From Methanocaldococcus villosus KIN24-T80 (GTDB taxonomy: Archaea > AGJL01 > Methanococci > Methanococcales > Methanocaldococcaceae), in contig NZ_AQUK01000001.1 of NCBI RefSeq assembly GCF_000371805.1, positions 248,001 through 312,000 of the forward strand: 64,000 nucleotides of DNA, written 5' to 3'. Position numbers and translations under genes: made by a program. The notes below the pieces were generated by a model. That model was not told the DNA's origin. It searched no databases and saw only the letters and a program-made list of their open reading frames with translations. Positions 1 to 64,000 of this stretch are shown here, in pieces. The stretch's first letter is position 1, and every line of letters begins with the position of its first letter.

Positions 1-318
1 GATAGGATACTAAAAAATGGAACAGTTTATAATAAAATAGGAACCTACAGCTTAGCAGTTTTGGCAAAGTATCATGACATTCCATTTTATGTAGCAGCTC
101 CATTATCAACATTTGATTTAAAAAGTAAAGAGGAAGATGTAATAATAGAAGAGAGGGATAAAAAAGAGGTTTTATACTTAAAAGATATCCTTCTTTTCCC
201 TGAAGGTAGTGATTGTTATAATTTTGCTTTTGATAAAACACCAGCTGAATTAATAACAGGAATTATTACAGAAAAAGGTGTTGTAAAACCTAATGAGATA
301 ATGAAATTATTTAAATAA
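1..318 (+). CDS. mtnA: S-methyl-5-thioribose-1-phosphate isomerase / aIF-2B-like, C-terminal part
   Basis: The frame is open from base 1 to the TAA at 316-318, so the N-terminal part lies outside the window. The visible 105 residues begin with a DRI...NGTVYNKIGTYSLAVLAKY stretch and continue with IPFYVAAPLSTFD and an IEERD motif, which are hallmarks of the MtnA / eIF-2B-alpha-like isomerase family. Members interconvert methylthioribose-1-phosphate and methylthioribulose-1-phosphate; in methanogens the enzyme serves sulfur-compound or deoxysugar salvage. The stop overlaps the end of the convergent trpF gene by 8 bp. A ribose-1,5-bisphosphate isomerase (same superfamily) is the alternative, but the IPIEERD-like motif favours MtnA. 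Confidence 0.85.
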   Translation, partial: DRILKNGTVYNKIGTYSLAVLAKYHDIPFYVAAPLSTFDLKSKEEDVIIEERDKKEVLYLKDILLFPEGSDCYNFAFDKTPAELITGIITEKGVVKPNEIMKLFK

Positions 319-973
319 ACTTTTTAACTACTTCTAAAAATTCATCCACTTTTTTAAAATCCTTTTTCCCTGGTTCTGATTCTAAAGATGATGAAACATC
401 AATTGCATATGGTTTTACCTTTTTAATAGCCTCAATTACATTATCCTTATTTATTCCACCAGCTAAAATCAGTGGTTTTTTTATACTTTCCCTTAATCTC
501 TTTGAAACTTCCCAATTATGTGTTTTTCCAATAATTTTTATTTTTTCTATTTTTGTATCAACTAAAATAGCATCTACATATTTTTCAAATTCTTTAGTTT
601 TCTTTAATATTGAATTAAAATCATCTTCTTCAGAGATGTGAATAACCTTTATAACACTACTATCAATAATTCCTTCTTTTTTTAATTTATAAATTTCTTT
701 AACAAAATCTAAATTTTCAAACCCATGTAGCTGAATAGCATGTGGTTTTAAATTTTTATAAATATTTAATACCTCTTCTAAACTTTCTGGCATAATTACA
801 GCCACTAATGAGGTAAATATAGGAAGATATTGCTTTAATTCAATAGCCTTATCTAATGTTATTTTTCTTGGAGTTTTTACAGGAACATCTATTATAAAAC
901 CTACAGCATGAACTTTATTAGCTATATATACCAAATCCTCTTTATTTGTAATCCCACATATTTTAATTTTCAA
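311..973 (-). CDS. trpF: Phosphoribosylanthranilate isomerase
   Basis: The 220-residue product opens with KIKICGITNKEDL, the TrpF signature that carries the catalytic Cys, and has the (beta/alpha)8 phosphate-binding segments LILAGGINKDNV and IDVSSSLES near the C-terminus. It catalyses the Amadori rearrangement of phosphoribosylanthranilate in tryptophan synthesis. The start is TTG at 973, supported by GGTGAGTAT just upstream. No other trp gene is adjacent, so it stands outside a trp operon. Its 3' end overlaps the convergent mtnA-like gene by 8 bp. Confidence 0.92.
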   Translation of the reverse strand: MKIKICGITNKEDLVYIANKVHAVGFIIDVPVKTPRKITLDKAIELKQYLPIFTSLVAVIMPESLEEVLNIYKNLKPHAIQLHGFENLDFVKEIYKLKKEGIIDSSVIKVIHISEEDDFNSILKKTKEFEKYVDAILVDTKIEKIKIIGKTHNWEVSKRLRESIKKPLILAGGINKDNVIEAIKKVKPYAIDVSSSLESEPGKKDFKKVDEFLEVVKKFI

Positions 974-1007
974 ATACTCACCTTCCCTATCTCTAATTTA
1001 CCTATCT

Positions 1008-1496
1008 CTAATTTATTGGTATCCTTACTATTTTCTTCTCTTTTTTCTCTTCTTCTAAAACTTCATCAACTATCTCCAACAGATGATTTATTAATGATTC
1101 CAAAGTGTTTATTATATCAGGAGCTACATTAACAACATCTTCCTCTGTTATCATACCTATTATTTTTCCATCGTCATCAACAACAAACAATTCTTTAACT
1201 TTGTTTTTACTCATGATTTCCATAGCCTCTTCTACAGGAGTGTTTTTATGCACTTTTATAATTTTTGGAGATGATATATCTTCAGTCTTTACTTTTTCTG
1301 GAGAGAGTTTTTTTATAATTACTTTTTTAATAATATCCTCTTCATCAACTTTCTCAATAGAATTATCTTTTTTTATAACTAAGACACAAGGAATGTTCTC
1401 ATCTATCATAATTTTTGCAATTTTATCAATGGATACATCCCCACTAACAATTACAGGTTTTTTCATAATAACTAATACAGGGATCGTGGCAACCAT
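1008..1496 (-). CDS. CBS-domain pair protein
   Basis: The 162-residue protein is essentially two CBS motifs: residues about 10-70 (KKPVIVSGDVSIDKIAKIM..IPCVLVIK) and 75-130 (SPKIIKVHKNTPVEEAMEIM..VKELFVVDDDGKIIGMITEEDVV), with a charged C-terminal tail. Tandem CBS domains usually bind adenosyl ligands and regulate partners, but no partner domain is fused here and the target is unknown. AGGGA lies 5 nt before the ATG at 1496; the internal ATG at 1466 has no such site. It lies 34 bp upstream of trpF on the same strand and may be co-transcribed with it. Confidence 0.8.
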   Translation of the reverse strand: MVATIPVLVIMKKPVIVSGDVSIDKIAKIMIDENIPCVLVIKKDNSIEKVDEEDIIKKVIIKKLSPEKVKTEDISSPKIIKVHKNTPVEEAMEIMSKNKVKELFVVDDDGKIIGMITEEDVVNVAPDIINTLESLINHLLEIVDEVLEEEKKEKKIVRIPIN

Positions 1497-1586
1497 ATTA
1501 TTTCCCTAAAATTTTCTTTTTCTTTTGTTTTGTTAGTGTATTTATATATTATTTACTGTTCGTACATTAAGAACATAACCACAAAT

Positions 1587-1594
1587 TTTATATA
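1587..1594 (+). promoter_or_regulatory. TATA box for tRNA-Val
   Basis: TTTATATA lies about 33-41 bp upstream of the tRNA-Val 5' end, the usual distance for an archaeal tRNA promoter with a short 5' leader. Assignment is by position and consensus only. Confidence 0.55.
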
Positions 1595-1627
1595 TGACTT
1601 TATATTCTTATATTATTGCTATTTTGA

Positions 1628-1704
1628 GGGTCCGTGGTCTAGCTGGCTATGATGCCGCCCTGACGAGGCGGTGGTCGGGAGTTCGAATCTCCCCGGACCC
1701 ACCA
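1628..1704 (+). tRNA. tRNA-Val (anticodon GAC)
   Basis: A full cloverleaf is readable: acceptor GGGTCCG pairs with CGGACCC, the anticodon stem CCGCC/GGCGG encloses loop CTGACGA with anticodon GAC, and the T arm is GGGAGTTCGAATCTCCC. No intron is present. The 3' CCA is encoded at 1702-1704. Confidence 0.97.
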
Positions 1705-1708
1705 TATT

Positions 1709-2563
1709 TTATTTTTCCACTAAATCAACATGAACATAAGCTTTTTCAACTTCTTCCAAACTTTCTAATCTCTTTTTAACCTCCACTTCTATGTCATGTA
1801 ACTCTTTTGCTGATATGTTTGAAGGTACTTCAACATGTAATTCAACATATAACCATTTACCCACATATTGAGCTTTTAAATCATGAACTCCTAAAACCTT
1901 CTCAACTTTTAATGCTTCATTTTTAATTTTTTCTAAAATTTCATTATTTGGGGATTTTCCTGTAAGATAATCTATATTTTCAAGACAGAGATTTGTAGCC
2001 ATTTTTGCAATCATAAAACTAACTACTATCCCTGCCAATCCATCTCCATAATAAAAACCAATTTTTTCCAACAACAACCCTATTAAAACAGCTAAACTAC
2101 TATAAACATCTGATCTATGGTGATATGCATCAGCTATTAATATTTGATTACCTAATTTTTTTCCTACATATATAGAATACCTTGCCATAAGCTCTTTAGC
2201 TATAATTGAGATAATAATAACTGATATCATTATGTAATTAACTTCTAATTGTGTAACATTCATTATTCTCTCTAAAGAACACTTAAATATTTCATAGGAT
2301 GTAAATAGTAAAGCTAAACCAATAATAAATGATATTAATGGTTCAAATCTTGCATGACCATAGTGGTGATCTTCATCAGGAGGTTTTATTGCTATTTTTA
2401 CACCAAATAAACTAATAATACTTGTTACAATGTCAGATAAGGAATGAATACCATCTGATATTATAGCTATACTGTTAAAATAATATCCAATAATAATTTT
2501 TAAAATAGATAATAAAAAATTTCCAATAATACTAATGAATAGAGGTTTTTCCTCTTCTCTCAT
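1709..2563 (-). CDS. Cation diffusion facilitator (CDF) transporter
   Basis: The 284-residue membrane protein has about six hydrophobic segments and the CDF metal-site pattern: DGIHSLSD in TM2 (residues 37-44) and AYHHRSD in TM5 (about 141-147), plus the cytoplasmic loop HHYGHARFE (66-74). The C-terminal ~85 residues form the expected cytoplasmic ferredoxin-like domain. The family exports divalent cations such as Zn, Mn, Fe or Co in exchange for protons; the metal cannot be read here. The ATG overlaps the stop of the upstream MBL gene (ATGA), so the two are translationally coupled. The stop is only 4 bp beyond the convergent tRNA-Val. Confidence 0.9.
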   Translation of the reverse strand: MREEEKPLFISIIGNFLLSILKIIIGYYFNSIAIISDGIHSLSDIVTSIISLFGVKIAIKPPDEDHHYGHARFEPLISFIIGLALLFTSYEIFKCSLERIMNVTQLEVNYIMISVIIISIIAKELMARYSIYVGKKLGNQILIADAYHHRSDVYSSLAVLIGLLLEKIGFYYGDGLAGIVVSFMIAKMATNLCLENIDYLTGKSPNNEILEKIKNEALKVEKVLGVHDLKAQYVGKWLYVELHVEVPSNISAKELHDIEVEVKKRLESLEEVEKAYVHVDLVEK

Positions 2564-3315
2564 TTTATAACCTTTCCTACATGACCATAAACAAAGTTTT
2601 TTAAATCAGAAAGCTTTTTCAAAGCATTAAAACCTGTACAGTGCATTGGCATAAACCAAAAGTCCTGTTTTGATAAATAATTATAGACATAATCAATATA
2701 TTCCTTAGATGCATTTATTAGATGAAATCCTCCTAAAACCCCATCTATATCCATTATCTTTTTCCCATATTCTATAACATTTATTATTCCACTATGGGCA
2801 CAACCAGTTATTAAAATATTTTTAGCTATAATGAACATATCATCATTAACATAATCTTTAACTCTCTTCCCATCTTTTATACACTCAAAGTTATCTAACT
2901 CATAGTAATGCTCTCTAGGAACATAGCCTGAAACTATTATATCTTTTTCTATTTTATATGGCTCCTCTATTAGTATAAGATCACACTTCTTCATTATTAT
3001 GTCTTTTAAATCTTTGTCAATCCCTATATATCTCCCATCACAAAATCTATCTATAAAAGCATCTTTATGGGCTATAATTTTATCAACATAATCTAATAAA
3101 TATTTTAAACCATCACTGTGATCATAATGTCCATGTGACAGAACAAAATAATCAAAATTCTCTAATTCATTAAATAACTTCAAATTTTTTATTATAATCT
3201 CGCTCTGCCCAGCATCAAATAACACTCTCTTTTTATTATTAACTAAAACAGAGAATCCATGCTGTGCATAAAATCTCTTATATGCTGTATTATCAACCAA
3301 TATTTTTATTTCCAT
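2560..3315 (-). CDS. MBL-fold hydrolase, dihydropterin/RFA-P synthase-like family
   Basis: The 251-residue protein has the metallo-beta-lactamase signature SHGHYDHSDG (residues 60-69), the later metal ligands GCAHSGI and a C-terminal MHCTGF segment, all in family order. It resembles the archaeal 7,8-dihydropterin-6-yl-methyl-4-(beta-D-ribofuranosyl)aminobenzene-5'-phosphate synthase-like group, a name with weak biochemical support. A GGTGGT site precedes the ATG. It is the first gene of a pair with the CDF transporter (4-bp overlap), hinting at a metal-related role. Confidence 0.78.
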   Translation of the reverse strand: MEIKILVDNTAYKRFYAQHGFSVLVNNKKRVLFDAGQSEIIIKNLKLFNELENFDYFVLSHGHYDHSDGLKYLLDYVDKIIAHKDAFIDRFCDGRYIGIDKDLKDIIMKKCDLILIEEPYKIEKDIIVSGYVPREHYYELDNFECIKDGKRVKDYVNDDMFIIAKNILITGCAHSGIINVIEYGKKIMDIDGVLGGFHLINASKEYIDYVYNYLSKQDFWFMPMHCTGFNALKKLSDLKNFVYGHVGKVIK

Positions 3316-3384
3316 AATACCACCAAATATAGAAATATTTAGATAAATATAACATAAAAAAATAAATAATGTTAATTATAATAA

Positions 3385-3597
3385 TTATAATGTATATTGT
3401 CTCACTGCCTCCTTAACATCTTCCTCTTTAACAGTCTTTCTACCAGCTTCCTTAGCTATTTCTACAGCTTTCTTAGCTATCTCTAATGCCAGCTCCTCTA
3501 TAGCCTCTGCAAAGTATTTCTGTGCCTCTTCGCTCACTCTTGTAGCCCCGGCTTTCTTCAATATCCTCACACATGGTGCAATTGGAAGCTCTCCCAT
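3385..3597 (-). CDS. Archaeal histone
   Basis: The 70-residue protein is a single histone fold: [19 protein letters not shown] (alpha1/L1), the long amphipathic helix [26 protein letters not shown] (alpha2), and [15 protein letters not shown] (L2/alpha3). It dimerises and wraps DNA. There are no N- or C-terminal tails, as in HMf-type histones. GGTGATAAG precedes the ATG. It is monocistronic by position, with 68 bp of AT-rich sequence on its downstream side. Confidence 0.96.
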
Positions 3598-3686
3598 CTT
3601 ATCACCTCAAATCTTATAAACTTATTTTTTAAAGTAAGATTATATATATTTTTTGGTTTCCTATTTTTATTTCAGCAATTCATCAT

Positions 3687-4868
3687 CTATTCTTTGAATA
3701 ACTCTTCTATTATCCTTGCAAATGCAGGTCTTGTAATAAATACCCCTATCAATATTCCAGCTATAGTTGTTAAAGCAAATCCTTTTAACATTCCTACTCC
3801 TAAAGTAAATAGAGGTAACATTGCTGCTATGGATGTTCCTGCTGAAGCAAAGATTATAAAGAAAGCCCTTTTTATGCTTGATTTCAGTTTTCTTACTCCT
3901 CTCTTTAACACCTCATCTGTTATAACTATTTGATCATCCACCCCAGTCCCTACAGCCGCAATAATCCCTGCAATAGAAGGTAGATCTAACTTCCACTCTA
4001 TTAAAGCAGCAAATCCTAATATAATAATAATCTCTGATAAGCATGTCATCATTATTGGAAATGCTATTTTTGGCTGTTTATATCTGATAGCAACTATCAT
4101 ACTAACTGCTATGAAAGCTAATAATAATGCAATAGCAGCTCCTTTTTTAAACTCTTCTCCTAACTTTGGAGAAATTACATAAGTGTATTCTATATCAAGT
4201 TTAACAGGTAATGCTCCAGATTTTAATGCTGTATATATAGCCATAGCCTCATCAATATCTTCTTTACTTGGTGGATAAGGGCTAACAGTTATAACCTGTC
4301 TAGGATGTGGTTTTCCATCACAAAGATCTGGAGAAAGGACAGGAGCTGAGATTAATTTACCATCCATATATAAATAAATTTTATGATAAGGTTTACCTTT
4401 AACAATTTCAGCAAACCTCTTAGCACCTTCTAAAGTTAATTCAAAAGACACTCCATAAGCCCATCCACTTTCAGTAGCTACCTTACCTGGAGGTTCAACA
4501 CTTTTAACATCTCTACCAGTATAAACAGTTATTTTATCATCTAATTTAGCTACAAATACTCCTTGATGTTTTAAAATCTTTATTATCCTATCCACATCTG
4601 AATTGTTTGGAACTATAACAATAATTTCATCATTTCCTCTAGGATATACTGTTATGTCAGATAAACCATTTAAATTTAACCTTTTCTCAATTATATCCAC
4701 AGTTATTTCCATTTCTTGATCACTAATAGGCTTTTCAGCTTTTAACACTATTACAGTACCCCCACTTAAATCTACTCCAAACTTTAAACCTTTGAATGCT
4801 ATTAATATTAAAGATATAAATAAAAATATCCCTAAGATAGCAATCCTTTTATCTCTTAACAACCTCAT
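3687..4868 (-). CDS. secD: Protein-export membrane protein SecD
   Basis: The 393-residue protein has an N-terminal TM (about 9-26), the family motif FGVDLSGGT (about 30-38), a large extracytoplasmic P1 domain, and a C-terminal block of five TMs (about 240-385) including the conserved GTGVDDQIVITDE stretch. SecD works with SecF and SecYE, using the ion gradient to complete protein translocation. GGGTGATTAA precedes the ATG. secF, normally adjacent in archaea, is not on either side, so it must be elsewhere. Confidence 0.93.
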   Translation of the reverse strand: MRLLRDKRIAILGIFLFISLILIAFKGLKFGVDLSGGTVIVLKAEKPISDQEMEITVDIIEKRLNLNGLSDITVYPRGNDEIIVIVPNNSDVDRIIKILKHQGVFVAKLDDKITVYTGRDVKSVEPPGKVATESGWAYGVSFELTLEGAKRFAEIVKGKPYHKIYLYMDGKLISAPVLSPDLCDGKPHPRQVITVSPYPPSKEDIDEAMAIYTALKSGALPVKLDIEYTYVISPKLGEEFKKGAAIALLLAFIAVSMIVAIRYKQPKIAFPIMMTCLSEIIIILGFAALIEWKLDLPSIAGIIAAVGTGVDDQIVITDEVLKRGVRKLKSSIKRAFFIIFASAGTSIAAMLPLFTLGVGMLKGFALTTIAGILIGVFITRPAFARIIEELFKE

Positions 4869-4906
4869 TTAATCACCCAAAATACTTAATAAATTAGGTG
4901 ACTTAT

Positions 4907-5203
4907 ATGGATTTTGATATAGTAGGATACATTGCAGGAACATTAACCACATTTGCTTCATTACCTCAGTTAATAAAGTCTATTAGGGAAAGAGATCTTA
5001 GTAGTATTTCACTGACATTTGTTTTAACCTTCACTACTGGGTTATCTCTATGGCTTATATATGGAATCTTAAAAATGGATTATCCAATTATAGTGTTTAA
5101 CATCCTCTCCTTAATGTTTTGGATACCCATTACTTATTTAAAAATAAAAGAAGAGATGAGAAAATGTGGGATGAATTGGGTAAAAAAATTATTAAAGAAG
5201 TAG
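4907..5203 (+). CDS. SemiSWEET-like / PQ-loop transporter
   Basis: The 98-residue protein has three predicted TM helices and a PQ motif (TTFASLPQLIKSIRERDLSSIS), the layout of a SemiSWEET half-transporter. Such proteins dimerise to move sugars or other small solutes; the substrate is unknown. I take ATG 4907 as start because AGGTGA at 4896-4901 lies 5 nt before it; the frame extends to GTG 4898, but that codon lies inside the ribosome binding site. It overlaps the next gene by 40 bp and is divergent from secD with only 38 bp between start codons. Confidence 0.8.
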   Translation: MDFDIVGYIAGTLTTFASLPQLIKSIRERDLSSISLTFVLTFTTGLSLWLIYGILKMDYPIIVFNILSLMFWIPITYLKIKEEMRKCGMNWVKKLLKK

Positions 5204-5877
5204 AAAAGGAAGTTATGCCTTATTATGGAAAAAGAGGGAAAGTTATTGATAAAAATATATATGGGGATGAAACTAGTATTTTTGATAAAATAAGTGAAGA
5301 TATAGCATTAAAATATTTAAATGATGTGAATATAATTAGTGAAGAGATTGGAAAAATAGATAATGGTAGTGAATGGACTGTTGTTATTGACCCAATAGAT
5401 GGTTCTTTTAATTTTAAAATAGGCATTCCTTTTTTTGCTTTCTGTTTTGCTGTATTTAAAAATGATAAACCATATTATGGGCTAACATATGATTTTATTA
5501 ATAAACATATTTATGAAGCCTACACAGGAAAAGGGGCTTATTTAAATAATAAAAGAATTAAGATTAAGGAATTTGATCCTAATAATATAAGTGTCTGTAT
5601 TTATGCTGAAAATATAAATATAAATGCTAAAAGAGTTAGAATGCTTGGAGCTTTTGGATTAGAAATGTGTTTAGTAGCTAGAGGAGCTATAGATGCATGC
5701 TTAGATTTAAGGCCAAAAGTTAGATTGGTAGATATAGCTTCCTCATATATAATATGTAAAGAGGCTGGAGCAATAATAGTTAATAAGAAAAAAGAAACAT
5801 TAAATTTAGAACTTGATCATAAAAAGAGATATGATATTATTGTTGCTAATTCAAAAGATTTTTTAAAGCTTATATAG
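5164..5877 (+). CDS. Inositol monophosphatase / archaeal FBPase family phosphatase
   Basis: The 237-residue enzyme shows the Li-sensitive phosphatase metal motifs in order: SEEIG, DPIDGSFNF and VDIASSYIICKEAG. Archaeal members dephosphorylate inositol-1-phosphate and fructose-1,6-bisphosphate, serving osmolyte synthesis and gluconeogenesis. The frame is open back to 5119, but ATG 5164 with upstream GATGAG gives the normal family N-terminus. It overlaps the SemiSWEET gene and ends 8 bp inside the convergent pyruvate kinase gene. A second paralogue, fused to NAD kinase, lies at 58903-60588. Confidence 0.88.
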   Translation: MWDELGKKIIKEVEKEVMPYYGKRGKVIDKNIYGDETSIFDKISEDIALKYLNDVNIISEEIGKIDNGSEWTVVIDPIDGSFNFKIGIPFFAFCFAVFKNDKPYYGLTYDFINKHIYEAYTGKGAYLNNKRIKIKEFDPNNISVCIYAENININAKRVRMLGAFGLEMCLVARGAIDACLDLRPKVRLVDIASSYIICKEAGAIIVNKKKETLNLELDHKKRYDIIVANSKDFLKLI

Positions 5878-7174
5878 ATTCAACTTTTATTGTATTTGAT
5901 TTTCTCTCACCTATTGGATGTCCAAACACCAATAAATATAATCCACTTCCTATCTCCTTTTTAGCTATTTCCCTACATGCAGATATTATATTATCAATAT
6001 TATTGAACTCTTCCATTAAACAACTCTCAACACCATAAACTAACTTTAACTTTCTTAATGTATTTATATTAGGTGTAGGGGCAATTATTCTCTTTCTTAG
6101 CTTAGATATAATTTTTGCTGTTCTACCTGAATATGTAGGAGTTATTGTTAGTTTTATAGGCAATTTTTTATATAATGATGAAACTGCATATGCTAAACCC
6201 TCTTCAACATTAAAAACATCTAAATCAGTTTTTCTTATAAATTCTTCATGTTTGTCAGCTACTTCAGCAACCTTATTTAAAACCTCTATAGCTTTTAAAG
6301 GATATTTCCCTATAGCTGTTTCATTAGACAGCATTAAACAGTCAGTTCCATCATAAATAGCATTAGCTATATCTGTTACCTCTGCTCTTGTAGGATATGG
6401 GTTATTTACCATAGAATCTAATATTTGTGTAGCTGTTATAGATATAATTCCAAATCTATTAGCTGTTTCAATTATCCTTTTTTGTTCAATGGGGATATAT
6501 TCAATATCTATCTCCACACCTAAATCTCCCCTAGCTACCATTAATCCATCACTATTTTTAGCTATATTTTCTAAATTTTTTAAAGCTTTTTTTGTTTCTA
6601 TTTTTGCTATAATATCACAATCTCCTTTAAAATCATTTATATAATCTCTTAATAATTTAACATCTTCCTTATCCCTAACAAAAGATAATGCTATATATTC
6701 AAACTCTTCATCACATGCGAATCTTATATTTTCCCTATCTTCATCACTTATTATTTCAGCTTCTATATCACTGTCTGGGAAATTGGCACCCATATTTTCT
6801 CTTACTTCCCCTCCAACAATTACTACAGCCTTATTATCTTCAATAACTTCTAAAACCACTTTACCATCATTTATTATTATTCTATCACCAGATTTCATAT
6901 TTACATCATAATTGAATTCAAGATCTTCACCAATTTCAACAATTTCATTTTCTTTTAAAAATTTCTTTTTAGTTCTTTTTATCCTTATTTTTATTCCTTT
7001 CAAATCCATAAGTTTGGCTATATTATGTTTATTTAAAAACTTTAAAAATTTCATACAATAATTGATATTAGCATGTGACATATTAAATCTAACACCATCT
7101 ATTAAATTTACAGCCTTATCTAAACAATTCTCTATAGAAGGTCCAAGTGTAATTAATATTTTTGTCTTTCTCAT
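5870..7174 (-). CDS. pyk: Pyruvate kinase
   Basis: The 434-residue protein has KTKILITLGPS at the N-terminus, IIAKIET, MVARGDLGVEI and TATQILDSMVNNPYPTRAE, the pyruvate kinase signatures for PEP, metal and monovalent-cation sites. It converts PEP and ADP to pyruvate and ATP. It is at the short end for the family, with a compact C-terminal domain. It follows the ADP-forming acetyl-CoA synthetase gene by 11 bp on the same strand, so the two are probably co-transcribed. Confidence 0.95.
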   Translation of the reverse strand: MRKTKILITLGPSIENCLDKAVNLIDGVRFNMSHANINYCMKFLKFLNKHNIAKLMDLKGIKIRIKRTKKKFLKENEIVEIGEDLEFNYDVNMKSGDRIIINDGKVVLEVIEDNKAVVIVGGEVRENMGANFPDSDIEAEIISDEDRENIRFACDEEFEYIALSFVRDKEDVKLLRDYINDFKGDCDIIAKIETKKALKNLENIAKNSDGLMVARGDLGVEIDIEYIPIEQKRIIETANRFGIISITATQILDSMVNNPYPTRAEVTDIANAIYDGTDCLMLSNETAIGKYPLKAIEVLNKVAEVADKHEEFIRKTDLDVFNVEEGLAYAVSSLYKKLPIKLTITPTYSGRTAKIISKLRKRIIAPTPNINTLRKLKLVYGVESCLMEEFNNIDNIISACREIAKKEIGSGLYLLVFGHPIGERKSNTIKVESI

Positions 7175-7185
7175 ATCCTATCAAC

Positions 7186-9249
7186 TTAACAAATTATTCT
7201 TGCATCAGCAATACAGCCTCCTTTTTTAAATACAAATATAGGGTTTAAATCTAACTCTTTTATCTCTTTGTGAATATTCATAAATACACTTATTTTCATT
7301 AAAGTTTCTATTATATAATCTATATCTTTTCCTTCCCTACCTCTAACACCTTCTAGTATCTTATATGATTTTAAACTTTTCAACATTTCATGAGCAAAAT
7401 CTTTTGTAATAGGGTATATTCCAAATGCTACATCTTTTAGAACTTCTACAAAAACTCCTCCTAAACCAACCATAATTACTGGTCCAAATATCTCATCTCT
7501 CTTACCACCAATTATTAACTCAACTTTATCTCCATCTATAAACTCTTCCACTAAAACTCCTTCTATTTCTACATTAATATTCTTCCTCTTTCCATACTCT
7601 AAGGCATTTTTTATTAACATATCATAAGCTTCTCCTACATCATCAGGATTTATAATAACTCCATGAGCTTCTGTTTTATGTAATATTTGAGGAGAGACTA
7701 TTTTTAAAACTACTTTTTTAAACTTTTTAGCATACTCTATAGCTTCATATTTACTTTTTGCTAAGTATCCTTTAGGTATGTCAAAACCATACAGTTTTAA
7801 TAACTGTTTAGCTTTATACTCATTTGGTCTATCTAATAAAGATTTTATAATCTCCTTATTTTCTTCATATATTTTTAAAAATTCTTTTTCAATCTTATCT
7901 AAATAAGGATCATAGTCTTCTTTAACCTTTATTAGGCTATATTTATATAAATATGATAGAGCCTTTATTCCATTTTCAGGGGTTATATATGCAGGAATTC
8001 CATGCTTTCTTAGATAACTTTTAGCTCCTTTAACTGACACTCCTCCAACAAATGATGTTATTAATGGCTTATCTCTTTTAAGATTAGCTAATATTTCAGC
8101 TACTTTTAATGGTTCTGTCATTTCTTGAGGAGTTAATATTACTAAAAGTCCATGAATATTTTTATCCTCCAATAGTATCTTTGTAGCTTTTTCATATCTC
8201 TCAGGTGTAGCATCTCCAATAATGTCTAGTGGATTAGTTATATTTGCAGTTTCTGGAAGCACTTCTTTTAGTTTTTCTATAGTACTTTTTTCAAAATTTG
8301 CCAATTTTAAGTTATGATCTGCACAAGCATCTGCTGCTAAAACCCCAAAACCTCCAGCATTAGTTATAACACCTATTTCATTCTTTTCCATTATTGGTTG
8401 AGTAGAAAATATGTGAATGAGATCAATAAGTTCTTCAAAAGTTTTAGCTCTAATAATACCTGCTTCTTTAAATGCGGTGTCATAAACTACATCATCTCCA
8501 GCAAGTGAGCCTGTATGTGATTTGGCAGCTCTCTTTCCTTCTTCAGATCTTCCAGCTTTTAGAACAATAATTGGTTTTTTCTTTGCAACTTTTTTAGCTA
8601 CTTTTAAAAACCTTTTATCTTTTAATCCTTCTATATAAAGAACAATAATTTCTGTATCATCATCTTCTAAAAAATATTCTAACAAGTCACTCTCTTGGAT
8701 ATCTATTTTATTTCCTAAACTAACAACTTTAGAGAAACCTATATTTAATAGAGGAGCAATATCCAGTATAGCATTTAAAACTGCTCCACTTTGAGATACA
8801 ATAGACACTCCTCCCTTTGGAGGAAAAATCTTAGAAAATGTTGCATTTAAATTTATATGTGTATTCATTATTCCTAAGCAATTAGGCCCAATGACCCTAA
8901 TACCATATTTTTTTATTATATTTTTTACTTCCTCTTCTAATTCATAATTACCCACTTCAGAAAATCCTGCTGAAATTATAACAGCATATTTTATTCCTTT
9001 TTTCCCACACTCTTCTAACACCTGTGGAACTGCTACATTAGGAACAGCAATTATTGCTAAATCTATTTCATCATCAATATCTAAAACAGATTTATAACAT
9101 TTTAGATTGAAGATATTATCATACTTTGGATTAACAGGATAAATCTTCCCATTAAATTTTAATAGATTCTTTAATATGGCATAACCTACTTTTCCTTCTT
9201 TTTTTGTAGCTCCTATTACTGCTACAGATTTTGGATAAAACAGTTTCAT
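7186..9249 (-). CDS. Acetate-CoA ligase (ADP-forming), fused alpha-beta subunits
   Basis: The 687-residue protein contains the CoA-binding alpha part (PKSVAVIGATKKEGKVGYAIL at 6-26, SQSGAVLNA at about 152) with the phosphohistidine loop KSHTGSLAGDD (His245), followed from about residue 460 by the ATP-grasp beta part (VLKIVSPQILHKTEAHGV, GLGGVFVEVLKD). Such fused enzymes make acetate and ATP from acetyl-CoA, ADP and phosphate, or run in reverse to activate acids. No frameshift is seen. It lies directly upstream of pyk, 11 bp away. Confidence 0.92.
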   Translation of the reverse strand: MKLFYPKSVAVIGATKKEGKVGYAILKNLLKFNGKIYPVNPKYDNIFNLKCYKSVLDIDDEIDLAIIAVPNVAVPQVLEECGKKGIKYAVIISAGFSEVGNYELEEEVKNIIKKYGIRVIGPNCLGIMNTHINLNATFSKIFPPKGGVSIVSQSGAVLNAILDIAPLLNIGFSKVVSLGNKIDIQESDLLEYFLEDDDTEIIVLYIEGLKDKRFLKVAKKVAKKKPIIVLKAGRSEEGKRAAKSHTGSLAGDDVVYDTAFKEAGIIRAKTFEELIDLIHIFSTQPIMEKNEIGVITNAGGFGVLAADACADHNLKLANFEKSTIEKLKEVLPETANITNPLDIIGDATPERYEKATKILLEDKNIHGLLVILTPQEMTEPLKVAEILANLKRDKPLITSFVGGVSVKGAKSYLRKHGIPAYITPENGIKALSYLYKYSLIKVKEDYDPYLDKIEKEFLKIYEENKEIIKSLLDRPNEYKAKQLLKLYGFDIPKGYLAKSKYEAIEYAKKFKKVVLKIVSPQILHKTEAHGVIINPDDVGEAYDMLIKNALEYGKRKNINVEIEGVLVEEFIDGDKVELIIGGKRDEIFGPVIMVGLGGVFVEVLKDVAFGIYPITKDFAHEMLKSLKSYKILEGVRGREGKDIDYIIETLMKISVFMNIHKEIKELDLNPIFVFKKGGCIADARIIC

Positions 9250-9338
9250 ATTATCACAGAAAAATTTTTATATTTATATTCTTATCTCATAAATAATTTT
9301 ATAATTATTGTATTAAATACCTTATGGGGTGAAGTAAC

Positions 9339-9479
9339 ATGAGATTGAAAGCTAAAAAGATAGAGAGTAGATATGGAAAATTTTTAGTATGTCCAAGATG
9401 TGGAAGGGTTTTTAAAGATTCTAAAGCATACACAAAACATGTTAATAAATCCCATAGACATTTATTTAAAGGTGAATGA
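9339..9479 (+). CDS. C2H2 zinc-finger mini-protein
   Basis: This 46-codon gene starts at ATG 9339, preceded by GGGGTGA, and ends with TGA immediately before the ATG of the ZPR1 gene. The product, rich in basic residues, has a single C2H2 finger: CPRC, 12 residues, then HVNKSH. Members of this small archaeal class are thought to bind nucleic acid or partner proteins, with no known function. The tight arrangement with zpr1 indicates a two-gene operon of zinc-finger proteins. Confidence 0.8.
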
Positions 9480-10046
9480 ATGGAGCAGAGAATAGATTGC
9501 CCTGTTTGTGGAGCTAAGAATAGTTTTGTTATTATCACTAATCAATTTGAAATTCCATATTTTGGCCCTGTTTTAGAAACTACTATGATATGTGAAAAAT
9601 GCAACTTTAAAAGAAGTGATGTTTTTCCATTAGAGGTTAGGGAGCCTAAAAGATATAAATTAACTATAAAAGATGAAAGAGATTTATGCAAAAGGGTTGT
9701 TAGAAGCTCTTCAGGATATATAGAAATTCCTGAGCTTGGAGTGGAAATTACTCCTGGACCATTAGCTGAAGGGTTTGTAAGTAATGTTGAAGGGGTTTTG
9801 GAGAGAGTAAATAATATATTAGATACACTATACAGATGGGCAGATTCAGAAGAACAGAAAAAAAGAATAGAAGAAATAAAAGAAAAAATAAAAAGAATAA
9901 AAGAAGGAAAAGAAAAAGCTACATTAATACTAACTGATCCATTAGGGCATAGTGCTATTATTGGAGAAGGTGTTGAGGAAGAAACTTTATCTGAAGAGGA
10001 AATCAATAAGTTAAAAGAAGGAATTATTATTGAGAAAAAATTATAA
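9480..10046 (+). CDS. ZPR1 zinc-finger domain protein
   Basis: The 188-residue protein has the ZPR1 zinc finger CPVC...CEKC (residues about 7-41) and the following ZPR1 beta-barrel features FPLEVREPKRYKLTI, SSSGYIEIPELGVEITPGPLAEGFVSNVEGVL. Archaeal proteins carry a single copy of the module duplicated in eukaryotic ZPR1, which acts with translation factor eEF1A. A coiled-coil, Lys/Glu-rich region (about 118-145) precedes a C-terminal beta segment. AGGTGA precedes the start, inside the end of the upstream mini-gene. Confidence 0.9.
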   Translation: MEQRIDCPVCGAKNSFVIITNQFEIPYFGPVLETTMICEKCNFKRSDVFPLEVREPKRYKLTIKDERDLCKRVVRSSSGYIEIPELGVEITPGPLAEGFVSNVEGVLERVNNILDTLYRWADSEEQKKRIEEIKEKIKRIKEGKEKATLILTDPLGHSAIIGEGVEEETLSEEEINKLKEGIIIEKKL

Positions 10047-10053
10047 AAATTTA

Positions 10054-10116
10054 AAATGGCTCAGATCGGGTAAGTATCATCATACGTCAGATAACCCTCT
10101 TTTCATCATCGCCACT
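10054..10116 (-). ncRNA. C/D-box guide sRNA aimed at two 23S rRNA sites
   Basis: Read on the minus strand, this stretch has all four boxes in order: box C ATGATGA (10103-10109), a 12-nt guide, D' CTGA (10087-10090), a 3-nt spacer, C' ATGATGA (10077-10083), a 12-nt guide, and D CTGA (10061-10064). The flanks AAAGTGGC and GCCATTTT form a closing stem. The D' guide complements 23S bases 29830-29840 and the D guide complements 29860-29869 in this window. By the N+5 rule the predicted 2'-O-methyl sites are C29834 (equivalent to E. coli C1920) and G29863 (about G1949). It lies convergently between the ZPR1 stop and the next gene. Confidence 0.9.
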
Positions 10117-10177
10117 TTTATTTATTAAATATATTATGGTTTTATTTTTTGTGTTTTTAAAATTAATTGTGATCAAA

Positions 10178-10876
10178 ATGGATTGGAAAGGACATACAAT
10201 TTTAGGACTTGTATTTGGATTACCTTTCATCTCTTCTCCAGAACAGATATTTTTAGCTTTAGCAGGAGCATTGTATCCTGATTTAGACCATGATGTTAAG
10301 GAAGATATTGTTAAGAGGGGAATTTATATATCTTTAGGTTTGGTTTTAATAAATATCTTAATCTATTATTTTAAAAAAGAATATTTTAATTTAGATTTAT
10401 TTATCTTATCTGTTTCTGTTCTTTTAATTTATCTTATCCCATATTTTGCAAACCATAGGGGGATAACACATACATTTTGGACATTAATTTTAGTTTCAGT
10501 GATTTTAGGATTTTTGGCATTGAAATTAACTATATTTTCTCCAGTATTAGCAGGAATTATTGTTTTGTTGATGGTTGTTAATGAAAAGCTATTAGGTAAG
10601 ATTTTGATTATTGCTATATTTGGATGGATTGTTTTGGATATTTTAAAGCCACATTCATTAGTTAGTGGAAACCTTTCATATATTTTACCTGTTGCTGTAG
10701 GTTACTTATCTCACATTGTTGGAGATTCAATAACCCCTGCAGGAGTTAAGGCATTTTATCCTATCTCCAAATATAAATTAAGAAAAAAAGAAGGATATAT
10801 TTTGATATTAGTTTGGTTTTTAATGGTTCTTTATATTTGGAAGGATATAATATTGTCTTTATTAATTTTTAAATAG
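10178..10876 (+). CDS. DUF457-type membrane-bound metal-dependent hydrolase
   Basis: The 232-residue integral membrane protein has about six hydrophobic segments and the YdjM/DUF457 polar motifs GHTILG near the N-terminus, [20 protein letters not shown] and [17 protein letters not shown], whose His and Asp residues probably bind metal. The family is loosely called membrane-bound metal-dependent hydrolase; the substrate is unknown. I start at ATG 10178, which follows a GTGAT site and begins MDWKGHT as expected; the frame also runs upstream to 10136. Confidence 0.8.
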
Positions 10877-10926
10877 TTTAAGTAGTTTTGCACTTTATCA
10901 TTATAGTTTTTATTGAGGGATATACT

Positions 10927-11127
10927 ATGTTTATATTTCCAAAAAAGCATTATTTGTATTTTATAATAATATCATATATTGCTTTATTATCTCTAATAAT
11001 ATATTCAATCTATAGTGGAAATTTTAACATAAAGCAGCTACCTGCCTTTTTACTTGCTACACTTTTTATAATAATTATAGTACGTTATTTACAAAAACCA
11101 TGGAAAAATAAAAAATTGCTAATTTAA
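10927..11127 (+). CDS. Small two-TM membrane protein, unknown
   Basis: The 66-residue product starts at ATG 10927 after GAGGGATATACT. It has two hydrophobic helices (about 8-27 and 35-53) and a basic C-terminal tail (KPWKNKKL), so both ends are probably cytoplasmic. I recognise no family. It lies 50 bp after the DUF457 gene on the same strand and may belong to that transcript. Confidence 0.5.
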   Translation: MFIFPKKHYLYFIIISYIALLSLIIYSIYSGNFNIKQLPAFLLATLFIIIIVRYLQKPWKNKKLLI

Positions 11128-11310
11128 ATGAATTTGGTGATAACAAAACAATAAACAAAAAAATTCAAAAATATATTTTGTGGAGAAAATCAAATTAATC
11201 TTTTTATTTTTTATATTAGTTCATATTTTATGAATTTTTATTCTCAATAGAAAAACATATATACTTGATATATGAAATTATAGTTTGTAAATTGTTGGAG
11301 GTGTAAAAAT
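11128..11310 (+). promoter_or_regulatory. Upstream region of the alkaline phosphatase gene
   Basis: The gap has no gene. It holds an inverted repeat CATATAT-ACTTG-ATATATG at 11256-11274 overlapping a possible TATA element, and GGAGGTG just before the phosphatase start. In such AT-rich DNA the repeat may be chance; an operator for phosphate control is possible but not shown. Confidence 0.35.
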
Positions 11311-12792
11311 ATGAAAAAAATATCCGCAACATTGATTATATTTGGACTAATATTTGGAATAATGTTATGTGGATGTGTTAATAAGGCAAATTCAGAGGGA
11401 ATTACTCAAAATACTAACACCTACATTAAAGAAGTTTCCTTCTCTAAAATAGGCTCAAATGAGTCCAAACATAAAGTTAAAAATGTAATTCTATTGATTG
11501 GAGATGGTATGGGTGTCACTCAAGCATATATTGCAGAAAGGTACAAGCAAGAAGTTGAGAATGGTAATTTAGTAATACTAACCAAATTTAAAAATAAAGG
11601 TTTAATAACAACTTATTCAGAGAGCTCTGAAATTACAGATTCTGCTGCTGCAGGAACAGCATTATTGTCAGGATATAAGACATACAATGGAATGATTAAT
11701 ATGAAACCTGATGGCTCCATTCCTAAAAAAACTCTTGGTGAATTGGCTAAAAAAATGGGAAAATCTGTTGGAATTGTAACTACAACAAGAATAACTCATG
11801 CTACTCCTGCCTCTGTTTATGCTCATGTTAAAAGTAGAGAGGAAGAAGATGAGATAGCTGAACAACTATTAGAGTTTGAGCCAACTGTTGCTTTTGGAGG
11901 AGGTTTAGAATATTTCATACCAAAAGATATGAAGGATAGTAAAAGAAAGGATAATAAAAATCTTATTGAAGAATTTAAAAAGAAGGGATATGTAGTTGTG
12001 TTTAATAAAAAAGAATTAGAAAATATTGATATCAATAAAACCAATAAAATTATAGGACTTTTTGCAAAATCACATATGGCTTATGAAGTAGATAGGGAAA
12101 ATATAGATAAATATAAAGATCAACCTTCATTAGCAGAAATGACTGAAATGGCATTAAAAATTCTTGAGAAAAATCCAAAAGGGTTCTTTTTGATGGTTGA
12201 AGGAGGTAGAATAGATCATGCCTGTCATGCCCATGATGCAAAAAGTGAAATAATGGATACAATAGCTTTTGATAATGCTGTTAAAGTAGCTTTAGATTTC
12301 CAAAAAAAGCATCCTGATACATTGATTGTAGTTACAGCAGATCATGAAACTGCAGGAATGAGTGTAGGAACTGGTACAGAGTATTATGCAAACATTACAG
12401 CATTGAAAAATATTAATGCAAGTATAGAATATATGATCAAAGAAATATCAAAAAATTCTACAAAAGAAAACATTTTAAGACTAATTAAAGAACATTGGGG
12501 AATTGAACTAACAGATGATGAGAAGGCATTGTTATTTAAAAAGTCACCAACTTCAAAAATAAATGATAGCTATCTCTTAAGTAAATATCCAAAAATAAAT
12601 AAATATGTTAGAAATTGGGCAGGATTTGCTTTATCTGAAATAGAAAGTAGAAGGGCACATATAGGATGGGCATCATTTGCTCATACAGCTGTACCTGTTC
12701 CTGTTTATGCTATTGGACCAAATTCAGAGATATTTAATGGATTTTATGACAACACAGAAGTTCCAGAAAAAATTAAGGAAGTTTGGGGATAA
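11311..12792 (+). CDS. Alkaline phosphatase, lipoprotein-type
   Basis: The 493-residue protein has a signal sequence with a lipobox-like LCGC ending at Cys22, so it is probably exported and membrane-anchored. The PhoA-type catalytic motifs are present: LLIGDGMGV (metal Asp65), TDSAAAGTALLSG (nucleophile Ser111), VEGGRIDHACHAHD, TADHETAGM and a final H in ASFAHTAVPVPVYA. It hydrolyses phosphomonoesters outside the membrane to supply phosphate. A strong GGAGGTG precedes the ATG. The gene stands alone. Alkaline phosphatase is not something I associate with every member of this group, so lateral gain is possible. Confidence 0.92.
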   Translation: MKKISATLIIFGLIFGIMLCGCVNKANSEGITQNTNTYIKEVSFSKIGSNESKHKVKNVILLIGDGMGVTQAYIAERYKQEVENGNLVILTKFKNKGLITTYSESSEITDSAAAGTALLSGYKTYNGMINMKPDGSIPKKTLGELAKKMGKSVGIVTTTRITHATPASVYAHVKSREEEDEIAEQLLEFEPTVAFGGGLEYFIPKDMKDSKRKDNKNLIEEFKKKGYVVVFNKKELENIDINKTNKIIGLFAKSHMAYEVDRENIDKYKDQPSLAEMTEMALKILEKNPKGFFLMVEGGRIDHACHAHDAKSEIMDTIAFDNAVKVALDFQKKHPDTLIVVTADHETAGMSVGTGTEYYANITALKNINASIEYMIKEISKNSTKENILRLIKEHWGIELTDDEKALLFKKSPTSKINDSYLLSKYPKINKYVRNWAGFALSEIESRRAHIGWASFAHTAVPVPVYAIGPNSEIFNGFYDNTEVPEKIKEVWG

Positions 12793-12823
12793 TTTCTTTT
12801 TTCTATTTTTTTGGTGATAGTTT

Positions 12824-13015
12824 ATGGGTAAACTAAAAATTTATAGAGTTGATGCTACAGAATTTAATAAAAATGTGGGAGACTTTATAAAAAAAGGTGA
12901 ATTTTTAGGATATTTTAAAAATAAAAAAGTAATAGCTAATGAAAATGGTTACATATGTGGAATCTCATTTGATGCAGAAAATCACTGTTTAAATATAATT
13001 ATAGAAATTAGGTGA
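12824..13015 (+). CDS. Small protein of unknown function, next to YibE/F
   Basis: The 63-residue acidic-to-neutral protein starts at ATG 12824 after TTGGTGATAGTTT. The stretch GDFIKKGEFLGYF..KVIANENGYICGISFDAEN resembles the repeated beta-strand pattern of a lipoyl/biotinyl-like barrel-sandwich fold, but there is no modifiable Lys in the usual position, so this is only a resemblance. The following YibE/F gene starts 4 bp after its stop, with the overlapping GGTGAT serving as its ribosome binding site, so the two are one operon. Confidence 0.6.
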   Translation: MGKLKIYRVDATEFNKNVGDFIKKGEFLGYFKNKKVIANENGYICGISFDAENHCLNIIIEIR

Positions 13016-13019
13016 TAGT

Positions 13020-14087
13020 TTGAAAAATAAAATATATATTATTTTTTTGTTTGCTATTTTATTGTTATCAGTTATTTTGGTAGTTATTAACTATAACTAT
13101 AAAAATGATTATTCTATTAAAAAAGGTGTTGTGATAAAGACATATGATAACATTGATTATACTGCTCCAATCAAAATAGGGTTTCAAATAGTTTATGTTA
13201 ATGTTAGTGGTAATATAATAAAGTTTAATAATGTATTAAGAGGCAATTTTTTACTTGATAATTATTTTAAAAAAGGAGATCATGTAGTTGTAGTTTATAA
13301 AGATAACACTCCAATATATTTAGCCTATGATAGAGTTTTTTGGATAATCATGTTTTCAATATTATTTTTAGGATTATTATTTTTAATAGGTGGGTTTAAT
13401 GGTTTTAAAACAGTATTATCATTAATTTTTACAGTGGTAGTGATATATTATATTTTATTACCAAATATTGCTAATGGAACCCCTCCAATAACTCTAACTA
13501 TTATTATAATATTATTAATTGTATTTATATCATATTTTATACTATGTGGATTTAATAAAAAAGCCATATGTTCAGCATTAGGGGCAATATTTGGAGTAGT
13601 TATTAGTGGAATTGTTGGTTATATTGGAATAAATCTTATGAATTTACCTCCAGGAGGATTTTCTGAATTTGTAGAAATGATATTATTTTCAGGACACTAT
13701 TTAGATTTTTATGGAGTATTTATATCTTCCATATTATTAGCATCTTTAGGAGCAATTATGGATGTTTCTATTGATATATCTTCAGGATTGTATGAATTAA
13801 AAAGACATAAGCCAGATATAAGCTTTAAAGAAATGTTTAAAAGTGGTATGAATATAGGTAGAGATATAATGGGTACTATGGCAAATACATTAATATTAGT
13901 TTATGTAGGCTCATTAATGGCTCCAATACTTTATTTCATTATTAAAAATACCCCAATGGAAATAATATTTAGCTACAATATTATAGCATCAGAGGTATTA
14001 GCTAGTTTAGCTGGAAGTATTGGAGTAGTTATGACCGTGCCAATAACAGTAATCTTAGCTTCTTACTTATATACAAAAGTAGAATAA
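13020..14087 (+). CDS. YibE/F-like membrane protein
   Basis: The 355-residue protein has an N-terminal TM, an extracytoplasmic segment (about 30-105) and about seven further TMs. The YibE/F signature region FSGHYLDFYGVFISSILLASLGAIMDVSIDISSGLYEL and GRDIMGTMANTLILVYVGSLMAPILYF is clear. The family is widespread in Firmicutes and some archaea but has no established function; transport is presumed. The start is TTG 13020, supported by GGTGATAG. It follows the 63-residue gene with 4 bp between. Confidence 0.85.
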   Translation: MKNKIYIIFLFAILLLSVILVVINYNYKNDYSIKKGVVIKTYDNIDYTAPIKIGFQIVYVNVSGNIIKFNNVLRGNFLLDNYFKKGDHVVVVYKDNTPIYLAYDRVFWIIMFSILFLGLLFLIGGFNGFKTVLSLIFTVVVIYYILLPNIANGTPPITLTIIIILLIVFISYFILCGFNKKAICSALGAIFGVVISGIVGYIGINLMNLPPGGFSEFVEMILFSGHYLDFYGVFISSILLASLGAIMDVSIDISSGLYELKRHKPDISFKEMFKSGMNIGRDIMGTMANTLILVYVGSLMAPILYFIIKNTPMEIIFSYNIIASEVLASLAGSIGVVMTVPITVILASYLYTKVE

Positions 14088-14451
14088 ATTAAATTATTCT
14101 TTTTTGTTAGTAAATTATTGTTATATCCTGAAATTATTTCGTTGTTCATGTTCATGTTATCACCTTTTTATTGCATTTGGTATTTTCGAAGTATACTTCG
14201 TATGGGTTTTAAAACTTAATAAACGGTGTAGTTTTATTTTGGTTGTGCTATTCAACGAATTCTTTCAGGTTGTCGCTTGCGTAGCAAGCGAGCAACGAAA
14301 ACCGAAGATTTTCGTCTAATTTATCTAAGAGGTAGGAAATAACTTCATAAGGAATTTATTAAGTATATAAGAATTTTTATTTACAAATATAAAATAAAGT
14401 TAATATAATAAAAAGATACAATATATCTACAAACTGCTTAAGTGATAGATA
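14088..14451. other. Intergenic region with hairpins and a possible gene relic
   Basis: No intact gene is seen in these 364 bp. The region holds a perfect palindrome CGAAGTATACTTCG near 14187, a hairpin CGCTTGC-GTA-GCAAGCG near 14273 and another CGAAAA/TTTTCG near 14296. On the minus strand, AAGGTGATAAC precedes an ATG giving a 25-codon frame, and a 34-codon protein-like frame runs upstream of it (RFSLLACYASDNLKEFVE before a stop). Codon-like texture with no start suggests remains of a decayed gene. The plus-strand 71-codon frame here is not protein-like. The last ~60 bp are AT-rich promoter sequence for thiL. Confidence 0.45.
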
Positions 14452-15381
14452 ATGGATGAAATAAAAGTTATAGAAATTGCTAAGAGTTTATTAAACTTTA
14501 AAAGAGACTATGTTGTAAAAGGTATTGATGATGATGGAGCTGTTTTAAAAATTGGGAAAAAATATATAATCTTAACTTCTGATATGATGTTAAGAGAAAC
14601 ACATATTCCTGAAATACTATCAGCATATGAAATTGGAGCTAGGATATTGACAGCAAATGTTTCAGATTTATTAGCAATGGGTGCTGAACCATTAGCTTTT
14701 TTATTATCCCTAGCTGTTGATAGAGATGAGAAATTTATATATGAACTTTATAGGGGTTTAAGTGACTATTCTAAACATTATAATTGTCCTATTGTTGGTG
14801 GAGATACTGTTAAGGGAGATCTGATACTTTCTGGATTTGCTATAGGAATAACAAATAAACCTTTATTTAGAGAAGGGAAAATTAATGATGATATAGCTGT
14901 GACAAATGATATTGGAAGGGTTTATTGTTCTATATATTTATATAATTTATATAAAAAAGGGAAAATTAGTTATAAAGAGTTTTTAAATTATGCTGAAAAA
15001 TATAAAAATATTATGGAAAAGCTTAGAAAACCTGTGGCAAGAATGGAAATACTTGATGTGAAAGAATTTTTACATGGAGCTTGTGATATATCTGATGGGT
15101 TAGCTAAAGAAATAAGATATTTTAAAAACTTTGAAATCTATGGAGATAAATTATTAAAATCTATACCTGAAGATGTTTTATCTTTCTGTGATGAATTTAA
15201 TTTAGATCCTATAAAAGTAGCTTTAAACAGTGGAGAAGAGTTTGAAATATTATTTACAACAGATAAATTAAATAAAGTAAAAAAACATGTGAAGGTCAAT
15301 AAAATAGGAAAAATTATTGAAAATGGACAATATATAGATGGAAAAGAGCTAAAAGATATAGGTTATGTACATAAGTGGTAA
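14452..15381 (+). CDS. thiL: Thiamine-monophosphate kinase
   Basis: The 309-residue protein shows ThiL signatures: GIDDDGAVLKIG, TSDMMLRETHIP, GARILTANVSDLLAMGAEPLAF, VGGDTVKGD, ACDISDGLAKEI and a C-terminal SGEEFEILFT. It phosphorylates thiamine monophosphate to the diphosphate cofactor with ATP. AAGTGATAG precedes the ATG. No thiamine-synthesis neighbour is present, though a YjbQ-type thiamine-phosphate synthase relative lies far away at 62523. Confidence 0.93.
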   Translation: MDEIKVIEIAKSLLNFKRDYVVKGIDDDGAVLKIGKKYIILTSDMMLRETHIPEILSAYEIGARILTANVSDLLAMGAEPLAFLLSLAVDRDEKFIYELYRGLSDYSKHYNCPIVGGDTVKGDLILSGFAIGITNKPLFREGKINDDIAVTNDIGRVYCSIYLYNLYKKGKISYKEFLNYAEKYKNIMEKLRKPVARMEILDVKEFLHGACDISDGLAKEIRYFKNFEIYGDKLLKSIPEDVLSFCDEFNLDPIKVALNSGEEFEILFTTDKLNKVKKHVKVNKIGKIIENGQYIDGKELKDIGYVHKW

Positions 15382-15457
15382 ACTTTACTTTATTAAAAAT
15401 AAAGTTTTTATAATAAGATAATTTATTATTATTTATATAAAATTTTATAGTGAAATT

Positions 15458-16561
15458 ATGCCTATTAATGATGAAGAACTAGTTGAGATTTTTAAAAAAT
15501 TAAATAATAATGTTATTAAAGTAAATTATGCGAGGTTTTCTATAGTTGATATTCCCTATAATGTAAGATTAAAGCTTTGGGAAAATCTTAAAGAAGCTTA
15601 TAAAAAATATTTAAAAAAAGATTATATCTACTTTCCTGACTTAGATAAAGAAATAAAAAAATATTTTGAATGGACATTATCTGTTATTGCTTTCTCATTC
15701 TATTACAATAATGAACCATTCCCTGAAATATATAAATATAATGATAGTGAGCTTAAAGCAGTTGAATACCTATTAAAACTAAAACCTATTGAAGGTTATA
15801 GTGTAAATGACATTATTAAAGCTATAAAAGAAAAGAATAATAATGAGATATTGTATGTTTTAAAAGAATATGTAAATAAGATATCTTATAGAATGGGAGA
15901 ATTGTTAAAAGGTATTAAAAATCCTATATTAAAAGAATATATTTATGAAAAATGGCTTTTATATAAATCAAAAATTGATGAAGCCTTAGTTTATGCATTA
16001 AAAGATCCATGGTTTGTAGAGTTTTTAAAATGTAATGGTATAGAAGATTGTAAAAAACTATTAAAGAATAAAGAAATTAATTTTGATTTAGAATGTTATA
16101 GAAAATGGTTTTATAGAAAAATAAAAGAAAAATTAAATGATATGATAGAAAATGGTTTGTCTAAAATTGAAAATAAAAAATATAAAATAAAATATATTGA
16201 TGATAAAAATAAAATCTTAGCTATTTTAGAAGAGAAAAAACCCTTACCTATAAAAAGATCAAAAATATTATTATACTGTGTTTGTAAAAACAATCTTATC
16301 AGTTTAAAAGATTTGTTAAACATTTTAAAAAGATTAAATTTTAATAACAATTTTAAAAAGGTTATAGTGGTTGTAGCTTCTTCAGTAGGATTTGATGAAA
16401 GGGCAATATATGTTTTAAATTCAGAGTATTTTATAAATAATGTTTTAAAAGACAAAATTTCATTGATATTGTTAGATATTAAAAGGGGTAAGGTTTATTA
16501 TGGATTAGAGGATGAGTATGCAAAAGCTTTAGATTTTCCAAAATTACTATATTTTGAGTGA
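15458..16561 (+). CDS. Conserved methanogen protein of unknown function (DUF530-like)
   Basis: The 367-residue soluble protein is Lys/Glu-rich with mixed helices and no TM segment. It has a short Cys pattern at CVCKNN (about residue 274) and a C-terminal alpha/beta part (KKVIVVVASSVGFDERAIYVLNSEYF) that looks like a small Rossmann-type core. It resembles proteins found only in methanogens; the DUF530 label is from memory and tentative. No catalytic motif is recognisable. The downstream radical SAM gene starts 5 bp after its stop, so both are probably one transcript. Confidence 0.6.
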   Translation: MPINDEELVEIFKKLNNNVIKVNYARFSIVDIPYNVRLKLWENLKEAYKKYLKKDYIYFPDLDKEIKKYFEWTLSVIAFSFYYNNEPFPEIYKYNDSELKAVEYLLKLKPIEGYSVNDIIKAIKEKNNNEILYVLKEYVNKISYRMGELLKGIKNPILKEYIYEKWLLYKSKIDEALVYALKDPWFVEFLKCNGIEDCKKLLKNKEINFDLECYRKWFYRKIKEKLNDMIENGLSKIENKKYKIKYIDDKNKILAILEEKKPLPIKRSKILLYCVCKNNLISLKDLLNILKRLNFNNNFKKVIVVVASSVGFDERAIYVLNSEYFINNVLKDKISLILLDIKRGKVYYGLEDEYAKALDFPKLLYFE

Positions 16562-16566
16562 TAAAA

Positions 16567-17265
16567 ATGAGAGTAGCAGGCATTGTTGATTTATCAACTA
16601 TAGACTATCCAAAAAAGTGTGCATCAGTTATTTTTTTATCTGGTTGTAATATGAGATGTCCATATTGTCATAATCTAAAATATGTATTAGAAAATGGTAA
16701 AGAGATGAGCATAGAGGAGATTTTTGACAATATTGATTTTTTATTTGCTGATGCAGTTGTTATATCTGGAGGAGAGCCTACATTACAAAGAGATGTAGTA
16801 GATTTAGCTAAATTTTTTAAAGAGAGAGGATTTTCTGTTAAATTAGATACCAATGGTTCTAATCCTAATGTAGTTAGGGAGATGTTAGATTATATTGATT
16901 ATATAGCAATAGATGTTAAATGTTCTTTTAGTAGATATAAAGAATTTGTAAAATATGATGGAAATATAAAAGAGAAGATTTTGGAAATAATAAAAATGTG
17001 TAAAAATAAAGTTTTTGTAGAATGTAGAACCACATTTGTTCCAAAATATTTAAATGAAAAAGATATAGAAGAGATTGCTAAAACTGTTAAAGACTGTGAT
17101 CTTTATGCCATTCAACAGTTTGATCCAAAAGATGCTTATGACACCTCTCTTAAAAAAATATCTCCACCAAATGAAAAAGAGTTAATAAATTTAGGTAAAT
17201 TAGCTAGAAAATATATAAAAAATGTAATTGTAAGGACATTTGATAGAGAGATATTAATAGATTAA
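16567..17265 (+). CDS. Radical SAM activase, anaerobic NrdG-like
   Basis: The 232-residue protein carries the radical SAM cluster CNMRCPYC (Cys27, 31, 34), followed by VVISGGEPTLQ (SAM-binding GGE) and FSVKLDTNGSNP. The opening MRVAGIVDLSTIDYPKKCASVIFLSGC is typical of the archaeal anaerobic ribonucleotide-reductase activating protein subfamily (TIGR02495 type). It would form a glycyl radical on a partner enzyme, but no such partner is adjacent, so the assignment is by subfamily only. ATG 16567 is preferred; the upstream GTG 16558 is part of the ribosome binding site. Confidence 0.8.
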   Translation: MRVAGIVDLSTIDYPKKCASVIFLSGCNMRCPYCHNLKYVLENGKEMSIEEIFDNIDFLFADAVVISGGEPTLQRDVVDLAKFFKERGFSVKLDTNGSNPNVVREMLDYIDYIAIDVKCSFSRYKEFVKYDGNIKEKILEIIKMCKNKVFVECRTTFVPKYLNEKDIEEIAKTVKDCDLYAIQQFDPKDAYDTSLKKISPPNEKELINLGKLARKYIKNVIVRTFDREILID

Positions 17266-18600
17266 GTAATTATTAACCTCCCAGTCAGTTACTGCTGTTC
17301 TGTAGCAGTCCCACTCACATCTTTTAATTTCTAACCATTTCTCATATATATAATCTCCTAAAGCTTTTTGTAACACTTCATCACATTCTAAGTGATCTAA
17401 AGCCTCTTTTAAGCTAGCTGGAACTGACTCTATTCCAAGAGCTTTTTTCTCTTCTTCACTCATTCTAAATATGTTTCTTTCAACAGGTTCTGGAGGTGTT
17501 AATTTTCTCTTGATTCCATCTAATCCTGCAGCTAACATACAGGCAAAGGCTAAGTATGGATTACATGTTGGATCTGGAGCTCTAAATTCAATTCTTGTAG
17601 CTTTTCCTCTTGCAGCTGGAACTCTTATAATAGCTGATCTGTTCTTGTTTGCCCATGCTATATTTACAGGAGCTTCATATCCTGGAACTAATCTTTTGTA
17701 TGAATTAACTGTTGGATTTGTTATAGCAACAAGAGCTTTAGCATGTTCTAATATTCCTGCTATATAGCTTAAACATGTTTCAGACAATCCATTATATGGT
17801 CCATTTGGATCATAGAAAGATGGTTCTCCATTAAACCATACACTTTGGTGACAGTGCATACCATTACCATTCATTCCATAGAATGGTTTTGGCATAAATG
17901 TTGCTCTTAATCCATGTTTCTTTGCTATATTCTTAATTGTCATCTTAAATGTGACAACACTATCTGCAGTTTTTAGAGCATGATCAAATTTAAAATCAAC
18001 TTCGTGTTGTCCTGGAGCTACTTCATGATGAGAAGCTTCAACATGGAAACCTAGATTTTCTAGTGCTAAAACAATATCTCTTCTAATGTCAGGAGCTTCA
18101 TCTAATGGTTCTACATCAAAATATCCTCCACTATCTGCAGGAATCCACCTGTGTGGATTGTGTGGATCTCTTCTTAATAAGAAAAACTCTGGTTCAGGCC
18201 CAACAAAGAATTCTCCATTCATCTCTTTCTTTAATTCATCTAACAAAATTCTTAATCTACTTCTTGGATCTCCTTCAAATGGGTGTTTTTCATTCCTATA
18301 AACATCACAAATTACTCTTGCAACACTCTTCTCCTCTGGTCTCCAAGGAAGAACAGAAATTGTATTTAAATCAGGTTTTAAAAGCATATCTGATTCTTCT
18401 ATTCCAACAAATCCTTTTATTGATGAACCATCAAACCAAACTCCGTTCTCAAAGATTTCTTTTAATTCTTCTATTCCTTTTTCTCCAGCTTTAACAGGAT
18501 ATGCTACATTTTTTGGAAATCCTAGAATATCTACAAACTGAAATCTTATAAATTTAACATTATATTTTCTTATATATTCTATTGCCTTATCGACATCCAT
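17254..18600 (-). CDS. glnA: Glutamine synthetase, type I
   Basis: The 448-residue enzyme contains the GSI motifs: WFDGSSIKGF, FFVGPEPEFFL, SHHEVAPGQHEVDF, NGNGMHCHQS, the ATP site KPFYGMNGNG and NRSAIIRVP, and FRAPDPTCNPYLAF. It makes glutamine from glutamate, ammonia and ATP. ATG 18600 follows GGGGGA at 5-6 nt; the frame extends to TTG 18612, inside that site. No adenylylation-type tyrosine loop is evident, as in GSI-alpha enzymes. Its end overlaps the convergent radical SAM gene by 12 bp. An NrpR-type operator lies upstream. Confidence 0.97.
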   Translation of the reverse strand: MDVDKAIEYIRKYNVKFIRFQFVDILGFPKNVAYPVKAGEKGIEELKEIFENGVWFDGSSIKGFVGIEESDMLLKPDLNTISVLPWRPEEKSVARVICDVYRNEKHPFEGDPRSRLRILLDELKKEMNGEFFVGPEPEFFLLRRDPHNPHRWIPADSGGYFDVEPLDEAPDIRRDIVLALENLGFHVEASHHEVAPGQHEVDFKFDHALKTADSVVTFKMTIKNIAKKHGLRATFMPKPFYGMNGNGMHCHQSVWFNGEPSFYDPNGPYNGLSETCLSYIAGILEHAKALVAITNPTVNSYKRLVPGYEAPVNIAWANKNRSAIIRVPAARGKATRIEFRAPDPTCNPYLAFACMLAAGLDGIKRKLTPPEPVERNIFRMSEEEKKALGIESVPASLKEALDHLECDEVLQKALGDYIYEKWLEIKRCEWDCYRTAVTDWEVNNYLIY

Positions 18601-18629
18601 ATTTTCCCCCAATTAATATAATATATTAT

Positions 18630-18643
18630 GGAAATAATATTCC
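18630..18643 (-). promoter_or_regulatory. NrpR-type nitrogen operator upstream of glnA
   Basis: GGAA-N6-TTCC matches exactly the operator that the repressor NrpR binds upstream of glnA and nif in Methanococcus maripaludis. It lies 30 bp before the glnA ATG and just downstream of a TATA-like run at about 18650-18660, so a bound repressor would block transcription initiation. nrpR itself is not in this window. Confidence 0.75.
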
Positions 18644-18672
18644 TATTTCCTACTATATATAATTTACTAAAA

Positions 18673-20259
18673 TCAAAGATTTTTAATATATTCATCAACA
18701 TCATATTCCAATTTTTCAAATCTAATCTTATTTCCTTTAATTATTATATTACCCCTCCATTCATCTTTAGTTTCTGGATAATCCTCTCTATAATGTGCTC
18801 CCCTACTCTCTTTTCTATACAGTGCTGAATCTATAACTAACTTTGAAACTGTTATCATATTTTTTAATTCAAAATATTTTTGTAAATAAAGAGGTGAGCT
18901 TGTATTTATTTCATCTAAATATTTTCCTATTTCATTTATTTCACTTTTTGCCTTTTCCAATCCTTCTTTATTTCTAATTAATGATACATATTTCCACATG
19001 ATTTCTCTAAGTCTATCAATTAATTCCATAGGGTTAATATCACCACTAGGATAACTAATATCAACATCAAAAACTTCTATTTCACAATTTTCAGCATATT
19101 TACTAGCCTCCTTTCCAGCTATAGCTCCAAAGACTTGAGTATCTGCTAAAGCATTCCCCCCCAGTCTGTTAGCACCATGGATACCTCCAGCAACTTCACC
19201 ACAGGCATAAAGTCCAGAGATGTCTGTTTCACATCTCTCATTTATTTTAATTCCTCCCATAAAGTGATGAGCTGTTGGAGAAACTATCATTGGTTCTTTT
19301 CTAATATCTATCCCAAATCTTAAAAACTGTTTAAATGTAGTTTCTAATTTTCTCTCTATCACATCTTTTGGTAAATGAGTAACATCTAAATACACACCTC
19401 CATTAACTCCTCTCCCTTCTATAATTTCCCTATATATTGCTCTTGCTACAACATCTCTTGTAGCTAGTTCTAATCTTTCATCATATCTTTCCATAAATCT
19501 TTCTCCAAATTTATTATATAACCTACCTCCTTCCCCTCTTACAGCTTCAGTCACTAAAATCCCTTTCCCTACAATTCCTGTTGGATGAAATTGGACCATT
19601 TCCATATCTATTAAAGAAGCTCCTTCATCATAAGCTAAAGCAAAACCATCTCCAGTTTTCTGTTTAGCATTTGATGTTATTTTATAGATATTTCCTGCTC
19701 CACCAGTAGCTAATATTGTAGCCTTAGCAAATATAGGAAAGATATTGCCACTAATTAAATCCAAAAAAACTGCTCCATAACATCTATTATCCTCAACTAT
19801 CAATTTAATAGCCATAACATCTTCTAAAACTTTGATTCTTTCAAATCTTGATAAATACTCCAAAAGTGCTCTAATGATCTCATGCCCTGTTCTATCTCCA
19901 CAGTAACAAGTTCTTGGAAATGATTGTCCTCCAAATGGTCTCTGAGCTATTTTATTACCACTTCTATCAAACAATGCTCCAAATTTCTCTAAATTTATTA
20001 ACTCTTTTGGAGCATTCTTAACAAGAATTTCTACCAATTTTGGATTATTTATAAAGCATCCTCCTTTAATAGTGTCATAAAAATGCATTTTAAAACTATC
20101 TTTTGGGTCAAAAACTGCATTATATCCTCCTTCAGCCATTACTGTACAGCCACTTTTTCCTAAAAGCCCTTTTACAGCTATAATTACATCTCCTTTACAT
20201 TCTACAGCAGCTCTTAAAGCTGCACCCCCTCCTCCGATTATTAAAATATCTGTTATCAA
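18673..20259 (-). CDS. tfrA: Thiol:fumarate reductase-like flavoprotein subunit A
   Basis: The 528-residue flavoprotein has an N-terminal FAD motif (LIIGGGGAALRAA), the succinate dehydrogenase/fumarate reductase catalytic segments AEGGYNA, HFYDTIKGG, HPTGI, TEAVRGEGG, HHFMGG and CGEVAGGIHGANRLGGNAL, and the C-terminal RGAHYREDYP. In methanogens the TfrA-TfrB complex reduces fumarate with coenzymes M and B, regenerating heterodisulfide. tfrB is not adjacent, so TfrA is inferred from family and host context; an L-aspartate oxidase is less likely. TTG 20259 is supported by GGTGAGATT. Confidence 0.85.
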   Translation of the reverse strand: MITDILIIGGGGAALRAAVECKGDVIIAVKGLLGKSGCTVMAEGGYNAVFDPKDSFKMHFYDTIKGGCFINNPKLVEILVKNAPKELINLEKFGALFDRSGNKIAQRPFGGQSFPRTCYCGDRTGHEIIRALLEYLSRFERIKVLEDVMAIKLIVEDNRCYGAVFLDLISGNIFPIFAKATILATGGAGNIYKITSNAKQKTGDGFALAYDEGASLIDMEMVQFHPTGIVGKGILVTEAVRGEGGRLYNKFGERFMERYDERLELATRDVVARAIYREIIEGRGVNGGVYLDVTHLPKDVIERKLETTFKQFLRFGIDIRKEPMIVSPTAHHFMGGIKINERCETDISGLYACGEVAGGIHGANRLGGNALADTQVFGAIAGKEASKYAENCEIEVFDVDISYPSGDINPMELIDRLREIMWKYVSLIRNKEGLEKAKSEINEIGKYLDEINTSSPLYLQKYFELKNMITVSKLVIDSALYRKESRGAHYREDYPETKDEWRGNIIIKGNKIRFEKLEYDVDEYIKNL

Positions 20260-20308
20260 AATCTCACCAAATATATTTAAATGAACAAATTATAAATGAT
20301 AAAAATTT

Positions 20309-21163
20309 TTATTCAACAATTATAGAAGAATAACCTACAACAGCAGAATAATCTCCTGATACATCTCCAGAAGTTGCATAAGCCAATAATCTAGCTTCAC
20401 CATATCCAAGCTCTTTCATAGCTCTCATCATGGCTATTGCTGGCCCATATCCACACATTGATATGTTATAATTTACAACATCCTCATACAACTGCTTTTC
20501 ATCCATATTGAGTATATCTCTTATTACAATCATATCCTTCTTATTAGCTATTTCTTGTGGCTCATAGTGAGATAGATCAGTTGAAGCTATAATAACTACC
20601 CTTCTATTTAGCTCTTCTGCAATTTTAGCAATAAAATAACCCACTTCAACAGCTGTCTCATAGTCTTGAAACATCATACATATGGGCACTATTTTAAATT
20701 TTATTATATTTAACATCTCTAAGTGCTGTAAGAATGGTAGTTGAACCTCAATAGAATGTTCATTTAGATGTGCAGTTTCATCTAAATCAATGATTTCACA
20801 TTCCCTCCATAACAAATTTACAAATTCTTTATCTGCTTCAACCTCTCCCAAAGGGGTCTTCCAAACATCATCCATAACACTTACTCCTGATCCTAAACCA
20901 GTATGATTCGGCCCAAGAATGACAACTGTGGTTTCCTCCATAGGGTCTGATCTTTTTGACAGTGCATAGTAAGAATGAGCCTTAATAGGGCCAGAATAAA
21001 CATAACCTGCATGTGGGCATATCAATCCAATGGGTTTTTCATAACATCCAAGAGAAGGCATGTCTTTTGGGCCAAGTCTATGCATGTAGCAATGTTCTAT
21101 CATTTCTATTAGCTCATGAGGATTAGAAGGATAAAACATTCCTGCAACAGCAGGGTATCTCAT
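20309..21163 (-). CDS. MEMO1 family protein (AmmeMemoRadiSam system B)
   Basis: The 284-residue protein starts [18 protein letters not shown] and contains [46 protein letters not shown] and [10 protein letters not shown], the conserved His-rich pocket of the MEMO family, which is related to extradiol dioxygenases. The archaeal function is unknown; it is often linked with an AMMECR1 and a radical SAM protein, neither of which is adjacent. ATG 21163 follows GGTGATATTT. It is divergent from the DUF531 gene, with 53 bp between starts. Confidence 0.9.
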
Positions 21164-21216
21164 AAATATCACCTTAATATTTTAAATGTTCTAAATAAAT
21201 ATAAAAGGTTATTGTC

Positions 21217-21717
21217 ATGAAGAGATTAACTATTATTTTATATAACTCATATGATAAGACAAGATGGCATGAAGCTCATAAAAGGGCTATAGCAAGAGCA
21301 GCCCCTATATGTTATGCATTTGACTGTAATTTGGCCATAATGGAATTTCCATGTAGTATGGAAGATATAAGAAATTTAAAAACTACTATAGGAAACTCTG
21401 GAGAGTATTTAGAGAAGCTTATAGATAAAAATAGATTTTTTATAGTAGATAAATTTTTACCGCAGTTTGGGATCCCAGTAGCTTCTACATCAAAACCTGA
21501 AGAAAAGAAATTAGTAACTGCTAAAGATATTGCTTATATATTAAGAAAAAAGCCTGTAGGAATATATATAGGCCTTGGAAGACATGGTTTACCAAAGAAG
21601 ATTTTTGATGAAGTTAAATATCACTTAGATATAACTGAGAAGAGAATTTCATTAGAAACATGTACAGCTATTGGCTGCATACCTGCTGTAATACACACAT
21701 ATATGATGATATTATGA
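21217..21717 (+). CDS. DUF531 protein
   Basis: The 166-residue protein belongs to the archaeal DUF531 family (LTIILYNSYDKTRWHEAHKRAIARAAPICYAF, GLGRHGLPKKIF, ISLETCTAIGCIPAVIH). The C-terminal glycine-rich segment with a knot-like order recalls SPOUT methyltransferases, but no activity is established. The stop codon overlaps the start of the following ATPase gene (ATGA), so the two are translationally coupled. Confidence 0.8.
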   Translation: MKRLTIILYNSYDKTRWHEAHKRAIARAAPICYAFDCNLAIMEFPCSMEDIRNLKTTIGNSGEYLEKLIDKNRFFIVDKFLPQFGIPVASTSKPEEKKLVTAKDIAYILRKKPVGIYIGLGRHGLPKKIFDEVKYHLDITEKRISLETCTAIGCIPAVIHTYMMIL

Positions 21718-23039
21718 TAGATAGTATTCTAAGTCATATAACATGCCCATTTTTAGATAATAGATTAATAACAAAAGCTAATAAAAATAAAATTTATTAT
21801 GCTGTAAAACAGCCTGATGGTAACATTAAGGTTGTTTTACCATTTGTTTTTGAGAATGAAAAGTTTCTAAAATTATCAGATTATAAGGATGGTATTGAAG
21901 GAGCTACACAGAGAGTTATAGAAGAAATAAAAAGTGAAATAATAAATAAAAAGAGATTTTTACCATTAGCAGGATATTTTGGTAAGAGATATAGAAGTTT
22001 GTATGAACCTTTAACAGTGGTTAATTGTACATTAAATATAGGTAGTGATCTTTGGAGAGCTGATGATTATAATTATATTGATGGTAATAAGATTTACCTT
22101 TTATTAAGAATGGTATTTAAAGAGAGGGATGAGAAGGTTATAGCTGAGAAAATAGATGAGATAGGTTATGGTTTAGAAAGATTGATAAAAAATATAAATT
22201 TAAATATTCTAATAGATGAAGCAAAAAATATAATAGATCAAAAATTCTTAAGAGAAAAACTAAAAGAGCTTAATTTAGTTTCTTTTATAGCTAATGATTC
22301 AAAACCTGCTAGAAAATACACTGAAGTAAGAAAACATTATAGGATAGCAGGTCCTAAGGAAATAAATATTCCATTTGTATGTCCTAAAGAGTTAAAACCT
22401 ATTGAGATTGAGTTAAAATATAGAGTTGTCGAAGGTTTAGGAATAAAAAGGAAGGAAGTATTTGTTATAACTGGTAGAAATGCTCAGGGAAAAACTACAA
22501 TGTTGCAGGCTATTGAAAGTGGGCAGGATGATCATATTATAGGAGATGGTAGGGAGTTTATTATAACTGTTAGAAATTTAATAAAAGCTACAACAGGTTC
22601 TATGGAAATGAATGGGGAGGATATAAGTTTATTTTTCCAAAAGCTGCCAAAGGGTATTAGAGGTTCTCCTAAAGCTGTATATGGAACTGCTTCAGGATCA
22701 ATGTATATGGCATACCAAATACAGAAGGCTATTAAAAATAAAAGAGACATTATTTTAATAGATGAAGATAATTCAGCTGTTAATCTTTTAGTTAGTGGTG
22801 TATTAAGTAGGAAATTTGAAGGTGTTAAATCTCTAGCTGAAATTATAGCTTATGAAAGAGAGAAGCTTGGAGAAAGTACATTTATAATAACTACCTCTTC
22901 TCTAGACTTATTAACAGCTGTTGCTGATAGGGCTATGTATTTAGAAGATCATAAGGCTTACTATTTAGATTTAAAGGAATTTAAAGAAGAGTTAAAAAAA
23001 TATTATTTAGAGATTATTGATTCTTTTCTAAATAAATAG
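21714..23039 (+). CDS. Predicted ATPase of the ABC class
   Basis: The 441-residue protein starts at the ATG that overlaps the DUF531 stop. It has a Walker A at FVITGRNAQGKTTMLQAIESG (about 250), a signature-like loop around SGSMYMAYQIQ, Walker B IILIDEDNSAVNLLV and a downstream Thr/Ser sensor stretch TFIITTSSLDLLTAVADRAMYL. This matches the uncharacterised archaeal/bacterial 'predicted ATPase of the ABC class' family. The long N-terminal region (1-230) is specific to it. It has no TM segments, so it is not a transporter ATPase. Its end overlaps the convergent mscS gene by 26 bp. Confidence 0.8.
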   Translation: MIDSILSHITCPFLDNRLITKANKNKIYYAVKQPDGNIKVVLPFVFENEKFLKLSDYKDGIEGATQRVIEEIKSEIINKKRFLPLAGYFGKRYRSLYEPLTVVNCTLNIGSDLWRADDYNYIDGNKIYLLLRMVFKERDEKVIAEKIDEIGYGLERLIKNINLNILIDEAKNIIDQKFLREKLKELNLVSFIANDSKPARKYTEVRKHYRIAGPKEINIPFVCPKELKPIEIELKYRVVEGLGIKRKEVFVITGRNAQGKTTMLQAIESGQDDHIIGDGREFIITVRNLIKATTGSMEMNGEDISLFFQKLPKGIRGSPKAVYGTASGSMYMAYQIQKAIKNKRDIILIDEDNSAVNLLVSGVLSRKFEGVKSLAEIIAYEREKLGESTFIITTSSLDLLTAVADRAMYLEDHKAYYLDLKEFKEELKKYYLEIIDSFLNK

Positions 23040-24042
23040 AATATGTTGGATAGGCAAATTCTATTCCTTCTTTTTCAAATTCTTCTTTAATTTTTAAATT
23101 AACCTCTTCAATAGTATTTAAATAGTAATCAAACCCTAAATTTCTGACAAAATATTCCACTCTTAAATTTAAACTCCAATCTCCATATTCAACAAAATGA
23201 ACTCTATATGGTGGAAGAGTTGCCCTATGTTCTTCTAAAGTTTTTATTATAATCTCTTTTGCTTTTTTTATCTTTTCACAGCTTGTATTGTATGTAAGCC
23301 CAATAGTCATTAACACTCTCCTTCTATCCCTAACTGTTAGATTTTCAATATTACTCTCTAATAGCTTTGAGTTAGGTATTGTTATAAGTGTATAATCAAA
23401 AGTTCTTATTCTAACACTTCTAATCCCTACTTCTTCAACAATTCCTTCAACTCCATCAACTTTAACCCAATGTCCCAATGAAAATGGTTTATCAAAGAGT
23501 AGTAAAACTCCTGCAATGAAATTCTTTATTGTATCTTGCATAGCCAATGCTAAAGCCAAACCTCCTATCCCTAAACTTGCTAATAATGCTGTTATATCAT
23601 ACCCTACTGCACTTAGAGCAGTTAAGATTCCAATAGTTATAATAAATATTTTAATAATCTTGTTCAAAGGTTTTATCACATGATCATCAAATTCCATTTC
23701 TGTTTTTTCAACTGCAGGGATTATATAGTATTTAAAAATACCATCAGTAAATTTAACAAAAAAGTATGTTGCTGAAATTATTGCTATAGCTCTTATAGTT
23801 TTATCTAAAATGGTAAGAATTTTAAAAGATATCCCTAGTATGTGAAGGGCTAATAATATTGAATATGATAAAATAATTACCGCCAATGGTAATCTTATGG
23901 CATCTAATAGAATGTCATCTAATTTAGTTTTTGTATTAATAACAATATTTTTTACCCAATTCTTTAAGATATAATTAATAATCTTAACTAATATAACTCC
24001 AAAAATTATAATAACTGTGGCAATAAATATCTGTTCTATCAA
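23014..24042 (-). CDS. Small-conductance mechanosensitive channel, MscS family
   Basis: The ~342-residue protein has four or five N-terminal hydrophobic segments, the pore-lining helix GYDITALLASLGIGGLALALAMQDTIKNFIAGVLLL (family Gly/Ala packing) and the cytoplasmic beta domain with DKPFSLGHWVKV and RSVRIRTFDYTLITIPNSKLLESNIENLT. It releases solutes on hypo-osmotic shock. TTG 24042 follows AGGTGG by 5 nt and is my preferred start; GTG 24051 is the alternative but lies inside that site. It is divergent from and very close to the PmbA gene. Confidence 0.9.
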   Translation of the reverse strand: MIEQIFIATVIIIFGVILVKIINYILKNWVKNIVINTKTKLDDILLDAIRLPLAVIILSYSILLALHILGISFKILTILDKTIRAIAIISATYFFVKFTDGIFKYYIIPAVEKTEMEFDDHVIKPLNKIIKIFIITIGILTALSAVGYDITALLASLGIGGLALALAMQDTIKNFIAGVLLLFDKPFSLGHWVKVDGVEGIVEEVGIRSVRIRTFDYTLITIPNSKLLESNIENLTVRDRRRVLMTIGLTYNTSCEKIKKAKEIIIKTLEEHRATLPPYRVHFVEYGDWSLNLRVEYFVRNLGFDYYLNTIEEVNLKIKEEFEKEGIEFAYPTYSIYLEKNQ

Positions 24043-24061
24043 AACTACCACCTGTGATATT

Positions 24062-25285
24062 ATGGATATTGTGAAATTAGGAGAAAAATATGGTTATGAT
24101 GTTGAAATATTTATGCAGAAAGGAGTTTCTGTTGGAGTAGAGTTAGATGGAGAGAATGTAGATAGTTTTGAATATCACAGTTCTATAGGTTATGGTATTA
24201 GAGTTTTGAAAAATAATAAAGTTGGTTTTGCATATGGAAATGTTTTAAATGAAGAATTATTAAAGAAAGCTATGAAAAACTTAGTTTATGATGAGTACTC
24301 ATCTTTGGCTGAGCCTGATAAATATAAAGAGCCTAAGGGATTATTTAACAAAGAAGTATGTAATTTAACAGAAGAGGAATTGTTGGATAGATTATTAGAG
24401 ATGAAAGAGATTAATGCTAATATTTTAAGTGGGGGTGTATATAAATCTATATCATATTTTAGATTAATAAATTCTTATGGTTTAGATGTTGAAGAAAGAC
24501 AGACATTTTTTTCAGCAAATATATCTATAATGTTAAATGGAGAAACTGCTTATGAATATAAGACAGATCATAAATTATTTAATACAAGAGAAGTTAGTGA
24601 GAGAGCTGTAGAGTTAGCAAAAAATTCAGCTAATGGTAAGAAAATTAGATACAAAGGGATAATAATATTGTCACCAAGAGCCCTTTCCAATCTTCTATAT
24701 TATACCCTATATCCTGCCTTTTCAGCTGAGAATGTTCAAAGAAATAGAAGTTATTTAAAGGATAAATTAGGAGAAGAAGTGTTTAGTAAGAATATAACTA
24801 TTGTAGATGATAACTCTTTAGATTATGCATTATATTCAGAGAAATGTGATGCTGAAGGTGTAAAAAGTCAAAGAACTGTTTTAGTTGAAAATGGAGTTTT
24901 AAAAAGTTATTTGTATGATATTAAAAGGGCTAATGTTGAAAGTAAAGAATCTACAAGTAACTGTTCAAGAGGTTATAGTACACTACCATCGATAGCTCCA
25001 ACAAACTTTATTATTGAAGAGAAGGAAAAGAATGATTTTGATGAATATGTTTACATAAATGACATTATTGGAGCTCACACCTCTAATCCAATAACAGGAG
25101 ATTTTTCTATTGAAATAAAAAATTCTTATTTATACAAAAAAGGAGAAATAATTGGATTGAAGAAAGGGCTTTTCAGTGGAAATATTTTTAAACTATTTAA
25201 AAATGCAATTCCTTTAAATGATAGTGAACAAAGAGGACACCTTATATCTCCAAGTATAGCTTTTGAGGGAGAGATTATAAATTAA
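24062..25285 (+). CDS. PmbA/TldE-type metalloprotease family protein
   Basis: The 407-residue protein has GVSVGVELDGENVDSFEYHSSIGYGIRVLKNNKVGFAYG at the N-terminus, and the C-terminal ALYSEKCDAEGVKSQRTVLVENGVLKSYLYD and GAHTSNPITGDFSIEIKNSYLY of the TldD/TldE family. The HExxxH zinc site of TldD is absent, so this is the TldE/PmbA-like partner, here apparently without a neighbouring TldD. The frame opens upstream at 24017, but ATG 24062 with GTGAT 4-8 nt before fits. MobA follows 2 bp after its stop. Confidence 0.88.
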   Translation: MDIVKLGEKYGYDVEIFMQKGVSVGVELDGENVDSFEYHSSIGYGIRVLKNNKVGFAYGNVLNEELLKKAMKNLVYDEYSSLAEPDKYKEPKGLFNKEVCNLTEEELLDRLLEMKEINANILSGGVYKSISYFRLINSYGLDVEERQTFFSANISIMLNGETAYEYKTDHKLFNTREVSERAVELAKNSANGKKIRYKGIIILSPRALSNLLYYTLYPAFSAENVQRNRSYLKDKLGEEVFSKNITIVDDNSLDYALYSEKCDAEGVKSQRTVLVENGVLKSYLYDIKRANVESKESTSNCSRGYSTLPSIAPTNFIIEEKEKNDFDEYVYINDIIGAHTSNPITGDFSIEIKNSYLYKKGEIIGLKKGLFSGNIFKLFKNAIPLNDSEQRGHLISPSIAFEGEIIN

Positions 25286-25287
25286 AG

Positions 25288-25878
25288 GTGGTTTGTATTA
25301 TAGGTGCTATAGTGTTGGCTGGAGGGGAAGGGAAGAGGATTGGTGGGGAAAAACCATTTAAAATTTTTAATGGAAAGTGTCTATTGGACTATCCAGTAGA
25401 TCTTTTAATGTCTTTAAACATCCCTTATGTTATAGTTTTTGCTAAAAATCCAATAAATACTAAAAAGGAAAGAGAATTTATAAGAAAATCTTATATTGTT
25501 AGTTTTGATCTAATAGAAAATAAAGGACCTCTTATGGGATTGTTAGTAGGAATGAGGGTTTTAGAAAAAGAATGGTTTTTAGCTTTACCATGTGATGCTC
25601 CTTTCATTACACAGGAAGCTATTAAAAAGCTAATAAACTTTATAGATAATAAATATAATATCATCATTCCAAAACATAAAAATGGATACATTGAACCTCT
25701 TTTTGCTCTTTATAGGAGAGACTGTTTAAAAGAGATTGAGAATATTATTTTAGAAGGGAAGAATTTATCATTGAGAAATTTAATAAAAAGATCTAAGCCT
25801 TTATTTATAGATGCTGAAATTTTTGGAAACATATTTATAAATATAAATACATTAGATGATTTGAATATAAAAAAATAA
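25288..25878 (+). CDS. mobA: Molybdenum cofactor guanylyltransferase-like (MobA)
   Basis: The 196-residue nucleotidyltransferase begins IGAIVLAGGEGKRIGGEKPF, the nucleotide-binding loop of MobA, with LPCDAPFI as the metal-binding Asp segment and a C-terminal NINTLDDL. It attaches GMP to molybdopterin or tungstopterin, as needed for formylmethanofuran and formate dehydrogenases. GTG 25288 is the best available start although AGGTGG overlaps it; no ATG occurs nearby in frame. It is the last gene before the rRNA operon. Confidence 0.88.
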   Translation: MVCIIGAIVLAGGEGKRIGGEKPFKIFNGKCLLDYPVDLLMSLNIPYVIVFAKNPINTKKEREFIRKSYIVSFDLIENKGPLMGLLVGMRVLEKEWFLALPCDAPFITQEAIKKLINFIDNKYNIIIPKHKNGYIEPLFALYRRDCLKEIENIILEGKNLSLRNLIKRSKPLFIDAEIFGNIFININTLDDLNIKK

Positions 25879-26074
25879 TTAAATTATATAATTTATAATA
25901 TCATTTGTTCTAAACCTAAAAACAATTCAATATACACTACTAGCCTATAAGATGCAGTTGAGATGCGTTCCCGATCCTTCTCGGATCGGGACTGAGGCAA
26001 GCCCACGACTGGTGGTGAAACCCTGCAGCAACCAGCTCAAGGTTGATCCTTTCTTGCGACCGTGCTCCCATTTA
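25879..26074 (+). promoter_or_regulatory. rRNA operon promoter and 5' leader
   Basis: An AT-rich stretch (25879-25940) gives way abruptly to GC-rich leader. A TATA-like ATATACAC lies at about 25929-25937, with an ATGC start-like motif near 25952. The leader carries a hairpin CCCGATCC/GGATCGGG (25970-25990), then the pre-16S processing arm. Confidence 0.5.
25992..26036 (+). other. Pre-16S processing stem, 5' arm
   Basis: This arm (CTGAGGCAAGCC... to ...AACCAGCT) is complementary to 27571-27617 after the 16S gene. GGTG (26014-26017) pairs with CACT and AAA (26018-26020) bulges, giving the bulge-helix-bulge that the archaeal splicing endonuclease cuts to free pre-16S. Confidence 0.85.
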
Positions 26075-27562
<1,488 letters not shown>

Positions 27563-27570
27563 GAGAAAAA

Positions 27571-27617
27571 AGCTGGTTGCTGCAGGGCACTAAAAACCAG
27601 TCGTGGGCTTGCCTCAG
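27571..27617 (+). other. Pre-16S processing stem, 3' arm
   Basis: Complementary to 25992-26036: AGCTGGTTGCTGCAGGG, then CACT plus an A-rich bulge (27592-27595), then CCAGTCGTGGGCTTGCC and TCAG. It completes the bulge-helix-bulge for 16S excision. Confidence 0.85.
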
Positions 27618-27625
27618 AAGGATGT

Positions 27626-27701
27626 GGGCCCGTAGCTCAGCTGGGAGAGCGCCGGCCTTGCAAGCCGGAGGCCGAGGGTTCAAATCCCTCCGGGTCCACC
27701 A
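27626..27701 (+). tRNA. tRNA-Ala (anticodon TGC)
   Basis: It sits in the 16S-23S spacer, the standard archaeal position. Acceptor GGGCCCG pairs with CGGGTCC, giving the G3-U70 alanine identity pair; the anticodon loop CTTGCAA has anticodon TGC. The 3' CCA is encoded. No intron. Confidence 0.98.
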
Positions 27702-27764
27702 AATTATTTTTTTATGCAGCCCACAACTCATTAGGGTTGTGGGTGAAGGGCTCGATATAGATGA

Positions 27765-27818
27765 GAGCCGCGCATAGGTCCCCATCCTTAAGGTGAAATC
27801 TGGACACCTTACCGAGCC
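27765..27818 (+). other. Pre-23S processing stem, 5' arm
   Basis: Complementary to 30808-30860 across the 23S gene. GGTG (27792-27795) pairs with CACC (30828-30831) and is flanked by an AAA bulge on each strand, a canonical bulge-helix-bulge cut site. Confidence 0.87.
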
Positions 27819-30807
<2,989 letters not shown>

Positions 30808-30860
30808 GGCTCGGTAAGGTGTCCAGACACCAAATAAGGATGGGGACCTATGCGCGGCTC
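30808..30860 (+). other. Pre-23S processing stem, 3' arm; no 5S follows
   Basis: GGCTCGGTAAGGTGTCCAGA, then CACC-AAA, then TAAGGATGGGGACC and TATGCGCGGCTC pair with the upstream arm. After 30860 the sequence turns AT-rich (30861-30961) with no 5S rRNA or tRNA, so transcription of this operon probably ends here. Confidence 0.85.
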
Positions 30861-30961
30861 AATCAATTTAGTTGGGTTATAAGAGTAGTTAAGTTTATTT
30901 TAATAAATGTTATATCTATAAATTTAAATTTACAAATGAAAATTATAATAAAATAAAAAAA

Positions 30962-32338
30962 TTATTTTTTCTTACCATTTTCTTTATATATTACTATTTT
31001 TTCAGCTTTTATTATAGCATTATAGAGCTCAATTCTAATGCCAGATGGCAGCCCTAAAAATTCCCCAGGAAGATTAATTACAGGAGCTTCTAAATCTGGT
31101 TTTTCTTCTTCTGTTTCCTCCTCTACCTCTACAACCTCACTTTCTTCAACCCATCTCTTAACAACAGGGTGATCTTTTTCTTTTAAGAATTTTTTTAATT
31201 CTTCTACATTTGTTATTTCATCTGTAGCTATTTTATCAAAAAGATCCTTAGGAATATCTTCCTTTAATCTTTCTTTTAACTCTTTTGGTAACCAAACTAC
31301 TCTTTCCCATCCACCATCTCCTTGTAAAAACTTTCTTGATTTCATATATGCTATAGAAACTCCAACAAATCCTGGAACTTGCTTTCCTCCACTACACTGA
31401 CCAGCTAATGTTGAAAAAGGAATTCCTAAAGGAGTTTCTCCTTTAAATGCTCTATGAGCTATACCAAACCCATCAACTTCTGGAATGTAGAATACAACAG
31501 CTTCAAAACATCCACAAGATGTACAAGGATCCACTAAAGCTGAATATAAAGAAACTCTCTCTATAGCTCCTTGAGATTTTTCTTTAACTACCTCATTAAC
31601 TCCTTCATAAACTCCTAACTTTTCATCTAAACATTTTCCTTTTTTAATTTCAAATATTGGGCCGTTTGGATCAATCTTTGCAGCAGCTCTTGCATCAAGA
31701 TAATTTATTCCCCCACAGAGTGCAGGTCTTTCAGGAGAGATTACACAGACATGAGTAGGAGCAAAGCTCTGACACATTATACATCCATAGAAAACATCCA
31801 CATCTTCATCTCTTAGTGATTTTATTCTTTCATCTCTCTTATTATATATTTCTCTAGCCTTTTCTAATTCCTCTTTAACTTTATCAGGATCTGTTATAAT
31901 AATTACATCACATTTTTCTATAAATGGAAACTCAGCTTTAAAGAGCTTTTGAACCACTTCAGCTATATGCTTTAATCTCAGCCCTTTTTTATAAGCATCT
32001 TTACTAATTCTTATCCAAATTTGATCTCTCTGATTTAGATGCATGACTCCTTCAATATAATTTAAAAACTCATGTACCCTTCTCTCCAAAACTCCTTCAA
32101 GATCTTCTTCTATTTTTTTTCCTTTGACTTTAATAATTATAGCAAATGGATTAATAGACCCTTCTTCCATTTCATCTAAATCTTTACCTATAACTTCAAT
32201 TTTATCTTCAGCTTCATCTACTTTAACAAGTTCAAATCCATAACTTTTTGGCCCTGCTAATTCAACATACATATCTGGTTTCCTTATTCTCTCCCCTTCA
32301 TTCATAGGCCCTACTGATACAGGAATGTTTTCAAACAT
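30962..32338 (-). CDS. cdhC: Acetyl-CoA decarbonylase/synthase beta subunit (ACS)
   Basis: The 458-residue protein holds the A-cluster ligands: CIMCQSFAPTHVCVISPERPALCGG and DPCTSCGCFEAV, the Cys-Gly-Cys that binds the distal nickel. The N-terminal CODH-contact domain of bacterial ACS is absent, as usual in archaea. It joins CO, a methyl group and CoA into acetyl-CoA for carbon fixation. It is the last gene of the cdhA-cdhB-ferredoxin-cdhC transcript, 10 bp after the ferredoxin gene. A C-terminal acidic linker (VEEETEEEKPD) precedes the last 40 residues. Confidence 0.96.
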   Translation of the reverse strand: MFENIPVSVGPMNEGERIRKPDMYVELAGPKSYGFELVKVDEAEDKIEVIGKDLDEMEEGSINPFAIIIKVKGKKIEEDLEGVLERRVHEFLNYIEGVMHLNQRDQIWIRISKDAYKKGLRLKHIAEVVQKLFKAEFPFIEKCDVIIITDPDKVKEELEKAREIYNKRDERIKSLRDEDVDVFYGCIMCQSFAPTHVCVISPERPALCGGINYLDARAAAKIDPNGPIFEIKKGKCLDEKLGVYEGVNEVVKEKSQGAIERVSLYSALVDPCTSCGCFEAVVFYIPEVDGFGIAHRAFKGETPLGIPFSTLAGQCSGGKQVPGFVGVSIAYMKSRKFLQGDGGWERVVWLPKELKERLKEDIPKDLFDKIATDEITNVEELKKFLKEKDHPVVKRWVEESEVVEVEEETEEEKPDLEAPVINLPGEFLGLPSGIRIELYNAIIKAEKIVIYKENGKKK

Positions 32339-32348
32339 ATCCTACCAC

Positions 32349-32789
32349 CTACTCCTGTTTTAACACATCCAATATTTTCTTCCTTCTCTCCTCTTTATAC
32401 AGTTCAAGTGTTTCATCAGTTACAAGAATTAATGCCCTATCTTTACAGGCTTCTACACATGCTGGAGAGACTCTATCTGTGTCTAAACAGAGAGTACATT
32501 TATGAGCTACCTTATCTTCTATAAATATAGCCCCTATAGGGCAAGCAATAACACACATACCACAACCAATACACTTCTCCTTATTAACAATTGGAATATT
32601 TTCTTTTAGATAAATAGCCCCAACTGGACAAACTTCTTTACAGGGAGCTTTTTCACATTGCATGCAAAACATTGGAACATTATTATACTTCCTTACTCTA
32701 CTAATTCCATGAATCTCCCTACACACATTGACACAATCATTACACTTAGAACATTTTTCAGGATTGATAACTATGATCTTTGGGTTCAT
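32349..32789 (-). CDS. Polyferredoxin-type electron carrier of the CODH/ACS operon
   Basis: The 146-residue protein has several 4Fe-4S motifs: CSKCNDCVNVCREIHG, CMQCEKAPCKEVCPVGAI, CIGCGMCVIACPIGAIF and a looser CTLCLDTDRVSPACVEACKD. It resembles HycB/DMSO-reductase-type Fe-S subunits. Its place between cdhB and cdhC indicates a role in electron transfer to or from CODH. It is 4 bp downstream of cdhB. Confidence 0.88.
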   Translation of the reverse strand: MNPKIIVINPEKCSKCNDCVNVCREIHGISRVRKYNNVPMFCMQCEKAPCKEVCPVGAIYLKENIPIVNKEKCIGCGMCVIACPIGAIFIEDKVAHKCTLCLDTDRVSPACVEACKDRALILVTDETLELYKEERRKKILDVLKQE

Positions 32790-32793
32790 ACTA

Positions 32794-33219
32794 TCACTCT
32801 ATTAATCTATTTAAATAATCCAAATATTCCTTTTCATCCAAATTTGGAAAAGAGTAATGGGCATTAGGCTGATAATACCTATCTATAGAAACAGTTACTA
32901 AATTAGAGAAATGTTTTAAATGCATTAAAGCTTGGGCTAAATAATAATATGTTATTCCCACAAATATAGCAAGATCATGCTCACTCTGTGTAAGATATTT
33001 CATAACAATCATTAAGTTCATCTCTTCAGGGGTTTTTATCACTTTAAGTTTATAAGTTTCAATAAGTCTATCTATAATTTCTCTTTCACACTTTTCTCCT
33101 AAAATTAAAATAGGGGATCTAGCCCTTTTAATCATCATCTTTAATGCTGAAGGTGAAATAACCTCAGCATGATTTGTATTACTCCCAGCAGTAATAATAT
33201 AAGGTGTAAATCTATCCAT
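32794..33219 (-). CDS. cdhB: CODH/ACS epsilon subunit
   Basis: The 141-residue protein matches the CdhB family, a DHS-like NAD/FAD-binding fold (RARSPILILGEKCE, DLAIFVGITYYYLAQALMHLKHF, VSIDRYYQPNAHYSFPNL). It associates with the alpha subunit and may assist FAD-dependent electron transfer. It starts 6 bp downstream of cdhA and is followed by the ferredoxin gene after 4 bp, so all are one operon. Confidence 0.92.
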   Translation of the reverse strand: MDRFTPYIITAGSNTNHAEVISPSALKMMIKRARSPILILGEKCEREIIDRLIETYKLKVIKTPEEMNLMIVMKYLTQSEHDLAIFVGITYYYLAQALMHLKHFSNLVTVSIDRYYQPNAHYSFPNLDEKEYLDYLNRLIE

Positions 33220-33225
33220 AAGATA

Positions 33226-35517
33226 TCACCAGAGTAATGTTGGCTCTTTAGGATATTTCTCTAATGGTTTCCAATTTTTCTCATCTAAATACTCTTTTAT
33301 TTTATCCTTCAGCATAAATGGGATATCTTGCTCAGTTCTTACAAATTTTTCCAAGTCAGGTGGCATTCTGTTAAAGTATTTTTCATACATAGTGACATAG
33401 TGGTAAATCTTATTAGCTCTACCTTTTGGAGTATCATTTGGTCTCATACAAAGTTTTGGTATTAGACAGAGAGCTTCTTTATAATTTTCAGCAGTTATAG
33501 CTAAATGTTCTGGGCAGGGGTCAATTTCTAATATTTCCTTTGTATTCTTATCTCTAACTTTGAATCTATTACCATCACTTAGATACAATCTTCTATACTT
33601 AGCCCCATGAGGTCCTATAATAACAGGAATTCCCCATCTGTTAAATCCAGTAGCTATAGCCGCAGCCTTCTGACTCATTGCTCCCCAAGCTACTCCAACA
33701 GCCCCTACTTTGTTTAATATATAATCAGCTATTTCTTCATAATTACCTTCTAATGGTTTTTTAGCAAAGATATTGGCTATTTTTATTGCTGCTCCACTTA
33801 TGTGGGCATTTGCTAAGCAAGGGCCTAAATTCAATAAACCCCCAGCCTTAAACTCAGATGGATATTTTTCATAAAGTGTTTTTCCATCTTTATCTTTCCA
33901 CATTGCTATAGCCATTGCAGAACATCCAGTAGCAACAACTATATACTTTCTCTCTAACAATTCTTTAGCCATTAAAGCCACTTCTTCCTCTCCATTAGGT
34001 AGTGCTGAACATCCAGCAAATCCTACAACTCCAGGAATATCTCCAAAAACTATTGGAGCTCCAACTTTTCTAATCTCTACATCTGTAACAGGTCCTCTAC
34101 CTATTCTTATTTTATATCTCTGATTTGTAAAGTGATAAATTCCTGCTTTAGTTATCATACTCACTATTGGTAAGTTTCTCTCACAGATAGCCTCACATCT
34201 TCCACAAGAGTAACACTTTTTATATATCTCTGCTAATCCCTTTAGATCTCCCTTCTTAGCTAAAATCATAGCTTCTTTTATTTCAAAAGCACATGGACAG
34301 TTTCTATTACACCATCCACATTCAGTACATTGTTTAGCTAATTCAACAATTTCCTTTACTGTTGGAAGAATGTCTTTTTTTCTATTTTTAGCTACAATTT
34401 TAGCTAATTCAACTGCAACTTCTGCAAGCTTTTCCATATCAGTTATTAAAGCTGCTCTATGTTTTAATAAATATGCTACCATTTCTTCAGGAGATAAGTG
34501 GGAAATATCTTCTAATCCATGACATGCTTTATCATTTGTAGCTATGAATATAGCACCAGTGTTTAAAGTTTCTGTAAGAATATTTGTGTTAATACACTGC
34601 TCATCCACAATAACAACATCGGCTACTCCTGCTCTTACAAACATGATTTGCTTTGATAAAGGCCCTACAATCTTTGTTTTATTTGAAACTCTATTTATAT
34701 CTATAGCTGTACAACAGATTCCACAGACTTCTATTTCATCCTCTAAATCCTTCTCCTCTAAATAATCTATAATATAACTTCCAGGAATAACATTATGGCC
34801 TATACAGAGAATGACTGGTTTTTTCTTATCAATAGCATCAAAGCCTAAATCAGCTAGATCAGTTTCTTCCCCTTTTGGCATATTGTAAGATATTATCTGT
34901 GCTATATCCCCAACTTCCCTAGCAAGATCATCAATCATTCCCATATGTAAAGCTTTACTTTCAAAATCTAAATAACTACCCTCTTGCCCAGTATGGGTTG
35001 CTGATAATCCATGAGTTAGCTGCTCTTCACAGTATGATATAACATCTCTTAAATCTCCTAATGTCTTTGGTTCATAACCCATAACTACCCTTGTTATAGG
35101 CATTTTAACATCAATTTCATTACCTAAATTAATTTCATAATCTTCCCCTAGCTCTTCTATTAAATGATCTACTAAATGTCTAGCATGTGCTGTATGACAT
35201 GCAGTTCCAATACAACATGCTAACAATACTATCCTTGCCTGCTGGGCTCTAATGTCAATTCCACAAGCTCCTCTTTTACCTTTACTTAAATCACACTTCC
35301 CAAATGTACATAGACAACACAAATCACAGATTGGCATATAGAAGGGTTTGTATCTCTCTAATAGTTTAAAATCCCAACTTCTTAATGTCAATAGACCAGG
35401 TTTTGGAGTTTTTCCTTTAGGTTCCTCTTTTTCACCAATGTTTATTGAAAAAGATATGTTGGCTTTTTTCATCTTTACTGATGGTATTACAAGATCTCCA
35501 ACCATTCCCATTTTCAT
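33226..35517 (-). CDS. cdhA: CO dehydrogenase alpha subunit
   Basis: The 763-residue protein carries the Ni-Fe C-cluster CODH features (CDLCCLCTFGKCDL, RGACGID, CCIGTACHTAHARHL, CGICCTAIDINR, VDEQCINTN) and two inserted ferredoxin motifs (CTECGWCNRNCPCAFEI, CYSCGRCEAICERNLPI), the arrangement of archaeal CdhA. It oxidises CO or reduces CO2 for acetyl-CoA synthesis. ATG 35517 follows TTTGTGATAG. It is the first gene of the cdh operon; cdhD and cdhE (corrinoid protein subunits) are not in the window. Confidence 0.97.
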   Translation of the reverse strand: MKMGMVGDLVIPSVKMKKANISFSINIGEKEEPKGKTPKPGLLTLRSWDFKLLERYKPFYMPICDLCCLCTFGKCDLSKGKRGACGIDIRAQQARIVLLACCIGTACHTAHARHLVDHLIEELGEDYEINLGNEIDVKMPITRVVMGYEPKTLGDLRDVISYCEEQLTHGLSATHTGQEGSYLDFESKALHMGMIDDLAREVGDIAQIISYNMPKGEETDLADLGFDAIDKKKPVILCIGHNVIPGSYIIDYLEEKDLEDEIEVCGICCTAIDINRVSNKTKIVGPLSKQIMFVRAGVADVVIVDEQCINTNILTETLNTGAIFIATNDKACHGLEDISHLSPEEMVAYLLKHRAALITDMEKLAEVAVELAKIVAKNRKKDILPTVKEIVELAKQCTECGWCNRNCPCAFEIKEAMILAKKGDLKGLAEIYKKCYSCGRCEAICERNLPIVSMITKAGIYHFTNQRYKIRIGRGPVTDVEIRKVGAPIVFGDIPGVVGFAGCSALPNGEEEVALMAKELLERKYIVVATGCSAMAIAMWKDKDGKTLYEKYPSEFKAGGLLNLGPCLANAHISGAAIKIANIFAKKPLEGNYEEIADYILNKVGAVGVAWGAMSQKAAAIATGFNRWGIPVIIGPHGAKYRRLYLSDGNRFKVRDKNTKEILEIDPCPEHLAITAENYKEALCLIPKLCMRPNDTPKGRANKIYHYVTMYEKYFNRMPPDLEKFVRTEQDIPFMLKDKIKEYLDEKNWKPLEKYPKEPTLLW

Positions 35518-35534
35518 ACTATCACAAATCTATC

Positions 35535-35546
35535 ATGATTAATCAT
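35535..35546. promoter_or_regulatory. Palindrome upstream of cdhA
   Basis: ATGATTAATCAT is a perfect 12-bp palindrome 18 bp before the cdhA ATG, downstream of a TATA-like ATATATAAAC at about 35570. It could be an operator, but AT-rich chance occurrence is not excluded. Confidence 0.35.
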
Positions 35547-35669
35547 TATAATTTTGGATTAAAATGAGAATATATAAACCTTTTTATTAAAAATTTCAAA
35601 AACAATAATACAGAAGTTTATTAATAGAGTTTGATGTAATTAAATAATAAATAGAAATGAGGTGATCTC

Positions 35670-36011
35670 TTGCTAATACAAATTTTTGGTATTTTATTTT
35701 GCATTTTTGCACTAATAATAACATTATATAGAACTAAAAAAAGATATATGTCAATAGAAAAAGGTGTATTTTGGGTTATAATTTGGATGATTATCTTATT
35801 GTTATTAATAAATCCTAATTTAATGAGTAAAATAGCAGATATTTTAGGGGTAGGGAGGGGAGTAGATGCTATTGTCTATACAACCTTAGCTATCTTATTA
35901 TACCTAGTTTATAAACTGTTTGAAAGAACTGAAAGATTAGAAAGGGAGATTACAAAGTTAGTAAGGGAAATAGCTATAAAAGATAGATATGAGCCTAAGA
36001 AAGGTGATTAA
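35670..36011 (+). CDS. DUF2304 membrane protein
   Basis: The 113-residue protein has three hydrophobic segments (about 2-20, 32-50, 66-86) and a charged C-terminal helix (FERTERLEREITKLVREI), matching DUF2304, a family often beside glycosyltransferase genes. None is present here. The start is TTG 35670, 4 nt after GGTGAT. The next small gene begins right after its stop. Confidence 0.75.
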   Translation: MLIQIFGILFCIFALIITLYRTKKRYMSIEKGVFWVIIWMIILLLLINPNLMSKIADILGVGRGVDAIVYTTLAILLYLVYKLFERTERLEREITKLVREIAIKDRYEPKKGD

Positions 36012-36012
36012 T

Positions 36013-36210
36013 TTGGAAGAGCTTTTGTATGATGTTCTACCCTATATATCAAATATGGAGTTTATTAAAAATCTTATTAAAGAAGCTAAAGACATTAATG
36101 AGTTAGAGAAAAAAGTTAAGGAAATGTTAGAGAAAGAAGATAATATAACAAAAAAGACTGATTTAAAAATATTGTTAGAAAAGATTGAAATTTATAAGCA
36201 GCAAGGATGA
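36013..36210 (+). CDS. Small helical protein of unknown function
   Basis: The 65-residue acidic/basic coiled-coil-like protein starts at TTG 36013, 4 nt after AAGGTGAT, which lies in the end of the DUF2304 gene. It consists of two or three predicted helices (LEELLYDVLPYISNMEFIKNL, INELEKKVKEMLEKE, TDLKILLEKIEIYKQ). I recognise no family. Its end overlaps the convergent aroC gene by 19 bp. Confidence 0.55.
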   Translation: MEELLYDVLPYISNMEFIKNLIKEAKDINELEKKVKEMLEKEDNITKKTDLKILLEKIEIYKQQG

Positions 36211-37313
36211 ATAAATCCCGACTTTATCATAAGATCAGCCAATGTTATAGCAACCATAGCTTCAGCTACAGGTATGACTCTAGGGACAATAATAGGATCA
36301 TGCCTTCCTTTTATCTCAATATAATCATTTTCTAAGGTTTTTAAATTTATTGTTCTTTGTCTTTTACCTATTGATGGTGTAGGCTTTATAGCTATTCTTA
36401 AAACTACTGGCTGACCTGTTGATATCCCTCCTAAAACCCCTCCAGAATTGTTAGAGTAGAATTTAATATTTTTTTCATCATCAAAATACATCTCATCATT
36501 CATCTCACTACCAAACATTTCAGATGACTTAAATCCCCTTCCTACCTCCACACCTTTAACAGCATTTATACTTAACAGAGCTCTACCAAGTTCAGCATGT
36601 AATTTGTTAAATATTGGATTTCCCACACCTACAGGAAGATTTAAAATAACAATCTCCACAACACCCCCTACACTGTCTTTCTCCTCTATAGCTTTTAAAA
36701 TATATTCTTCCATCTCTTTTTCATTTATAGATGGACATCTCAATGGATTGTTTTCTATCTTATTTATTAATTCTTCAACAGCACTTTCATTATTAAAGAT
36801 TTCCTGATTATTGTAATAATTAAATTCACTCTCAATTTTTCCTATCTTCACTGTATAGCCAATAATTTTTATATTGTATGTATATGATAACAACTTCTTA
36901 GCTACAGCACCTCCAATAACATGCCCTACTGTTACCCTTCCACTAGCTCTCCCTCCTCCTCTGTAATCATAGTTTTTATATTTCAACCTATAAACTAAAT
37001 CTGCATGCCCTGGGCGAGGTTTATATTTTATTTCTTCATAGTCCTTTGGTCTAATATTTTTATTATAAACTATTCCACATATTGGAGCTCCTGTTGTTTT
37101 ATTTTCAAAAATTCCTGATAAGATTTCAACTTTATCCTCTTCTCTTCTTGGTGTAGAAAATATAGATTTTGGTTTTCTCCTATCTAACTCTTTTTGGATG
37201 TCTTCCTCAGTCAATGGCAAATTTGCTGGACATCCATCTATAACAGCTCCTACAGCTTTTCCATGGCTCTCTCCAAACACTGTAACTCTAAACATATCTC
37301 CAAATGTGTTCAT
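36192..37313 (-). CDS. aroC: Chorismate synthase
   Basis: The 373-residue enzyme begins MNTFGDMFRVTVFGESHGKAVGAVIDGCPA and has RPGHADLVYRLKYKNYDYRGGGRASGR and KPTPSIGKRQRTIN, the FMN- and EPSP-binding signatures. It converts EPSP to chorismate, the last step of the shikimate pathway. ATG 37313 follows GTGGGGGATT; an upstream ATG at 37325 lies before that site. It is monocistronic in this context. Confidence 0.96.
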   Translation of the reverse strand: MNTFGDMFRVTVFGESHGKAVGAVIDGCPANLPLTEEDIQKELDRRKPKSIFSTPRREEDKVEILSGIFENKTTGAPICGIVYNKNIRPKDYEEIKYKPRPGHADLVYRLKYKNYDYRGGGRASGRVTVGHVIGGAVAKKLLSYTYNIKIIGYTVKIGKIESEFNYYNNQEIFNNESAVEELINKIENNPLRCPSINEKEMEEYILKAIEEKDSVGGVVEIVILNLPVGVGNPIFNKLHAELGRALLSINAVKGVEVGRGFKSSEMFGSEMNDEMYFDDEKNIKFYSNNSGGVLGGISTGQPVVLRIAIKPTPSIGKRQRTINLKTLENDYIEIKGRHDPIIVPRVIPVAEAMVAITLADLMIKSGFIHPCCL

Positions 37314-37443
37314 AATCCCCCACATATTTTATAGTTGTGTAAAAATATAGAAATATTTGCACATGCATAGGTATTTATATGAGTTATTATACTCTTAATA
37401 ATGAGCTTAATGCAATGAGGTTAATAAAGGTTTGGTGAATTAG

Positions 37444-37659
37444 ATGTTTAAAAATAATAAAGATAAAGGTAAAAGAGTTCCAGTTAAGGAAGGAGAAACT
37501 TACAAGGTAAAAATTGAAGATATGGGTAAAGGAGGAGATGGAATAGCAAGAGTTGAAGGTTTTGTAGTGTTTGTTCCAGAAACACATAAAGGAGATGAAG
37601 TAAATATTAAAATAACTTCTGTAAAGAGTAGGTTTGCATTTGGAGAAAAAATAGAATAA
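37444..37659 (+). CDS. TRAM-domain protein
   Basis: The 71-residue basic protein is a stand-alone TRAM domain ([36 protein letters not shown].. [20 protein letters not shown]), a beta-barrel RNA-binding fold. In methanogenic archaea such mini-proteins act as RNA chaperones with cold-shock-like roles. GGTGAATTAG precedes the ATG. It lies alone between aroC and reverse gyrase. Confidence 0.92.
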
Positions 37660-37776
37660 TTCTTTATATTATATTTTCTTTTTTATATTTGAGACTATCA
37701 GAAACATACAACCAAAAAGTTTTTATTATCTATTTTTTAAGTTCATAAATTAAAATTTAAAGTTTAAGTGATATTT

Positions 37777-40700
37777 ATGGTTGTCCCCATGATATTTAAA
37801 GAGATGTGTCCTAATTGTAATGGTGAGATAGAGAGTGAGAGGCTAAAGATAGGTGTTTGTAAAAAGTGTTTAAAGGAGGACAAAGAAGTAGAAAAAACTG
37901 AGCTTTGTAAAAAAATAGAAAATCTAAAAGACCTTTCTTATTATTGTAAGATTTGGAAAGAATTTAAAGAATTTGAAAAATTTACAAAGAGTTTAGGATA
38001 TTCCTTACTTAGCATACAGAAGATGTGGGCTAAGAGAGTATTAAAAAATAAAAGCTTCTCTATTGTTGCACCAACAGGTGTAGGAAAAAGCTTTTTTGGA
38101 ATATTAATGAGCTTATATTTAGCTAAAAAAGGGAAAAAATGCTATATAATTTTACCTACAACATTACTAGTTAAACAAACTTATGAGAGATTAAGGGGGT
38201 TAGATAATAATATAGATGTAGCTGTCTATCATTCTGAGCTTTCTAATAAAGATAAAAAAGAAATGAAAGAAAAGATAGAAAAGGGAGAATATTCTATATT
38301 AATAACAACATCCAATTATTTAGCTAAAAACATGCCAAAAAATAAATTTGATTTTATTTTTGTTGATGATGTTGATGCTCTTTTAAAGGCCTCTAAAAAC
38401 ATTGATAGAACCTTAATGCTATTAGGTTTTCCAGAAGACATAATTAATGAAGCTGCTAAGATTATATATTTAATAAGAATTGGTAAGTTAGAAGAAGCTA
38501 TGAAAAAAAGAGAAAAACTAAAAGAGAAAATTAAGAGTATTAAACATGGATGCTTGGTGATAGCATCAGCTACAGGGAAGAGTTATGGAGATAGGGTCAA
38601 GCTTTACAGGGAGTTATTAGATTTTGAAGTGGGTTTTGGAATGAATAAGTTGAGGGATGTTGAGGATCTTTATGATAATAACTTTGATCTTAATAGGATA
38701 TTAAACTATGTTAAAAAATTTGGTTCTGGTGGTTTAATATTTGTTTCTTTAGATTATGGTATTGAAAAAGCTAAGAAAATAGAAGAATTATTAATAAAAA
38801 ATAATATAAAAGCTAAACTTATTCATTCAAAAGATAAGAAAGGATTTGAAGACTTTAAAGAAGAAAAAATAGATGTTTTAATTGGTGTGGCTTCATATTA
38901 TGGGGTTTTGGTTAGAGGATTGGATATGCCTGAAAGGGTGAGATATACAATATTTTATGGCATACCCAAGTTTAAAATGAAATTAAAAGAATATATAGAA
39001 AATTTAAAAGAAAAGAAACAGATAAAAGAAGATATAGACATTAAAAATAAAGATGTAAAGGAGATTAAAAAGATAATAAAAGAAAAACTTAAAATAAAGA
39101 ACTTCTCAATTAGAAAAGAAGATGATCTGTATATTCTCTTTCCAGATGTAAAAACATACATACAAGCTTCAGGTAGAACTTCAAGGATGACTGAGTTCGG
39201 TTTAACAAAAGGGCTCTCTGTAGTTTTAGTTGATGATGAAGAAATATTTGAATATTTAAGAAAATATATGTTATTCATGTATGAAAGTGAGTTTAAAAGT
39301 GTTGATGAAGTTTGTTTGGATGAAATATTAAAGAAAATTGATGATGATAGAGAAAAGATAAAAAAGGGTAGAAAAGAAAATAAAATACCTGATTTATTAA
39401 AATCTGTCTTAATGGTTGTAGAAAGTCCAAACAAAGCAAGAACAATAGCTAATTTCTTTGGAAACCCTTCTGTTAGAAAAATAAATAATAGAAATGTGTA
39501 TGAAGTTTGTGTAGGGGATTTAAACTTAATAATAACTGCTAGTGGAGGGCATGTATTTGATCTTGTAACAAAAGAAGGTTTTTATGGAGTAAAAATTGAA
39601 AAAAATTTATACATACCAATTTATTGTTCAATAAAAAAGATAAATGGAGAGCAATACACTGATCAGAAAGATATAGAAGAGCTAATTAAAGAGTTATTAA
39701 ATAAAGGAGAAAAAGTTAATTTTATGGATAGTAAAGAAAATATAAAAATTATTAGGGAGATTGCTGATGAAGTTGATGCTGTTTTTATAGCTACAGATAT
39801 TGATAATGAAGGAGAGAAGATTGGATATGATATAGCATTAAATATCATGCCTTTTAACAAAAATATTTATAGAATTGGATTTAATGAGATAACTAAAAGA
39901 GCTATATTAAGAGCTGTTGAAGCTTATAAAAAAGGAGAAAAATTAGAGCTTGATAAAAATAAAGTTAAAAGTCAAATTGTTAGGAGAATTGAAGATAGAT
40001 GGATAGGGTTTAGACTTAGCCAAAAACTTTGGAATGTATTTGGAAAAAATTATCTATCTGCAGGTAGAGTTCAAACACCAGTTTTAGGTTGGATAATAGA
40101 GAGATATAATGAATATATGGAGAGGGTAAAGTACCTCTCTCTAAAATTAGAGTATAATCTATATGTTGGAAAAGCTATAGATGAAGATTTTGACAAAGAT
40201 TATGTTAATGTAGATATTAAGATTTATGAAAAATCTATCCCTCCACAGCCACCTTTTACTACAGACACACTGTTAGAAGAAGCTACAAAAAGATTTAATT
40301 TAAGTGTTAGTGAAGTTATGAATATAGCTCAAGAGTTGTTTGAGCTTGGGCTTACTACATATCATAGAACATCTTCAACAAGAGTTTCTTTGGATGGAAT
40401 GAGGGTTGCTAAGGAGTATTTAAAGCTAAATAATATGGAGGATTATATTAAAAATAGAGAATTTTTTATGGAAGGGGCTCATGAATGTATAAGGCCTACA
40501 AAACCTATGGATACTGAAGAGTTAATAGAGTTTTTAAAAGAGAATAATATAAAATTGACAAAGAACCATATAAAGGTCTATGATTTGATATTTAGAAGAT
40601 TTATGGCTTCACAGATGAAGGATGTTGTTGTTGATTATGAAGAGATATATATTAAAGATTTGGATGAAAAGATAGAGGGTTACATAGAGATAAAATTTGA

Positions 40701-41115
40701 TGGATGGAGTAGGATATATAATTTAAAGTTAAAACAGATTCCAAAAATAGAGAAAGATAAGTTAAAGGTTCTTGAGAAAAAGATAAGAAAAGTTCCTAAA
40801 GTTCCATTATATGATGAAGGAGATGTTATTAAACTTATGAAAGAGAGGGGTATAGGAAGACCTTCAACATATGCTCAGATAATTAAAAAGTTATTGGATA
40901 GGAGGTATGTAATAAAGAGTAAAGATAAGAATAAATTAATTCCTACAAAATTAGGAATAGAGGTTTATAACTATCTTATTTCTAATTATCCACACTTAAT
41001 CTCTGAAGAGAGGACTAGACAACTTGAAGAAGTCATGGATAAGATAGAAAGAGGGGAAGTTAATTACATAAAAGCTTTAGATGAATTGTATGAAGAAATT
41101 TTAAGTATTAAATAG
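37777..41115 (+). CDS. rgy: Reverse gyrase
   Basis: The 1112-residue enzyme has an N-terminal zinc finger (C11, C14, C28, C31), a helicase domain with Walker A IVAPTGVGKS (about 97-105), the Walker B-like FVDDVDALL, and Y-containing topoisomerase IA half with LMVVESPNKARTIANFFG, ATDIDNEGEKIGYDIA, YLSAGRVQTP and active Tyr862 (TTYHRTSS). It introduces positive supercoils and is the marker gene of hyperthermophiles. There is no intein, unlike the M. jannaschii gene. GTGATATTT precedes the ATG at 37777. Confidence 0.97.
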   Translation: MVVPMIFKEMCPNCNGEIESERLKIGVCKKCLKEDKEVEKTELCKKIENLKDLSYYCKIWKEFKEFEKFTKSLGYSLLSIQKMWAKRVLKNKSFSIVAPTGVGKSFFGILMSLYLAKKGKKCYIILPTTLLVKQTYERLRGLDNNIDVAVYHSELSNKDKKEMKEKIEKGEYSILITTSNYLAKNMPKNKFDFIFVDDVDALLKASKNIDRTLMLLGFPEDIINEAAKIIYLIRIGKLEEAMKKREKLKEKIKSIKHGCLVIASATGKSYGDRVKLYRELLDFEVGFGMNKLRDVEDLYDNNFDLNRILNYVKKFGSGGLIFVSLDYGIEKAKKIEELLIKNNIKAKLIHSKDKKGFEDFKEEKIDVLIGVASYYGVLVRGLDMPERVRYTIFYGIPKFKMKLKEYIENLKEKKQIKEDIDIKNKDVKEIKKIIKEKLKIKNFSIRKEDDLYILFPDVKTYIQASGRTSRMTEFGLTKGLSVVLVDDEEIFEYLRKYMLFMYESEFKSVDEVCLDEILKKIDDDREKIKKGRKENKIPDLLKSVLMVVESPNKARTIANFFGNPSVRKINNRNVYEVCVGDLNLIITASGGHVFDLVTKEGFYGVKIEKNLYIPIYCSIKKINGEQYTDQKDIEELIKELLNKGEKVNFMDSKENIKIIREIADEVDAVFIATDIDNEGEKIGYDIALNIMPFNKNIYRIGFNEITKRAILRAVEAYKKGEKLELDKNKVKSQIVRRIEDRWIGFRLSQKLWNVFGKNYLSAGRVQTPVLGWIIERYNEYMERVKYLSLKLEYNLYVGKAIDEDFDKDYVNVDIKIYEKSIPPQPPFTTDTLLEEATKRFNLSVSEVMNIAQELFELGLTTYHRTSSTRVSLDGMRVAKEYLKLNNMEDYIKNREFFMEGAHECIRPTKPMDTEELIEFLKENNIKLTKNHIKVYDLIFRRFMASQMKDVVVDYEEIYIKDLDEKIEGYIEIKFDGWSRIYNLKLKQIPKIEKDKLKVLEKKIRKVPKVPLYDEGDVIKLMKERGIGRPSTYAQIIKKLLDRRYVIKSKDKNKLIPTKLGIEVYNYLISNYPHLISEERTRQLEEVMDKIERGEVNYIKALDELYEEILSIK

Positions 41116-41521
41116 TTTTATTTGGAAAAATAATGGCTTTGTTATCACAGCACATTTCTGCACATGCATTACAATTAACTATACAATTATAAGGATATTT
41201 TACTTTAACTTTTCCATCTTCAATATCATAAACTCCTCTAGGGCAAAATTCTACACATTTTTTACAGTTTTTACACTTGTCATAATCTATTCTTGGGAAC
41301 CATGGAATCTCTTTTCTCTTCTTACCATTATACTCTAATTCTAAAACAGCATTATAAAGCCTTCTATAAAGTTCAATATTTGGTTTTCTTAATATCTTTG
41401 TTACTCTCTCATATTCCTCATAAATATCCTCAAAATTTAACTCTTTTAAAAGCTTTTTAATCTCTAAGTTAAGTATCATAAATTCCCTAACCTTTTTTAA
41501 CACTTCTTTTTCTTTCTCCAT
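41108..41521 (-). CDS. 2[4Fe-4S] ferredoxin-domain protein with helical N-terminus
   Basis: The 137-residue protein has an N-terminal helical region (1-75), then ferredoxin motifs CKNCKKCVEFCPRGVYDI and CIVNCNACAEMCCDNKAI. It is an electron carrier of unknown partner. Its end overlaps rgy by 8 bp, and it is divergent from the CobN-like gene with a shared promoter region containing inverted repeats. Confidence 0.75.
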   Translation of the reverse strand: MEKEKEVLKKVREFMILNLEIKKLLKELNFEDIYEEYERVTKILRKPNIELYRRLYNAVLELEYNGKKRKEIPWFPRIDYDKCKNCKKCVEFCPRGVYDIEDGKVKVKYPYNCIVNCNACAEMCCDNKAIIFPNKTI

Positions 41522-41540
41522 ATTATCACCTATTATTAAA

Positions 41541-41603
41541 TTGTAATAAAAATTTTTATAAATTATTACAAAAATATGTTAAAATTAATTATTTTTATTA
41601 CAT
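41541..41603. promoter_or_regulatory. Inverted repeat TTGTAATAA/TTATTACAA in a divergent promoter region
   Basis: TTGTAATAA (41541-41549) and TTATTACAA (41563-41571) are perfect inverted half-sites 13 bp apart; a third half-site TTATTACAT lies at 41595-41603, next to the CobN-like gene's GGTGAAAAT. The layout suits a dimeric regulator, possibly metal-responsive given the neighbours, but the identity of the regulator is unknown. Confidence 0.5.
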
Positions 41604-41612
41604 GGTGAAAAT

Positions 41613-44600
41613 ATGAAATTGCTATTTTATATGTGGGCGTCTTATTGTAATATATTAAAAAGAGCTTTAGATGAAGTTAGGAAAGATAGGAAAATTGAAT
41701 ATAAGATATACTCAAACAAAGAACCATTTGAGAAGTTTTTAAAAGAAGTGGAAAATTATGACATAATCTTCATTTACAAAACTGTTAGTGATGATATTGA
41801 TATTAGCAAGATAAAAAACAAAAATCTTATAGTTATTTCTCAAAATCCTGAAGAATGGGTTTCAGATAAAGCTTATAAGTGTTATTTATTTATAACCTAT
41901 GGAGGTCTTGAAAACTTTAAAAATATGATATATTATATTTTAGGAGAGGATAGGGATGTGATTGAACTACCTTTCCATGGAATTTATTATAATAATAAAA
42001 TATATGAAAGTTTAGATGAGTTTTTAAAAGATGTTGAGTTTGATAAAAAATATACTATTGGTGTATTATTCTCAAGGCACTATTTAGTTAATGAAGATAT
42101 GAGGGCCATAAATTTATTGTTAGATAAGCTTAAAGAAGAGTTTAATATTATTCCTATCTTTTCTTATGGAGCTAAAACAGATTTAAATGATATGAGCTCT
42201 GGTGAAATAGTTTTAAAATTTTTCTTTAAAGATGGCAAACCTATAATAGATGGATTAATAAACTTAATGTCATTTCCATTAAACACTGTTAGAGAGAATG
42301 ATAAATTAAATAAAATTTCAGGAGTTGAAATATTAAAAAAGCTAAATGTCCCTATTTTTCATCCAATAATGAGTTATAATAAAAGCTATCATGAGTGGCT
42401 TAATAGTGAAGAAGGCCTATCTTCTGAAATTGGTTGGAGTGTAGCACTTCCAGAATTAGAGGGTGTAATAGAGCCTATAATAATAGCTACAACTGACAAT
42501 AACTATAAAATACCTATTGAGGAAAGAATAAAGAAAGTTGTCAGGAGAATTAAAAGATGGATGGATTTAAAATATAAGCCAAAAAAGGATAGGAAAGTAG
42601 TATTTATTTTACATCAAAATGCTTGTGCTTCTTTAGAAGCTACTATTGGTAGTGCTGCTCATTTAGACAGTTTAGAAAGTGTTGTAAGGATAATGAGAAA
42701 GTTAAAAGAAAATGGATACTATGTTGAAAATATTCCCAAAAATGGTGAAGAGTTAATAAAATTAATATTAGAAAAAAAAGCTATTTCAGAGTTTAGATGG
42801 ACATCTGTTAATGAAATAATTGCTAAGGGAGGTTATTTATATTTGATGGATGAGGAAGAATATATGAGATACTTTAAAACACTGCCAAAAGATGTCCAAA
42901 AAAAAGTTTTAGAAACTTGGGGAGGGTTAGAGGGAAAAGATATTCCACCTTCTATGGTTTATAAAGATGTTAATGGAAAAAACAAAATTGTTATAACTGG
43001 CTTGAAATTTGGAAATATATATGTTTGTGTTCAACCAAAAAGAGGCTGTGCAGGAGCAAGGTGTGATGGAGCTGTCTGTAAGATATTACATGATCCTTAC
43101 TGCCCTCCAACTCATCAATATCTAGCTACGTATAAATATATTAATGATATTGCTGACATTATCATTCATGTAGGCACTCATGGAACATTAGAATTCTTAC
43201 CTGGAAAGAATGTAGGTTTATCTAATAAATGTTTCCCTGATATAGCAATTGGAGATATTCCACATCTCTACATCTACAATTCAGACAATCCTGCTGAAGG
43301 AGTTATAGCTAAGAGGAGAAGTTATGCTGTCATTATAGATCATATGCAAACACTCATGGTTGATGTTAGAGAAGACTTTGAGAGATTGTATAGTTATGTT
43401 GATGAATATTTAAAAGATATGGATAGTAATAGGAGACATCAATTAGAGCATTTAATAATGGAGGAGCTGAAAAAGTTAAATATTGACATTAGTCATGAGA
43501 ATTTTAAAGAAAAGTTTAAAGAAATTAGAGATATGCTAGAGTTAATAAAAAATTCAAAAAGAAACAGTGGTATGCATATATTTGGTGAAAAACCAAAAGA
43601 TAGGGTAAAGTATATTAAATCTATTATAAGTTATGATTATGATGTTAATGAAGAATATATAGCTAAAATATTAAAAAGTAAAGAGAAAAAATGTGATATT
43701 GATGAAAAAATATTAGATATTAATGAAAGAATAGAGAAAACTGATGAGATTGGAAGTTTATTAAAAGCTATTGATGTTGAATATATTGAACCTGGACCTT
43801 CTGGATTAATAACTAAAGGAAATTATCATATTTTACCCACAGGTAGAAATTTCTATTCTGTTGACCCATATAAAATCCCTACACCATCAGCATATAGAGT
43901 TGGAGTGATTTTAGCTAACAAATTATTAGAAAAATATATTAAAGAAAATGGAAACTATCCTGAAAATATTGCATTATATTGGATGGCATCTGATGTGATG
44001 TGGGCAGATGGAGAATGTTTGGGTATGATGTTCCACCTTTTAGGAGTTAAGCCAGTTTATAAAGGGGATAAAGTTATTGATATTGAGATTATTCCACTAA
44101 AGGAACTTGGAAGACCCAGAATAGATGTAACAGTAAGGGTTTCTGGAATATTAAGAGACATGTTTCCAAACTGTATGGAGCTGCTAGATAAAGCTATTAC
44201 TAAGGTAGCTAAGTTAAATGAACCATTAGAATTAAATTTTGTTAAAAAGCATGTTATTAATGGATTAAAAAGTGGACTTTCATTTAGAGAAGCTACTTTA
44301 AGATTATTTTCATCTCCACCAGGGACTTATGGTAATGGTGTAAAATATGCAGTTTATGCAAGTGCATGGAAAGATGAAAAAGATTTAAAAGATGCTTTTA
44401 TTTATTGGAACTCATATGCTTATGGTAATGGGGTATATGGTAAGAAAGCTAAAAGAGAGTTTGAAAATTTACTAAAAACTGTTGATATTACATTTAATAA
44501 AGTTGTCTCTGATGAGTATGACTTATTTGGCTGTTGTTGTTATTTTGGAGTTCATGGAGGATTAACTAATGCTGTAAGAGTTTTAAGAAATAAAAAAATA

Positions 44601-45071
44601 AAAGCTTATTATGGAGATACTAGAAAAGATATAGCTGTTAGGGATTTAAAAGATGAAATAAAGAGAGTGGTTATAACAAAACTTCTAAATCCAAAATGGA
44701 TAGAAGATATGAAAAAACATGGATATAAAGGTGCTGGAGATATTGCTAAAAGAATAACAAGAGTTTATGGCTGGGGATCTACAACAAAAGATGTAGAAAA
44801 TTGGATTTATGATAAAATATATGATGTATTTATTAAAAATAAAGAAAATAGAGAGTTTTTTAAAGATAAAAATATATATGCTCTAGAGGAGATTAGTAGA
44901 AGATTATTAGAAGCTTATCAAAGAGGTCTATGGAAAGCTGATAAAGATAAAATAGAAGAGTTAAAGAGTATTTATTTAGAAATAGAAGGAATTTTAGAGG
45001 AAGAGGTAAGTGGGGATGTGCAAGGAGGAGCCATAGACATTGACTTATCATGGAAAGCTTATATAAAGTGA
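41613..45071 (+). CDS. CobN-like cobaltochelatase / Mg-chelatase H-type large subunit
   Basis: The 1152-residue protein has the CobN/BchH signature regions: RGCAGARCDGAVCKILHDPYCPPTHQYLATYKY, IIHVGTHGTLEFLPGKNVGL, EPGPSGLITKGNYHILPTGRNFYSVDPYKIP, and a C-terminal VDITFNKVVSDEYDLFGCCCYFGVHGG. Methanogens carry several paralogues; they may insert cobalt or nickel into corrin or F430 precursors, so the metal is not assigned. GGTGAAAAT precedes the ATG. Partner ChlI/ChlD genes are not seen. Confidence 0.87.
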   Translation: MKLLFYMWASYCNILKRALDEVRKDRKIEYKIYSNKEPFEKFLKEVENYDIIFIYKTVSDDIDISKIKNKNLIVISQNPEEWVSDKAYKCYLFITYGGLENFKNMIYYILGEDRDVIELPFHGIYYNNKIYESLDEFLKDVEFDKKYTIGVLFSRHYLVNEDMRAINLLLDKLKEEFNIIPIFSYGAKTDLNDMSSGEIVLKFFFKDGKPIIDGLINLMSFPLNTVRENDKLNKISGVEILKKLNVPIFHPIMSYNKSYHEWLNSEEGLSSEIGWSVALPELEGVIEPIIIATTDNNYKIPIEERIKKVVRRIKRWMDLKYKPKKDRKVVFILHQNACASLEATIGSAAHLDSLESVVRIMRKLKENGYYVENIPKNGEELIKLILEKKAISEFRWTSVNEIIAKGGYLYLMDEEEYMRYFKTLPKDVQKKVLETWGGLEGKDIPPSMVYKDVNGKNKIVITGLKFGNIYVCVQPKRGCAGARCDGAVCKILHDPYCPPTHQYLATYKYINDIADIIIHVGTHGTLEFLPGKNVGLSNKCFPDIAIGDIPHLYIYNSDNPAEGVIAKRRSYAVIIDHMQTLMVDVREDFERLYSYVDEYLKDMDSNRRHQLEHLIMEELKKLNIDISHENFKEKFKEIRDMLELIKNSKRNSGMHIFGEKPKDRVKYIKSIISYDYDVNEEYIAKILKSKEKKCDIDEKILDINERIEKTDEIGSLLKAIDVEYIEPGPSGLITKGNYHILPTGRNFYSVDPYKIPTPSAYRVGVILANKLLEKYIKENGNYPENIALYWMASDVMWADGECLGMMFHLLGVKPVYKGDKVIDIEIIPLKELGRPRIDVTVRVSGILRDMFPNCMELLDKAITKVAKLNEPLELNFVKKHVINGLKSGLSFREATLRLFSSPPGTYGNGVKYAVYASAWKDEKDLKDAFIYWNSYAYGNGVYGKKAKREFENLLKTVDITFNKVVSDEYDLFGCCCYFGVHGGLTNAVRVLRNKKIKAYYGDTRKDIAVRDLKDEIKRVVITKLLNPKWIEDMKKHGYKGAGDIAKRITRVYGWGSTTKDVENWIYDKIYDVFIKNKENREFFKDKNIYALEEISRRLLEAYQRGLWKADKDKIEELKSIYLEIEGILEEEVSGDVQGGAIDIDLSWKAYIK

Positions 45072-45090
45072 TATTAAAACTTATAATATA

Positions 45091-45156
45091 CCCCCGGGAA
45101 ACCGCGGGGGTGAGCCTTGGCGTGCGATGATACCCTCTTTGCTCCCCCGGGGGACA
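45091..45156 (+). ncRNA. H/ACA-like guide sRNA
   Basis: A GC-rich island in AT-rich DNA forms a lower stem CCCCCGGG/CCCGGGGG (45091-45098 with 45146-45153) followed directly by ACA (45154-45156). Between are pocket strands AAACCGC and TTTGCTCC and an upper stem GGGGGT/ACCCTC capped by a kink-turn-like loop (TGA and GATGA). This is the H/ACA guide architecture. The pocket strands complement 16S bases 26974-26978 and 26982-26987, pointing to U26980 (about E. coli U950) for pseudouridylation; one base next to U is unpaired, so the target is less sure than the RNA. Confidence 0.75.
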
Positions 45157-45176
45157 CTAATATTAATTAACTTTTC

Positions 45177-45538
45177 TAATAACTATATCAATTTTTCTAA
45201 TTAACTTTTCTTGCCTTTATATACCCTATTGCTAAAATTTGTATGAGAAAATCGGGAAAAAGTAATAATGATTTTTTCGAATTAAAATTGAGATTTTTTA
45301 ATTATTTTAGATATTTATTTTTATTTTTATAGTTTTATGTTTAGTTTATTTTTATTTTAGTTAGGTAAGCTATAATTATTTGAATTTTATAATACAGTTG
45401 TGCGTTATATTTATAAATAATTTGCATAATCTTTCTTAACTTTATAAAGGTTTTAATAATTGGGTAGTAAGAAAAATCTTGTTGAAAAAGAAAGATTTAT
45501 ATAGGAGTTTTGGCGAATATAATTAGTGGTTGCATAGG
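45177..45538 (+). promoter_or_regulatory. CRISPR leader 1
   Basis: This AT-rich leader precedes the first repeat of array 1. It is nearly identical, with small indels, to leader 2 at 60648-61005. A TATA box TTTATATA at 45496-45503 lies about 36 bp before the first repeat, placing the pre-crRNA start just upstream of the array. The nearest ~200 bp (from ATACAGTTGTGCG) are the most conserved. Confidence 0.85.
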
Positions 45539-45802
45539 GTTTGAATCGCTTATCCATTAAAACAAGGATGGAAACTTTTTAGCCATATGCAGTAATTCAG
45601 CCAACATTGTTGGGTTTGAATCGCTTATCCATTAAAACAAGGATGGAAACACTCTTAGCACATCTCCAGAGTAGGGGAATATCTCCCCGTTTGAATCGCT
45701 TATCCATTAAAACAAGGTATGGAAACAGTTATTAGTGCATTCGAATATTTCGATAGTCCCAAGTCGTTTGAATCGCTCATCCATTAAAACAAGGATGGAA
45801 AC
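45539..45802 (+). CRISPR. CRISPR array 1 (4 repeats, 3 spacers)
   Basis: Repeats at 45539-45575, 45614-45650, 45689-45726 and 45766-45802 start GTTTGAATCGCT and end GGATGGAAAC (37 bp). The third has an extra T (GGTATGG, 38 bp) and the fourth reads GCTCATCC instead of GCTTATCC. Spacers are 38, 38 and 39 bp. The leader is on the left, so transcription is rightward, converging on cas3 whose stop is 30 bp beyond. Confidence 0.97.
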
Positions 45803-45832
45803 AAATAAAGATGAAAAAAAGATGAAAAATAG

Positions 45833-48096
45833 TTATAATATTATTGTTTTATCTTCAATAATCTTAAAACCAGTTTCTTTATCATAGTATTTCTCATTTA
45901 TTTTACTCAAATTCTCAAATAAGATATCCTTCCCTTTTATACGATATTCAGGAACACTTATAACATAACTATAAAACTCCCTTTTTATTTTTAAAAACTC
46001 TCTCCTTCTTTCAAATGCATCTTTTATTTTATTAATTCTTTCAAATTCTTCCCAAATCTTCTCAGCTTCATCTTCAATACAAACAAATAAATCTATAGAT
46101 GGAATATTTTCAATTAATTTAAATTCTTTCTCAACTTTTTCATATTCAAACTTCTCTATAACTTTTAAAATATCTTTTGATTTATCTTTATAATCACTTA
46201 ATTTTTTAAAATATTTGTTATTCAAATTTAGAAACATCTTTTCATCAATAATCTCAAACTCATTTAATAATTCTTCAGTTTTAGTTATTAAGTGCCTCTC
46301 ATAAATGTAATCAGCAAACCTTCTACCATTCTCATCTACCAATTTAACAACATTAACTATTCCCTTTTTTCCTTCATTATGCCTATTACACCTTCCAGCA
46401 GTTTGATTTATACAATCTAAAGGAGCAATATCTCTATAAATAATATCTACACTAATATCTACTCCTGCCTCAATTAATTGAGTAGAAACAATAATTTTTC
46501 TATTTTTGTTTTTATTGATGCTTTCAATTCTTCTCAATCTTTCTTTTGGATATATGCTTGTTGATAAATAATAAAAATCTCCATCAACTAACTCTTTTAA
46601 TGCACTATAAACCTCTTTTGAAGATCTTATAGTGTTTAAAACAATTAGATAATCATTATCTGGATTTTTTTCAATATCTTCAGCAACTAAATCAATAAAT
46701 TCCTTCAAATTCATTTCATTTTTATGAACTTTTATTTTTGTCCTATTTATCTTTTTAAAATATTCTTCTTTATTATCTAAAATTTCAATATTATTATCAA
46801 AAATCATTGGTAATGTAGCAGTACATAAAATAAAGTAAATATTATATTCCTCTGCCAAAAATTTAAAAAGCTTATTTATTGCATACCAATACTCATAAGG
46901 AATTGCCTGTATCTCATCTAATATAATTATTGAATTACTCAATGCTTGAAATTTCTTTAAATTTTTATTTTTGTTAGTAAAGATTGTATAAAATAGTTGC
47001 ATAAATGTAGTTATTATTATTTTTGAATTCCATGTTTCTATTAAGTGTAGAAATTTCTCCTCTTCAAAAACATTCTCATCTAACTTATAATAAATCTCAC
47101 TTAAATGATGATGCTTTAATAAAACATCTGAAGAAACGTCTTTTCCAAAAATTTTTCTTAAAACATCATATAACACTTTATAATTTTGGTCTATAATACT
47201 TAAAAATGGTAGGCAATATATAATTCTCATTTCTATACCTTTTTCATTTTTTACCCTATTTGCTAATTTTAATGCAAAATTAAAGACAGCTAATGTCTTT
47301 CCCATTCCTGTTGGAGCATTTAAAGAATATATCTTATGATTTAAATCAATTTTACTAACTTTTTTATCTACTTCAAAGAACATCTTTGTCCTTAAATAAT
47401 CTATCTCATTTTTCTTAGGAATTTTTTTAATATATTCTTCAATACCATTAGGAATTTTTGAATTAGTGATAATTTCTTTACCTCTGAATATAGCATCTTC
47501 TTTATCAGAACTTATTAGCAAGGAGAATAAATATAGATATAAAAAATAAAATTCATATCTTAACTCTGCCTTTTCATACATCAAATTATAGGCAATATCC
47601 TCCAATTTATAAAACTCATCTAATATATTATCAAATGTTGTATCTATTATTGGAAAATTATTCTCTTCTAAAATGTCATTTATATATTGGATATCCAAAG
47701 CATTGAATTGTTTTTTTAAAATATCTTTATCAATTTTCAAATCATGCATTGGATTTGATAAATAAGAATGATGGTTTTTAACACATAAGGAAAATAGTTG
47801 ATAATATTGATTTATATCAATGGTTTTAAGATATTGACCAATAATATAATTTGTTAATAAAAAAGATATTGTAGAATGTTTTTTTAGAGAATTGTTAACT
47901 TTCTCTCCTCTAATGTATTTTTGAAAATAAGTTGTTGATTTTCCAAAGTCATGAGATAGAGTAATAATTTTTAGAATTTCTCTTATTATTTTTTTATTAA
48001 AATATTTTAATTTTGGTGGACTGTATTTTTTTAATGCTCTTTCTTTAGTATTTATTAGAGGTTTTTTAATGGATATCCTGGATGAGATAAAAGCAT
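45833..48096 (-). CDS. cas3: Cas3 (HD nuclease-helicase) with a -1 frameshift near its start
   Basis: The helicase part (ATG-less frame to 45833) has Walker A NAPTGMGKT, IILDEIQ, LCTATLPMIF, QLIEAGVDIS and QTAGRCNRH. Upstream in the same frame is the HD domain (ITLSHDFGKSTTYFQKYI, VKNHHSYLSNP), open back to about 48062 but with no start codon. ATG 48096, preceded by AAGGTG and 14 bp after cas5, begins MLLSHPGYPLKN in the 0 frame and stops two codons after AAAAAAC. A -1 shift at that heptamer joins both into a 754-residue protein. Cas3 unwinds and degrades target DNA for Cascade. It could instead be a one-base loss in A7. Confidence 0.9.
48061..48067 (-). other. Candidate -1 slippery heptamer in cas3
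   Basis: On the coding strand the 0-frame codons are CCA TTA AAA AAC CTC TAA, so A AAA AAC is in phase as X XXY YYZ, a class of site known for programmed -1 frameshifting. The 0-frame stop is two codons on, and the -1 frame (CCT CTA ATA AAT) runs on through the whole HD-helicase. A6 could also allow transcript slippage. Confidence 0.6.
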
Positions 48097-48110
48097 TATG
48101 TCACACCTTA

Positions 48111-48830
48111 TCAAATAAAGGTTATGTTTTCATTAAGTTTATAAATGTGATAGTATTCACAATTTAATTTACAATTTATAGGATATCCATTTTTCTCATA
48201 AAAAATATCAACATATTCTGTTGTTATTCTCTCCTCATTTATATCATTAGGAATCTTATCAAACATATACTCTCTTTCAAAATTAAAATCTATCTTTTCT
48301 ATATAATCTCTCCTAATAACTGAATGGATTTCAATAAAATCATCAGATTTTTGTTTTATCACTTCAAACTCTCCAATAAATTTAAAATTAGCTATTAATT
48401 CTGAAATTCCCAAATATGGTGTGTAAATTGTTTTATGTTCTTCCAAAAGTTCTTTCAGTTTATTATATAATTTATCATCATTTATATTAATATAAATCCT
48501 GTACTTCGGATTTTTTAATAATTCAAACCTTATCTGTGTTCTTGGCTCATGACCTTTCTTTTTTATTGGAATGAAGTATTTATCTTTAGTATTAATAAGA
48601 TTCAATCCAAAATATGTCTTCTTTATTGGATTTATTATCTTTAAAGCAATTTTTGTAGTTTCTTTATTTATGTATTTTAAATATTCATCTCTACTAAATC
48701 CCAATATTGCCCCAATCAAGCCATATATTGAAGTTTTTGGAATTATGTCATAAGTTAAAGGGCTTGTTGTTGTATAAATTCTTTTAAAATGTCCATAATC
48801 TCCCCAAATGTCAAAAATTAAGACATTCAT
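48111..48830 (-). CDS. cas5: Cas5, type I-B Cascade subunit
   Basis: The 239-residue protein has the RAMP-type N-terminus MNVLIFDIWGDYGHFKRIYTTTSPLTYDIIPKTSIYGLIGAILG, the Cas5 family hallmark for capping the crRNA 5' handle. GGTGAGATT precedes ATG 48830; the frame extends to 48911 inside cas7. A basic KKKGHEPRTQIRFEL segment probably contacts RNA. Cas3's ATG comes 14 bp after its stop. Confidence 0.9.
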   Translation of the reverse strand: MNVLIFDIWGDYGHFKRIYTTTSPLTYDIIPKTSIYGLIGAILGFSRDEYLKYINKETTKIALKIINPIKKTYFGLNLINTKDKYFIPIKKKGHEPRTQIRFELLKNPKYRIYININDDKLYNKLKELLEEHKTIYTPYLGISELIANFKFIGEFEVIKQKSDDFIEIHSVIRRDYIEKIDFNFEREYMFDKIPNDINEERITTEYVDIFYEKNGYPINCKLNCEYYHIYKLNENITFI

Positions 48831-48852
48831 AATCTCACCAAAAATATAAAAA

Positions 48853-49746
48853 TTATAATGAGATTTCCCTAAATGGAAGTTCAACATCACTGAAATCAAA
48901 ATCTTTTCCATTATAGGTTAATTTTAATCTTCTATCCCAAATATATTCAATACTCTCGATTTTATCTTTATTTTCTTTTAATAGATCAATTAATTCAGTT
49001 AAATCTAACTTAAAATCTTTAACATCTCTAATTTTCTCATCTTCAATATCTGAAATCAACTTTAGAGCTTTATCTAAATCCCCAATATGGTAATTTTTTT
49101 CCTTATAATTAACCTTAATTAATAATCTTGGTGTGTGCCCCACTTTACTTCTGCTAATTAAATTTTTAGTTCCATTCCACATGCCTTCAATTAGTTTTTT
49201 AACATCCTCTTCTGTCAATTTTGTGGTTTTTGCAGCATTTTCATTTATTATACCATAAAATGCAATTAGTGAATATGGTACAATCCAATATTCAGTAAAT
49301 GTCCCCTGCTTTTTTTCTTTATCAGAGGGCATTACAGTGGTTCCTTTAATTAATTTTGGATAAACCTTATGTAAACTTCTACCAAACCTAAATTGAACTG
49401 GTCCAGTAAAGGTTATTGTATTATTTTTAACTGCCACAGTAGCTCCAAATAATCTAACATCAATACATTTTAATAAATCTTCTCCTTTTTTTATTTCCAA
49501 TTCCTCTAATCTCTCTTCTTTGGTTTTCAATTTTCCATTTTCTTCCCTAACTTCTTTTATAAATATGGTTTCTCCAATACTATCCAAATAATCTCTTATT
49601 GTTCTCTTTAACCTTACATCAGTTACAATATTCACTCCAGTTTCTTCATCAATTCTTGGTTTGTTCTCTTCTAAAGGATCTCCATTTGGATTTGCATCTT
49701 TAACATCATATAAAAATAAAATTTCACTTCTATTCTTTATTATCAT
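48853..49746 (-). CDS. cas7: Cas7 (Csh2-type), type I-B Cascade backbone
   Basis: The 297-residue protein has EILFLYDVKDANPNGDP, VTDVRLKRTIRDYL, CIDVRLFGATVAV, FTGPVQFRFGRSLHKVYP and GTFTEYWIVPYSLIAFYGIINENAA, the Csh2/Cas7 signature. Multiple copies coat crRNA in the interference complex. GGAGGTG precedes ATG 49746, which lies inside the end of cas8b (17-bp overlap), showing tight coupling. Confidence 0.93.
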   Translation of the reverse strand: MIIKNRSEILFLYDVKDANPNGDPLEENKPRIDEETGVNIVTDVRLKRTIRDYLDSIGETIFIKEVREENGKLKTKEERLEELEIKKGEDLLKCIDVRLFGATVAVKNNTITFTGPVQFRFGRSLHKVYPKLIKGTTVMPSDKEKKQGTFTEYWIVPYSLIAFYGIINENAAKTTKLTEEDVKKLIEGMWNGTKNLISRSKVGHTPRLLIKVNYKEKNYHIGDLDKALKLISDIEDEKIRDVKDFKLDLTELIDLLKENKDKIESIEYIWDRRLKLTYNGKDFDFSDVELPFREISL

Positions 49747-51526
49747 CAACACCACCTCCTTTAAATCTATCACTCATTGCCATACCCAGTGTGAAGATAT
49801 ATGAAATTTCATTATCTTTTATGTTCCAATCATTTCCTGCTTTTAAAAAGTATTCTGCCGCTTTTTCCCTTAATTTTTTATAATATAGTTTATTATCCTC
49901 TCTCTCATACTCCATAAACTTCTTATTAAGTTCTTTGAATATATTTTCTACTTTACTTTTATTCAAATTTAATCCATATAATTTTGATTGGAATGGCCTA
50001 CTACCTCTCTTTTGATACTGAAGATTTAATAGCTTACCTACTAAAACCCCGAGTAAAAATACTGCTTTCTTTTCATCCCTATCAAAAAATCCGCTATAGT
50101 TATTGAAAAACTCATCCACCTCATCATAGAGATAATACTCTTTACTATCTCCCATAACATTCCCCTCCAAAATACCTAAATTCATCAAATAAAGGAGAAT
50201 CATAAATGATTTATAAGCATAAAGTTCATAAGGCTCATTCTTAATAAATATCTCCCTAATTTTTGAAATGAAAGTTTTAATAAGATAATAATAATCAATT
50301 TTTTTGTTTGAGATGATTATATTTATTATTTTCAAAAACTCATCATTACCAAAGAATTCTTTTATATAACCAAATCTAAATTTTAATCCCTTTAAATCTT
50401 CTCCTAAAATTTTTCTATAATATTCTTTTTCAGTTTTTGAAAGTTTTTTATTTTTTAATTTATAATACTTAAATATCCCATAATCCTCCACTTTATCCAT
50501 TTCTTCATACAACCTTCTAAATCTTGATGGAAGAATGTCTTCAATTACTTGAGTAATTTTAAAATCATTTCCTTTCTTAAAAAACATAAAAGTGATATAT
50601 AGATAAATATCTTCTCTTGAAAGAAATTTAAATAACATATTTTCCAAGTATGAATAATCCTTTGTTCCAAATTTTTCTGCCATATCTTCAAATCTTTCTA
50701 ATACTTTTTCAATATCTTTTTCATCCAAAACCTTTGGAATAATGTATAAATCATTTCCATAAAATCTTACTTTTAAATGCTCATCCAAATAATTTTTTCC
50801 TGCTTTAACATATAAAGCACATTTTAAACATATTGGAAATGTTTTCCATGCTTCATTTGGATTCAGCCCATTAACATTTCCAATTTTATCTATTGTGTAA
50901 AATCCAAACTCTCTAAATAATCCAAATACTTCTCCTTTTTCATTACAAATAGAACAAACCCCTATACCTTTTGCAGTAATATTTCCAGTTTTCATATAAT
51001 AATAATCCATAGTAGCCTTATGAATAAAATAGTCTCTAAACTCTTTTATATCCCCAACATAAAATTCTTCACCATTCTTTCTAAAAACCAATGTTAAAAT
51101 AACTCCTTCATTTGGATAATTTTTCTTTAATTTTTTAATATCTTCAATAATTTTCTTTTCATAATTTTTTAATACTTTTTCCAATCTTTTTAAAAAATTA
51201 GATTTTTTATATTTATTTGCATCTACAACTGCTTTTAATATTTTATTTTTAAATGTTTTTTCAGCATCAACTAATTTAGAGGTTGGGCTTAAATCAGCAC
51301 CTCTTGGAGAACCTTTCTTATAAAGCAGTTTTAAAACCATGGAACTATCAAATTTATCATCAAAAACCCCCAAATAATTAAAATCTTCGTCAAATGTAAT
51401 TTTAAATATTATATTATAATTTCCATCAATATTTGGATTCTCTACAAGTATAGACAATGGATTATTGATATCTTTTCCCTCTTTTTCAATAACATATTTC
51501 CCAATTGTTGCTACACTTGACAACAT
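49730..51526 (-). CDS. cas8b: Cas8b (Csh1-type), type I-B large subunit
   Basis: The 598-residue protein belongs to the Csh1/TM1802-like group: Zn ligands CSIC (191, 194) and CLKC (233, 236), the KGSPRGADLSPTSKLVDAEKTF stretch and a C-terminal TLGMAMSDRFKGGG. It recognises PAM and target in the I-B Cascade. It is the first gene of the cas operon; the promoter TATA (about 51553-51565) sits only a few bases from the IS end at 51569. GGGGGTAGTA precedes the ATG. Confidence 0.9.
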   Translation of the reverse strand: MLSSVATIGKYVIEKEGKDINNPLSILVENPNIDGNYNIIFKITFDEDFNYLGVFDDKFDSSMVLKLLYKKGSPRGADLSPTSKLVDAEKTFKNKILKAVVDANKYKKSNFLKRLEKVLKNYEKKIIEDIKKLKKNYPNEGVILTLVFRKNGEEFYVGDIKEFRDYFIHKATMDYYYMKTGNITAKGIGVCSICNEKGEVFGLFREFGFYTIDKIGNVNGLNPNEAWKTFPICLKCALYVKAGKNYLDEHLKVRFYGNDLYIIPKVLDEKDIEKVLERFEDMAEKFGTKDYSYLENMLFKFLSREDIYLYITFMFFKKGNDFKITQVIEDILPSRFRRLYEEMDKVEDYGIFKYYKLKNKKLSKTEKEYYRKILGEDLKGLKFRFGYIKEFFGNDEFLKIINIIISNKKIDYYYLIKTFISKIREIFIKNEPYELYAYKSFMILLYLMNLGILEGNVMGDSKEYYLYDEVDEFFNNYSGFFDRDEKKAVFLLGVLVGKLLNLQYQKRGSRPFQSKLYGLNLNKSKVENIFKELNKKFMEYEREDNKLYYKKLREKAAEYFLKAGNDWNIKDNEISYIFTLGMAMSDRFKGGGVDDNKE

Positions 51527-51568
51527 TACTACCCCCTATATAAATAAAGCATAAAAATTATATATATA

Positions 51569-51599
51569 ACCATAGTTCCCATCACCCCATTAGCTGATA
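51569..51599 (-). repeat. 31-bp IS terminus, copy 1
   Basis: ACCATAGTTCCC...AGCTGATA is present here and, identical in sequence and orientation, at 53530-53560. Its inner side encodes the last codons and stop (QLMG) of the transposase, so it is the 3' terminal repeat of an IS. It starts 43 bp before the cas8b ATG. Confidence 0.8.
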
Positions 51600-52135
51600 G
51601 AAGTTAAAAGCTAACAGACCAAGAATGATCTTAACGGCCAGACCTCTTCTGCTCACAGCCCTTATAAACTTTAATCCGAAGTTATCTGCAACTGAAAAAA
51701 GGGTTTCGATCTTCTTCCTCAGTCTGGAGAGGAATTCGTAGTATTCGGCTTCCTCATCGCTCTTTATCTTTTCACTGCAATGAATACAACACCCCTTTTC
51801 TCCATTTCTTCAGCGAACTCCTTGCTAACGTATCCTTTATCGTCAATAACGGTTTTTCCTTTCAATCTTTCAACAAAATCGTCTTCTTTCTCCTTCAGCA
51901 CAGCTAAATCGTGCTTTCTTGCTGTATCAACGTAAAACAGGTTCAAGAATCTTCCATTCGTAACGCAGGTTATCTTGTAACCGCAGTAGAATCTTTTTTT
52001 GATGGATTTTAGCCTATCGATTCTTCTTCTCTCACTATGCTCGATTCTCCTCTCTTCTTGTGTCTGTTAAACCTTACAAGTTCTTTCGTTTCAATCGGTT
52101 TAGCATCGACTATCTTTATCTCTCCCTCTTAGGAT
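51582..52135 (-). pseudogene. Decayed IS982-like transposase
   Basis: Three reading-frame pieces add up to the C-terminal two-thirds of a DDE transposase: IVDAKPIETKELVRF, then KKRFYCGYKITCV..FYVDTARKHDLAVL..KTVIDDKGYVSKEFAEEM..VFIAVKR, then EEAEYYEFLSRLRKKIETLFS..SRRGLAVKIILGLLAFNFYQLMG. Frameshifts separate them and the N-terminal part and left IS end are gone. The IVD...DKGY and RKKIET order fits IS982. Base composition is noticeably more GC-rich than the flanks, as expected of foreign DNA. Confidence 0.85.
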
Positions 52136-52156
52136 ATTTTTTAGGGGTGATAAGAT

Positions 52157-52928
52157 TTGAGTAATCATAGCAAATTATTCAAATGCGAGGCTGTCTTGAA
52201 GTTTAGAGAAGATCGGTACATATACATAGATAAAACAGTAGCGGTAAATGGCATAACTTTTGAATCCATAAGTAAAACGAAGGTAAAAATTAGCTTCAAT
52301 ATTGAAGCGGAGAATTTGGATAATGCAAGTATTTATGGAAAGAGGGTTATAGAAAAAATCTTGGCAATTATATGCCTTAAGACTAATGTAGGTGCAACTA
52401 TTGACAATTTTAAGGTTTTTGAAATACCAAGCTCCAAACTCATAGTAGAAGAAAAAATGGATTAATATCTGCAAGAATCATAACGAGTGTAACAATAAGA
52501 TTAAAAGACAGATTTTCAATTAGGTTAGATTTAAGTGAAGAGTCACTAAAGAATGTTATGAATGCACTTAATATTTTAGATACTATGGATCCCAACGAAC
52601 AAGACTATATCTTACGTTTTTTGTATTGGTATAATAAGGCATTATTAGAGCAGGATGATATAAATAAATTTATGCTATTATGGACTGCACTCGAAGTTTG
52701 GAAAACTTATAAGTTTGGATCAAGTAGAGGAGGTAGACATAGAAAAAAATGAAGGCAATTCTTCAGAAGTACGGATATGAAAGCAGTATTGATAAAATCT
52801 ACGATTTACGTAACGATATATTTCACGAGGGCGTTAGAGAGGATGTAAGAAGTCTCTTGCCTTTATTGGAGCAATGTATTTATCGAATACTTGATGAGTT
52901 AAGAAAATATTTAGCCAATATTGGTTAG
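52157..52928 (+). pseudogene. Broken HEPN (Apea-like) gene
   Basis: TTG 52157 after GGGGTGATAAG begins a frame that stops at 52465; a second frame continues it (ISARIITSVTIRLKDRFS..KFMLLWTALEVWKTYKF) to 52752 and a third completes it (KYGYESSIDKIYDLRNDIFHEGVREDV..LRKYLANIG) to 52928. The R-x4-H motif RNDIFH and the LWTALE segment match Apea-like HEPN proteins, which are often RNases or toxin/defence components. Two frameshifts make it very likely inactive. Confidence 0.75.
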
Positions 52929-52951
52929 GAATCCTAAAGAAAAGAGTAAAT

Positions 52952-53338
52952 TTACTTCTGCCTATTCCATGGTGGCAATTCATGGTGATCATTCTCGTAG
53001 TCTTCTCTAAGCTTTCTTTCTACTTCTCTGTAATTTTCATGGATTACCCAACTAACTTCGACCTCATTAAGATAACCTTTTTTCGTTAAGTAGTCGTGTA
53101 TTCTTTTTGCGGTTCCCTTTTGATTTTCCCCTCCTTCAATATAGTTCTCCCATATTCTCCTTCTGAGATTCTTTGTAGAACCTATGTAAAGAATATCGGA
53201 CTTGCCAATAAGTCTTCCAAATGTTTTATTTAATCTAAGTACATAAACTCCTGGCTTTTCAGGAATATCTTCTTCCCTTAGCTCAGAAAGTTTTTTCCAT
53301 GTGTTAAATCCATAATTGGATAGGTTATCTGACTTCAT
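52952..53338 (-). CDS. GIY-YIG nuclease domain protein
   Basis: The 128-residue protein carries a GIY-YIG core: KPGVYVLRL, ILYIGSTKNLRRRIWENY and a downstream REVERKLREDYENDHHELPPWN segment with the expected Glu/Asp and Asn. Stand-alone GIY-YIG proteins nick DNA, and many are of unknown role. ATG 53338 follows GGTGAAAAAT. It lies between the two IS termini, next to the HEPN relic and convergent with it, and may be cargo of the same insertion. The 190 bp beyond its start (53339-53529) show no credible gene. Confidence 0.78.
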   Translation of the reverse strand: MKSDNLSNYGFNTWKKLSELREEDIPEKPGVYVLRLNKTFGRLIGKSDILYIGSTKNLRRRIWENYIEGGENQKGTAKRIHDYLTKKGYLNEVEVSWVIHENYREVERKLREDYENDHHELPPWNRQK

Positions 53339-53529
53339 ATTTTTCACCAGTTATTTTTTAGTCTATATGACCTTAATTGGCTTACATAGCATTCTGATCT
53401 AAATAAGACTAAGATCAAATCGTGGATAATAATCTTTGGAATTGAGAGAGCTTTTAGGCATATCCCTGTAAGTTTTATTTCTCCTAGGTCATTTAAACCC
53501 CATTGGAGCAAAGCGTATCGATACAAAAA

Positions 53530-53560
53530 ACCATAGTTCCCATCACCCCATTAGCTGATA
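53530..53560 (-). repeat. 31-bp IS terminus, copy 2
   Basis: An exact second copy of the sequence at 51569-51599, in the same orientation, but with no transposase sequence behind it. It abuts the cas4 relic at 53561, so it marks where cas4 was cut. Confidence 0.8.
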
Positions 53561-53990
53561 AAGAATTACATTAGAAAATCTATAAATGCAAAGGCAAAAT
53601 TCACAAATGTTTATCTCTCCTCTAAAAAATATAGGATTGTTGGCATTGTGGATGAGGTTTTAGAGTTAAAAGATGAGAGTTATGCCCCTCTTGATTACAA
53701 ATTTGCAGAATATAAAAATATATTTTAAAATTCATAAATATCAGTCTATACTTTATGGATTATTAATTAAAGAAAATTTCAATGCTAAAGTTAATAGAGG
53801 TTTTGTAGTTTATGTAAGGAGTGGAAATTTAGTTAAAGAAATTACTTTTAATCAAAAAGATATCAATAATGCTATAAAATTTGTTGATTTAATCTTTGAT
53901 ATTATTGAAAATGAAGAGTTTCCCATAGATATTAAAGTAAATAAAAAGAACTGTGTTGGTTATTGTTATAGAAATTTGTGTTGCAAGTAA
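53561..53990 (+). pseudogene. cas4: Truncated, frameshifted cas4
   Basis: The frame beginning at 53561 (SKKYRIVGIVDEVLEL..YAPLDYKFAEYKNIF) is a RecB-like Cas4 core with the GxxDE and D-x-K motifs; it stops at about 53729 and continues after a one-base shift as HKYQSILYGLLIKENFNAKVNRGFVVYVRS.., with the QxxxY motif and a C-terminal Cys cluster CVGYCYRNLCC for [4Fe-4S]. The N-terminal part with the first Cys is replaced by the IS terminus. Cas4 trims prespacers for integration. It is a relic of the adaptation module. Confidence 0.8.
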
Positions 53991-53991
53991 T

Positions 53992-54579
53992 TTATTCTTT
54001 AATTTTTATAATTAATTTATCAAACATCTTTTCTTGAATTATTTCAGCTTTTCCTTCATTAGCTAAGTAGAGAGAAGGTAAAAAATATTTAATTTTTTCA
54101 TCTTTGCTTTTAAATTTTTCTTGAAAGATTATTATTTTATCCTCTTTTAATTCTTTTAATAAGTTTTCTATAATTTTATCAATGTCTTCACTCTCTACTA
54201 ACTCATCAATTATCTCATTTATATTGTAATATTCATAATCTTCATCCTTTTTAACATTCTTTTTTCTACTTCTCTTTTTAACTTTTTTTAACTCCTCTTC
54301 TATAGTTTCTATTAACTCATTTACTGTTTTAGGATTTTTTCTTATTTTTCTTTTTTCTTTCTTCTCTATAAAACTCTCATACAATGATTCAGATTTCATT
54401 CTTAATAATATACCTCCAACCAATATAACATCAGCAGATAATCTTATATCAAACTTCCTTAGTTCCTTTATTTTATTTATATAATAATCAGCTACATCCG
54501 CTATATTTACTTCCCAAGGATTTATATTCTTCCTCTTTATTCCATCCATAATCATTCTAACCCAAAGTGCGATATCCAT
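53992..54579 (-). CDS. scpA: Segregation and condensation protein A
   Basis: The 195-residue protein shows the kleisin N-terminus of ScpA: NPWEVNIADVADYYINKIKELRKFDIRLSADVILVGGILLRMKSESLY, a central highly charged linker (KKVKKRSRKKNVKKDED) and a winged-helix C-terminus. It bridges SMC heads in chromosome condensation. ATG 54579 follows GTGGTAAAT; an in-frame ATG 9 codons upstream is possible. scpB is not adjacent. It starts one base after the cas4 relic ends, on the opposite strand. Confidence 0.85.
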   Translation of the reverse strand: MDIALWVRMIMDGIKRKNINPWEVNIADVADYYINKIKELRKFDIRLSADVILVGGILLRMKSESLYESFIEKKEKRKIRKNPKTVNELIETIEEELKKVKKRSRKKNVKKDEDYEYYNINEIIDELVESEDIDKIIENLLKELKEDKIIIFQEKFKSKDEKIKYFLPSLYLANEGKAEIIQEKMFDKLIIKIKE

Positions 54580-54687
54580 ATTTACCACTATGATAAGTTT
54601 TAGCATAAAGTTTATAAATAACTTTTATATTATTCTATGAAAACTAAGGGGATGTGGCAATATGCTGAACCCTAATAGAGGGATAAA

Positions 54688-55272
54688 ATGGGAATATATA
54701 AATATATAAGGGAAGCATGGAAAAGACCAAAAGAAACATATGTAAGGCAGCTGTTATGGGAAAGACTACAGCAGTGGAGAAGAGAACCTGCAGTTGTTAG
54801 AATAGAGAGACCAACAAGATTAGATAGAGCAAGATCATTAGGTTATAAACCAAAACAGGGAATAATTGTTGTTAGGGTAAGAGTTAGAAGAGGAGGATTA
54901 AGAAAACCAAGACCTAAAAATTCTAAAAAACCTGCAACATTGGGAGTTAATAAAATAACAATGGGTAAATCTATTCAAAGAATAGCTGAAGAGAGAGCTG
55001 CTAGGAAATATCCAAACATGGAAGTTTTAAACAGTTATTGGGTAGGGGAAGATGGGAAGTATAAGTGGTATGAGGTTATTCTTGTAGATCCTGCACATCC
55101 AGCCATTCAAGCTGATCCAAACTATGCTTGGATATGTACTGGAAAGCATAAAGGAAGAGCATTTAGAGGTTTAACATCAGCAGGTAAGAAAGGTAGAGGA
55201 TTAAGAAATAAAGGAATAGGTGCTGAAAAAGTTAGACCAAGCATTAGAGCTCATGGAAGAAGAGGGAAGTAA
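54688..55272 (+). CDS. rpl15e: 50S ribosomal protein L15e
   Basis: The 194-residue, strongly basic protein matches L15e throughout ([65 protein letters not shown]). It binds 23S rRNA in the large subunit. GAGGGATAAA precedes ATG 54688 and forms a small hairpin with CCCT upstream. It starts the translation cluster that runs to aIF6. Confidence 0.97.
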
Positions 55273-55349
55273 TTGCTTATGGGGGAAACAACCACTAATT
55301 TTTAAACCCCCCGATAAAAAGATTTATAAAACTTTTTTAGGTGATAAAG
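55273..55349 (+). other. Spacer between rpl15e and rpsB with a G5/C5 hairpin
   Basis: GGGGG (about 55280) can pair with CCCCC (about 55308) across a 21-nt loop, followed by TTTATAAAAC, a TATA-like element for rpsB, and GGTGATAAAG. It may end the upstream transcript or be a regulatory leader; nothing more can be said. Confidence 0.35.
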
Positions 55350-56012
55350 ATGGCAGAAGAGCTGCTGGTTCCATTAGATACATATTTAGCCTCAGGAATT
55401 CACATAGGTACTCAGCAGAAGACAAAAGATATGGAGAGGTTTATATATAGAGTTAGAAGTGATGGTCTGTATGTTTTAGATGTTAGAAAGACTGATGAAA
55501 GATTAAGGATAGCAGCTAAGTTCTTAGCAAGATATGAACCAGAAGATATATTGGCTGTCTCAAGAAGAATATATACAATGGGACCATTAGAAGAATTTGG
55601 GAAATATACAGGAATTAGAACAGTAGTAGGAAGATTTGTTCCTGGAACTTTAACAAATCCATCATATAAAGGGTTTATAGAACCTGAAGTCATATTTATA
55701 AGTGATCCAAGAGTTGATAGACAGGCTTTAAAAGAGGCTATAGAAATAGGAATCCCAATAGTAGCCCTATGTGATACAGAACATTTGACATCATTTATAG
55801 ATCTTGTAATCCCAACAAACAATAAAGGAAAAAAAGCTGTAGCTTTAATATATTACATATTAACAAAAGAATATCTTAAAAATAGGGGAGTTATAACTGA
55901 TGACAATGTTCCATTTACATATGAAGAATTTTTAGAGAGGGCTGCAAATCCAAAATATAGAATAGTTATTCAACCAAAAGATAAAAGAAAGAGAAGAAGA
56001 AAGAAAAAATAA
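55350..56012 (+). CDS. rpsB: 30S ribosomal protein S2 (uS2)
   Basis: The 220-residue protein has the uS2 signatures [63 protein letters not shown] and [32 protein letters not shown], plus a basic C-terminal tail (RKRRRKKK). GGTGATAAAG precedes ATG 55350. The next gene follows 10 bp later. Confidence 0.97.
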
Positions 56013-56022
56013 AGATGGTAAA

Positions 56023-56625
56023 ATGGAAAGAATAAATGAAATATGTGAGAATTGTGGGCATGAGGAGATGATTGTAGTTAAAAAGAAGGAGTTTGATAGA
56101 GCATATTATTATTTATTAAAGTGTCCCAAGTGTGGTTATGTTAAAGAGATATCTGATAAGATAAAACTCTCCCAGGCCAAATTAATTATAAGTAGATATG
56201 ACATCTCTGTAGCAAAAGTAATTAATATTCCTGAAGATCAGATTTACAAAGTGGGAGATGTTATAGAACATGAAGGGGAAGAGATAGAGATAACAAAAAT
56301 AGAAACTCCTGATGAAAAGAGATCAGCATTAGGTAAAGAAATAAAAGTTATATGGGGAAAATCTTTATCAATCCCAAAGAAGTTAGGTATAACAATAAAT
56401 GATGGAAACAGAACATACAGTATTTATATTTTTGTCCCAAAAGACTTTGAATTTGAGATGGGAAAAGTTTATAAGATAAATGAAGGGTTCTTTAGGTTGA
56501 AAAAAATAAAAAAAGAAAAAGGATTTTCAAAAAAAGCTAAGGCAAAAGATATTGTTAGGCTGTATGGAGAGGTTATAAAACCTATGAGAAGATATGTAGA
56601 TTTAACAGAGTATTACAGAGAATAA
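56023..56625 (+). CDS. HVO_0476-family zinc-finger protein
   Basis: The 200-residue protein has an N-terminal zinc ribbon CENCGHEEM..CPKCGY (residues about 8-39), then a beta-rich domain (AKVINIPEDQIYKVGDVIEHEGEEIEITKIET) and a basic C-terminal half. It matches the archaeal HVO_0476 zinc-finger family, thought to bind nucleic acid, here within a ribosomal protein operon. Its function is unknown. Confidence 0.82.
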   Translation: MERINEICENCGHEEMIVVKKKEFDRAYYYLLKCPKCGYVKEISDKIKLSQAKLIISRYDISVAKVINIPEDQIYKVGDVIEHEGEEIEITKIETPDEKRSALGKEIKVIWGKSLSIPKKLGITINDGNRTYSIYIFVPKDFEFEMGKVYKINEGFFRLKKIKKEKGFSKKAKAKDIVRLYGEVIKPMRRYVDLTEYYRE

Positions 56626-56639
56626 ATTAAGGTGAAACA

Positions 56640-57284
56640 ATGGCTGTAGCAAGAGGAAGAAGAAAAGTAAGAAAGGTTAGAGATAAGTGGAAAGAGAAAG
56701 TTTGGTATGAAATATATGCCACTCCAGAGTTTGGAGGAGTATTTATAGGCTACACTCCTGCAAATGATCCAAGCTTAGTCTTAGGTAGGGTAGCTGAAAC
56801 CAGTTTAAAAGATTTAACAGGAGATCCTACAAAACACATGCATAGAGTATATTTCAAAATATTTGGAGTTACTGGGAATAAAGCAATAGCCCAATATTAT
56901 GGGCATGACACAACAAGAGAATATATGAAATCACAGGTTAGGAGAAGAAGAAGTAAGATAGATGCTATTGTAGATGTAACTACTCAAGATGGATACAAAA
57001 TTAGGACAAAAGCTACAGTATTAACAGCTTATAGAATAAACACTAAGCAAAAGTCAGATATTAGAAAAATGATGGTAGAGATAATTAAAAACATGGCTAA
57101 TGAAAAAACATTCCCACAGTATGTACAAGCTATGCTATTTGGAGAAATGGCAGAAAAGATAAAAGAGGCTGCTAAGAAAATAGTCCCTATAAAAAATGTT
57201 ATTATATATAAATCAGAGGTTTTAAGCTTAGCAAAGAAGGAGGAGAATGAAGGATATGTTAGAGAAGAAGAAGTTAGTGCATAA
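56640..57284 (+). CDS. rps3ae: 30S ribosomal protein S3Ae (eS1)
   Basis: The 214-residue basic protein matches eS1 ([86 protein letters not shown]). GGTGAAACA precedes the ATG. It is followed at once by rpl31e, which begins 14 bp later. Confidence 0.96.
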
Positions 57285-57298
57285 TGTGGGTGATACAG

Positions 57299-57544
57299 AT
57301 GGAGAGAATATATACAATATCTTTAAGAGATGTTATAAATAGATCTACAAGAAAAAAGAGAGCTCCAAGAGCTATTAAAAAGATAAAAGAATTCTTAAAA
57401 AGACATATGAAAGCTGAAAATGTCAAAATAGATAATAAGTTAAATGAAAAGATTTGGGAAAGAGGAATAGAAAAACCTCCTGCAAGAGTAAGAGTTAAAG
57501 CTGTCAAAGAAGGGGACACTGTTATAGCCACATTAGCTGAGTGA
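57299..57544 (+). CDS. rpl31e: 50S ribosomal protein L31e
   Basis: The 81-residue protein [37 protein letters not shown] matches L31e from end to end. ATG 57299 follows GGGTGATACAG; the frame extends to 57284, inside the upstream gene end. In archaea this gene usually precedes aIF6, as here. Confidence 0.95.
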
Positions 57545-57550
57545 TTGTTT

Positions 57551-58231
57551 ATGATTATTAAAAAATACTTTTCTGGTATTCCTACTGTAGGAGTTTTAGC
57601 ATTTACTAATGAGTTTTTAACACTATTACCTATCTTTTTAGAAAGAAAAGATATATTGGATGTAAAAGAAGTTTTAAAAACTGAAATATTACAGATCAAT
57701 ATTGGTGGAAGCTCACTTATAGGTTCATTAGTTGCAGGAAACAGCTATGCTATCTTACTTCCAAAGATTGTTAAAGATGATGAATTGGAAGTGCTAAAAA
57801 GCTTTTTAAAAAATAATGATATAGATATTAATTTAGGGATAATTAAATCAAAAAATACTGCTTTAGGTAATTTAATATTAACTAATGATAATGGAGCTCT
57901 TATCTCCCCTGAGTTGGCTGATTTTAAAAAAGACATAGAGGATTATTTAAATGTTGAAACAGAAGTTGGGACAATAGTAGATTTACCAACAGTTGGAAGT
58001 AATGGAGTTTTAACAAATAAAGGTTGTTTAGTTCATCCATTAACTGAAGAAGATGAATTAAATTTTTTAAAAGAGTTATTTAAAGTAGAGTATATTGGAA
58101 AAGGAACTGCTAATAAGGGAACTACATCAGTTGGGGCTTGTGTAATTGCTAATACAAAAGGAGCTATAGTTGGTGGGGACACAACAGGTCCAGAATTATT
58201 AATAATAGAGGATGCTTTAGGGCTAATCTGA
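57551..58231 (+). CDS. eif6: Translation initiation factor aIF6
   Basis: The 226-residue protein shows the pentein repeats of IF6 (GGSSLIGSLVAGNSYAILLP, LGIIKSKNTALGNLILTNDNGALISPEL, GSNGVLTNKGCLVHPLTEEDE, GKGTANKGTTSVGACVIANTKGAIVGGDTTGPELL). It binds the 50S subunit at L14 and blocks subunit joining. ATG 57551 follows GTGATTGTTT. Its end overlaps the convergent methyltransferase by 9 bp. Confidence 0.96.
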   Translation: MIIKKYFSGIPTVGVLAFTNEFLTLLPIFLERKDILDVKEVLKTEILQINIGGSSLIGSLVAGNSYAILLPKIVKDDELEVLKSFLKNNDIDINLGIIKSKNTALGNLILTNDNGALISPELADFKKDIEDYLNVETEVGTIVDLPTVGSNGVLTNKGCLVHPLTEEDELNFLKELFKVEYIGKGTANKGTTSVGACVIANTKGAIVGGDTTGPELLIIEDALGLI

Positions 58232-58906
58232 TTTAAAAGCATTCATCAATGCCCATGCTTCTTTCCCAGATATAAAAGCTCTATTAACCAATCTCTTAAA
58301 TATTATTTTACAAAGTTCTTTTTTATGCTCTGGTAAATCCTTTTTTTCAATAAATTCATTAAATTTCTTTATTAATAGCTCCTTATCTTCCTTAGAAGCC
58401 TCTCTTATATTTATATCTAAAAATTTATTTTCTACTTTTGTTGAGTATATCTCATATAATATAACAGCTACTGCATGAGAAAGGTTCATAATTGGATACT
58501 TTTGGGAAGTGGGGATAGAGACTAAGAGGTCACATTTATCTATCTCTTCATTTCTTAGCCCATCATCTTCCCTACCAAAAACTATTCCTATCTTCCCTTT
58601 AATCTCCAGAATCTTTTTAGCAAGTTCTTTTGGAGTTATTGGAACTCTTTTTAAATTTCTATCTCCCCCTCTAGCTCCAGAAGTGGCTATAATAAAATCC
58701 AAATCCTTAATAGCATCATCAAAAGTTTTATAAAATTTTGCTCTATCAAGAATATCTTTAGCATGCATAGCCATCATATATGCTTCATTATTTACTATCT
58801 CTTTACTCCCAACAATTCTGAGTTCTTCAAAATCAAAATTTTTCATAACTCTTGCAACACTACCTACATTTCCAGAGTATTTAGGGTTTACTAAAATAAC
58901 AATCAT
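58223..58906 (-). CDS. SPOUT methyltransferase, TrmJ/TrmH-like
   Basis: The 227-residue protein has the TrmH-type knot motifs: VNPKYSGNVGSVARVMKNF, IGIVFGREDDGLRNEEIDKCD and IPTSQKYPIMNLSHAVAVILYEI. Such enzymes make 2'-O-methyl groups; the TrmJ subfamily acts on tRNA position 32. Its start overlaps the stop of the IMPase-NAD kinase gene (ATGA). It might also act on rRNA. Confidence 0.85.
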   Translation of the reverse strand: MIVILVNPKYSGNVGSVARVMKNFDFEELRIVGSKEIVNNEAYMMAMHAKDILDRAKFYKTFDDAIKDLDFIIATSGARGGDRNLKRVPITPKELAKKILEIKGKIGIVFGREDDGLRNEEIDKCDLLVSIPTSQKYPIMNLSHAVAVILYEIYSTKVENKFLDINIREASKEDKELLIKKFNEFIEKKDLPEHKKELCKIIFKRLVNRAFISGKEAWALMNAFKSD

Positions 58907-60588
58907 GATATCCCAAAGTTTTTAAGTTTTTCATAGAAGTCCTTACCTTTAATAAAATAACAGTCAGGCCCTCTTTCAAATGTTAGAATATCCCCCTTAT
59001 TTATCTCTCCTTCTACATTTCCATCAACAACAACTAAAGCAGGTTTATCTACTAGAAGCTCTATTTTTATTTTATTTAAAATAGAAACAACCATTGGTCT
59101 TGATGAGAGCTTAAAAGGACATATTGGAGAGATAATAAAGCATTCAACACTAGGTTCAACTATAGGTCCTCCAGCACTTAAAGAATATGCTGTTGATCCA
59201 TTTGGTGAGGCTACAATTATTCCATCAGCTCTGACATGTTCAACAAGTTTATCATTTATATATATGTTAAACTCTAACATTTTAGCTGGATGTTTTGTTA
59301 TAACCACTACCTCATTCAATGCTGGAGATGTTTTTTTATTATTGTTTATTTTACACTGAACTCTTGATTTTATTTCTATTTCATAATCTCCTTCTATAAT
59401 CATATTTATAGCTTTAAATATATCTTTTTTATTAAAATTAGCTAAAAAACCTACATTACCCATGTTTATTGAAAGTATTGGTATAGGATTATCACCAACA
59501 ATTCTAGCAGCTTTTAATATTGTCCCATCCCCTCCTATAGCTATGATGTGAGAAACCTTACTAATGTCAAATTCTTTTCCTCCAACTTCATCTTTTAGAA
59601 AACTTTCAACATAATAAGGGATGTTTCTTTCTTTTAAATAATTACAAACCTTTTTTGCTAATTCTATAGCAGACTTTTTATCTTCTCTAACAACTATTCC
59701 AAATGATATAGGCTTTATAACCCATTTATTTCCAAATAAAGCTATTAATTTTTTATGCAAATGTTTATTACTAACAATTAATGATGTTTTTGAAAATAAA
59801 TCAATCTTCAAATTTAAAGGTTTCCCATTTTTATCTGTTACAATAGCGTTAGCCTCTTTACATATTATATACCCAGCAGCTATATCACAGAGTCTTGAGT
59901 TATTATTGATATTTACATATGCATCAAGTGCATTGTTGGCTACAAAACACAATTCTAAAGCTGTTGATCCAAATAATCTTATTCTCCTAGCCCTTCTCTC
60001 TTTTAGAAATTCTAAAAGACCATTATTAGATAATCCATAAGGAGATAGTCCAATAGTAGCTTCCTTTAATTTTTTAACTTTACTAACATATAATCTCTTT
60101 TTTTGATTTTCACTTTTTAAATAACATCCTTCTCCTTTAATAGCATAATATATTTCCCCAGTAGCAAGGTTTTTAACAACTCCTAATTTGATATCATCAA
60201 TAGTGTAATGATTTTTTATAAAATTGCCTAATTCTTCCTTATTTAAATTTTCTAATGTTTCTTTATGCTCATTTTTTATTTTAATTATTGCTATAGATGT
60301 TGAGTATAGAGGAATGGATTTTAAAGCATTATATGTTCCATCAATAGGATCTAAAATGTAGATATAATTAAAGTTGTTAAATATTTCTAATCCTATTTCT
60401 TCACTAATTAATACACCACCAAATTTTTTTAGTACATTTATTGCTATATTCTCAGCAATTATATCAATTCTCCTTGTTGGAGTTCCATCAGCACCAATTT
60501 TAACAATTTCTTCTGCCTTTTCCCATCCAATTAATGGCTTTATTTTCTTATCTATTTCATTAACTACTTTTAAAGCAATATCTAACAT
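58903..60588 (-). CDS. Bifunctional NADP phosphatase (IMPase-like) / NAD kinase
   Basis: The 561-residue fusion has an N-terminal IMPase/FBPase domain (VLISEEIG, DPIDGTYNALKSIPLY, LCDIAAGYIICKEA, about 1-265) and a C-terminal NAD kinase (AIGGDGTILKAAR, NMGNVGFLANF, ADGIIVASPNGSTAYSLSAGGPIVEPS). The characterised methanogen orthologue both makes and removes the 2'-phosphate of NADP, so one polypeptide sets NAD/NADP balance. ATG 60588 follows GTGATAATT. The gene's promoter region runs up to CRISPR leader 2. Confidence 0.93.
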   Translation of the reverse strand: MLDIALKVVNEIDKKIKPLIGWEKAEEIVKIGADGTPTRRIDIIAENIAINVLKKFGGVLISEEIGLEIFNNFNYIYILDPIDGTYNALKSIPLYSTSIAIIKIKNEHKETLENLNKEELGNFIKNHYTIDDIKLGVVKNLATGEIYYAIKGEGCYLKSENQKKRLYVSKVKKLKEATIGLSPYGLSNNGLLEFLKERRARRIRLFGSTALELCFVANNALDAYVNINNNSRLCDIAAGYIICKEANAIVTDKNGKPLNLKIDLFSKTSLIVSNKHLHKKLIALFGNKWVIKPISFGIVVREDKKSAIELAKKVCNYLKERNIPYYVESFLKDEVGGKEFDISKVSHIIAIGGDGTILKAARIVGDNPIPILSINMGNVGFLANFNKKDIFKAINMIIEGDYEIEIKSRVQCKINNNKKTSPALNEVVVITKHPAKMLEFNIYINDKLVEHVRADGIIVASPNGSTAYSLSAGGPIVEPSVECFIISPICPFKLSSRPMVVSILNKIKIELLVDKPALVVVDGNVEGEINKGDILTFERGPDCYFIKGKDFYEKLKNFGIS

Positions 60589-60647
60589 AATTATCACAGA
60601 TAAGAGTTTATCTACTTTTAAATATATAAACTATATATAAAGATTTT

Positions 60648-61005
60648 TAATAACTCTTATCAATTTTTCTAATTAACTTTTCTTGCCTTTATATACCCTC
60701 TTGTTAAAAATTGTATGAGAAAATCGGGAAAAAGTAATAATGATTTTTTCTAAGTAAAATTGAGATTTTTTTAATTATTTTAGATATTTATTTTTATAGT
60801 TTTATGTTTAGTTTGTTTTTATTTTAGTTAGGTAAGTTCTAATTGTTTATATTTTATAATACAGTTGTGCGTTATATTTATAAATAATTTGCATAATCTT
60901 TCTTAACTTTATAAAGGTTTTAATAATTGGGTAGTAAGAAAAATCTTGTTGAAAAAGAAAGATTTATATAGGAGTTTTGGCGAATATAGTTAGTGATTGC
61001 ATAGG
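60648..61005 (+). promoter_or_regulatory. CRISPR leader 2
   Basis: About 360 bp closely matching leader 1, with small indels. It carries the same TTTATATA box (60963-60970), about 36 bp before the first repeat, and ends with the same GTGCGTTATATT...GATTGCATAGG context. No cas gene is near; it uses the same promoter type as leader 1. Confidence 0.85.
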
Positions 61006-61422
61006 GTTTGAATCGCTCATCCATTAAAACAAGGATGGAAACCCTACATCATTAAAATTAATCGTATACAACCTTTTACTGCCAAACGTTTGAATCGCTT
61101 ATCCATTAAAACAAGGATGGAAACATGTTTATGTCAATATACAATATAATAACCGCTTTTTGTTTGAATCGCTTATCCATTAAAACAAGGATGGAAACAT
61201 GTTTATGTCAATATACAATATAATAACCGCTTTTTGTTTGAATCGCTTATCCATTAAAACAAGGATGGAAACTATATGTTCTTTCCAAGATTCCTTCTTG
61301 TGCTAAGCGGTTTGAATCGCTTATCCATTAAAACAAGGATGGAAACTATATCTGTTTTATCACAGTTATTAGCTGTATAGATATTGTTTGAATCGCTCAT
61401 CCATTAAAACAAGGATGGAAAC
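61006..61422 (+). CRISPR. CRISPR array 2 (6 repeats, 5 spacers)
   Basis: Repeats start at 61006, 61088, 61162, 61236, 61310 and 61386, all 37 bp, the same as array 1. The first and last read GCTCATCC, the middle four GCTTATCC. Spacers are 45, 37, 37, 37 and 39 bp; spacers 2 and 3 are identical. The array is rightward and sits between the NAD kinase fusion and ilvC. Confidence 0.97.
61125..61272 (+). repeat. Tandem duplicated spacer-repeat unit
   Basis: The 74-bp unit of spacer plus repeat at 61125-61198 is repeated exactly at 61199-61272, including the 37-bp spacer. This points to recombination or slippage within the array rather than two separate acquisitions. Confidence 0.9.
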
Positions 61423-61513
61423 TACAAAATAGAAGAATGTATTAAGCATAAAAGATAAATTATAAAAACATTAATATATTAACAAAACATTAAATCTAAT
61501 TTTAGGTGATAGA

Positions 61514-62500
61514 GTGAAAATCTACTATGATAATGAGGTTAGTTTAGATGCTGTTAAGGACAAAGTTATTGCTGTAATAGGTTATGGTAGTCAGGGGAGA
61601 GCTCAGGCTTTGAATATGAGAGATTCAGGATTAAATGTTATTTTAGGCTTAAGACCCGATGGAAGATCTTGGAAAAAAGCTATAGAAGATAATATGAATG
61701 TAAAAACTATAGAAGAAGCTGCTAAAGAAGCTGATATTATACATATGCTTATTCCTGATGAAGTTCAACCTATAGTTTATAAAAAATACATTGAAAAACA
61801 CTTAACAGAAGGAAAGACCTTAAGTTTCTCTCATGGATATAATATACATTATGGTTTAATAATTCCACCAGATAATGTTAATGTTACAATGGTTGCTCCA
61901 AAAGCTCCTGGAGTTAAGGTTAGAGAAACATATTTAGAGGGTTTTGGCGTGCCTGGATTGGTGGCTGTTGAACAAGATTATACAGGAAATGCATTAGATA
62001 TTGCTTTAGGGATGGCTAAAGCTATAGGGTTAACAAGAGTTGGAGTCATAAAAACTACATTTAAGGAGGAAACAGAAACTGATTTGTTTGGTGAGCAAGT
62101 TGTTCTATGTGGTGGAGTAACAGAGTTGATAAAAGCAGCTTTTGAAACATTAGTTGAGGCAGGTTATTCACCAGAAATGGCATATTTTGAGACTTGTCAT
62201 GAATTAAAGTTAATAGTTGATCTTATATACCAAAGAGGTTTAGAAGGTATGTGGCAAAGTGTCTCAAATACTGCTGAATATGGAGGATTAACAAGAAGAA
62301 AGAGAGTAATAAATGAAGAGTCTAGAAAAGCTATGAAAGAAATTTTGAAAGAGATACAAGAAGGAGATTTTGCTAAAGAATGGAGTTTAGAGAACCAGGC
62401 AGGAGCTGTTAAGTTAAATGCCTTAAGAAGATTAGAAAGAGAGCATTTAATTGAAAAAGTTGGTAAAAGGTTAAGAAAGATGTGTGGTTTAGAAAAATAA
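61514..62500 (+). CDS. ilvC: Ketol-acid reductoisomerase
   Basis: The 328-residue enzyme has [19 protein letters not shown] (NADPH-binding), [34 protein letters not shown] and [16 protein letters not shown], all family motifs, including the Mg-binding acidic residues. It performs the second step of valine/isoleucine synthesis. GTG 61514 follows GGTGATAGA. No ilv neighbours are seen. Confidence 0.97.
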
Positions 62501-62522
62501 AAATATATTTTTTGTGATAAGT

Positions 62523-62921
62523 ATGTTATTTACCTACACAGTTAGGAGTAAAAAAAGGGAAGAATTAATAGACATTACCAACCTTTTATTAGATGCTATA
62601 AAAAGATCAGGGGTAAATGAAGGTTTTGCTATTATCTACGCTCCACATACTACTGCAGCCATAACAATTAATGAAAATGCTGATCCAACAGTCAAAGGAG
62701 ATATTATTAACTACTTATCTAAATTAATACCTAAAAACTACAATTATAAGCATTTAGAAGGAAATTCAGATGCACATATAAAAAGTTCTATTATTGGATG
62801 TTCAGAGATGATAATAATAAAAGATGGAAAGCCTATATTAGGCACATGGCAGGGTTTATTTTTTGCAGAATTTGATGGACCAAGAGAAAGAAAAGTTTAT
62901 ATAAAAATTTTTGAAGGGTGA
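62523..62921 (+). CDS. YjbQ family (UPF0047), secondary thiamine-phosphate synthase-like
   Basis: The 132-residue protein matches the YjbQ family: YAPHTTAAITINENADPTV, LEGNSDAHIKSSIIGCSEMI, GTWQGLFFAEFDGPRERKVYIKI. The His/Asp pocket is conserved. The thiamine-phosphate synthase activity reported for a few members is weak, and the main role is unclear. ATG 62523 follows GTGATAAGT. It overlaps nothing and is followed by the flavoprotein gene. Confidence 0.87.
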   Translation: MLFTYTVRSKKREELIDITNLLLDAIKRSGVNEGFAIIYAPHTTAAITINENADPTVKGDIINYLSKLIPKNYNYKHLEGNSDAHIKSSIIGCSEMIIIKDGKPILGTWQGLFFAEFDGPRERKVYIKIFEG

Positions 62922-62925
62922 AATT

Positions 62926-63501
62926 TTGATATTAGGTATAAGTGGTAGTCCTAGAGAAGGAAATACAAGTTTTTTAGTAAAAGAAGCTTTAAAAGCTGCT
63001 GCTAATGAAGGGTTTGATACAGAATTTATAAGTTTAGCTAAAAAAGAAATGAATCCATGCATAGCTTGTAATGTTTGTAAAGAGACAGGTCAGTGTCAAA
63101 TAATAGATGATGTAGAGGATATATTAAATAAAATGAGAGAGGCAGATGGTATTATTATAGGCTCTCCAGTTTATTTTGGAGGAGTTTCAGCTCAATTAAA
63201 AATACTTATGGATAGGTCAAGGCCTCTTAGATATGGTTTTCAGCTAAAAAATAAAGTTGGTGGAGCTATAGCTGTAGGAGCTTCAAGAAATGGTGGTCAA
63301 GAAACAACTATTCAGCAAATTCATAACTTTTTCTTGATACATTCTATGATTATTGTTGGGGATGCTGAACCTACAGCACATTATGGAGGTACTGGAGTAG
63401 GTAAAGATCCTGAAGATTGTAAAAATGATGATATAGGTTTAGAAACTGCAAGAAATCTTGGAAGAAAAGTTGCTGAAGTTGTAAAATTAATTAAGAGATG
63501 A
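62926..63501 (+). CDS. Iron-sulfur flavoprotein (Isf-like)
   Basis: The 191-residue protein has the FMN site GSPREGNTSFLVKEAL and the compact Fe-S motif CIACNVCKETGQC (Cys pattern C-x2-C-x2-C-x5-C) plus GSPVYFGGVSAQLKILMDRSRPL, the Isf/flavodoxin-like pattern. It moves electrons, perhaps for O2 or redox-stress defence. TTG 62926 follows GGGTGA. The frame extends upstream to 62911 but that lies inside the YjbQ gene end. Confidence 0.88.
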   Translation: MILGISGSPREGNTSFLVKEALKAAANEGFDTEFISLAKKEMNPCIACNVCKETGQCQIIDDVEDILNKMREADGIIIGSPVYFGGVSAQLKILMDRSRPLRYGFQLKNKVGGAIAVGASRNGGQETTIQQIHNFFLIHSMIIVGDAEPTAHYGGTGVGKDPEDCKNDDIGLETARNLGRKVAEVVKLIKR

Positions 63502-63529
63502 ACATATTTAAAATTATGAAATAGAAAAG

Positions 63530-63537
63530 TTTATATA
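63530..63537 (+). promoter_or_regulatory. TATA box for tandem tRNA-Gly genes
   Basis: TTTATATA lies 36-43 bp upstream of the first tRNA-Gly, a normal distance for an archaeal promoter with a short 5' leader; the two tRNAs are 11 bp apart and probably share it. Confidence 0.55.
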
Positions 63538-63572
63538 TACCTTTTTAATATTATATATCTTGCTCATTAGGT

Positions 63573-63648
63573 GCGGCCTTGGTGTAGCCTGGTAACACAC
63601 GGGCCTGCCACGCCCGGACCCCGGGTTCAAATCCCGGAGGCCGCACCA
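63573..63648 (+). tRNA. tRNA-Gly (anticodon GCC)
   Basis: Acceptor GCGGCCT pairs with AGGCCGC; the anticodon loop CTGCCAC within CGGGC/GCCCG gives GCC; T arm CCGGGTTCAAATCCCGG. CCA is encoded (63646-63648). No intron. Confidence 0.97.
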
Positions 63649-63659
63649 TTTTGTTAAGG

Positions 63660-63732
63660 GCGCCGGTGGTGTAGCCTGGTATCACTCTGGCCTTCCAAGC
63701 CAGCGACCCGGGTTCAAATCCCGGCCGGCGCA
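63660..63732 (+). tRNA. tRNA-Gly (anticodon TCC)
   Basis: Acceptor GCGCCGG pairs with CCGGCGC; anticodon loop CTTCCAA within CTGGC/GCCAG gives TCC; T arm CCGGGTTCAAATCCCGG. The 3' end reads A-TCA, so CCA is not encoded, unlike the other tRNAs here, and must be added by the CCA enzyme. Confidence 0.97.
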
Positions 63733-63790
63733 TCATATTTATTTTTAGAACATTATATTAATAAAGTTAAATGCATAAATTTGTGAGATA

Positions 63791-64000
63791 ATGTGGGTTA
63801 TTTTTGATTTAAATATTGATATTCCTAAAGAGGTAAGTAGAAGTTTAGAAATTGACAATTATAAAGAAAATAGCTTTGAAATAACATTAAAAAATAATAA
63901 TTTACACATAGAAACACATTCTATTGGTTCATTAAAATCTATATTAGATGATTTTTTTAGATGCTTAACAGCAGCTATAAAAGTTTATGAAATAGCTTGT
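63791..64000 (+). CDS. KEOPS subunit Pcc1-like, 5' part
   Basis: A frame starts at ATG 63791 after TTGTGAGATA and runs off the window at residue 70. The visible part (ITLKNNNLHIETHSIGSLKSILDDFFRCLTAAIKVYE) matches the small alpha/beta Pcc1 subunit, especially the SLK...DDFFR-like helix. Pcc1 dimerises KEOPS, which makes tRNA t6A. The family is about 80 residues, so little is missing. Confidence 0.75.
   Translation, partial: MWVIFDLNIDIPKEVSRSLEIDNYKENSFEITLKNNNLHIETHSIGSLKSILDDFFRCLTAAIKVYEIAC

Follow-up and report, generated by a model that had tools for sequence, protein, structure and literature searches.

A double-guide C/D box sRNA of Methanocaldococcus villosus with predicted 2'-O-methylation sites around helices 69 and 71 of 23S rRNA

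We describe here a C/D box sRNA gene, encoded on the minus strand of the 64-kb stretch of DNA that we analysed (hereafter, the window), which very probably acts as a double guide directing 2'-O-methylation of two neighbouring nucleotides of 23S rRNA, C29834 and G29863. We take these residues to be E. coli C1920 and G1949, respectively, as counted from the helix 69 (H69) loop (U1915, U1917). Transcription, RNP assembly, methylation and any chaperone role of this RNA are proposed by analogy with what is established for archaeal C/D RNPs.

Locus and box architecture of the sRNA

Read on the minus strand from position 10118 to 10053, the elements of the gene follow one another in the order AAAGTGGC-GATGATGA-AAAGAGGGTTAT-CTGA-CGT-ATGATGA-TACTTACCCGAT-CTGA-GCCATTTT, with two guides of 12 nt each and a 3-nt linker (CGT) between the D' and C' boxes (Table 1). 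All four boxes, C, D', C' and D, are exact (4/4). Specifically, the C (RUGAUGA) and D (CUGA) boxes lie near the two ends, which pair over 8 bp to form the closing stem, while the internal C' and D' boxes are found at the archaeal spacing (~12-nt guides). The predicted fold has an energy of -16.6 kcal/mol (z -2.65), and a scan with the four-box grammar returned the sRNA as the single match in the whole 64 kb. The original prediction of four exact boxes and a closing stem is confirmed by the sequence, and the stem was in addition found to covary across genomes. The interval first proposed, 10054-10116, is slightly too short, the stem reaching a few bases further. The same genome encodes fibrillarin and Nop5, with profile matches of 320 and 235 bits, respectively.

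Table 1. Elements of the sRNA gene and its predicted 23S rRNA targets, in window coordinates (WC, Watson-Crick pairs)
Feature	Position	Strand	Basis
Whole C/D box sRNA gene, including the extended closing stem	10053..10118	-	sequence, Rfam, fold, orthologues
Closing stem, 5' strand AAAGTGGC	10111..10118	-	innermost pairs exchanged on both sides
C box GATGATGA	10103..10110	-	sequence, Rfam alignment
D' guide AAAGAGGGTTAT, target 23S C29834	10091..10102	-	11 WC pairs
D' box CTGA	10087..10090	-	sequence, four-box scan
C' box ATGATGA	10077..10083	-	sequence, four-box scan
D guide TACTTACCCGAT, target 23S G29863	10065..10076	-	10 WC + 1 GU
D box CTGA	10061..10064	-	sequence, four-box scan
Closing stem, 3' strand GCCATTTT	10053..10060	-	pairs with 10118-10111
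D' guide target in 23S rRNA (loop and 3' strand of H69), with a predicted Cm at C29834	29830..29840	+	11 WC
D guide target in 23S rRNA (region of H71), with a predicted Gm at G29863	29859..29869	+	10 WC + 1 GU

The sRNA overlaps neither of the flanking genes, both of which lie on the plus strand: a ZPR1-like gene (PF22794, 79.5 bits) ends before it, at 10046, and a YdjM-family gene (PF04307) starts on its other flank, at 10136 or 10178. The tail-to-tail arrangement with the ZPR1-like gene is found in 13 of the 14 genomes of the genus, which points to an old locus, fixed in the genus. A TATA-like stretch precedes the sRNA in several species; a sigma-70 promoter scan was set aside as not meaningful in an archaeon. 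Elsewhere, the window carries a complete 16S-tRNA-23S operon (26075-30818), as well as two CRISPR repeat arrays of one Rfam class (CRISPR-DR7, RF01320), at 45539-45802 and 61006-61422.

Rfam matched the sRNA as sR3 (RF01133), at 47.3 bits against a gathering score of 41. This score would favour membership of the sR3 family and guidance to the sR3 sites, and length and box layout are shared with sR3. However, the alignment covers the boxes only, and the two RNAs differ in both guides: the sR3 guides, acAaCGGGUCUg and CCGUUGGAGCa, find no match here, so that the guides expected of an sR3 member are not conserved. In addition, the guides of the sRNA have no better rRNA target than H69 and H71. 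We therefore regard sR3 membership as very unlikely and, because the alignment rests on boxes and not on guides, use sR3 as a class label only. The sR3 model also has two weak matches of C/D-like character elsewhere in the genome (G000:C1:346881-346932 and 58938-58990).

In conclusion, judged on its sequence, the element at 10053-10118 is a canonical archaeal double-guide C/D box sRNA.

Predicted targets in 23S rRNA and conservation of the guides

Both guides were scanned against the 16S and 23S rRNAs of the window, with Watson-Crick pairing required at the N+5 position. The best targets were 29830-29840 for the D' guide and 29859-29869 for the D guide, with Watson-Crick pairs at N+5 falling on C29834 and G29863; the runner-up sites reached 7 and 8 pairs, respectively. 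Among random 12-nt guides paired at N+5, at least 11 WC pairs were obtained in about 0.1% of trials and at least 10 in about 1%. When random guides were taken in pairs, none of 3000 had both targets at most 100 nt apart at 9 or more WC pairs. A second copy of the 23S gene in the genome is identical across the 201-nt H69-H71 segment.

The D' guide had been predicted to contact the H69 loop and to address the residue that TlyA methylates in bacteria. Both points are borne out, since this guide finds its best rRNA match there and its predicted methyl site corresponds to C1920. For the D guide, the proposed site G29863 also holds, and its place can be refined to the region of H71, 29 nt on the 3' side of C29834. 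All together, the earlier reading of boxes, stem, guides, predicted sites and TlyA residue is supported, at the level of sequence comparison.

Among the 36 genomes sampled from the phylum, 33 carry an orthologue of the sRNA, and the three without one are incomplete assemblies (81, 64 and 54% complete). From N+3 to N+11 the D' guide shows no variation in the 33 genomes, while at N+2 32 genomes have A and the remaining one has G, which can still pair. Likewise, the D guide is invariant from N+2 to N+11 in all 26 genomes that retain it, and the Watson-Crick pair at N+5 is kept throughout, by the D' guide (33/33) as well as by the D guide (26/26). In the orthologue alignment, N+1, N+12 and the linker show free variation. 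Archaeal C/D RNPs use a guide-target duplex of about 10 bp, and selection acting on such a duplex would be expected to hold the pairing positions constant and to leave the rest of the guide free, as is the case here. In part, the invariance of the guides mirrors that of a highly conserved rRNA target: the orthologous 23S segment could be read in 24 genomes, all of which have the same D' target sequence (a 79%-identical 23S match in one genome, G002 (L150), was excluded as a likely contaminant). A search of another archaeal order (that of G042) gave matches in 0 of 57.

The closing stem varies in sequence and stays largely paired. Across 30 distinct stem sequences, its two innermost pairs exchange C-G for U-A and G-C for A-U and are paired in 30/30, and pair 4 occurs as U-A, G-C, A-U or G-U. 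Over five stem positions, 141 of 150 cells are paired; 2000 shuffles, which ignore relatedness, averaged 103 and never exceeded 123. As read from this alignment, the changes in the stem are compensatory, the exchanges on both sides being plain.

These data bear on whether the gene could be silent, or whether four short motifs could have come together by chance in an AT-rich intergenic stretch. The box motifs are indeed short, but the sRNA is conserved in 33 genomes with a covarying stem and invariant guide cores, the joint match of the two guides was never reached among the random pairs, and the four-box match is the only one in the window. We thus consider a silent or fortuitous element highly improbable, and retain the double guide.

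Loss of the D guide in a genus of the sister family

The 23S target and the guides were compared in one genus of the sister family, which we guess from its place there to be the mesophilic genus Methanococcus, and for which seven genomes were available, six of them with a readable 23S gene. In all six, GTCGGGCAAGT replaces GTCGGGTAAGT in the 23S rRNA, a U29865-to-C change within the D target, and the D' target is unchanged. All seven genomes lack the D guide and retain the D' guide. The sequences found at the place of the D guide, for example TATCTTTCAGAAG and TTACACCTATA, are without a good rRNA target. U29865 is present in all 18 genomes that carry the D guide and have a readable 23S gene. 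Guide and target match go together, and the loss probably represents one evolutionary event, because it concerns a single clade.

In one genome of this genus (G022, L156 1440-1580), the D' box is degraded to CTAA and the C' box is degraded too, while the D' guide and the closing stem are intact. This orthologue is apparently a decaying or single-k-turn form.

As for the mechanism, L7Ae would bind the k-turns formed by the C/D and C'/D' boxes, and Nop5 and fibrillarin would then join. The two guide arms would base-pair with the helix 69 and helix 71 surroundings in 23S rRNA, and in each duplex fibrillarin would 2'-O-methylate the target nucleotide that pairs with the fifth guide position upstream of the D or D' box, namely C29834 (C1920) through the D' arm and G29863 (G1949) through the D arm. 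The simultaneous hold on both segments may also aid the local folding of domain IV.

The last step raises the alternative that the sRNA is mainly a folding chaperone, for which pairing with H69 and H71 is what counts, at least one of the two methyl groups being incidental or absent. The two sites lie close together, both in the interface domain, and a chaperone role has been proposed for double guides bridging rRNA segments in a study on archaeal C/D sRNAs (PMC4644070). Against this stand the N+5 position, Watson-Crick paired in every genome, and the sister-family genus just described, where only the D' guide is kept and bridging is not the conserved feature. We consider a mainly chaperone RNA improbable. 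A chaperone contribution beside guided methylation is possible, and is not needed to explain the data, since those genomes keep a single guide.

Predicted routes to position 1920 and relation to known C/D sRNAs

The exact sequence of the D' guide, followed by a D box, recurs in Thermococcales as the D guide of sR34 (RF01273; 76 bits). By exact pattern, with variants disallowed, it occurs in at least 8 of 81 sampled genomes of this order (that of L111). The sR34 D guide of Thermococcales/Pyrococcus, CAAGAGGGTTAG, makes 10 WC pairs with the same segment, at the site equivalent to C1920, and the H69 target in Thermococcales 23S rRNA is identical to that of our D' guide. However, the C1920 guide belongs to the D side in sR34 and to the D' side in the sRNA at 10053-10118. 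The partner guides differ too: that of sR34 has its best match in 16S rRNA, and ours points to G1949 in the H71 region. RF01273 was not among the Rfam hits, and the sRNA was not assigned to sR34. So the two RNAs appear to share a site, the RNA itself being either rearranged or independent.

D' guides to the C1920 site were also found in a Thermoplasmatota MAG (L114) and an archaeal MAG (L112), both assemblies without rRNA of their own. The C/D sRNA of the former (L114:3580-3635) is near Rfam sR41, with 50.7 bits against a cut-off of 54, and its D guide has a 16S match near window position 27179. A bacterial match (L115) showed the pattern without C' and D boxes, and was taken as chance. Among these putative guide RNAs, the guide to position 1920 thus varies both in its placement and in the partner guide that accompanies it. 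The H69 modifications listed for haloarchaeal 23S rRNA are Gm1909, Psi1915 and Psi1917, with Cm1920 absent (PMC2584109), which indicates that the site is not universal among archaea.

In bacteria, Cm1920 affects the H69-h44 bridge and capreomycin binding. The bacterial protein TlyA 2'-O-methylates C1920 (PMC12805891), and the chloroplast equivalent of this residue is Cm1935 (PMC8053127). TlyA and our sRNA would thus share the target nucleotide and, as predicted for the sRNA, the modification, while differing in that TlyA is a stand-alone protein with no RNA guide. In a search of 41 genomes of relatives, no TlyA (TIGR00478) scored over the cut-off, the best match reaching 44 bits against 185.8. 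We tentatively suggest, at somewhat less than even likelihood, that Cm1920 in H69 is convergent: bacteria would make it with TlyA, and several archaeal lineages with C/D guides that are unrelated to one another or rearranged (the D' guide in Methanococcales, the sR34 D guide in Thermococcales, the D' guides of the two MAGs). On this tentative reading, C1920 would be the more strongly kept site here, outlasting the partner guide in the related genus.

The sRNA was further compared with archaeal double-guide C/D sRNAs as described in the study mentioned above (PMC4644070). It shares with them the four boxes, guides directed within 100 nt of rRNA, the N+5 rule and a location in the H68-71 region of domain IV, a hotspot of 2'-O-methylation in archaea, and no structural difference emerges against that description. 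It had been pointed out that one RNA would mark two close sites. This is not unusual: 262 of 489 archaeal C/D sRNAs, about half, are double guides with targets within 100 nt, according to the same study. The sRNA is an ordinary double guide of this well-known class, possibly already catalogued; seven C/D sRNAs are expressed in M. maripaludis, a member of this order (PMC4644070), and an orthologue is likely among them. In the literature, supplementary tables aside, we found no paper naming this sRNA or reporting Cm1920 in an archaeon. RiboMeth-seq on Methanococcales is mentioned, as data not shown, in PMC7758197.

The interest of the sRNA lies in a predicted RNA-guided Cm1920 and in the co-loss of its partner site. 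It predicts that an archaeon would obtain Cm1920 by an RNA-guided route. The genus of the sister family offers a natural experiment, in which guide and target match of the second site were lost jointly and the first pair was kept. A site-by-site test would be feasible in Methanococcus, with its very small known set of C/D sRNAs (seven in M. maripaludis, PMC4644070).
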